A DNA stretch of 33,005 nt from Nitrospira sp. (GTDB taxonomy: Bacteria > Nitrospirota > Nitrospiria > Nitrospirales > Nitrospiraceae), in assembly GCA_005116965.1 (NCBI GenBank), contig SWDG01000025.1, positions 266,778 to 299,782 of the forward strand, written 5' to 3'. Positions within the stretch are counted from its first letter, which is position 1; each line of letters opens with the position of its first letter. Position numbers and translations under genes: made by a program. Below the pieces are notes generated by a model. It was given only the letters and a program-made list of their open reading frames with translations, was not told the DNA's origin and did no database searches. Shown one piece after another: positions 1 to 33,005 of this stretch.

Positions 1-495
1 ATTGCTTTTCGAGTCAGCAACTTTCCGCACGACGTCGAATACCTTCTGCATTGCCTCGCTCTGGCCGACGAGCTGTGCGAATGACGACTGACTTGCCATC
101 TCCCGCTTGAGGAGCATGTTCTCGGTTGTGAGGCGCCGTTTTTCCAGTGCATTCCGGATGATCAACTGGACTTCATCGACCTGGAATGGTTTCGTCAGAT
201 AGTCGTACGCACCCTGCTTCATGGCCTCGACGGCGGAATCCGCGCTGGCAAAGGCCGTGATGATCAGCACGACTGTTTCCGGCGAGGCAGACTTTACGGC
301 CTTCAGAACCTCCATGCCATCGATCTTCGGCATCCGCAAATCGGTGATGACCAGATCAAAGATTTCTTTATTCAGAAGCTCGATGGCTTCCTCGCCGTCC
401 ATGGCGCTGGTGACGGCATACCCAGCCCGTTTGAGCATAATGCTCAATACGTCACGCAAGCTTTGTTCATCATCAACGACTAGGATCTTTTCCAC
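1..495 (-). CDS. pilR: Sigma-54-dependent response regulator PilR (NtrC family), N-terminal part
   Basis: Partial gene: 165 codons are visible and the rest lies beyond position 1. Residues 1-120 form a receiver domain with the acidic pair D8/D9, phosphoacceptor D52 (in VITDLRMP), T80 and K102 (LTKPF). A linker follows, and the start of a sigma-54 activator AAA+ domain is recognisable at residues 143-160 (VGQSEAMQKVFDVVRKVA). The start is a GTG at 495, which gives VEKILVVDDE, the usual beginning of a receiver. It lies 16 bases inside the end of pilS, so the two are probably translationally coupled. The family is phosphorylated by a partner histidine kinase and activates RNA polymerase with sigma-54, classically at pilin promoters. 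The name PilR rather than another NtrC-type regulator rests on the adjacent pilS and pilC; no DNA-binding domain is visible. Confidence 0.85.
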   Translation of the reverse strand, partial: MEKILVVDDEQSLRDVLSIMLKRAGYAVTSAMDGEEAIELLNKEIFDLVITDLRMPKIDGMEVLKAVKSASPETVVLIITAFASADSAVEAMKQGAYDYLTKPFQVDEVQLIIRNALEKRRLTTENMLLKREMASQSSFAQLVGQSEAMQKVFDVVRKVADSKSN

Positions 496-2192
496 GGTTC
501 TCTACCTTCATGCCAGAGTCGCACGCCTGAATCTGCTGTACGGGGCAAGCAGACGCCAAATCGTGTCCCCTGCCCTTCCTGACTTTCCACTTTGATCCAC
601 CCTCCGTGAAGATCGACGATACGATGGACTGCCGCCAACCCCAACCCAGAGCCTCGCCTTTTGGTGGTAAAGAACGGGAGAAATATTTTGCCGAGATTGT
701 TCTTCGGGATGCCTTCTCCAGTATCATGAAATGAGATCTCTACCACCTCAGCTTTTCGCCCGCCGACATCGACCTTTCTCTCTCCCGTCGCGATCGTCAG
801 TTGCCCACCCTTTGGCATGGCATCGAAGGCATTCACCGCCAGATTCCAGAACACTTGTTTCATTTGATCCTGATCCACTTGCGCGGGCAATGCCCCGGTG
901 CACGGTGCCGCCGCGATGGTGATATTGGTTCTGCTTTGTGCTTCATGTTGTACTAGATCAAGAGTCTCAGCAAGGACTTTGTTTAAATCGTACTCTGCCA
1001 AATTTAGCGCTGGCGGCCTGGCATATTGAAGAAACTCTGTGATGATCGTATCCAACCGTGTCGCTTCCCGAACCGCAATTTCCATCAGGCGTTGGCTGGT
1101 TTCATCGGCCAGGAGATCCTTTCGTAGCATTTGCATCGCTCCAGCCAGTGCACCCAAGGGATTCCTAATTTCGTGGGCCATCCCCGCTGACATCTCCCCG
1201 AGGCTGGCCAACCACTCCTTCCGCTGCATTTCTTCTTCGAGATCACGGATCTGAGTGAGATCTTTGAACACGCCAACCAGTCCCGTTTGCTCTCCACGCT
1301 CGTGCAAAGGCGCGAGCGTCATGCCGAGAATCAATCGATTGCCATCGGACCGTTTACACTCCACTTCGAACCGCATGTTAGAGGAAACATCTCGCACGAG
1401 ATCGTCATCTTGCTGACTGGGATGCCAGTTAAACACTTCCCGCCAGGGACGCCCCTGTACTTGCTCAAAGCTGTAGCCCGTGGCTTCCTGCGCCGCTGGA
1501 TTGAAAGAAGTAATCCGACCCTTCTCTTCGGTTGTAAAGACGCCGCTGCTGATACTGTGAACGATATTCTCATGGAATGCTTGAAGGCGGCTCAGCCCCT
1601 GTTCTTTTTCACGAAGCGATTGATCTACTAACCGAAGCTGATCCGCAAGGGCGCCGCTTAAGAAGCCGACGACGAGGAACGCCAGACCGTAGACGCCGAA
1701 CGCATGGAGTGTTTCAGCGGCACTGAGGTCAGCATGGGGCAACCATCCCCAGACTTCAGCAAGGCCGTAGAGCTGCACATTGGTCAGAATCCCAAACAGG
1801 ATGATGCAGAGGCTGGCCGTCAAAAGACCCACTCGGCGACGGGGAACCAAACTTGCCACCGTCACACTGATCACATAGAGCACTGCGAACGGACTTTCGA
1901 TTCCGCCCGTCCTTGCAATTAAGACCGTCTCGACCAAAAAGTCGACGGTAATCTGAGCCCAGGCAAATTGTATAAGAGCTTGAGGAGTAGTCAGCAGCCG
2001 GAACAGGAACGCGTAAAGGATCGTGACCGTATAGGTGAAGATGATCAGAGCATAGAACGTTTCAACCCGTTCGCCCTTGGTGACCTGAAATGCAAGGGAA
2101 AGCCCTAACAGGACGGTGACGATAACGACTCGCCACCCCATTAACCGGTAGATTCGTGCTTTAATATCGTCCATGGGCCCACACGCCGTCAT
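480..2192 (-). CDS. pilS: Membrane sensor histidine kinase PilS
   Basis: 570 residues. The N-terminal 185 residues are hydrophobic with about six probable membrane segments. A coiled linker and a PAS domain (about 205-315) follow, then a dimerisation/phosphoacceptor domain with H340 in the H-box AHEIRNPLGAL. The ATPase domain shows an N-box (N450/N454), G1 box DTGEGIP (490-496), an FFTTK-type F-box near 507 and G2 box GSGLGLA (514-520). This is the PilS/NtrB-like architecture: autophosphorylate on His and pass the phosphate to a sigma-54 regulator, here encoded by the overlapping downstream gene. Start 2192 has a weak purine-rich stretch upstream (GAGGATAGG); a second ATG at 2174 is possible. 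A 138-base gap separates it from pilC, in which I see no clear promoter, so cotranscription with pilC is likely. Confidence 0.88.
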   Translation of the reverse strand: MTACGPMDDIKARIYRLMGWRVVIVTVLLGLSLAFQVTKGERVETFYALIIFTYTVTILYAFLFRLLTTPQALIQFAWAQITVDFLVETVLIARTGGIESPFAVLYVISVTVASLVPRRRVGLLTASLCIILFGILTNVQLYGLAEVWGWLPHADLSAAETLHAFGVYGLAFLVVGFLSGALADQLRLVDQSLREKEQGLSRLQAFHENIVHSISSGVFTTEEKGRITSFNPAAQEATGYSFEQVQGRPWREVFNWHPSQQDDDLVRDVSSNMRFEVECKRSDGNRLILGMTLAPLHERGEQTGLVGVFKDLTQIRDLEEEMQRKEWLASLGEMSAGMAHEIRNPLGALAGAMQMLRKDLLADETSQRLMEIAVREATRLDTIITEFLQYARPPALNLAEYDLNKVLAETLDLVQHEAQSRTNITIAAAPCTGALPAQVDQDQMKQVFWNLAVNAFDAMPKGGQLTIATGERKVDVGGRKAEVVEISFHDTGEGIPKNNLGKIFLPFFTTKRRGSGLGLAAVHRIVDLHGGWIKVESQEGQGTRFGVCLPRTADSGVRLWHEGREPWKRS

Positions 2193-2330
2193 GACGTGAT
2201 TAGACCTATCCTCACGTTTATCCAGAAATGTGGCGCCGAGATGACATCTAGGTAGGGCCTATTCAGATCCTGACGACCAGAGTCAGCCTTCTCCAATGGA
2301 TATATTCCTGCGAAACAAGCGCATCCGTGT

Positions 2331-3548
2331 TCATGAGCTGATTGCCTGGGCCATCGTGAAGATGGGCAGATACATGGCCACCACGATGAATCCAATGAGG
2401 ACTCCGAGAAAGACCATCATCATCGGTTCCAGTAATGCGGTCAGCGAGGCAACCGCCTGATCCACCTCGTCCTCGTAAAAATCTGCAATTTTCCCTAACA
2501 TGGCGTCGAGCGCACCCGTTGATTCGCCGACCGCGATCATGTGTGTCACCATCTTCGGAAATACCTGACTTTTCGCGAGAGGCTCGGAGATCGTCTTGCC
2601 TCCGCTGATGCTCACCCTGGCGTTGACCAGGGCTTCTTCGATGATTTTATTGCCCGAAGTCTTCGCGCAAATCGTCAAGGCATCTAGCAAGGGTACGCCG
2701 CTGGTTATGAGCGTCCCCAACGTTCTCGTGAACTTCGCCACCGACGCTTTTCGCACCAAATCTCCAAAAACAGGCAGTTTGAGGAGGAGTTTGTCGATCT
2801 GATACTTCCCATTGCCCGTTGCGTAGTATTTCTTGAACGCCACAACTGCAAGAATCACCCCGCCAAGAATGATGTACCAGCTCGACTGAGCGAAATTGCT
2901 CATATCAATCACGATCTGAGTGGGGGCAGGAAGCGCTACTTTTCCGCCGGACATATCTTTGAACATTTTCTCAAACACCGGGATCACGAAGATCATCAAT
3001 ACAGCAACCACGATAAAGGCGATTCCCATAATCGACGCCGGGTAGACCATGGCGCTTTTGATTTGCCCCTTCAATTTCATCGCTTTTTCAATATACTTGG
3101 AAAGTCGACCAAGAATGGTGTCGAGCAACCCTCCCACTTCTCCCGCATGCACCATGTTGACATACAGATCGTCAAACACTTTGGGATGCCTGCGGAGGGC
3201 ATCTGAAAACGTCGAACCTCCCTCGACCTGGACTTTGATCGCACCCACAGATTTCCTCAGCGCTGCATTCTCTGATTGGTTCGATAAGATTTCCAGACAC
3301 TGAATCAAGGGCAACCCGGCATTGATCATGGTCCCGAATTGCCTGGTAAAAACGACCAAGTCCTTTTCGCTCACTCCGCCACCGAGCTTAAAGCTAAATC
3401 CCTCTTTGGCCGCCTTCTCCTCAAGGCTCGTCACCACCACGCTTTGTTTGCGTAGTTGCTCCACCGCTTCATCGCGCGACTTCGCGACGAGTTCACCCTT
3501 TTTCACCGCTCCGGACTTGCTCCGCCCGACATATGCAAACGTGGCCAT
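2331..3548 (-). CDS. pilC: Type IV pilus inner membrane platform protein PilC (GspF family)
   Basis: 405 residues, the normal length of the family. A short N-terminal cytoplasmic region (FAYVGRSKSGAVKKGEL) is followed by two homologous GspF domains at about 66-189 and 270-392. Each starts with a similar motif (FTRQFGTMINAGLPL at 67 and FTRTLGTLITSGVPL at 273), and both include E-G-[EG]-type helices around 110 and 340. Hydrophobic segments lie at about 171-191, 224-238 and 376-396. PilC is the inner membrane platform that couples the PilB/PilT ATPases to pilin assembly and retraction; those ATPase genes are not in the window. The GspF branch of type II secretion has the same fold, but the linked pilS and pilR favour the pilus. 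A sigma70-type promoter lies 63-91 bases upstream. Confidence 0.93.
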   Translation of the reverse strand: MATFAYVGRSKSGAVKKGELVAKSRDEAVEQLRKQSVVVTSLEEKAAKEGFSFKLGGGVSEKDLVVFTRQFGTMINAGLPLIQCLEILSNQSENAALRKSVGAIKVQVEGGSTFSDALRRHPKVFDDLYVNMVHAGEVGGLLDTILGRLSKYIEKAMKLKGQIKSAMVYPASIMGIAFIVVAVLMIFVIPVFEKMFKDMSGGKVALPAPTQIVIDMSNFAQSSWYIILGGVILAVVAFKKYYATGNGKYQIDKLLLKLPVFGDLVRKASVAKFTRTLGTLITSGVPLLDALTICAKTSGNKIIEEALVNARVSISGGKTISEPLAKSQVFPKMVTHMIAVGESTGALDAMLGKIADFYEDEVDQAVASLTALLEPMMMVFLGVLIGFIVVAMYLPIFTMAQAISS

Positions 3549-3610
3549 AGATTCTCGTCCTGTTATGGCTCCCTGAGCCGGTTATACGGGAAAGCTAAGA
3601 CTACGAAGCG

Positions 3611-3639
3611 AGTCTACTGGGGGGTCGGAAACCTGTCAA
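3611..3639 (-). promoter_or_regulatory. Sigma70-type promoter for pilC-pilS-pilR
   Basis: On the minus strand a perfect -35 TTGACA (3634-3639) is separated by 17 bases from TAGACT (3611-3616, four of six matches to TATAAT). The predicted start of transcription is near 3604, leaving a leader of about 56 bases before the pilC ATG at 3548. It sits downstream of the pgsA-like gene, so pilC need not depend on read-through. Confidence 0.6.
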
Positions 3640-3695
3640 AAACAATTGAAATATTTACCGGACGGCCGAAGAGGTCGTATTTGCAGCCGAGATCA

Positions 3696-4238
3696 TTAGG
3701 CAAGCGGAGGCGCCATATTCGTGTCGCGATACCCTCGATAAAGGTAATGTAACCCTGAGGCCAGGGTGAATCCAACCATGAGGGCGACGAGTGGAGTAAG
3801 CATGGAGCGGTCGAGGCCTCGCCATGTCAAAAGGACAATCAACAGGACATAGCTCAACTGAAACAACGTCGTTCCTTTTCCCAAAATCGTCGGTGTCACA
3901 TTAATTGGTGTATTGGTGACGTGAGCCACCACAGTCCCCAGTAGGAGAATAATGTCCCGGCTCACGACCAGGATAACCAGCCAGGACGGCACCAAATGCA
4001 GCATCGCCAGCGAGATGAAACTCGACGTCAGCAGCAGCTTGTCTGCCAGAGGGTCAAGTACGGTCCCTAATCGTGTCCGCTGATTCAGTTTGCGTGCAAG
4101 ATAACCGTCAATGGCATCCGTCAGTCCGGCGATGAGTAGTGTCAAGAGTGCGAACCCATATGAGCCGTAGGTCATGAACCCTATGTAGACGGGGATCAGG
4201 AGGATGCGAAGAATCGTGAGGCTATTGGGGATATTCAT
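3696..4238 (-). CDS. pgsA: CDP-alcohol phosphatidyltransferase, PgsA-like
   Basis: 180 residues, close to the usual PgsA length. The CDP-alcohol phosphatidyltransferase signature D-x2-D-G-x2-A-R-x8-G-x3-D-x3-D is complete: D41, D44, G45, A48, R49, G58, D62 and D66. The first residues (NIPNSLTILRILLIPVY) are also typical, and the rest is mostly hydrophobic with several membrane segments. The enzyme joins CDP-diacylglycerol to glycerol 3-phosphate in the inner membrane to give phosphatidylglycerol phosphate. A related specificity, such as cardiolipin or phosphatidylinositol phosphate synthesis, cannot be excluded from the signature alone. The start ATG at 4238 has no strong ribosome-binding site, but a near-consensus promoter lies 42-70 bases upstream. 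Confidence 0.85.
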   Translation of the reverse strand: MNIPNSLTILRILLIPVYIGFMTYGSYGFALLTLLIAGLTDAIDGYLARKLNQRTRLGTVLDPLADKLLLTSSFISLAMLHLVPSWLVILVVSRDIILLLGTVVAHVTNTPINVTPTILGKGTTLFQLSYVLLIVLLTWRGLDRSMLTPLVALMVGFTLASGLHYLYRGYRDTNMAPPLA

Positions 4239-4279
4239 GGAATGGAACTAGACGCGCCTCTGACTGGATGAGGGATGGC

Positions 4280-4308
4280 ATCATAGTAATCGACGCGGCG
4301 CTTGTCAA
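4280..4308 (-). promoter_or_regulatory. Sigma70-type promoter for pgsA-like gene
   Basis: Minus-strand TTGACA (4303-4308, six of six), 17-base spacer, TATGAT (4280-4285, five of six). The predicted transcript starts near 4273, about 35 bases before the ATG at 4238. Confidence 0.7.
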
Positions 4309-4312
4309 CGAG

Positions 4313-4341
4313 TTGCAGGCGTATGGATGACCTTCTATAAT
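4313..4341 (+). promoter_or_regulatory. Sigma70-type promoter for the 105-residue unknown gene
   Basis: Plus-strand TTGCAG (4313-4318, four of six), 17-base spacer, perfect TATAAT (4336-4341). The predicted transcript starts near 4348, about 44 bases before the ATG at 4392. Its -35 lies only four bases from the -35 of the divergent promoter. Confidence 0.65.
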
Positions 4342-4391
4342 CGAAAGATATAGACTTGTCGTCAATTGTTATTTCTGGGGGATACGAAAGC

Positions 4392-4709
4392 ATGAGCACG
4401 TTGCCACTGATGTTTAAGAAAGAAGGATTGGTCGAGAAACATCAGCTTGAAGGAGTTGATCCGAGTGATCGATATTTCAACCGCACCATTCTGGTCAATC
4501 GGACTCCATCGGGATACTCGGGGAAGATTATGTATGAAGCCTTCGTTGTTGAGAGTCGCTCACACTCGACCATTGCCGCAACAGTGAAAGAATTAGTGGA
4601 TAAACTTCAAGGGTTCGGGTTCACTCGCATGAGAACCCGGGCCAATTTTAAGGGAACTCGCTATCTCGCCGAAAAAGAAACGTGGCTTGACTACCCAGAT
4701 CAGGCTTAA
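4392..4709 (+). CDS. Small conserved-looking protein of unknown function, 105 residues
   Basis: I do not recognise the family. The start at 4392 (MSTLPLMFKKEG) is chosen because TGGGGGATA lies about 9 bases upstream and a strong promoter precedes it; an in-frame extension to 4356 lacks these. The protein is soluble, mixed alpha/beta in appearance, without signal peptide or membrane segment. It has a central Y-E-A-F-V-V-E strand-like stretch, a helix (IAATVKELVDKLQGFGF) and a basic segment FTRMRTRANFKGTRYL near the end. Two features are consistent with a real gene: its own promoter, and its end, which overlaps the convergent serine hydrolase gene by only four bases. It could be a small nucleic-acid or ligand-binding protein, but nothing seen decides this. 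Confidence 0.7.
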   Translation: MSTLPLMFKKEGLVEKHQLEGVDPSDRYFNRTILVNRTPSGYSGKIMYEAFVVESRSHSTIAATVKELVDKLQGFGFTRMRTRANFKGTRYLAEKETWLDYPDQA

Positions 4710-5842
4710 ATTGAGCCGATGAATTCCTGATACACCAGATCATGGATCGCCGGACGAAACTTCCGAATCGCTTCATTCCTATTCGATGGATGCACGCGAT
4801 TTGAGAGCAGAACGACCTCCAGCTCTCGCACAGGATCAATCCAGAGGGAAGTCCCCGTGTAGCCAAGATGGCCAAATGATTGAGCTGCGAAATGGCATCC
4901 TGCAGATGAAGGAACTGACGGTGTATCCCACCCGAGCGCCCAACTGGAAGATCCTTCCAATTTCTGTCTTCGCGTAAATTCATGGACCATGGCCCGATCC
5001 AGGATTGTCACTCGGCCATGATACGCTCCCAACCACTCGCCTGAGATCGCCAACACTGCGTCTACAGTCCCAAACAGCCCGGCATGACCAGCCTCACCAC
5101 CCAACGCAGCTGCATTCTGATCGTGGACTTCTCCACATAAGAGATGTCCTCGCCATTGATCAAATTCCGTCGGCGCTACACCACCCATATCGTCATCTAG
5201 GCGATTAGAAAGTGCACGGGGCTGTCCGGGCAGGATAAATCCGATTTGGGGCTCCCCCAATGGGTACACAATGTGGTCGAGAAAATATTCGCTCATTGAT
5301 TGTCCGCTGATTCGCTCAATAATAAAGCCGAGCAACATGAAGCCGAGATCGCTGTACAGGCTGCGTGTGCCCCGTTCATATACCGGCATCTCAGACTGTA
5401 TGAGGCGAAGCATAGCCCGTTTGGCCTGCTCTCGCTCTCCAGCCGACGAAGGGATTGCTCCATCCGGTCTGAGCTGTTCATAGAATCCCCGCCAGCCAGG
5501 CAAACCGGAAGAATGCGTCAGTATGTGGCGAATTGTCGCAGAGCCGATGAACGTATCGGCACATTCTGAAAGATGGTCGGCCACAGAGTCATCAAGCTGG
5601 CAACGGCCTTTCTGCATCAACAAAACGAGGGCCGTAACGGTGGCCAACGGCTTTGTCAACGAAGCCAGGTCATAAATTGTGGAGGGACTGACGGGAGATC
5701 CTGGAGGGACGGTTGAAAGATGACCAGCATGAAAGCGAGAAACCGGTCTATTGCCACACCGCACCGCCAATACGGCCCCCGGAAAGACCCCGTCGGTAAC
5801 GGCTCGATCGAGTGCTGCTTGGATCACACTAAGATTGGGCAT
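4706..5842 (-). CDS. Serine hydrolase of the class C beta-lactamase/esterase fold
   Basis: 378 residues. The three active-site motifs of the fold are visible: S61-L-T-K64 (SxxK, nucleophile and base), Y163-S164-D165 (the Tyr motif, usually Y-S/A-N) and H325-L-G327 in place of K-T-G. The supporting context is typical too, such as THSSGLPGW at 109-117 and YDLASLTKPLATV. No signal peptide is seen at the N-terminus (MPNLSVIQAALDRAV), so a periplasmic beta-lactamase role is unlikely. An EstB-like esterase, or a cytoplasmic hydrolase acting on a small ester or a cell wall fragment, fits better. The HxG third motif is common in such non-lactamase members. It lies 76 bases after divIVA on the same strand and may be cotranscribed with the dcw cluster. 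The ribosome-binding site is poor. Confidence 0.82.
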   Translation of the reverse strand: MPNLSVIQAALDRAVTDGVFPGAVLAVRCGNRPVSRFHAGHLSTVPPGSPVSPSTIYDLASLTKPLATVTALVLLMQKGRCQLDDSVADHLSECADTFIGSATIRHILTHSSGLPGWRGFYEQLRPDGAIPSSAGEREQAKRAMLRLIQSEMPVYERGTRSLYSDLGFMLLGFIIERISGQSMSEYFLDHIVYPLGEPQIGFILPGQPRALSNRLDDDMGGVAPTEFDQWRGHLLCGEVHDQNAAALGGEAGHAGLFGTVDAVLAISGEWLGAYHGRVTILDRAMVHEFTRRQKLEGSSSWALGWDTPSVPSSAGCHFAAQSFGHLGYTGTSLWIDPVRELEVVLLSNRVHPSNRNEAIRKFRPAIHDLVYQEFIGSI

Positions 5843-5872
5843 CGGGATGAGAATGACGGGAAATGCTCAGGA

Positions 5873-5890
5873 GTAATGATCACGCATTAC
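5873..5890. repeat. Perfect 6-base inverted repeat between divIVA and the serine hydrolase gene
   Basis: GTAATG and CATTAC flank a six-base centre (ATCACG), 31 bases before the hydrolase start. There is no U-tract, so it is not a classical terminator. It could be an operator or chance. Confidence 0.3.
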
Positions 5891-5918
5891 GCAGCCGTAG
5901 CGCTCTCACCCCGAACGG

Positions 5919-6431
5919 TCAACGGGTAGGGCTTGATTCCCCTTCCAGCTTTTCTTCCTGCATGACGTTATGATCCTGGTACGCTTCACTGGCTTCCACG
6001 TCCAACATCCGCTCGAAGGTATGAAGCGTCGCCCGCATCCGCTCAACCATGAGCAGCCGCTGCTTCTGCAGCAGAGACAAGTCTCGCTGTGTGTTTCCTA
6101 GCTCCACTCGCGCTTGTCGAAATAACTCGCTGGCTTTCAGTTCAGCCTCTTTGACGATCAACTCGGCATCGCGTTGCGCACTTCGCTTGACATCCTCGGC
6201 CAAGGACTGCGCCGAGATCAATGTGGTAGACAAAGTCGCCTCGGTCCGTTTGAGATCCGAGACCTGCTGTTCAAGCGTCAGAATTCGATCACGCAACGTG
6301 GCATTGTCACGATTCAGGTATTCGACGGTTTGTGCAATCTCTTCTAGAAAGCGGTTGACCTCTTCACGGTCATAGCCACGAAGCTTGACTTGAAAGACCA
6401 TCTGTTGAATGTCGAGGGGTGTGATCTTCAT
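5919..6431 (-). CDS. divIVA: DivIVA-domain cell division/polarity protein
   Basis: 170 residues from the ATG at 6431, which has GGGAG five to six bases upstream and gives the typical MKITPLDIQQ beginning. An in-frame TTG at 6455 is less likely. Residues 1-35 form the DivIVA N-terminal module (VFQVKLRGYDREEVNRFLEE). Residues from about 36 to 150 are heptad-rich coiled coil (YLNRDNATLRDRILTLEQQV), ending in a short acidic and polar tail. DivIVA proteins bind curved membrane and recruit division or growth factors. In diderms outside the Actinobacteria the role is less defined. It is the last gene of the dcw-linked run and begins 20 bases after yggT, which matches the ylm-divIVA order seen downstream of ftsZ in Gram-positive bacteria. 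Confidence 0.88.
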   Translation of the reverse strand: MKITPLDIQQMVFQVKLRGYDREEVNRFLEEIAQTVEYLNRDNATLRDRILTLEQQVSDLKRTEATLSTTLISAQSLAEDVKRSAQRDAELIVKEAELKASELFRQARVELGNTQRDLSLLQKQRLLMVERMRATLHTFERMLDVEASEAYQDHNVMQEEKLEGESSPTR

Positions 6432-6451
6432 GGCATCTCCCATTCGTTGAA

Positions 6452-6748
6452 TCAATTCATCCGTACCGCGAGGTCCTTAATCGACTGTACGACCGCAATC
6501 TGCAAAAACCAGATGGTCACGATGACGATCAATGGCGACCAATCCATGCCCATCCCCGAGCCCAATCGCCGTCGGATCGGGACCAAAATCGGTTCAGTGA
6601 CTCTGGTAAGGAATTGAACGATTGGATTCCACGGATCCGGATTCACCCAAGAAATCAACGCTCGAGCAATGACGATCCAGCTATAGAACGTCAGCGCATA
6701 ATCAAGTACCGTGGCCACCCCTAATAGCGTATTTCCCACAACAAACAT
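6452..6748 (-). CDS. yggT: YggT-family (YlmG) integral membrane protein
   Basis: 98 residues, usual for a single YggT repeat. Two hydrophobic segments (about 8-32 and 72-92) flank the conserved loop with SWVNPDPWNPIVQFLTRVTEP and the basic stretch ILVPIRRRLG. The ATG at 6748 overlaps the proC stop by one base (TGATG), with GGAGG three bases upstream, so translation is coupled. YggT/YlmG proteins are linked genetically to division, and in plastids to nucleoid and envelope organisation; their molecular function is unsettled. The position between proC and divIVA is a common arrangement. Confidence 0.92.
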   Translation of the reverse strand: MFVVGNTLLGVATVLDYALTFYSWIVIARALISWVNPDPWNPIVQFLTRVTEPILVPIRRRLGSGMGMDWSPLIVIVTIWFLQIAVVQSIKDLAVRMN

Positions 6749-7566
6749 CAGCCTCCAAGCTCCTGAGAACGTTTCGTTGCGGCCTCAACTGCGTCGATCA
6801 ACAGACCCCGGAGGCCTCCCTGTTCCAACCGATGCAAACCCGCAATGGTCGTTCCGCCAGGAGATACCACCTGATCCTTGAGCTGCGCCGGATGCTGCCT
6901 GGTTTCCAGGACCATCCGTGCCGCGCCCAAAACGGTCTGCGCGGCAAGGAGACTGGCTGTTTCTCGCGACAACCCCATCTTGACGCCGCCATCGGCCATC
7001 GCTTCGATCATGAGAAAGACGTACGCCGGTCCGCTTCCGCTCAAGCCGGTCACAGCATCCATGAAGCGCTCATCGACAGGCACCACCCGACCAACCGACT
7101 CAAAGAGCTGTCGCGCACATGCCACTTCGCTCTCCCCTACCCCGGGACCGATCGCCAAGGCAGTCATCCCTTCACCGACCATCGCCGGCATATTCGGCAT
7201 TGCGCGAATGACGCGAGCCTGCATCCCACAAGCCTCAATAATTCGTATGAGTGGCATTCCCGCAACCACCGAGATCACAAGCCGTTTCGCCAACCCATCT
7301 CCGATCTCTTTGAGGACTGCGGCCGTTACCTGAGGCTTTACGGCCAGCACAACAACATATCCTGAGACGACTGCCTCCTGATTCGTGGCACTAATTTGAA
7401 CGCCGTACTGCTTCTTGAGATGATCCAGGCGGGCCGTATCTGGATCAGCAACATAGATCTGCTCGGCCTTGTAGCCCCCAGAGGACAGCACCCCACTGAT
7501 CAATGCCTCCGCCATCCGGCCACCGCCCACAAACGAGATCTTAGGCATGACTGTTGGGCTAGACAT
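6748..7566 (-). CDS. proC: Pyrroline-5-carboxylate reductase
   Basis: 272 residues from ATG 7566 (GGAG six bases upstream), near the E. coli length. A later ATG at 7548 (MPKISFVGGG) is possible but lacks a ribosome-binding site. The N-terminal Rossmann motif ISFVGGGRMAEALISG is followed by the AVKPQ segment, MPNMPAMVGEGMTAL, and the C-terminal dimerisation signature TGLSGSGPAYVFLMIEAMADGG. The enzyme reduces pyrroline-5-carboxylate to proline with NAD(P)H in the cytoplasm. It overlaps the end of yggS by eight bases and the start of yggT by one. In many bacteria proC neighbours yggS and yggT, although its product has no division role; the shared link may be amino acid and PLP metabolism. Confidence 0.96.
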   Translation of the reverse strand: MSSPTVMPKISFVGGGRMAEALISGVLSSGGYKAEQIYVADPDTARLDHLKKQYGVQISATNQEAVVSGYVVVLAVKPQVTAAVLKEIGDGLAKRLVISVVAGMPLIRIIEACGMQARVIRAMPNMPAMVGEGMTALAIGPGVGESEVACARQLFESVGRVVPVDERFMDAVTGLSGSGPAYVFLMIEAMADGGVKMGLSRETASLLAAQTVLGAARMVLETRQHPAQLKDQVVSPGGTTIAGLHRLEQGGLRGLLIDAVEAATKRSQELGG

Positions 7567-8269
7567 GCCGCGCTCCAAAGATGGCGGTGCCAACCCGGAC
7601 CAATGTTGCCCCTTCCTCAATGGCGACGTCAAAATCGTTTGACATTCCCATTGACAGCTCATCCATCCCGACGGTCGGTAAGTTTAAGGCCGCAATCTGT
7701 CGAGCCAGTTCATGGAGTGTGCGGAAATACGGTCTGGCCGAATCCTGACCAGCGCTCGGCGGAGGAATCGTCATGAGGCCTTTGATACAAACATGAGAGA
7801 GTTGCGCCATCATGGGTACCGATCGTACCACGTCATCGGGATGAAACCCTGCCTTTGTCGGTTCTCTCCCGACATTCACTTCCAGCAAGATATTCTGCCG
7901 ACAACCGGCTTCCTCTGCACGGCGATTGATTTCTTGCGCGAGGTCTACCGTATCCACCGAATGAATGAGGTCAAATCGACCAATCACGGACCGTACCTTC
8001 CTCCGTTGCAGCTGTCCGATAAAATGCCAGTGAACTGGTGCCTGGGTGAACATGGCTATTTTAGGGAGCGCTTCCTGTACCCGATTTTCACCCAAAATGG
8101 ACAGACCGGCGTTCACACCTTCTGCAATATGTTCAACCGTCACGGTCTTCGTCGCGGCTACGAGTCGCACCGTGCCGGCAAGACGTCCGGCTTTTTCCTC
8201 CGCCGACCGAATCTTCGTCAGAATCGATTGAACACGTTTTGCGATCGTTTCAGGGGTGAGCGGTTCCAT
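7559..8269 (-). CDS. yggS: YggS/PLPBP-family pyridoxal phosphate homeostasis protein
   Basis: 236 residues from ATG 8269, which follows GAGAGGA; an in-frame extension to 8299 has no such site. The PLP-binding lysine is K41 in RLVAATKTV. Other family marks are LGENRVQEA (59-67), HWHFIGQLQRRKVR, IHSVDTVDLA, the LLEVNVG strand, and LSMGMSNDFDVAIEEG near the end, followed by VRVGTAIFGAR. This is a single-domain fold-type III protein that binds PLP without known catalysis and buffers PLP and amino/keto acid pools. The gap to pgeF is 84 bases and holds a possible weak internal promoter. It overlaps proC. Confidence 0.94.
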   Translation of the reverse strand: MEPLTPETIAKRVQSILTKIRSAEEKAGRLAGTVRLVAATKTVTVEHIAEGVNAGLSILGENRVQEALPKIAMFTQAPVHWHFIGQLQRRKVRSVIGRFDLIHSVDTVDLAQEINRRAEEAGCRQNILLEVNVGREPTKAGFHPDDVVRSVPMMAQLSHVCIKGLMTIPPPSAGQDSARPYFRTLHELARQIAALNLPTVGMDELSMGMSNDFDVAIEEGATLVRVGTAIFGARHV

Positions 8270-8315
8270 GGTCCTCTCGCACAAGTCGCGGTCGCCCATT
8301 CAGCGAACCGTTCTT

Positions 8316-8345
8316 ATTCTAAAGGAAGCGTTTCAGAATTGGCAG
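8316..8345 (-). promoter_or_regulatory. Possible weak internal promoter before yggS
   Basis: Minus strand CTGCCA (8340-8345, four of six) is followed after 18 bases by TAGAAT (8316-8321, five of six). It could give the yggS-proC-yggT-divIVA tail some independence from the dcw promoter. The match is modest and could be chance. Confidence 0.3.
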
Positions 8346-8353
8346 AGTCTCTC

Positions 8354-9100
8354 TTATACTCGCTTCACCGGCAACCCAATGGCACTGACCATGGTCCCGT
8401 TGACCTTCCCCTCCCGCCGGTAGGAAAAAAAGAGGTCTTTGTGGCAAATCGTACAGACGTTGACTGTGGTGATGGACTTCGGAGGCATCCCGATGGCCTG
8501 CGCCTGTTCTTTGACGAGTGCTTTCAAATCAAGATGCGCTCTTCCTTCTCTCTTCGTTCGAACCACCTTCTTCCAATCTGGAAATCCCTGACATAGGCGG
8601 TCAAGAACCGGCTCATCCACTTCATAGCAGCAAACCCCGGCAGATGGACCGATACTGATCCGCACATGCTCCAGACTCGAGCCAAAGCGAGACTCCAGCA
8701 AGGCCAAGGTTTTGGGAACAATGCCAGCAACCGCTCCTCGCCAGCCGGCATGAACTGCAACCACAACCCGACGCTTAGGATCATGCATGAGAATCGGAAC
8801 ACAATCTGCCGTCCGTACCGCCACCATAATACCAGGTTGATCGGTAACCAAGGCATCCCAACCTCCCACAAATCGGTCAGTCGGGGCTAGGACACGATCC
8901 ACCACCAACGCCTCCGTCCCATGAACTTGCTTCACTGAAAGCGTCCATGACGACGATGCCGGTCCTACTATCCCCCTCTGCGGGATCCCTGCTTCAAGGC
9001 CAAGACCCATGGCATGCCGTCGGGTCCCGAAAAAATGTCGAACCTGAGTCCCGGCATCCGCAAACGCCGGCACGGTAATAACCGATGAGCTTGCCATCAT
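8354..9100 (-). CDS. pgeF: PgeF/YfiH (YlmD) multicopper-oxidase-like purine nucleoside phosphorylase
   Basis: 248 residues from ATG 9100; E. coli YfiH has 243. An in-frame reading could begin at 9178 inside ftsZ, but the region upstream of 9100 is not family-like. The metal/active-site residues are in place: H60 (SVKQVHG), C100 (VRTADCVPI) and H117 (VAVHAGWRG). Family members were first called laccase-like; biochemical work on homologues shows adenosine/inosine phosphorolysis and deamination. A role in editing peptidoglycan precursors (removing L-Ser from UDP-MurNAc) has been reported for the E. coli protein, which would suit its location directly after ftsZ. Which activity applies here cannot be read from the sequence. 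Confidence 0.9.
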   Translation of the reverse strand: MMASSSVITVPAFADAGTQVRHFFGTRRHAMGLGLEAGIPQRGIVGPASSSWTLSVKQVHGTEALVVDRVLAPTDRFVGGWDALVTDQPGIMVAVRTADCVPILMHDPKRRVVVAVHAGWRGAVAGIVPKTLALLESRFGSSLEHVRISIGPSAGVCCYEVDEPVLDRLCQGFPDWKKVVRTKREGRAHLDLKALVKEQAQAIGMPPKSITTVNVCTICHKDLFFSYRREGKVNGTMVSAIGLPVKRV

Positions 9101-9138
9101 CACATTCCCTGCCTCATCACATGAAGATCGGCACGCGA

Positions 9139-10335
9139 TCAGTCTGTTTGCTTGCGAAGAAAGGTCGGCACATCCCATTCATCTTCGGCGGTCATCACCG
9201 TTCGGTCCATGGACTCTCGCGCATCGTTCATTCTTCTCAAAAAGGTGGGGCGATCGAGGTCTTTTATCGGTCGATCTGCCGCTAGTGAAGCACCCATACT
9301 GGCTAACGCTGAGGGGACAGGTTTGGCCGGTCGACTTGCTCCCCTATCAGCTCCGATTGCGACTGCCGTTGTGTCCTCTTCTCGTTCAAACCCGGTTGCG
9401 ATCACCGTAATGATAAGTTCCTCGCCCATATCCGGGTTGATGACCTGACCGACGATGATGTTGGCTTCAGGATCTGCCGTCTGTTGGATGATCGAGGCGG
9501 CTTCTTCGATCTCGTGCAGCGACATGCTGGGGCCTCCCGTAATATTCAGAAGGACACCGCAGGCCCCCTCCACACTGCCTTCTTCCAGGAGAGGACTGCA
9601 CATAGCCTTTTGCGCCGCTTCGATCGCCCGATTCGGCCCATAGGACACGCCCATACCCATGACGGCTCGTCCTGTGTGTGACATCACGGTCCGAACATCA
9701 GCAAAATCGACGTTCACATGTCCCGTAGTCGTAATGACGTCGGCGATACCCTGGATCGCTTGGCGCAGCACATCATCCGCGACTTTGAATGCTTCGAGAA
9801 GCGGGGTTGATTTATCGACAATCCCCAGCAGCCGCTGGTTCGGAATTATGAGCAAGGTATCGACATGCCGACGCAAATCCCGGATGCCTTCTTCCGCATG
9901 CTTGTGTCGTCGTTGGCCTTCATACTGAAACGGTTTTGTAACGACGCCTACTGTAAGGATGCCCATTTCTCGGGCAATGCTGGCCACAATGGGGGCGGCT
10001 CCTGTGCCGGTTCCTCCCCCCATTCCGGCCGTGACAAAAACCATATCGGCCCCTTCGAGACATTCTCGGATATGTTCTTTACTCTCAAGCGCGGCATCTC
10101 GACCGATCTCCGGCTTTGCCCCCGCACCCAACCCCCGGGTGCGTTCCGGCCCAAGCTGGATCTTATATGGGGCCAACGACCGATCAAGCGCCTGAAGATC
10201 GGTGTTCCCAGCGATAAAATCGACGCGTGCGAGTCCGGAGGTGATCATCGTGTTGATCGCGTTGCACCCGGCACCACCAATTCCGATCACCTTGATACGG
10301 ACCGGTGACAGCATATCTTCCTGAAATGAGAACAT
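9139..10335 (-). CDS. ftsZ: Cell division protein FtsZ with two C-terminal PTFLR motifs
   Basis: 398 residues. The tubulin-like GTPase core runs from about 12 to 320: the N-terminal loop [10 protein letters not shown] (17-26), tubulin signature GGGTGTG (107-113), NQRLL (166-170), and the T7 loop [11 protein letters not shown] (208-218) that completes the neighbour's active site. A linker of about 40 residues follows. The last 13 residues (386-398, [13 protein letters not shown]) are the conserved C-terminal peptide that binds FtsA and other partners. A second close copy, [13 protein letters not shown], lies at 359-371. FtsZ polymerises into the Z-ring at midcell. The ATG at 10335 has a strong AGGAGGT seven bases upstream, consistent with high expression. 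It lies 63 bases after ftsA. Confidence 0.98.
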
Positions 10336-10398
10336 TGGGGCACCTCCTCACAGCGCCTCGCACGACGACCTGCCTGCCGCCAGCAAGGGTTCTAACGG

Positions 10399-11631
10399 TT
10401 AAAAGACCTCCGACACCCACTTCGTCCACCCACGCATTTTTGCCCAGGGCCCTCCATTGCGCAGCCCGGCCGTTTCTAATTCACCGACATGTCGCCGGGC
10501 GTGTAACAAGAGACCGACCCCGGTCGAATGACTGGGATGGCCGACAGTTTCTCGTAACCCTCCGACACCGGAAGGTATGCCTCGGCGTGCCGGCAAGTTC
10601 AAGACCTTCTCAGCGGCGTCGGGCATGCCCTCTAATAGCGATGTGCCTCCGGTAATCACGACACCGGCCCCCAATATCCCTTCATAGCCGGCACGTGCAA
10701 TTTCTCTCCGGACGAGCTCAAACATCTCCTCAACGCGCGGCTCCAAAATCTCGGCAATAGCCCGTCTGGAAAATGTTCGAGCGGGCCGATCTCCGACAGA
10801 CGGCACTTCGATGGTCTGATGCCCTGTCAGCAGATCAGTCCGCGCAACACCGTACTGCGTCTTGATCTTCTCAGCCTCAGTCTGTGACGTGTGGAGGACG
10901 AAGGCCAAATCTTTCGTCAGGTTTTGGCCACCTATGGGAAGGACCGCTGAGTGACGAATGCTGCCATCCAGGAAAATAGCCAGGTCCGTTGTCCCGCCTC
11001 CTAAGTCCACCATGACCACACCCAAGTCACGCTCTTCTTGGCCCAAGACGGCTTCACTGGAGGCGAGCGGCTGCAGAATAATGTCCACGACATCGAGTCC
11101 GGCTCGATTCACGCACTTCACAATATTCTGCGCAGATGTCACGGCACCGGTGATGACATGCACGTTAACTTCTAATCGATTGCCTGAAAGGCCCAATGGT
11201 TCGCGCACCCCTTCTTGCCCATCCACCATGAACTCTCGCGGTAGCACGTGAAGAATCCTGCGTTCGTGGGGAATGACAGCGAGCGTACGAGCGCTTTCAA
11301 TGGCCCGCTGGATATCCTCGCGAGTCACCTCGGCTCGTTTCAGTGCCACGACGCCTTTGCAGTTTTCAGCAGAAATGTGGCTACCCGCGATGCCGGTGTA
11401 GACCGAGTTGATCTGGACGGCCGCCATCAACTCCGCTTCTTCGACTGCTTTCTTGATGGATTCGACGGTGCTTTCGATATTAACGACCACTCCCTTACGT
11501 AGGCCAAGGGAAGGACTCGATCCGACGCCGATAATGCTGATCCCTCCAGCATCGGTCATCTCCGCCACGATCGCACAGATCTTCGTGGTTCCGATGTCGA
11601 GGCCGACCAGAATTTGATCCCGTTTCGGCAC
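10399..11631 (-). CDS. ftsA: Cell division protein FtsA (actin-like)
   Basis: About 410 residues. The start is probably the GTG at 11631 (VPKRDQ), eight bases after GGAGGG; a GTG at 11640 overlaps ftsQ by four bases but sits against the Shine-Dalgarno. Actin-fold phosphate motifs are LDIGTTK (11-17) and DLGGGTTD (209-216), with the SHMA/1C subdomain between them (about 84-160) and VVITGGTSLLEG towards the end. The final residues MRGWTKWVSEVF form a short amphipathic helix, the usual membrane anchor. FtsA tethers FtsZ filaments to the inner membrane and signals to the periplasmic divisome. It lies five bases after ftsQ and directly upstream of ftsZ, the canonical order. Confidence 0.97.
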   Translation of the reverse strand: MPKRDQILVGLDIGTTKICAIVAEMTDAGGISIIGVGSSPSLGLRKGVVVNIESTVESIKKAVEEAELMAAVQINSVYTGIAGSHISAENCKGVVALKRAEVTREDIQRAIESARTLAVIPHERRILHVLPREFMVDGQEGVREPLGLSGNRLEVNVHVITGAVTSAQNIVKCVNRAGLDVVDIILQPLASSEAVLGQEERDLGVVMVDLGGGTTDLAIFLDGSIRHSAVLPIGGQNLTKDLAFVLHTSQTEAEKIKTQYGVARTDLLTGHQTIEVPSVGDRPARTFSRRAIAEILEPRVEEMFELVRREIARAGYEGILGAGVVITGGTSLLEGMPDAAEKVLNLPARRGIPSGVGGLRETVGHPSHSTGVGLLLHARRHVGELETAGLRNGGPWAKMRGWTKWVSEVF

Positions 11632-11636
11632 CGCGA

Positions 11637-12494
11637 TCACCCTCCTTCCCGTACGACAATCCGATTTTCGTACCGGAGATCCACTTCATTCGCTCCACGT
11701 CCACGACCGTCAAAGTTCAGGGTCTTGAGTGTCGGTTTGACGCGTCGGAACCGTTCCCACTGCTCTCCAACCGTTGCCTCCCCGAACTGAAATCGCACTC
11801 CCTGTACAAGCGCGATGAGGTTTGACGGGTTTTCGGCGTTTACTTGTAGCCGACCTTCGAAGGTTTGCCCGACCAAATGTGCAAGCTCGATGCCCGACGC
11901 GATGACCTGCCTTACCGACTCAGCCTCTTCCAGCAAACCTTTGGAATTGATTCCTGTCACAAGAGGCAACGCATCATCATCGGTCTGACCGAGCCTGGTC
12001 AGCACATGCCCCTCCGCATCAGTCAGAAAGTTCTGAGAGTCGGCACGGATGACCGCAGCTGGCTTTCGCTCAACCAGAGATATACGTAACTCATGAAACA
12101 GAACGCGGGTCACTTCGGATTCTTTGACCCACGGATGAGATTCCACCTGCCCCTTAATAACGCTCGTGACAATATCGTGGAGGCCAGTGCCAGATTTCAC
12201 CTTCGCAAGATCGAGCACTTTCTGCCTATCGATGTGGTGGCCTCCTTCGATCGTAATGGTCTTGATTTCCAGCAATGCTTGGAGCGCAGGACCAGCATAT
12301 TTCACACTCATCATGATGACCCCTGCCACGAGCACCGTACCGAGTACCACGCCAATCCATCGAGTCAGGGCCTTTCGTCTGGCTGTTTTCCCCAGGTGGG
12401 CTTCCCTCCCCGCTCTCTCTCCTTGTGGATCCTTCCACTGATTTTTTCGTGGCTCCACGGGAGAAGGTCGCCGCTTTCTTGCCAAGAATCGCAT
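11637..12494 (-). CDS. ftsQ: Cell division protein FtsQ
   Basis: 285 residues from ATG 12494, with AAGGAG eight bases upstream. The frame is open further upstream to 12713, but that part lies inside ddl and looks non-coding. There is a basic cytoplasmic tail of about 45 residues (rich in R and K), one membrane segment (46-64), then a POTRA domain (about 76-145: IKTITIEGGHHIDRQKV through LRISLVERKPAAVI) and the FtsQ beta domain to the end. FtsQ is a bitopic periplasmic scaffold that binds FtsL/FtsB and recruits FtsW-FtsI. It starts five bases after ddl, the usual ddl-ftsQ-ftsA-ftsZ order. Confidence 0.94.
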   Translation of the reverse strand: MRFLARKRRPSPVEPRKNQWKDPQGERAGREAHLGKTARRKALTRWIGVVLGTVLVAGVIMMSVKYAGPALQALLEIKTITIEGGHHIDRQKVLDLAKVKSGTGLHDIVTSVIKGQVESHPWVKESEVTRVLFHELRISLVERKPAAVIRADSQNFLTDAEGHVLTRLGQTDDDALPLVTGINSKGLLEEAESVRQVIASGIELAHLVGQTFEGRLQVNAENPSNLIALVQGVRFQFGEATVGEQWERFRRVKPTLKTLNFDGRGRGANEVDLRYENRIVVREGG

Positions 12495-12499
12495 CACAC

Positions 12500-13477
12500 T
12501 CACTCCTTCGGCACTACCTGCGCAAAGCGATTTGCACGATCGAGGGCCGACTGCAGAATCCGTTCGACTAAGGCATCGTACGCAATCCCAACTTGAGCTG
12601 CGGCCATGGGCAAAAGACTCGTCTCCGTCATGCCGGGAACCGTATTGATCTCCAAGACATAGGGCCGACCTCTCGGAGTGATCCGAAAATCCACACGAGC
12701 AGCCCCTTCGCACTCCAACGCCTCGTAGGTTCGCCTCGCCAATTCACTGATGTGGCGCATCACCTTGGGAGGGAACGGAGCGGGACAGAGATACTGAGTC
12801 TTGCCCTTCTGATACTTTGCCGAGAAGTCGTAAAATCCATCAGGCGCCACGATTTCAATGGCAGGGAGCACGGTGGGTGCTTCCGCCGTTGTTCCCAGAA
12901 TGGAAACAGCAGCTTCATGTCCGGGAATATAGCTCTCCACCATCGCCTCTGGATCATAACGATGCGCCAGAGCGAGCGCCTCCTTCCATTGGGTGCGGCG
13001 ACGCACAATCGTCACCCCGATCGTGGAACCCTGCGAAACCGGCTTGACGACAATCGGCAATTTCAGTTTGGTCTGCCTCAGAACCTTCGCCAATGACGCC
13101 CCATCACATTCGCGCACAACAGTTCCGGTAGGCAGTGGGACACCATGTGCGGCCAGTAGCATTTTCGTGGCCGCCTTATGCATGCCTACGGCACTCGCAC
13201 GCACACCGGACCCGGTATAGGGAATTCCCAACGTCTCGAGAAATCCCTGGATGGTTCCATCTTCGCCGCCGGGTCCGTGCAACGAGAGAAACGCAATAGC
13301 GACTTTCTGATCCTCCAAATCTCGATGCAGACGATCGGTGACGTCGATGGCCACGGCATCGTATCCTCGACGGATCAGGGCCTGATGAACAGCATGACCG
13401 GTCTTGAGTGAAATATCCCGCTCTGAAGAACGTCCTCCCATGAGCACGCCGATCCGAGCATTTGTTAAACGACCCAT
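12500..13477 (-). CDS. ddl: D-alanine--D-alanine ligase
   Basis: 325 residues, an ATP-grasp enzyme that makes D-Ala-D-Ala in the cytoplasm for MurF. Motifs in order: GVLMGGRSSERDISLKTG (11-28), LHGPGGEDGTIQG near 69 with the catalytic E/D pair, the AVGMHKAATKMLL segment, PIVVKPVSQGSTIGV with the ATP-binding lysine, MVESYIPGHEAAVSILG, and the metal-binding VDFRITPRGRPYVLEINTVPGMTETS near 264-290. The ATG at 13477 follows GGGAG at a longish spacing, 20 bases after murB. No substitution suggesting D-lactate specificity was noticed, but that was not examined structurally. Confidence 0.97.
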   Translation of the reverse strand: MGRLTNARIGVLMGGRSSERDISLKTGHAVHQALIRRGYDAVAIDVTDRLHRDLEDQKVAIAFLSLHGPGGEDGTIQGFLETLGIPYTGSGVRASAVGMHKAATKMLLAAHGVPLPTGTVVRECDGASLAKVLRQTKLKLPIVVKPVSQGSTIGVTIVRRRTQWKEALALAHRYDPEAMVESYIPGHEAAVSILGTTAEAPTVLPAIEIVAPDGFYDFSAKYQKGKTQYLCPAPFPPKVMRHISELARRTYEALECEGAARVDFRITPRGRPYVLEINTVPGMTETSLLPMAAAQVGIAYDALVERILQSALDRANRFAQVVPKE

Positions 13478-13497
13478 CGTTACAACGACTCCCTTCG

Positions 13498-14448
13498 CTA
13501 CACTTCACCCACGACCTTCAACTCCAACTCCAATTTGATCCCGGTCTTTCGCACAATTCCCGTGCGTATCTTCTTGATCAGCGAGAGGACGTCAGAGGCA
13601 CTGGCCTGTCCTTGATTCACAATAAAATTGGCATGCTTTGTCGAAACCTGCGCATCACCGACGGATGTGCCCTTGAACCCTGTCGCTTCAACGACTCGCC
13701 CTGCCGAATCGTTCAGCGGATTCTTGAACACACAGCCGGCGCTCGGTAGCGTGAGCGGCTGCGTATCACGGCGGTAGTGGAGATAGTCTTTCACGACCTT
13801 TTCGATATCTGCTCGCGCTCCCGACCTCAGTTGCAGCCATACTCCGACCACCACACCCAGCGGCAATGTCGCCCGACGATACCCAAATTCGATCGTCTCT
13901 GCGGGACAGTCCATCAGTGAGCCTTTCGGCGACACAATCCGAACGGCTTTCACTGAGTCTTTCATCTCACCGAGTCGTGTCCCTGCGTTCATGACGACAC
14001 AGCCTGCGACAGTGCCAGGGATACCGGCCGCCCACTCCAATCCCGCCAGAGACCGGTGGATGGCATAGCCAATCAGGGTCGGCATGCCGACACCGCCTTC
14101 GGCATACAACACGGATCCTGGTTCTTCTTTGATCGCGCGTAATTTCCCCAAACTCACCACCACACCCCGAATGCCTTTGTCCCGAACCAGGAGGTTGGTG
14201 CCACCCAACACAAAGATCGGAAGTTTCTGCTCATGCGTCTGCCTGACGAGCTGGACGACATCCTCCACGTCTGCCGGCTCCACCAACACATCAGCTGGGC
14301 CACCGATGTGGAATGACGTATACTCTCTAAGCGGCGCATTGAAGCGAACCACTCCTCGAACACCGGCCACGGCAGACCCCAATCTGCGCTGTGTCCGCAT
14401 TGGTCGTCCCTTCGTTCCAACTGTGTGCATCGATGCACCATGGACCAT
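13498..14448 (-). CDS. murB: UDP-N-acetylenolpyruvoylglucosamine reductase
   Basis: 316 residues from ATG 14448, whose A is the last base of the murC stop (TGATG). Later in-frame ATGs at 14430 and 14397 are possible, since the first 20 residues look unstructured. FAD-binding motifs are TSFHIGGPADVL (44-55), FVLGGTNLLV (79-88) and GIPGTVAGCVVMNAG (142-156). Catalytic S236 is in PSAGCVFKNP, and E309 aligns with the catalytic glutamate near the C-terminus. It looks like the shorter MurB type found in Gram-positive and many other bacteria, without the extra E. coli insertion (by pattern only). It reduces UDP-GlcNAc-enolpyruvate to UDP-MurNAc with NADPH. Confidence 0.96.
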   Translation of the reverse strand: MVHGASMHTVGTKGRPMRTQRRLGSAVAGVRGVVRFNAPLREYTSFHIGGPADVLVEPADVEDVVQLVRQTHEQKLPIFVLGGTNLLVRDKGIRGVVVSLGKLRAIKEEPGSVLYAEGGVGMPTLIGYAIHRSLAGLEWAAGIPGTVAGCVVMNAGTRLGEMKDSVKAVRIVSPKGSLMDCPAETIEFGYRRATLPLGVVVGVWLQLRSGARADIEKVVKDYLHYRRDTQPLTLPSAGCVFKNPLNDSAGRVVEATGFKGTSVGDAQVSTKHANFIVNQGQASASDVLSLIKKIRTGIVRKTGIKLELELKVVGEV

Positions 14449-15938
14449 CAAGCAGACTCGAGCCGTGCAAGAATTCCGGTTCCAGCCTTCCAGATATCGC
14501 CAGCCCCCAACGTAAGAACGAGATCACCCGGTCTGAGATGAGGCAATACCTGATCCGGTAACGTTTCTTTGCGCTCAAGGAAGGTCACAGATGGATGCCC
14601 TGCCGACTTGATCGTTTCGGCGAGGATCGCTCCGGAAACTCCCGGTATCGGTGATTCACCGGCCGGATAAATTTCTGTCATGAACAGCATGTCAGCGTGC
14701 GCAAAGGCATCCGCAAACTCTCCAATGCAATCCCGCGTCCGGCTATATCGATGCGGCTGGAACAGAACCACCAATCGACGGTCCCAGCCCTGCTTGGCAG
14801 CCGCAAGAGTTGCTTTCACCTCAGTGGGATGATGGCCATAATCGTCGACAACCATGATGCCACCGGCTTCGCCTCGCAAATGAAACCGCCGTTCGACTCC
14901 CGTAAAGGCCGCCAACCCTTTGCGAATGAGGTCTACAGGAATCTCTAGCTCGATGCCGATAGCAATGGCCACCAGCGCATTGGACACGTTGTGGATCCCC
15001 GGCACAGCTAAGCGAAAGGGACCAAGATTCTTCCCGCGAAAATGCGCCCGGAACTCGGCACTCCATTGCTTCAGGCTGACGTCGGTTGCCTTGAAATCGG
15101 GTGCCACCCCATCTCGATCCCGAAGCCCGTAGGTGTGATACCGCTTGACCAAGCGAGGGAACAGTGCGGCCAGGCGATCATCATCGGCACACAAAACCGC
15201 CACGCCGTAAAATGGTATTTTATTGATGAATTCTAGAAAGCTGTCGTTGATGCGTTCCATCGACCCATAATGATCAAGGTGCTCACGGTCCAGATTGGTC
15301 ACCGCCACGATGGTCGGAGAGAGACGAAGAAATGATCCATCACTCTCATCCGCTTCCGCCACGAGCAAGTCGCCTCGTCCAAGCCGTGCATGGCTGCCCA
15401 AGGCATTCACCTTGCCTCCAATCACCATCGTGGGATCGAGGCCACCTTGCGCCAACACGTTTGCGACCATCGATGTCGTCGTGGTCTTTCCATGGGCACC
15501 AGCGATGGCTACCCCAAACTTCAGACGCATCAGCTCCGCCAACATCTCCGCCCTTGGAATGACTGGAATCTGTTTGCTCTTCGCCACCACAACTTCCGGG
15601 TTACTCGCCGCCACGGCGGAGGAAATGACCACGACTTGCGCCTCTCCCACATTGGACTCTTGATGCCCAATGAACACTTTCCCACCGAGTTCTTCCAGTC
15701 GCCTTGTCGTCTCCGAAACGTTCAGATCTGAACCGGTCACCTTATATCCCATCGTGAGCAGCACTTCTGCGATGCCACTCATGCCTGCCCCGCCGATTCC
15801 GACGAGATGAATCTGCTGTATTTTTCGAAATAGTGTCATGCGAGCCTGCCTTTGTCGTGCCGCTGAAGGCTGTGATCGAATCCCCTGTTCACCAACAACA
15901 CTAACCTCCGGTCGCTCGAGTAGATTGGTTGATGTCAT
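14448..15938 (-). CDS. murC: UDP-N-acetylmuramate--L-alanine ligase
   Basis: 496 residues if started at ATG 15938, which has GGGAG six to seven bases upstream within the end of murG. The family-like part begins at the ATG at 15839 ([17 protein letters not shown]), after a weaker AGGCAGG. The first 33 residues are either an extension or untranslated. Domains in order: Rossmann N-terminal domain ([17 protein letters not shown], 44-60), Mur ligase central domain with P-loop [10 protein letters not shown] (147-156), and a C-terminal domain with [16 protein letters not shown] and [10 protein letters not shown]. It adds L-Ala to UDP-MurNAc with ATP. It overlaps murG by 38 bases (long start) and murB by one. 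Confidence 0.96.
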
Positions 15939-17022
15939 GTGTCACTCCCATGAGCGTGTAGCATTCACCGACGATCACTTCGCCGGCATCGATTCGTCTC
16001 ATCTCCACACTCTTCCGTTGCATTGTCCTCAGACGTTGCGGATCCGACAAGACAGCGTGGATCATCTCACTCAGTTTTACTCCGGTGAGATCGGCCTGCG
16101 GAAACACAATGGCTCCTCCCGCTGCCTCCATCGCCCGTGCATTCTTCATCTGATGATCATAGATCGCCGTCGGCAACGGAATCAGAATCGCAGCTTTTCC
16201 GCAGGCCGTCAGTTCGGCGATGGTCATCGCGCCAGCACGCGCCACCACCAGATCGGCTGCCCGAAGAACAGCCGGCATATCGTAGAGAAACGGGACAATC
16301 TTGGCTTGGATACCCAATGTCCGGTACGTTTCACTGACTCGCTCGTAATCTCCCTCGCCCGTCTGATGTGTGATGGTCAGGCCTGGAAACCGTTGGCTCA
16401 GCAGGGGCAATCCTTCCAATACCGCACTGTTGATAGCCCTAGCCCCCTGGCTCCCACCAAAAATCAGCAGGTGCTGGCCACCCTGCTTGGTTGGCGCGCT
16501 ATTATCTGGTTGCACCAAAAACTCCTGTCGAATCGGCGTCCCGACGACGCGCACCTTCCGCCGATCAAAGGAAGTCTCGGCCGACTCAAATGCCAAAAAA
16601 ATCCGCTGCGCAAAGGGAGCGACGACTTTGTTGGCCAATCCGGGATAGGCATTGGGCTCCAGAATCACCCGGGCAATTCCTTTCAAGGCAGCAGCAGCTA
16701 ACATGGTCGGACTCGTGTAGCCCCCCACTCCGATCACGAGATCAGCCTGCCGCCGCTTCAGAAGTTCCAGTGATTGCCACATCCCAATAGGCACGGAAAC
16801 GACTCCCCGCATGACATCCAGTAGCCCCTTTCCCATCACCGGCTTGGCGGTAATCATCGCCAGTTCAAACCCTTCATGCGCGAGGACCTTCGATTCGACC
16901 CCTCGTGTCGTCCCAACAAAGAGAATCTTCGTAGAAGGGTCACGACGCTGAAATTCACGAGCCAATGCAACAGCTGGATACAGATGCCCACCGGTCCCTC
17001 CGGCGGCGATCACAATGGTCAT
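15901..17022 (-). CDS. murG: Undecaprenyl-PP-MurNAc-pentapeptide GlcNAc transferase MurG
   Basis: 373 residues from ATG 17022, which forms an ATGA overlap with the ftsW stop. The frame stays open upstream to 18243, but that is a chance open frame across ftsW. GT28-type glycosyltransferase: N-terminal lipid-facing motif [16 protein letters not shown] (6-21), [29 protein letters not shown], then the UDP-GlcNAc domain with [11 protein letters not shown], the [11 protein letters not shown] motif and [14 protein letters not shown]. It transfers GlcNAc to lipid I on the inner face of the membrane, giving lipid II, the substrate polymerised by the adjacent FtsW. It ends with [16 protein letters not shown], overlapping the probable murC start. 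Confidence 0.97.
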
Positions 17023-18230
17023 CGTCGCCGCACCCAGCCGCGCCCACTCCGTTGTCCCATCTCCTCCTGCCCTGCCTGTCGATCCCGCGAGATATTCAGC
17101 AAGATCCCTACTCCTACCAGACTCATGACCAAGGAGGATCCCCCATAACTGACGAACGGCAATGTCAGTCCTTTGGTCGGCAAGAGTCCCGTGACCACAG
17201 CGGCGTTGATCAACGCTTGAACGGCAATGAGCAACGTGATCCCCATGCCGAGATACCGACCAAACGGCATTTGTGCGCGCGCCGCGATCTGAAAGCCGCG
17301 GATGGCGAACACAGCAAAGAGTAGAATAATGATTCCTGCACCTACCAATCCAAGTTCCTCGCCCATCAACGCCAAGACAAAATCGGTGTGGGCTTCTGGG
17401 AGGAAAAAGAGCTTTTGTTTGCCCTCGCCCAACCCGACTCCGAACAATCCTCCGCTGCCAAACGCAAGCAACGATTGATTGATCTGAAAACCCGATCCAG
17501 TCGGATCTTGCTCCGGATTGAGAAACGCAAGAAGCCGCTTCCAGCGATAGGGCGACAGCCAAATCAATACCGCCATCGCGACCAGCGCCACCGGTACGAG
17601 TCTGAAGAGATGGGATATTCGCGCCCCGCCAAGAAATAACATCCCCGCTGTAACTAATCCGATCACCACGATGGTCCCGAGATCTGGTTCCCGTAGAACC
17701 AAACCGCTGAGGAGACCGACCACCGCAACCGCCGGCATGACCCCATCGCGAAAACTCTGGAGCCGATCCTCCTTTTTGGCCAGATACGCGGCGAGATAAA
17801 TCACGGTGACCAGCTTCACTATTTCGACCGGCTGAATTGAAATCGGTCCAAGGCGCAGCCATCGTCTGGCCCCCTTTATCTCCACCCCGACCGACGGAAT
17901 CAACACCAAGACCAACAACACGGTGATGAGACCAAGAAGCGGAAGCGCCAATCGCTTCCACCACACATAGTCGATCCGAGACACCACATGGAGAAGTGCT
18001 AGCCCGAATGCTAGCCACGCTAGTTGTCGCTTTAGAAAGTACCACGAGTCGTGAAAGCGCTTGTTTTCTCCAGCCACCACGGCGCTTGCGCTGAACACCA
18101 TCACCAGACCCACGAGCGCCAGAGTCACGGTGACGATCAACAAGAGATGATCGAACGTCACTCGCTTCGTGCCCTTCGGGCTGGGAGTGGACCATGGCAG
18201 CGTCAGGGTCCCTGCAGATCTCTGCGACAT
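17019..18230 (-). CDS. ftsW: Septal peptidoglycan polymerase FtsW (SEDS family)
   Basis: 403 residues with about ten membrane segments. SEDS marks are FSASAV (46-51), GARRWLRLGPISIQPVEIVK (120-139), LREPDLGT (179-186), NQSLLAFGSGGLFGVGLGEG (251-270), H281-T-D283-F with the conserved acidic residue, and LPTKGLTLPFVSYGGSS near the C-terminus. A cytoplasmic N-tail of about 25 residues and a basic C-tail (about 380-403) flank the core. FtsW polymerises lipid II together with the class B PBP FtsI, whose gene lies upstream in the same cluster. Its stop overlaps the murG start (ATGA), and the gap to murD is 35 bases. RodA is the close alternative, but the dcw context favours FtsW. Confidence 0.95.
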   Translation of the reverse strand: MSQRSAGTLTLPWSTPSPKGTKRVTFDHLLLIVTVTLALVGLVMVFSASAVVAGENKRFHDSWYFLKRQLAWLAFGLALLHVVSRIDYVWWKRLALPLLGLITVLLVLVLIPSVGVEIKGARRWLRLGPISIQPVEIVKLVTVIYLAAYLAKKEDRLQSFRDGVMPAVAVVGLLSGLVLREPDLGTIVVIGLVTAGMLFLGGARISHLFRLVPVALVAMAVLIWLSPYRWKRLLAFLNPEQDPTGSGFQINQSLLAFGSGGLFGVGLGEGKQKLFFLPEAHTDFVLALMGEELGLVGAGIIILLFAVFAIRGFQIAARAQMPFGRYLGMGITLLIAVQALINAAVVTGLLPTKGLTLPFVSYGGSSLVMSLVGVGILLNISRDRQAGQEEMGQRSGRGWVRRR

Positions 18231-18265
18231 TGGTAAGTATCAATTCTCCTCTGCCTCGCCGTCAG

Positions 18266-19657
18266 CTACGCGGGCAACGATTGCACGAGTGTTTTAAACT
18301 GACGGCCTCGATCCTGGTAATCCGCAAACATATCGAAACTGGCACAGGCTGGTGACAGCAACACCACCTCGCCGACACCGGCGCCCGCTGCCGCCAACTC
18401 AATGGCCTGCTTCAAGGTGTCAGCCCGTTCGACGGCCTGATAGCCTTCCACCGCCTTCGCAATCAGCGGCGCCGCTTCACCGATCAAAATGAGTCGCTTC
18501 ACTCTCCCTCGAATGGCGGGAGCTAACCGAGAAAAATCTCCTCCCTTGTCTCGCCCTCCGGCGATCAGCCAAATCGGCTGCTCGATACTTTCCAAGGCTT
18601 TGAGGGTCGCGTCCACGTTGGTCCCCTTCGAGTCGTTGATAAAGCAGGTGCCTCGGCGCTCACGAACCACCTCCAAAGCATGTTCCAAGCCAGGAAACTC
18701 TCTAAGAACCTGACGAATAACACTGAGATGGCACCCACTCAACAGTGCGTAAGTGGCAGCCACCATGGCGTTTTCGACGTTGTGATTGCCGATGATCTTG
18801 ATCTCGCTCCGAGCATAGATCTCATGAGTCTGACCTCCAATGGTGGTCATAAGGCGATCTCGATCGAGATAAGTCCCTCCGTCCAAATCGGACGGTAACG
18901 TCTGAGTCCTTGTGAAACCCAGCACCCGGGCCCTCGCACTCCGCCGCAACGGAGCCACTCTTGAATCATCCAGATTGAAGAGGGCATAGTCGGACGGAGT
19001 TTGATTCTCAAAAATTCTGTTTTTCGCCGCGATGTATTCGTCGATCGACTCATAGCGATCCTGATGGTCCACCGTCACGTTGAGAATCGCGGCAATCCAT
19101 GGATGAAATTGCTCCACGGTTTCCAGTTGGAAGCTGGACACTTCCGCCACCAATGCGTCATAAGGGCATGGCCGGCCTGCCTTCATGGCTTGCAGCGAGT
19201 GTAGGGCGGCCTCACTGATCGCCGTGCCCAAATTCCCGCCGACAAATACCCGTTTTCCACTTTCTTGCAACATCTTCCCAGTCAGCGTGACCGTCGTGCT
19301 CTTCCCATTGGTGCCGGTCAGAGCCAGAATTGGAACGGAAAGAAACCGCGATGCGAGATCGAGTTCACTGATGACCTTCACCCCTCGGCGACGAACACGC
19401 TCAAGAGCCTCCAACCGATAGGGGACTCCCGGACTAATGACGACGAGTTCGGCTGTATTGAGCGCCGATTCATAATCCTCGCCTAGAACGACACGCGCCG
19501 CCGCCTGATCCAGCGATTCAAGCACACCGAGTAACTCTCCTCGATCCTTTCGATCAGCCAGGGTTACCACCGCGCCGACTTCCTGGAGTAGGCGGGCAGC
19601 GGCCACGCCACTCCGTGCCAACCCAACGACTGTGATGCGAGCTCCTGCCAACTGCAT
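18266..19657 (-). CDS. murD: UDP-N-acetylmuramoyl-L-alanine--D-glutamate ligase
   Basis: 463 residues from ATG 19657, chosen because GGGAG lies eight bases upstream and [17 protein letters not shown] fits the family start; a GTG at 19681 touching the mraY stop is less likely. N-terminal Rossmann domain ([17 protein letters not shown]), central domain with P-loop TGTNGKSTT (114-122), [20 protein letters not shown], and C-terminal domain with [17 protein letters not shown] and [12 protein letters not shown], both typical MurD signatures. It adds D-Glu to UDP-MurNAc-L-Ala with ATP in the cytoplasm. It lies between mraY and ftsW in the canonical order. Confidence 0.97.
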
Positions 19658-19680
19658 GGTGTCCACTCCCACCATCTCCA

Positions 19681-20757
19681 CTACCTCAACTTGAGCGTGC
19701 TCAAGCTCAATAACGCCAACAAAATGGCAATGATCCAGAGACGCACAACGACTTTCGGCTCCTCCCAGCCTTTCATCTCAAAGTGGTGATGGATTGGGGC
19801 CATGAGGAATATCCGCTTCCCTCGAGATTTGAATGAGGCAACTTGGAAAATGACCGAGACGGCCTCGATCACGAAAACACCGCCGACCATGAGCAACAAC
19901 AGCTCATGCTTGCTGATGACCGCGACCGTCCCAAGGGCCGCCCCGAGCGGGAGCGAGCCGACATCGCCCATAAAGACCGAGGCCGGATAGGTGTTGAACC
20001 AAAGAAACCCGAGACTCGAACCCAGGATGGCCGCCGTAAAGACCGCCAACTCTCCGGCTCCATCGATGTGTGGGATCAGAAGGTATTCCGACATCAATCG
20101 GTGACCGGTTACGTAAGCGACCACGGTGTACGCCAATGCCGCAATCATCACAGGACCGATAGCCAGCCCGTCGAGACCATCAGTGAGGTTCACGGCGTTG
20201 GAACAACCGACGATCACCAACACGGCAAAGACAATATAAAACCATCCCAAATCAGGGGTGAAACTCTTAAAAAATGGCACACTCAGTTTCGTGCTGTAGC
20301 CAGGCATTGAGTACAAAATCAGCGCGACGATGAGCGCGACGACTATTTGAGCCGTGAATTTTTGCGATGCGGAAAGCCCCTTTGATCGGGCCTTGATGAA
20401 TTTGAGATAGTCGTCCGCAAACCCAATGGCACAAAACCCCAGTGTCGCAGCAAGAACTAGCCAGATGTGGGAACGCGAGATATCGGCCCAGAGCAGCGTG
20501 GACAACGTGACTGCGAAAACAATGAGGATGCCGCCCATCGTGGGCGTCCCACTTTTAGCGAGATGTCGCTTCGGTCCGTCATCACGTATCTGCTGCCCTA
20601 ACTTAATTTCTTGAAGCTTGCGAATCACCCACGGCGCGAGCACGAAGGCGATCAGAAACGCCGTGACCGCGGCATAAATGATGCGAAAGCTCTGATACCG
20701 AAAGACATTCAGAAACGAAAATTCTTTATGGAATGGATAGAGCCAGATATACAGCAT
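19681..20757 (-). CDS. mraY: Phospho-N-acetylmuramoyl-pentapeptide transferase
   Basis: 358 residues, close to E. coli MraY (360), with about ten membrane segments. Conserved cytoplasmic motifs: [20 protein letters not shown] (55-74), the metal-binding FADDY (113-117), [10 protein letters not shown] (190-199), [15 protein letters not shown] with the catalytic-region aspartate, and the histidine motif [15 protein letters not shown] near 325. The enzyme transfers phospho-MurNAc-pentapeptide to undecaprenyl phosphate, making lipid I. The ATG at 20757 is 14 bases after the murF stop. Confidence 0.98.
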
Positions 20758-20771
20758 AGCCTGAACGACCG

Positions 20772-22220
20772 TTAGGACGCCTTTCTTGTCGTATGTGTTG
20801 CTCCTCGAAGCGCATCAGCGACAAGCTCTAATTTCATCCCGCGCGATGCTTTGATCAGCACGGTATCACCCGGCTTCACAAAGGTTTTTATGGCGGCAGA
20901 TGCCGCGCGCGCATCCGGGACTTCGAGAATATGGGCTTGATCCAGTCCTGCCTGCTTCGCCCCTTTGGCGAGGCTCCGCCCCAATAGTCCACAGGCTACG
21001 AGCTGATCAATGCCGTGGCGTGCCACGAATCCGCCGACTTCCTCATGCATCTGAGCGGCATTCGGGCCAAGTTCCAGCATATCGCCAAGCACGGCGATTC
21101 TCTTTCGTTTTGCCCCTGTTTGCGCGAGCAACTGCACGGCTGCTTTCATGGAGGCCGGGTTGGCATTGTAACAGTCGATGATCAACTTCACGCCCTGACT
21201 CACTCGCACCTGCGACCGCATGGCAGCAGGCCGGAAACGGGACAGTCCCTGAGCGATCACCCCTCCAGCCAAGCCCAAAATCGAACCGACCGCTCCTGCA
21301 GCCAAGGCATTGGTGACGTTGTGGTCTCCTTGCACTCGAATATGAACCGCAGCATGACGCACCGCTCCAGGAAGCAGAAGACGAAAGATCGTCCCATTGC
21401 GCCCGTCAGACTTCAGATCCACGGCACGGACGTCAGCCTTTGATGAAAAACCAAACGACACCACACGACAGCGAGCTCGCGCAGCAAGATAGTCGTAATA
21501 CGAATCATCCGCGTTCAGGATTGCAACTCCATCAGGAGGAAGCAGATCGAGCATCTCCGCCTTTGCCTGAGCTGACACCTCCATCGTGCCGAAAAACTCT
21601 AAATGGTCGGGACCGATGTTCGTAATGATCCCGACCGTGGGGCGAACTATTTCACACAGCCTGGTGGTCTGACCGAGATTGTCGACTCCCATCTCAATGA
21701 CCGCTCCCTTGTGTCGCTCGTTAAGGCGGAGCAGTGTCTGCGGGACGCCCACACGGTTATTCAAATTCCCTTCCGTCTTGAGAATCTTCCAGCGATGGGC
21801 CATGACACTGGCGACCATTTCTTTCGTCGTCGTCTTACCGTTGCTTCCAGTCACGGCAACGACAGGAATGTGAAATCGGCTTCGGTGGTGCGCAGCCAGC
21901 TGTTGATAGACATGGAGTGGATCGCGGACCCCGAGGATAAATGGCTGGGTCCGCTTCGAACCACGCTTCAAGGAAATCCCCGACACATCGTAGGAATCGA
22001 GTACGATCGCTCCAACCGCTCCGCGTGAGAACGCCGTCGCCACAAAGTCATGGCCGTCGAATCGATCTCCCTGGAGCGCAAGAAAGAGATCACCAGGCTG
22101 AAGAGAGCGAGTATCGAGGCTGATTCCACGGATACGCTGTTTTGCCCAACTCACCCCATCGCTAGCCAAGACTTTAGCGCTGATCACTTCCCGCAATTCT
22201 TCGATGGTAAACAGTGTCAT
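20772..22220 (-). CDS. murF: UDP-MurNAc-tripeptide--D-alanyl-D-alanine ligase
   Basis: 482 residues from ATG 22220 (MTLFTIEEL); the in-frame GTG at 22238 adds six non-conserved residues. N-terminal UDP-binding domain (RGISLDTRSLQPGDLFLALQGDRFDGHDF, in two parts around 31-59), central domain with P-loop TGSNGKTTTKEM (124-135), EMGVDNLGQ, NIGPDHLEF, and C-terminal domain with LIIDCYNANPASMKAAVQ and VLGDMLELG. It joins the D-Ala-D-Ala made by Ddl to the UDP-MurNAc-tripeptide, using ATP. It begins 41 bases after murE, and mraY follows within 14 bases. Confidence 0.97.
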   Translation of the reverse strand: MTLFTIEELREVISAKVLASDGVSWAKQRIRGISLDTRSLQPGDLFLALQGDRFDGHDFVATAFSRGAVGAIVLDSYDVSGISLKRGSKRTQPFILGVRDPLHVYQQLAAHHRSRFHIPVVAVTGSNGKTTTKEMVASVMAHRWKILKTEGNLNNRVGVPQTLLRLNERHKGAVIEMGVDNLGQTTRLCEIVRPTVGIITNIGPDHLEFFGTMEVSAQAKAEMLDLLPPDGVAILNADDSYYDYLAARARCRVVSFGFSSKADVRAVDLKSDGRNGTIFRLLLPGAVRHAAVHIRVQGDHNVTNALAAGAVGSILGLAGGVIAQGLSRFRPAAMRSQVRVSQGVKLIIDCYNANPASMKAAVQLLAQTGAKRKRIAVLGDMLELGPNAAQMHEEVGGFVARHGIDQLVACGLLGRSLAKGAKQAGLDQAHILEVPDARAASAAIKTFVKPGDTVLIKASRGMKLELVADALRGATHTTRKAS

Positions 22221-22261
22221 CTGGATACTTCCACGCACCGACCGCCCTCTGCATCCATAGA

Positions 22262-23764
22262 CTAGATGCGGGCTCTGAGTCGTTCGATAGCCTCGCGTGC
22301 CACCTCACGATCGTCGAAATGAACCTTCTTCGTGCCGATGATCTGGTAGTCTTCGTGTCCTTTACCGGCAATCAACACCATATCCCCACTCTGGGCCTCC
22401 CGCACCGCCTCTTCGATGGCGTCTCGCCGATCGGACACTTTTCGGTACTGAACATGTGGCCGTAGGCGCAGTGCCTCGTTCACCCCGACTTCTACTTGTT
22501 CCAGGATTGAGAGGGGGTCCTCGGTTCTGGGATTGTCCGACGTCAGTATCACAACGTCGCTGTAGCGCACGGCCGCTTCTCCCATCTTCGACCTCTTTCC
22601 TCGGTCACGGTCTCCACCGCACCCAAAGACCGTAATGATGCGTCGGGTTTTCAGTACTTGTGCCGCCGTCAGCAATCGGACTAGCGCGTCTTCAGTGTGG
22701 GCGTAGTCTACGGCCACCGTAAATGGCTGGCCCGCGATCACACGTTCGAACCGTCCCGGCACGTTCGTGACCCTCGCCACGGCCTCACGAATTTGCGAGG
22801 GGGTGGCCCCTTCATGAAGCGCGACGCCTATGGCAGCAAGTAGGTTGTAGACATTGTGCTCACCGACAAGATGACTCTCGATGGGGAAGCTCCCGACCGG
22901 AGTCGCCGCAGTAAAGGTTGTCCCCTGAAGAGACAGCCGCACCGCTTCCGCACGCAGGTCCGCCTTGGCCTTTAATGCATAGGTCCAAACCGGGACCGGA
23001 CAACGCTCGACAATGCGAGCTCCATAGGGGTCATCAATGTTGACGATCGCCCGTTTATTCGCCTTGAACCCTCCCTTCAATTCTGTAAATAGTCTCACTT
23101 TCGCCTGAAAGTACTCGTCCATAGTCTTGTGAAAATCGAGATGATCCTGAGTCAGATTCGAAAAGACCGCCACATCATATTCACATCCGCTCGTGCGATC
23201 TTGCGCCAGGGCATGAGAAGACACTTCCATCACGGCAGTGGTGCACCCGCCGGTGACCATCTTGGCAAGCAGCTGTTGCAGCTCAAGAGAACCAGGTGTC
23301 GTGTGTGTGGCCGGCATCGTGCGCTCACCGATCTGATAAGCAACGGTTCCGATTAACCCTACTGGGTGGCCCATGGCTTCCAGCAGCGCTTTGCAGATAT
23401 ACGTCGTGGTGGTTTTCCCATTCGTTCCAGTCACGCCGATCATCCGAATCTTCGACGAGGGGTCTCCATAAAAGCGGCCCCCCAGCACACCAAGCGCCTT
23501 TCTGGAGTCATCAACGCGGACGAATGGAAGAAACACCTCACTCACCGGCTGCTGTGACACCAATGCGACCATTCCGCCGTTCCTGGCCGCCGGAATAAAT
23601 TCATGTCCATCGACCCGCTCGCCTTTCACGGCGACAAAGAGACTGTGGGGCGAGACGGCTCGAGAATCATCGGTGATCGCGTTGACGGACACGTCCAAAT
23701 TTCCACGGCGGTCAAGAATCCTTACCTGCCCTTCCAGCGATTGAAGCAGGGTTGCCAAAGTCAT
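22262..23764 (-). CDS. murE: UDP-MurNAc-L-Ala-D-Glu--meso-diaminopimelate ligase
   Basis: 500 residues from ATG 23764, with GGGGAG five bases upstream; a GTG at 23770 is too near that site. N-terminal domain with AITDDSRAVSPHSLFVAVKG (29-48), P-loop GVTGTNGKTTTTYI (110-123), THTTPGSLEL, MEVSSHALAQDR, FSNLTQDHLDFH, DYAHTEDAL and FGCGGDRDRGKR. The C-terminal D410-N411-P412-R413 (TSDNPRTEDP) is the motif that selects meso-diaminopimelate rather than lysine. This shows a DAP-type wall, as in Gram-negative bacteria. It lies 24 bases after ftsI. Confidence 0.97.
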   Translation of the reverse strand: MTLATLLQSLEGQVRILDRRGNLDVSVNAITDDSRAVSPHSLFVAVKGERVDGHEFIPAARNGGMVALVSQQPVSEVFLPFVRVDDSRKALGVLGGRFYGDPSSKIRMIGVTGTNGKTTTTYICKALLEAMGHPVGLIGTVAYQIGERTMPATHTTPGSLELQQLLAKMVTGGCTTAVMEVSSHALAQDRTSGCEYDVAVFSNLTQDHLDFHKTMDEYFQAKVRLFTELKGGFKANKRAIVNIDDPYGARIVERCPVPVWTYALKAKADLRAEAVRLSLQGTTFTAATPVGSFPIESHLVGEHNVYNLLAAIGVALHEGATPSQIREAVARVTNVPGRFERVIAGQPFTVAVDYAHTEDALVRLLTAAQVLKTRRIITVFGCGGDRDRGKRSKMGEAAVRYSDVVILTSDNPRTEDPLSILEQVEVGVNEALRLRPHVQYRKVSDRRDAIEEAVREAQSGDMVLIAGKGHEDYQIIGTKKVHFDDREVAREAIERLRARI

Positions 23765-23788
23765 CGACACTCCCCAGTACGATTATGA

Positions 23789-25501
23789 TTACCGCGAGAC
23801 CATCGCCAACGTGACAGGTGCATCCGACGGCACGCCCAAGTAGCTTAACACCTGCTCCCCGACGCGACTAAACACCGGGGCAGCGACAGCCCCGCCCTGC
23901 GTATCACCTAGAGGTTCATCGATCACCACGATCATGGCGAGTTGCGGGTTGTCTGCCGGCGCATATCCCGTAAAAGACGCAACAAATCGAGAGGCTGAAT
24001 AGGCCCCGGTTCGGGAATCTATTTTTTGGGCTGTACCGGTTTTTCCAGCCACCCGAAATCCCGGGATAGCCGCATTCGTCCCGGTGCCGTCCGTCACAAC
24101 ACCTTCAAGAATCTTCGTCACGCTGCGAGCCGTTTCTGGAGAAATGACCCGTCGCTTGGTTTGAGGAGGGACCTGCCTGAGGATGTGGTTATCAGCATCT
24201 CGTATTTCTGACACCACGTAGGGCTTCATTAACACACCGCCGTTGGCGATGGCCGCAACCGCAGATACCATTTGAAGTGGCGTCACACCAATCTCTTGCC
24301 CTATGGAAATAGACGCGACCGAACGGCGCCCCCAGTCTTTGGGGTCTCTAACCAGTCCAACTCCCTCTCCGGGAAGATCGATCTCCGTTCGCTGCCCGAA
24401 ACCGAATGCCTGGAGGTATCGATAGAGTCGGTGCTCCCCCAACGCCATACCGGTCTTTGCCGCCCCAATGTTGCTGGACTTCTGAATCACCTGCGCAAAG
24501 GAGATCCATCCTAGTCGCTCATGATCATGAATCACGGTGTTCGCAACGGTCATACGACCATGCTCCCCGAATACCATCGTATTCGGCCTTACCACTCGCT
24601 CCTCAATGGCTGCCGCAGCCATCATCGCCTTCATAGTTGACCCTGGTTCATAGGCATCCGTCAGCGCCCTGTTCCGCCAGCGATCAGGGCTCAGCGCCGA
24701 TACGGCATTGGGATCAAATCGCGGACTCACCGCCATAGCCAACACCGCTCCGGTCTTTGGATCAAGCACAATCATTGTTCCTGACTTGGCCCGCGCACGG
24801 CCAACCGCGTCCTCAAGCTCTCTCTCAACGATATACTGAATCACCTCATCGATCGTGAGTGTGAGGCTATGGCCGGGCGTCGGACTCCGTTCCATCATTC
24901 CCTTAGGAAATACCGTATGCCCTAAGGCATCGCGTTGCAGCACCATCATCCGCTTCTCACCATGCAAGTACGGTTCGTAGCGATGCTCGACACCTTCCAA
25001 GCCCTCACCGTCCATTCCCGAAAAACCCAACACATGGGCCAGAAGCGGCCCTTTGGGATAGAACCGCCGCCCTTCCATCACAACCCCGATCCCATCAAGC
25101 GACATACGATCCAGGCGACGCCCCTGCTCAGGATCCAATTTTCGAGCTAACCATACGAATCTCCGATCCTGTCGGAGTTTTCGTTCCAACTCATCGGTCC
25201 TCACATGCAGAATTGGCGATAACTGCCGAGCGGTCTTAAGAGGGCTATCTACCGTGTTTGGAACTCCGAATACGGACGGCACTTCCACATTCATGGCTAA
25301 AATCTTGCCATGTCGGTCGACGATCGTGCCGCGCGCCCCTTCAAGCGATACCGTCTTTTGATGCTGCCGATCCGCTTGGACTGAGAGTTCAGCCGCTTGC
25401 AACACTTGCAACGTGACCAGCCGGAACAGAACCACTCCAAACCCACACAGCAACAGCAGCAATAGGACATACCGACGACTGCGAGAAAGGGAGCCGGCCA
25501 C
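23789..25501 (-). CDS. ftsI: Class B penicillin-binding protein FtsI (PBP3)
   Basis: 570 residues. A short cytoplasmic tail and one membrane anchor (11-30) are followed by the pedestal domain with the RGTIVDRHGKILA motif (58-69), then the transpeptidase domain. All three active-site motifs are present: S288-T-M-K291, S342-S-N344 and K487-T-G489 (AGKTGTAQK). No PASTA domain is seen at the C-terminus. The enzyme crosslinks septal peptidoglycan with FtsW and is the classic beta-lactam target. The GTG start at 25501 shares its G with the ftsL stop TAG, so the two are coupled. The order rsmH-ftsL-ftsI-murE is canonical. Confidence 0.96.
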   Translation of the reverse strand: MAGSLSRSRRYVLLLLLLCGFGVVLFRLVTLQVLQAAELSVQADRQHQKTVSLEGARGTIVDRHGKILAMNVEVPSVFGVPNTVDSPLKTARQLSPILHVRTDELERKLRQDRRFVWLARKLDPEQGRRLDRMSLDGIGVVMEGRRFYPKGPLLAHVLGFSGMDGEGLEGVEHRYEPYLHGEKRMMVLQRDALGHTVFPKGMMERSPTPGHSLTLTIDEVIQYIVERELEDAVGRARAKSGTMIVLDPKTGAVLAMAVSPRFDPNAVSALSPDRWRNRALTDAYEPGSTMKAMMAAAAIEERVVRPNTMVFGEHGRMTVANTVIHDHERLGWISFAQVIQKSSNIGAAKTGMALGEHRLYRYLQAFGFGQRTEIDLPGEGVGLVRDPKDWGRRSVASISIGQEIGVTPLQMVSAVAAIANGGVLMKPYVVSEIRDADNHILRQVPPQTKRRVISPETARSVTKILEGVVTDGTGTNAAIPGFRVAGKTGTAQKIDSRTGAYSASRFVASFTGYAPADNPQLAMIVVIDEPLGDTQGGAVAAPVFSRVGEQVLSYLGVPSDAPVTLAMVSR

Positions 25502-25839
25502 TAGAACCTCCCGCTGGGAAGATCATTCCTGGCGACTTTCAGCTCAACCAACGCAATACCTGAGGGATGGACACCACTTGGTCTTGGCCTGGACTGAACC
25601 ACGATGATTTGCCCTTGCCGAGGCAGACTCATGCCGAGTTTTTCCGTCGCCAATTTTGCGATCCGGTCGGAGGCACTCAATGTGGAAAATTTGACGCGAA
25701 GCTCATCTCGTTGTCGTTCCAGCACCGTCTTGTCACGCTTCAATCGTTCAATCTGATAGCCGATCCGAACCACGTCTACACGCTCCCACACAAACACAAA
25801 TACGAGACAGAGTCCTAGAAAAACGGTGACGGTCTTCAT
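25501..25839 (-). CDS. ftsL: Cell division protein FtsL
   Basis: 112 residues from ATG 25839, which makes an ATGA overlap with the rsmH stop; an in-frame ATG at 25863 is inside rsmH and less likely. One membrane segment (3-19) is followed by a coiled coil (about 25-55: IERLKRDKTVLERQRDEL) and a short periplasmic tail with IAKLATEKLGMSLP, a pattern common to FtsL. FtsL forms a complex with FtsB and FtsQ and activates FtsW-FtsI. Sequence similarity within this family is low, so the call depends partly on size, topology and location. Confidence 0.88.
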   Translation of the reverse strand: MKTVTVFLGLCLVFVFVWERVDVVRIGYQIERLKRDKTVLERQRDELRVKFSTLSASDRIAKLATEKLGMSLPRQGQIIVVQSRPRPSGVHPSGIALVELKVARNDLPSGRF

Positions 25840-26768
25840 GAGAGTCCCATCCTCGGTTGACATTCAGCGACTCGTAATTTAGCGCTTCGTGATCGGGGAT
25901 TTGCTTCGCACTCGGCCCCCGAAGGAAGGACCGGTTTCTTCGTGAGTATCGACAGGGTGGCGTCTGGCCCTTGAGCAAGAGACCGAAACGTATGCTTCAC
26001 GATACGATCTTCGAGAGAATGAAAAGAAATCGCGCACACCCTCCCCCCCACAGCCAATACGTCGACTGCATCTCGAAGCGACGGCTCCAAGAAATCCAGT
26101 TCATGATTCACCGCAATGCGAAGCGCCTGAAAGGTCCGCGTGGCACAATGAATCCGTCCGTGGCGATAAGACGCCGGCACGGACCGAGCGATGATAGAGG
26201 CAAGTACTCCGGTGGTCATGACTGGCTGTCGTTGCCTTTCCTGCACGATGGCCCGAGCAATTCGCCTGGCATACCTCTCTTCGCCATTCTGAAATATGAT
26301 GTCCGCAAGCTCATGCTCGGAACTACTGTTCACCAAATCGGCAGCAGTTGTCCCGATCGTTTGGTCCATGCGCATATCCAGGGGACCTTCTCGCTGAAAA
26401 CTGAACCCTCGCAAGGGATCGTCCAACTGCGGGGATGAAACCCCAAAATCGAACAGCACACCATCGACCTTCGCGATACCCGCTTCAGCAAGGTGTGACT
26501 TTAAGTCTCGATAATTTCCTTGCCGCAACACAATACGGTCTCCGAATCGATTCAAGCGCCGCTGACTGAACTCAATGGCCTGAGAATCTTGGTCCAGCCC
26601 TACAACTCTTGCTCCAACAGGGCTAGCAATTAAGAGCATTTCAGCATGCCCACCATATCCCACTGTACAATCGACAACCGTGGTAGGTTGTTGAGAAATA
26701 AGCCAAGAGCACACTTCTTGGCCGAGTACTGGGATGTGCAAATTTTCACTAACGATACTTTCACCCAC
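25836..26768 (-). CDS. rsmH: 16S rRNA (cytosine-1402-N4)-methyltransferase
   Basis: 310 residues. Starts HIPVLGQEVC, then the SAM-binding motif VVDCTVGYGGHAEMLL (31-46), GLDQDSQAI, GVLFDFGVSSPQLDDPLRGF, LDMRMDQ, FQALRIAVNHEL, and the C-terminal SFHSLEDRIVKHTF. Formerly called MraW; it methylates C1402 of 16S rRNA. The start is a GTG at 26768 with GGAGG only three bases upstream. It is the first gene of the dcw cluster; mraZ, which usually precedes it, is not present in the upstream 270 bases. A good promoter lies 29-56 bases upstream. Confidence 0.96.
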   Translation of the reverse strand: MGESIVSENLHIPVLGQEVCSWLISQQPTTVVDCTVGYGGHAEMLLIASPVGARVVGLDQDSQAIEFSQRRLNRFGDRIVLRQGNYRDLKSHLAEAGIAKVDGVLFDFGVSSPQLDDPLRGFSFQREGPLDMRMDQTIGTTAADLVNSSSEHELADIIFQNGEERYARRIARAIVQERQRQPVMTTGVLASIIARSVPASYRHGRIHCATRTFQALRIAVNHELDFLEPSLRDAVDVLAVGGRVCAISFHSLEDRIVKHTFRSLAQGPDATLSILTKKPVLPSGAECEANPRSRSAKLRVAECQPRMGLS

Positions 26769-26796
26769 ACGCCTCCACTTTTCCCCACCCTGACGA

Positions 26797-26824
26797 AGTA
26801 TACTCTGGCATTTTTGCTTGTCAA
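26797..26824 (-). promoter_or_regulatory. Sigma70-type promoter of the dcw cluster
   Basis: Minus strand TTGACA (26819-26824, six of six), 16-base spacer, TATACT (26797-26802, five of six). The predicted start is near 26790, giving a leader of only about 22 bases before the rsmH GTG. No MraZ-type triple TGGGN repeat was noticed between it and the gene. Confidence 0.68.
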
Positions 26825-26943
26825 CAGTCTTTCGGTTGCTTAGCGAGGCCTACATTTAGGTGCAGAAGTTTTGAACAGCATCATCTGGCAGTCGGCATTC
26901 CATTGAATTATTATTTATTTACAATAAGCTACGAAACTTACCC

Positions 26944-26979
26944 CTCTGAAAGGTTTCAATGCTCTGAAAGGTTTCAATG
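26944..26979 (+). repeat. 18-base perfect tandem repeat, two copies
   Basis: CTCTGAAAGGTTTCAATG occurs twice without a gap (26944-26961 and 26962-26979), about 70-100 bases upstream of the secreted-protein gene. Each unit contains the near-palindrome GAAAGGTTTC. The surrounding DNA is AT-rich. Protein-binding site duplication or simple replication slippage are both possible. Confidence 0.85.
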
Positions 26980-27046
26980 CTTTCCTTACCCGTCAAACTG
27001 GTCAAGTTTGGTTGACTTCAAGGGATTTCAATTAGAGAATGTTGTC

Positions 27047-28051
27047 ATGCTTCGAAACTATTCGTGTTTCTCATATATAAGACCGTTTCTGTTCCTCACC
27101 CTTCCGTTCCTCTGCCTGGAACAAGCCGATGCAAAGGACTTCAATCTGGATAATCCGCTCAACCAACCGGCACCGGTCTATTGGTGCTCGAGCAAGACGC
27201 CCGATCAACAGATTGCAACGAAAAAAGGCCCTGGATGCGAGCCGCTCTACGACACACAGTCCGTAGAAGCGTTCAAGGAAAAGGCACGTCGACAGGGCTT
27301 CGATCTTCCCGACCGTGACCTCATAAAAATCGTGGAGCTACAGAATGCAGCGTCGAGATTTTCGGATCGCTACCGGACGTTTGTCTCGTGCTGCCTGACC
27401 GAAGGGGATGCCCCTGATAAAGTCGTGGACCTCATCGATGAGGCAAACCACATTCTCAAAGCCGTCCAACAAAAAGGCATCTACAATTCAGGCACATTTG
27501 CCCGCCAATATACTCTCAGCGAAACAGTTGGGACGGTCGTACGTGCACGTGAGGACCTCTTTAGACTACGGGAACGGCTAGACAAGCTCACGGAGGCTCA
27601 GAATAATCTCGGCGAAGTCGACTACGAGCGCAGCGGCTTAGTGAGGACGCAGATCCAAGAGGAAGAAGAAGCGATTAGGAAACAGTTCAAGGCCAAGAAG
27701 GTGCCCTCAGCGGCCCCAACGGGAATGGATATACAAGATACGACACTGCGCTCACGAATCGGAGGAGGCATCGAAGATACCAAGCTGAATGCCAACTTCG
27801 GTGCAGATATCGGAGCCTCAGCTTCCCCTTACAGCAATGTGAATGAATCGCTCCGCCCACGCAGAGGAGAGGCGGTCCACGACAGTCACCTCCCGCATCG
27901 ACCGGGAACGGATATCCAGGATACCTCGATGCCCAGTAGTCCAGGCTTTGAAGTTGACAACGCCCAAAATCGTGACGGGACTTCGTCTGTTCAACGCCGA
28001 GGGGTCGGCGCCGCTATCGGTGATTCCGACTTGAATAGCAAGAGGCGATAG
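27047..28051 (+). CDS. Secreted protein of unknown function with C-terminal G-x-x-I-x-D-[ST]-x-L repeats
   Basis: 334 residues from ATG 27047, chosen because it places a signal peptide first: hydrophobic core FLFLTLPFLCL (14-24) and an A-D-A cleavage site after residue 29. An open reading extends upstream to 26903 but would bury the signal. The mature part has cysteines at 47, 64, 115 and 116, a mostly helical and charged middle (about 70-220, with a coiled-coil-like LFRLRERLDKLTEAQNNL), then a low-complexity tail. The tail carries a degenerate 13-16 residue motif at 226-239, 240-252, 274-287, 287-300 and 319-334. I recognise no domain. It is probably exported to the periplasm or beyond. It ends eight bases from the convergent lipoprotein gene. 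No convincing promoter or ribosome-binding site was found. Confidence 0.75.
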   Translation: MLRNYSCFSYIRPFLFLTLPFLCLEQADAKDFNLDNPLNQPAPVYWCSSKTPDQQIATKKGPGCEPLYDTQSVEAFKEKARRQGFDLPDRDLIKIVELQNAASRFSDRYRTFVSCCLTEGDAPDKVVDLIDEANHILKAVQQKGIYNSGTFARQYTLSETVGTVVRAREDLFRLRERLDKLTEAQNNLGEVDYERSGLVRTQIQEEEEAIRKQFKAKKVPSAAPTGMDIQDTTLRSRIGGGIEDTKLNANFGADIGASASPYSNVNESLRPRRGEAVHDSHLPHRPGTDIQDTSMPSSPGFEVDNAQNRDGTSSVQRRGVGAAIGDSDLNSKRR

Positions 28052-28059
28052 CACTCACC

Positions 28060-29076
28060 TCAAGGTTTTCCTCCCACCACAGGCATCGGCTCCCAGTTCT
28101 CCCCCGCATCCTTACTGCGATAGAGACCACTCCCATTTGTGCCGGCATAGAACGCCGTCGGATCCGCTTCGCTTTGTGCAATGGTCCTGATATTGGTGGT
28201 CGCCAACCCCTTGTTGAGCACCACCCACGTGCTCCCACCATCTTCACTCCGATGCACGCCATCTCGTCCCGTGATGTAGATCACGCCTCGACGCGTTCGG
28301 TCAAGCACCATGGCAATGATCATCTGATCGACAAGCGATTCTCCGATTCGATTCCAACCCTTGGCCGCATCCGTTGTTTTATAGAGCCCTGCAAGCGTGG
28401 CAGCGTAGACGGTATCGGGCTCGTATGGATCGACCTGTATGGAGGTGACATTCAGCGCCCGAGACGTTTTCACCATATTCGGCGGCACCAACCCGTTGTT
28501 CACTTTTACCCAATGACCGGCCTGATCCATCGACTTGTAGACGCCGCCGCTGGTTCCAGCGTATAGAATGGACGGCCTGGTCGGATCGATGCCCAACGTC
28601 ACAACCATCAACACTTCTTTCATACCATCCATTTTCTTCGTCCATTGTTCGCCGCCATTCTTGGTTTCAAACACACCCATCGTTGTCGCGAGAAAAATGT
28701 GCTGTGCGTCGGCAGGATCGAAGAGGAACTGATTCACCACGGACGTAATGGTCGCATCATCGAGACCCGATCGCATTGAAGTCCAACGCTGTCCGCCATC
28801 ATGGCTTTTGTAAACGGCATCGCCCTTCGTTCCCGCATACACGGTCGCGGGATAAACGGGATCGATTGCCATAGCGATCACACGGGAATAGCTCATTCCT
28901 TGAGAAAGGTTTGTCCATGTCTGGCCGGCATCACGGGTCTTATAGATGTAGTCGTTCGTCGCGACGTAGATGATATCGGGATTCTTCGGATGGAGCTGGA
29001 TGAGAACGATCGGATCACTGCGATCGCAGCCGAAGAGTGAGGCGGCAAGAACGAGGAGCAGGAGAAGGTTTCTCAT
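28060..29076 (-). CDS. Asp-box (BNR/YCF48-like) beta-propeller lipoprotein
   Basis: 338 residues from ATG 29076, chosen because it gives a lipoprotein signal: MRNLLLLLVLAASLFGC with C17 as the lipidated cysteine. An in-frame start at 29124 would put 16 polar residues in front. The rest contains seven Asp-box-like repeats (D-x-G-x-x-W) near residues 49, 93, 140, 185, 236, 279 and 323 (for example RDAGQTW, HDGGQRW, EDGGSTW, KDAGENW). Each is preceded by a Y-A-G/A-T-type strand such as TVYAGT. That fits a seven-bladed propeller related to sortilin/YCF48 domains, a scaffold for protein or ligand binding rather than a predicted enzyme. It lies downstream of yajQ on the same strand, separated by a large palindrome. 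Confidence 0.85.
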   Translation of the reverse strand: MRNLLLLLVLAASLFGCDRSDPIVLIQLHPKNPDIIYVATNDYIYKTRDAGQTWTNLSQGMSYSRVIAMAIDPVYPATVYAGTKGDAVYKSHDGGQRWTSMRSGLDDATITSVVNQFLFDPADAQHIFLATTMGVFETKNGGEQWTKKMDGMKEVLMVVTLGIDPTRPSILYAGTSGGVYKSMDQAGHWVKVNNGLVPPNMVKTSRALNVTSIQVDPYEPDTVYAATLAGLYKTTDAAKGWNRIGESLVDQMIIAMVLDRTRRGVIYITGRDGVHRSEDGGSTWVVLNKGLATTNIRTIAQSEADPTAFYAGTNGSGLYRSKDAGENWEPMPVVGGKP

Positions 29077-29096
29077 GTGGGATCTTGAAGTTTCTT

Positions 29097-29222
29097 CAGG
29101 ATGCTCAAACGGGCTATCCAACAAGGCCGCAGGGAGAGTCGGACGCTGAAGCGCGGTCTGTTTTGCACGTTGAGGTCGGCGATCGACCGAGAACGCAGTT
29201 GGGAGCCCGTTTCAGCATCCTG
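29097..29222. repeat. 126-base imperfect palindrome between yajQ and the lipoprotein gene
   Basis: The 19-base arms at 29097-29115 (containing GGATGCTCAAACGGGCT) and 29204-29222 (containing AGCCCGTTTCAGCATCC) pair at 18 of 19 positions; the exception is C29106 against C29213. Five more pairs follow inward (CCAAC 29118-29122 with GTTGG 29198-29202). Inside lies a smaller hairpin, GGTCG-GCGAT-CGACC. The element begins one base past the yajQ stop and ends 20 bases before the lipoprotein ATG, so it fills the intergenic space. It resembles an intergenic mobile or REP-like palindrome. I have an unverified impression that similar elements recur in Nitrospira genomes. Confidence 0.85.
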
Positions 29223-29223
29223 T

Positions 29224-29721
29224 CTATCGATAGTTCGTGAACTGCAGATCGACCTCGAAATTTTTCCCCTTCAAGAACGCGATCGCCGACTGCAATTCGT
29301 CTTTGCTCTTGCCTTGTACACGCAGTTGCTCCCCCTGAATCTGCGCTTGGACTTTCACCTTCGAATCTTTGAGTGCCTTCGTAATTTCCTTTGCCTTTTC
29401 TGAGGTGAGGCCGCTCTGAATCTTCGCCGTCTGCCGCACCGTTCCGCTCAACGCCGGCTCCACCGCCCCAAAGTCGAACGCCTTCAGCGACACCCCACGC
29501 TTCACGCACTTCCCTTTGATGATCTCCTGTACGGCATTCAGCTTATATTCATCATCCGACACGACGACCAATTCCTTTTCTTTCTCCTTCAGCGTGATCT
29601 CGGTCTTTGAGTCCTTGAAATCGAATCGCTGTTTGACTTCCTTCGTCGCCTGTTCCAGCGCATTCTTGAGTTCCTGCATGTTCACTTCAGACACCACATC
29701 GAATGAAAACTGATCAGCCAC
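29224..29721 (-). CDS. yajQ: YajQ-family nucleotide/c-di-GMP-binding protein
   Basis: 165 residues, the normal length. It begins with the family signature FSFDVVSEVNMQELKNALEQ and continues EVKQRFDFKDSKTEI, the LVVVSDDEYKL strand, KRGVSLKAFDFGAVEPALSG and IKSGL-like IQSGLTSEKAKEITKALKDS; the end is FEVDLQFTNYR. Two ferredoxin-like subdomains are expected. Homologues bind cyclic di-GMP or nucleic acid, and in Xanthomonas act with a transcription factor. The function in this organism is unknown. The GTG start at 29721 has a strong GAGGAGGA upstream. It is followed by the palindrome and the lipoprotein gene. Confidence 0.95.
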   Translation of the reverse strand: MADQFSFDVVSEVNMQELKNALEQATKEVKQRFDFKDSKTEITLKEKEKELVVVSDDEYKLNAVQEIIKGKCVKRGVSLKAFDFGAVEPALSGTVRQTAKIQSGLTSEKAKEITKALKDSKVKVQAQIQGEQLRVQGKSKDELQSAIAFLKGKNFEVDLQFTNYR

Positions 29722-29868
29722 GATTTCCTCCTCCTCTTACTCTCAAAGTCCAAAGATCGTCTCGGTCGGTCTCCTACTGCGCGCCTGCACCGAGCGCCGC
29801 CCTTAACTTATGAATATGACAAACCTTGCGTGCGCGGTGCGCGAGCACGGGAGGCTGACCGGGACGCT

Positions 29869-31881
29869 CTAACAGCACCCTGTCCCAGGCGGTAGCTTGA
29901 AGCACCTCTGTTCGTCATCGTGTTGACAAATCGCCGTTTGCATCCGCCCTGCTGATCCTCCCCCTGCCATCACAACAACCTCGCTCGATGTAAACGGCTT
30001 CTTCAAGACCACATAGCCATACCACTGCCTCAAACTGTCGCTCAAGACAATCAAACCCAGCACCGCAACCAGTGCCACCAGCACGGCATCCAGATAGAGC
30101 GAAAAGGCTTGTCCAGCCGCCAATGTTCCAGCCTTCTTCAAGAACATCCAAAACATCTCATACGATCCAGTCAATGTAATCATCCCCACGAAGAGCATCG
30201 GCAGCACTGTGACCCACAGATAAGAAGACTTCCACATCTTGATCAACACGGTAGTTCCGATGCAAAGAGCCAGCGTGCCCAATAATTGATTTGCAGCACC
30301 AAACATCGGCCAAATCGTCGAAATGCTTCCTGTTCCGATCAGATAGGCCCAGGCACCCACGACCACACCGCTGCTCAACATCACACCCGGCATCCAGTTC
30401 ATTCGGCGAAAGGGCGCATAGACCCGTCCTGCCATTTCCTGGATAAGATATCGTCCCACACGCGTGCCCGTATCAATCGTCGTCAGGATGAAGAGCGCTT
30501 CAAATACGAGCGCGAATTGATACCAGTAGGCCATCAGACCGGCCATGCCGGGCAAGGCTGAAAAGATCGACGCCATGCCGACGGCCAAAGACACAGCCCC
30601 GCCTGGGCGTCCCGCCACATCCACCTCGACCATTTGTGACAGTTCAGCGATTCGCGACGGGGCAAAACCCATCGCCGCCAATGCATCTGCACCCAATGTC
30701 GTATTGATCGCCAGGTAGTCGCCAGGAATCAGCACCGAGGCCGCGATCAACGCCATGACACCGACAAAACTTTCCAGCAACATCGCCGCGTACCCCACCA
30801 CCGCCTGCGACTCCTGCTCAATCATCTTCGGCGTCGTACCGGACGAGACCAGTGAATGGAATCCTGAGATTGCCCCGCAGGCGATCGTGATAAAGAGGAA
30901 CGGGAAGAGCGTGCCTGGAATAATCGGCCCGCCGCCATTCGCAAACTGTGTCACACGCGGCATCTCGATCGTCGGTGCCATGAGGATCACACCAAAGCCG
31001 AGCAGGAAGACCACGCCGAGTTTCATGAAGGTGGAGAGATAGCCACGCGGCACCAGCAACATCCAACCGGGCAGTACTGACGCAAGAAAGCCATAGCCAG
31101 CTAGCAGCCAGATCAGCGCTGGCCTGTCAAACTCGAAGAGCCACGCATAGGACGATTGCGCCACCACACGGCCGTACAGCACGGCGGCGATCAGGAGAAC
31201 CACGCCAAGTAGTGACACTTCCGCAACCGCACCGGGCCGAAACTTTTGAAGATAGAAGCCCATGAGGAGACCAATCGGAATCGTCATCGCGATCGTGAAC
31301 GTGCCCCAGGCATTGTGGTAGAGCGCATTCACCACGGCGAATCCAAGACCAGCCAGAGCCACCACGACAATAAAGAGCACCGCCACTGCCGTCGCCGTGC
31401 CGGTGACAGAGCCCAGTTCATCGTGGGCAATCTCGGGCAACGAACGTCCGTTGCGACGCATCGAGGCGACGAGAATGATGAAATCTTGTACCGCCCCAGC
31501 GAGCACCGCCCCGATCACCAGCCAGAGAAACCCCGGCACAAATCCGAATTGCGCCGCTAACACCGGACCAAGCAAAGGCCCCGCACCTGCAATTGCCGCG
31601 AAGTGATGGCCAAAGAGGACGACCTTATTGGTCGGATGGAAGTTGACCCCGTCGTTCAACCGCACCGCTGGCGTGACGTGTTGATTGTTCAGTCCGACTA
31701 CCTGCCTGGCCAGCCAGCGACCATAGAACCGATAGGCCAGCACATAGATGCAGGTCGCCGCGACGACAAGCCAGAGGCCATTCACTTTTTCGTTTGGATT
31801 GACGACGCCGACCACGTGAGCCAGCGCAAACGCACCGAGGAGAGAGAGCAGGACCCAGAGCAGATTCATACCCACTTTCAT
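29869..31881 (-). CDS. cstA: CstA-family carbon starvation/pyruvate or peptide transporter
   Basis: About 670 residues from ATG 31881 (AGGA eight bases upstream); ATGs at 31890 and 31869 are alternatives. It is highly hydrophobic with many membrane segments. Family motifs include YRFYGRWLARQVVGL, the HPTNKVVLFGHHFAAIAGAG stretch followed by PLLGPVLAAQFGF, GAVQDFIIL, GFHSLVSSGTTPKMIEQES, and MFGAANQLLGTLALC. E. coli CstA and BtsT (YjiY) take up peptides or pyruvate when carbon is short; the substrate here is not decided by sequence. It is monocistronic or leads into yajQ after 147 bases. The last about 20 residues, with a CQHDDEQRCF stretch and terminal CC, look unlike the core. Confidence 0.93.
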   Translation of the reverse strand: MKVGMNLLWVLLSLLGAFALAHVVGVVNPNEKVNGLWLVVAATCIYVLAYRFYGRWLARQVVGLNNQHVTPAVRLNDGVNFHPTNKVVLFGHHFAAIAGAGPLLGPVLAAQFGFVPGFLWLVIGAVLAGAVQDFIILVASMRRNGRSLPEIAHDELGSVTGTATAVAVLFIVVVALAGLGFAVVNALYHNAWGTFTIAMTIPIGLLMGFYLQKFRPGAVAEVSLLGVVLLIAAVLYGRVVAQSSYAWLFEFDRPALIWLLAGYGFLASVLPGWMLLVPRGYLSTFMKLGVVFLLGFGVILMAPTIEMPRVTQFANGGGPIIPGTLFPFLFITIACGAISGFHSLVSSGTTPKMIEQESQAVVGYAAMLLESFVGVMALIAASVLIPGDYLAINTTLGADALAAMGFAPSRIAELSQMVEVDVAGRPGGAVSLAVGMASIFSALPGMAGLMAYWYQFALVFEALFILTTIDTGTRVGRYLIQEMAGRVYAPFRRMNWMPGVMLSSGVVVGAWAYLIGTGSISTIWPMFGAANQLLGTLALCIGTTVLIKMWKSSYLWVTVLPMLFVGMITLTGSYEMFWMFLKKAGTLAAGQAFSLYLDAVLVALVAVLGLIVLSDSLRQWYGYVVLKKPFTSSEVVVMAGGGSAGRMQTAICQHDDEQRCFKLPPGTGCC

Positions 31882-31975
31882 GCGCGGCATCCTAGCATAA
31901 TGGGGAAGGAATGGGCGCAGCGAGCTTGACCCTTGCTTAAGAGATCTCTACCTGCATTCTCAAATAGAACCCCGA

Positions 31976-32004
31976 TTGACACATGATTCGGATAAACGTA
32001 GGCT
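31976..32004 (+). promoter_or_regulatory. Possible promoter for the nuclease-ATPase locus
   Basis: A perfect TTGACA (31976-31981) is followed after 17 bases by TAGGCT (31999-32004, three of six). The -10 is weak. The spacing and position, about 50 bases before the chosen start codon, are reasonable. Confidence 0.4.
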
Positions 32005-32057
32005 TCTCGAACCGAGCTAATAGAATTTATGATGGGTATCTCCGGGAGTTATACATC

Positions 32058-32762
32058 ATGAGCACCTTCACGATAGACCAGTGCCACGCAGCTTTAGATC
32101 GACTCATTGAAAAGCATTCACAACTTACCCTGAGCGATGCCAACGAAGCTGAAACACGACTCAAGGTCATAGATAAAGTCCTGAGAGAAGTGCTTGGTTG
32201 GCAGGACGATGATCTTTCTGTAGAGGAAAGGTGTTCCGAAGATTCCAGAACGGTTTTTGCTGATTACATTGTAAGAACAGCAACTACCAGCCTAATCGTT
32301 GAAGCCAAAAAGGCAGGGGCAACATTTCTCCTTCCAACAAGTCAGAGATCAGGAAAATTAGGCGGTGCCCTCAAAGAAGGCGAGATGGGGGAGGCTATTC
32401 GCCAGGTTCGAGATTACTGCCGCATGAAACATATGCCCTTTGCAGTAGTGACAAACGGTAGTGCATGGATTGTCTTCCCAGCCATAAGAACCGATGAGAT
32501 AACCTTTGAGGATACTCAAGCACGAATATTTCGTAGTCTTATAGATATCAAGGAACGAATCGTTGAATTTTGGGAACTACTTTCTCGGCAGCGTGTCGCA
32601 GAAGGAAATCTTGAGCATGAGCTTCTTAGCCCTGAAAAGAACGTTTCCGCCAGACGGGTTCTATCACTCGTTAGAGAACCTGGTTTCAGGCTAGGACGAA
32701 ATGCACTCTACGAGCATATTGAGCCAGCCGTGAATGCTGCGCTAACGGATGAAGCTCTTTGA
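32058..32762 (+). CDS. HsdR_N-like PD-(D/E)XK nuclease domain protein, ended by an in-frame TGA
   Basis: 234 residues from ATG 32058, with GGGAG nine bases upstream; an in-frame extension to 31983 has no such site. The pattern matches the N-terminal nuclease domain of type I restriction R subunits: E32 (EAETRLKVIDKVLREVLGW), D69 (FADYIV), and E82-x-K84 (LIVEAKKAG), followed by the conserved segment QVRDYCRMKHMPFAVVTNGSA with a likely structural glutamine. No signal peptide or membrane segment. The remaining about 70 residues are helical (EHELLSPEKNVSARRVLSL, then ALYEHIEPAVNAAL). The reading frame continues past the TGA (32760-32762) into a P-loop protein, so this is probably the front half of a longer nuclease-ATPase. 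The local DNA is more AT-rich than the dcw cluster, suggesting transfer. Confidence 0.78.
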   Translation: MSTFTIDQCHAALDRLIEKHSQLTLSDANEAETRLKVIDKVLREVLGWQDDDLSVEERCSEDSRTVFADYIVRTATTSLIVEAKKAGATFLLPTSQRSGKLGGALKEGEMGEAIRQVRDYCRMKHMPFAVVTNGSAWIVFPAIRTDEITFEDTQARIFRSLIDIKERIVEFWELLSRQRVAEGNLEHELLSPEKNVSARRVLSLVREPGFRLGRNALYEHIEPAVNAALTDEAL

Positions 32763-33005
32763 AATGACCCCGAAGCCCTAAGACTTTGTTATGTGAAAAG
32801 TAGTGAGCGGCTCAAGTATGACTCTAGGCTACAAATGGTTGTGAGCGACGCCAAAACATATCTAGGTCATAAGACCACTCGCGTTCGATCTAGAAAATCC
32901 CAAGGCTATCTTGAAACACAAATTACTCAGGATGCTCCTGGAAGACCACGATTTATCCTAATCTTGGGAACCGTCGGGGCAGGGAAAACTACCTTTTTAC
33001 AGTAC
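32763..33005 (+). pseudogene. P-loop NTPase domain continuing in frame after the TGA (partial, runs off the window)
   Basis: Eighty-one codons without a stop follow the TGA at 32760-32762 in the same frame. The translation has NDPEALRLCYVKSSERLKYD, then a basic linker (KTTRVRSRKS), and ends in a Walker A motif GTVGAGKTT (32967-32993) preceded by a hydrophobic strand (FILILG). This is the layout expected of an ATPase joined to the nuclease domain. There is no well-placed start codon with a ribosome-binding site; a GTG at 32793 and an ATG at 32835 are in frame but unconvincing. It is therefore probably the back half of one gene interrupted by a nonsense codon. An independently translated second gene, or a sequencing error at the TGA, are the alternatives. 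The remainder lies beyond the window. Confidence 0.62.

Follow-up and report, generated by a model that had tools for sequence, protein, structure and literature searches.

A single nuclease-ATPase gene of Nitrospira, probably interrupted by a recent nonsense mutation, beside a presumably CstA-like gene

The window, that is, the whole stretch of 33,005 nucleotides analysed here (positions 266778-299782 of contig 27 of its genome), closes with a nuclease-ATPase reading frame on the plus strand, which contains an in-frame stop codon and lies next to a gene on the minus strand whose product is presumably CstA-like. The features of this end of the window are as follows.

29869-31890, minus strand: flanking gene that borders a variable interval, presumably CstA-like (from the sequence)
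32044-32048, plus strand: GGGAG, resembling a ribosome-binding site, 9 bases 5' of the ATG at 32058 (from the sequence)
32058-32759, plus strand: first 234 codons, comprising an HsdR_N-like (PD-(D/E)XK type) nuclease part and the beginning of the ATPase part (Pfam HSDR_N_2; invariant residues in alignment A3)
32262-32264, plus strand: Asp 69, candidate catalytic residue (invariant in A3)
32301-32309, plus strand: Glu-Ala-Lys, residues 82-84, candidate ExK motif (invariant in A3)
32760-32762, plus strand: in-frame TGA, codon 235 (a sense codon in all aligned homologues)
32763-33005, plus strand: continuation of the ATPase part for 81 codons without change of frame, as far as a scaffold gap (nSTAND_NTPase5, E 0.00024, below its cut-off)
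32835-32837, plus strand: in-frame ATG with a weak AGG 6 bases 5', the sole restart candidate, not kept as a gene start in homologues
32967-32993, plus strand: Walker A motif GTVGAGKTT, residues 304-312 (from the sequence; invariant in A3)

The start at ATG 32058 is where homologues begin at the equivalent place. As the preliminary description had stated, the TGA is in frame and is followed by 81 sense codons that reach the Walker A motif. The frame is indeed open to the window end, but these 81 codons mark the limit of the window and not of the gene, as the window ends at 33005 because the assembly stops there, with a run of exactly 100 N (a scaffold gap) from the next base. Beyond the gap, L002:1386-1673 encodes 96 more codons, which align with the homologues G119 and L050 as the C-terminus of the same protein, while about 416 codons, as measured on the G119 homologue, are hidden in the gap. 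The C-terminus is less conserved, with 57% identity to G119 versus 91-92% for the codon stretches flanking the TGA; since L050 also departs from G119 at the C-terminus, this was read as normal variability and not as a wrong join.

Relatives of the window protein are single open reading frames of about 800-980 codons, in which an HsdR_N/PD-(D/E)XK-like nuclease precedes an AAA+ ATPase of the ORC/STAND type, the C-terminus being helical. Residues 6-316 of the window protein (P0001) match positions 4-318 of the 833-position phrog_14719 profile (E 1.2e-53), and residues 3 to 805 of the Klebsiella homologue are covered by this single profile (E 4.7e-154). Pfam HSDR_N_2 scores just above its cut-off in the window protein (E 1.5e-5, 25.5 bits versus a cut-off of 25). 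The nuclease motif residues E30, D69, E82, and K84, as well as Walker A, are invariant in A3, an alignment that omits seven of the 37 genome and viral-contig loci (L047, L048, L049, L056, L059, L061, and L065); the catalytic roles of D69 and the ExK at 82-84 are presumed by comparison with PD-(D/E)XK nucleases. Full-length homologues match KAP, AAA_22, AAA_16, and nSTAND_NTPase5 with weak to moderate Pfam scores, the STAND models scoring below cut-off both in the window protein and in homologues. The predicted model of the window's 316 residues is middling (pLDDT 68.7), and every one of its fold matches has E above 0.001; resolvase or nuclease chains take ranks 1, 2, and 4. Solved structures gave no useful match for P0004, and the profile A4 gave P-loop matches only.

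At the column of the TGA, all 44 aligned homologues (42 distinct, in sets of 14 and 30) carry a residue instead of a stop, namely K, D, E, N, Y, L, S, G, or A. The check proposed in the preliminary description, a sense codon at this point in homologues, thus came out in favour of an interruption, and the continuity of the frame across the TGA is not attributable to chance, because a single phrog_14719 match spans it and the homologues read through. Among intact relatives the nearest is L050, whose record bears the title Acidobacteriota MAG; it shares 77% identity across the compared stretch and has Leu at this column. The region concerned is L050:1798-8436, on an 11-kb contig, where ORFs upstream of the gene resemble those for ParA and a plasmid replication protein, so that this contig is possibly a plasmid. 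In G119, of the same genus as the window, the gene adjoins the same flanking gene and likewise has Leu at the column, but it possesses a single-base frameshift of its own near codon 84 (L007:9530-9868). Both copies at this locus in the genus, those of the window and of G119, are therefore broken independently. A distant homologue in G082, also of this genus (30% identity), has a frameshift around residue 474 of the Shewanella homologue.

In other phyla and on plasmids of Klebsiella, Kosakonia, Enterobacter, Rhizobium, Robbsia, Acinetobacter, Shewanella, and Paracoccus, the gene is an intact single ORF of 802-976 residues. A scan of genome contigs with the single window protein returned nothing; alignment A2 found 27 loci in bacterial genomes, and 10 further loci are in viral contigs (IMG/VR). 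Altogether 55 loci were examined, comprising five genomes of the same phylum (G119, G082, G443, G327, and G182), 10 plasmid records taken from 29 and 30 matched, the 27 genome contigs, the 10 viral contigs, and three of eight E. coli copies; L063 and L066, and L064 and L020, are repeats within this set. The gene is an intact single ORF in 41 loci, broken in 11 (G119, G082, L028, L042, L048, L049, L055, L056, L061, L065, and L068), and cut by contig ends in three (L047, L051, and L059). Independent break events number fewer than 11, because L065 and L048 are identical, and a break near residue 363 is common to L061 and L068. The breaks lie near Klebsiella residues 116, 194-206, 211-216, about 280, 363, 430, 585-627, and 770, apart from that of G119 near codon 84; an IS903B insertion accounts for one of them, and the broken copies include complete or named isolate records (a Serratia plasmid and E. 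coli C8). With 11 of 55 loci broken, true inactivation is common in the family. Frameshifts in L048 (duplicate L065) and L049 are located at Klebsiella residues 194-216, near the window's stop, and the three breaks within residues 194-235, including that of the window, form a small cluster recognized after the fact. The frameshifts at L048:6582-6636 and L049:6593-6648 are in unrelated copies, both between the nuclease and Walker A, with a long T run in L048. The broken L056 ends in sequence that is presumably transposase-like.

The gene is rare in broad samples. It was found in three of 175 genomes of the family sample, namely the window's own, G119, and G082, and eight of 395 genomes matched in the phylum sample, from which G314 (the nuclease part alone matched) and G282 (the ATPase and later part alone) were dropped. 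In the class of an Enterobacter, the single match among 369 genomes is the centre genome itself, and 8 of 5,426 E. coli genomes carry the gene, seven with a single annotated feature and one with two. The E. coli copies (L067, L068, and L069) are within Rac-type prophages, opposite to their neighbours, and the copy of strain C8 is broken; the copy of K. aerogenes adjoins phage genes that are presumably P2-like. A tblastn search of 50,697 phage records with two homologues gave no match at the limit used, suggesting that the gene is unlikely to be common in deposited phages, although 10 loci are IMG/VR contigs and the E. coli copies are prophage-borne. The gene is thus accessory and mobile, being carried by plasmids and prophages.

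The variable spot spans window positions 31890-33005, with counterparts in L139-L155. Between the CstA-like gene and gene P0006, for which no Pfam match was found, the interval ranges from 46 bases to 4.7 kb in sister genomes. Seventeen intervals were taken with both borders, five of them below 1 kb and 12 larger, and a PADLOC match with E below 0.001 was obtained in 11 of the 12 intervals above 1 kb, a raw count in which several of the matched models are generic AAA ATPases. The PADLOC assignments are given below.

G129 interval: retron II-A
G074 interval: PD-Lambda-5 A and B
G053 interval: HEC-08 with PDC-M30
G067 interval: SIR2/ThsA-like
G061 interval: SIR2
G069, G062, and G072 intervals: OLD/AriA/GajA-like ATPases
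G082 interval: DndB
G085 interval: dGTPase-like HD protein
G058 interval: PDC-M04A

The twelfth interval (G120) contains a MazF/Kid-like ORF (E 7.1e-13). Judged by such gene content, the spot bounded by the CstA-like gene and P0006 would be a defence hotspot of the genus; no report of such a variable spot was found in the parts of the open-access literature that were searched. Seven genomes also possess a decayed second copy of the 5' end of the CstA-like gene, about 0.1-0.9 kb upstream of the real 5' end (L007:9245-9388, L149, L153, L154, L155, L156, and L157). A toxin-like ORF lies between the decayed and the real 5' ends in two of the genomes, MazF/Kid-like in L149 and RelE-like in L153.

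Constraint on the protein was compared on the two sides of the stop. Relative to G119, nonsynonymous differences per site amount to 0.054 before the TGA and 0.043 after it, while synonymous sites are saturated, with 0.77 and 0.76 of sites differing on the two sides. Private residue changes number 22 in the window only versus 15 in G119 only (p 0.32), and by both measures no relaxed selection was seen after the stop. This is expected if the stop is very young, and the claim made here is therefore of a recent interruption and not of an old pseudogene. With the dS of cstA (1.24) taken as a neutral clock, the data disfavour an age of the stop beyond 5% of the window's branch (P 0.029 at 5%, 0.051 at 4%). 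There are too few residue changes after the TGA, so that the stop is either very young or absent from the living cell. The view that one protein is interrupted by the stop, as had been proposed earlier, is borne out by every homologue examined reading through and by the equal constraint on both sides.

We consider, with a probability of roughly 0.6, that the window carries one nuclease-ATPase gene recently interrupted by a true nonsense mutation, and that this copy is probably inactive. The main rival is an error of assembly or sequencing, or a minority variant near the contig end, with the gene being intact in the living strain. On the sequence, recent nonsense and error look alike: the TGA is 243 bases before the scaffold gap and contig end, a position that calls for caution over the reality of the stop; elsewhere the visible frame is open and constrained; and an error would look just like a stop too young to have left any further trace. 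However, true breaks are frequent among family members, the Serratia plasmid and E. coli C8 included. Moreover, the codons of the two nearest relatives at the column (CTG and CTT) differ from TGA at all three positions, which needs an unseen intermediate under mutation and more than one miscalled base under error, unless the true codon is another. We regard error as rather unlikely, while treating it as the most serious competitor to recent nonsense.

The explanations in which the stop has a function fare worse against the homologues. A design of two proteins, in which a nuclease subunit stops at the TGA and an ATPase subunit begins further downstream, would draw on ATG 32835, whose weak AGG qualifies the earlier statement, broadly upheld, that a good second start is lacking, and on the frameshifts of L048 (duplicate L065) and L049 near the same place. 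Yet the preliminary description's alternative of families consistently split here found no counterpart: separate genes with their own starts occur in none of the homologues, 41 of the 55 loci being single ORFs and the 11 broken ones being broken at many places. In the predicted model of the full-length homologue L030 (pLDDT 82.7), the TGA (residue 235) would correspond to about residue 227, inside the Cdc6/ORC-aligned stretch that starts at about 208, suggesting that the stop cuts into the ATPase module and not between modules. Reinitiation as two subunits, once listed as an option, accordingly lost ground on the homologues, which show neither a stop nor a separate start, and we hold it improbable. 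Programmed or tolerated read-through of the UGA into a short and a long product would agree with the constraint continuing after the stop and with the A that follows it, UGA followed by A being a leaky context in E. coli. The stop is kept in none of the 44 aligned homologues, however, the 120 bases that follow are no more stably folded than shuffled versions (z -0.84, 37 of 200 as good), and L002:300-2100 has no Rfam match. Regulated read-through, another earlier suggestion, is thus disfavoured and appears very improbable. For decoding of the UGA as selenocysteine or under an altered genetic code, the open frame alone speaks in favour; on the other side, Cys occupies the TGA column in no homologue, and the search for tRNA-Sec gave 13 weak matches, none over the cut-off, eight of which are ordinary tRNAs at the matched place according to ARAGORN. 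This explanation hardly deserves credence.

Returning to recent nonsense in a single gene, the TGA would end translation 234 codons in and leave a nuclease part that lacks the Walker A and B motifs and the C-terminus, so that activity is most likely lost; the window copy would have lost it by a very recent nonsense mutation, as other copies did by frameshifts and insertions. The intact gene is probably a single-gene defence candidate, a reading that draws on its domains, mobility, and neighbours. Of the earlier suggestion of an inactivated defence gene, the interruption is thus supported by homologues, while the defence part depends on these three indications. In such a gene, the ATPase part may sense or load on invading DNA or protein, and its ATP-driven assembly might license the nuclease to cut, which would protect against phage or plasmid.

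There is nothing unusual in the stop itself, and the family and the hotspot are of more interest. The nuclease-ATPase family is widespread and uncharacterised; that many of its copies are broken would fit a costly accessory gene, and what appears to be a small defence hotspot in the genus could be mined for new systems. A bolder proposal would be that PHROG 14719 is an unnamed single-gene nuclease-ATPase defence system, repeatedly disabled between nuclease and Walker A (by the TGA here and by the frameshifts of L048 and L049), of which the window copy makes two products at a fixed ratio; if so, a leaky UGA or a restart would yield a short nuclease-bearing product and a long or ATPase-only one, and the stop would tune a costly system. 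We regard this as very improbable.

Several known systems share parts of this architecture. The family resembles HsdR of type I restriction in the N-terminal HsdR_N-like nuclease part, but where HsdR has its motor, the family has an AAA+ ATPase of ORC/STAND type; an HsdR would carry an SF2 helicase motor after the nuclease, whereas the Pfam scans of homologues found no helicase family at the limits used. Beyond the nuclease end, the family is covered by no PADLOC model, and the likeness to DrmMI (DISARM class 1) and type IIG enzymes is confined to the N-terminal nuclease-like 180 residues. The DrmMI match (E 1.9e-11) spans positions 46-223 of 1347, and the window protein is without the methyltransferase part. 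The ATPase fold predicted for L030 is similar to those of STAND/ORC-like ATPases, including RdrA of RADAR, Cdc6/Orc1, TnsC, and Apaf-1/CED-4. It matches Cdc6 (1fnn) with Z 13.9 over 253 residues (rmsd 3.7) and RdrA (8hr8) with Z 12.2 over 309 residues (rmsd 5.3), and similar scores (Z 10.5-13.9) are reached by chains of ORC, TnsC, RdrA, and CED-4. These scores do not single out the STAND NTPase fold that would place the family with the Avs/STAND anti-phage proteins. Identity is 7-15%, and among the matches listed none covers the nuclease part of the family (model residues 1-206). PHROG 14719, with 833 positions and unknown function, resembles the window copy along the profile, from which the latter differs by the stop at codon 235.
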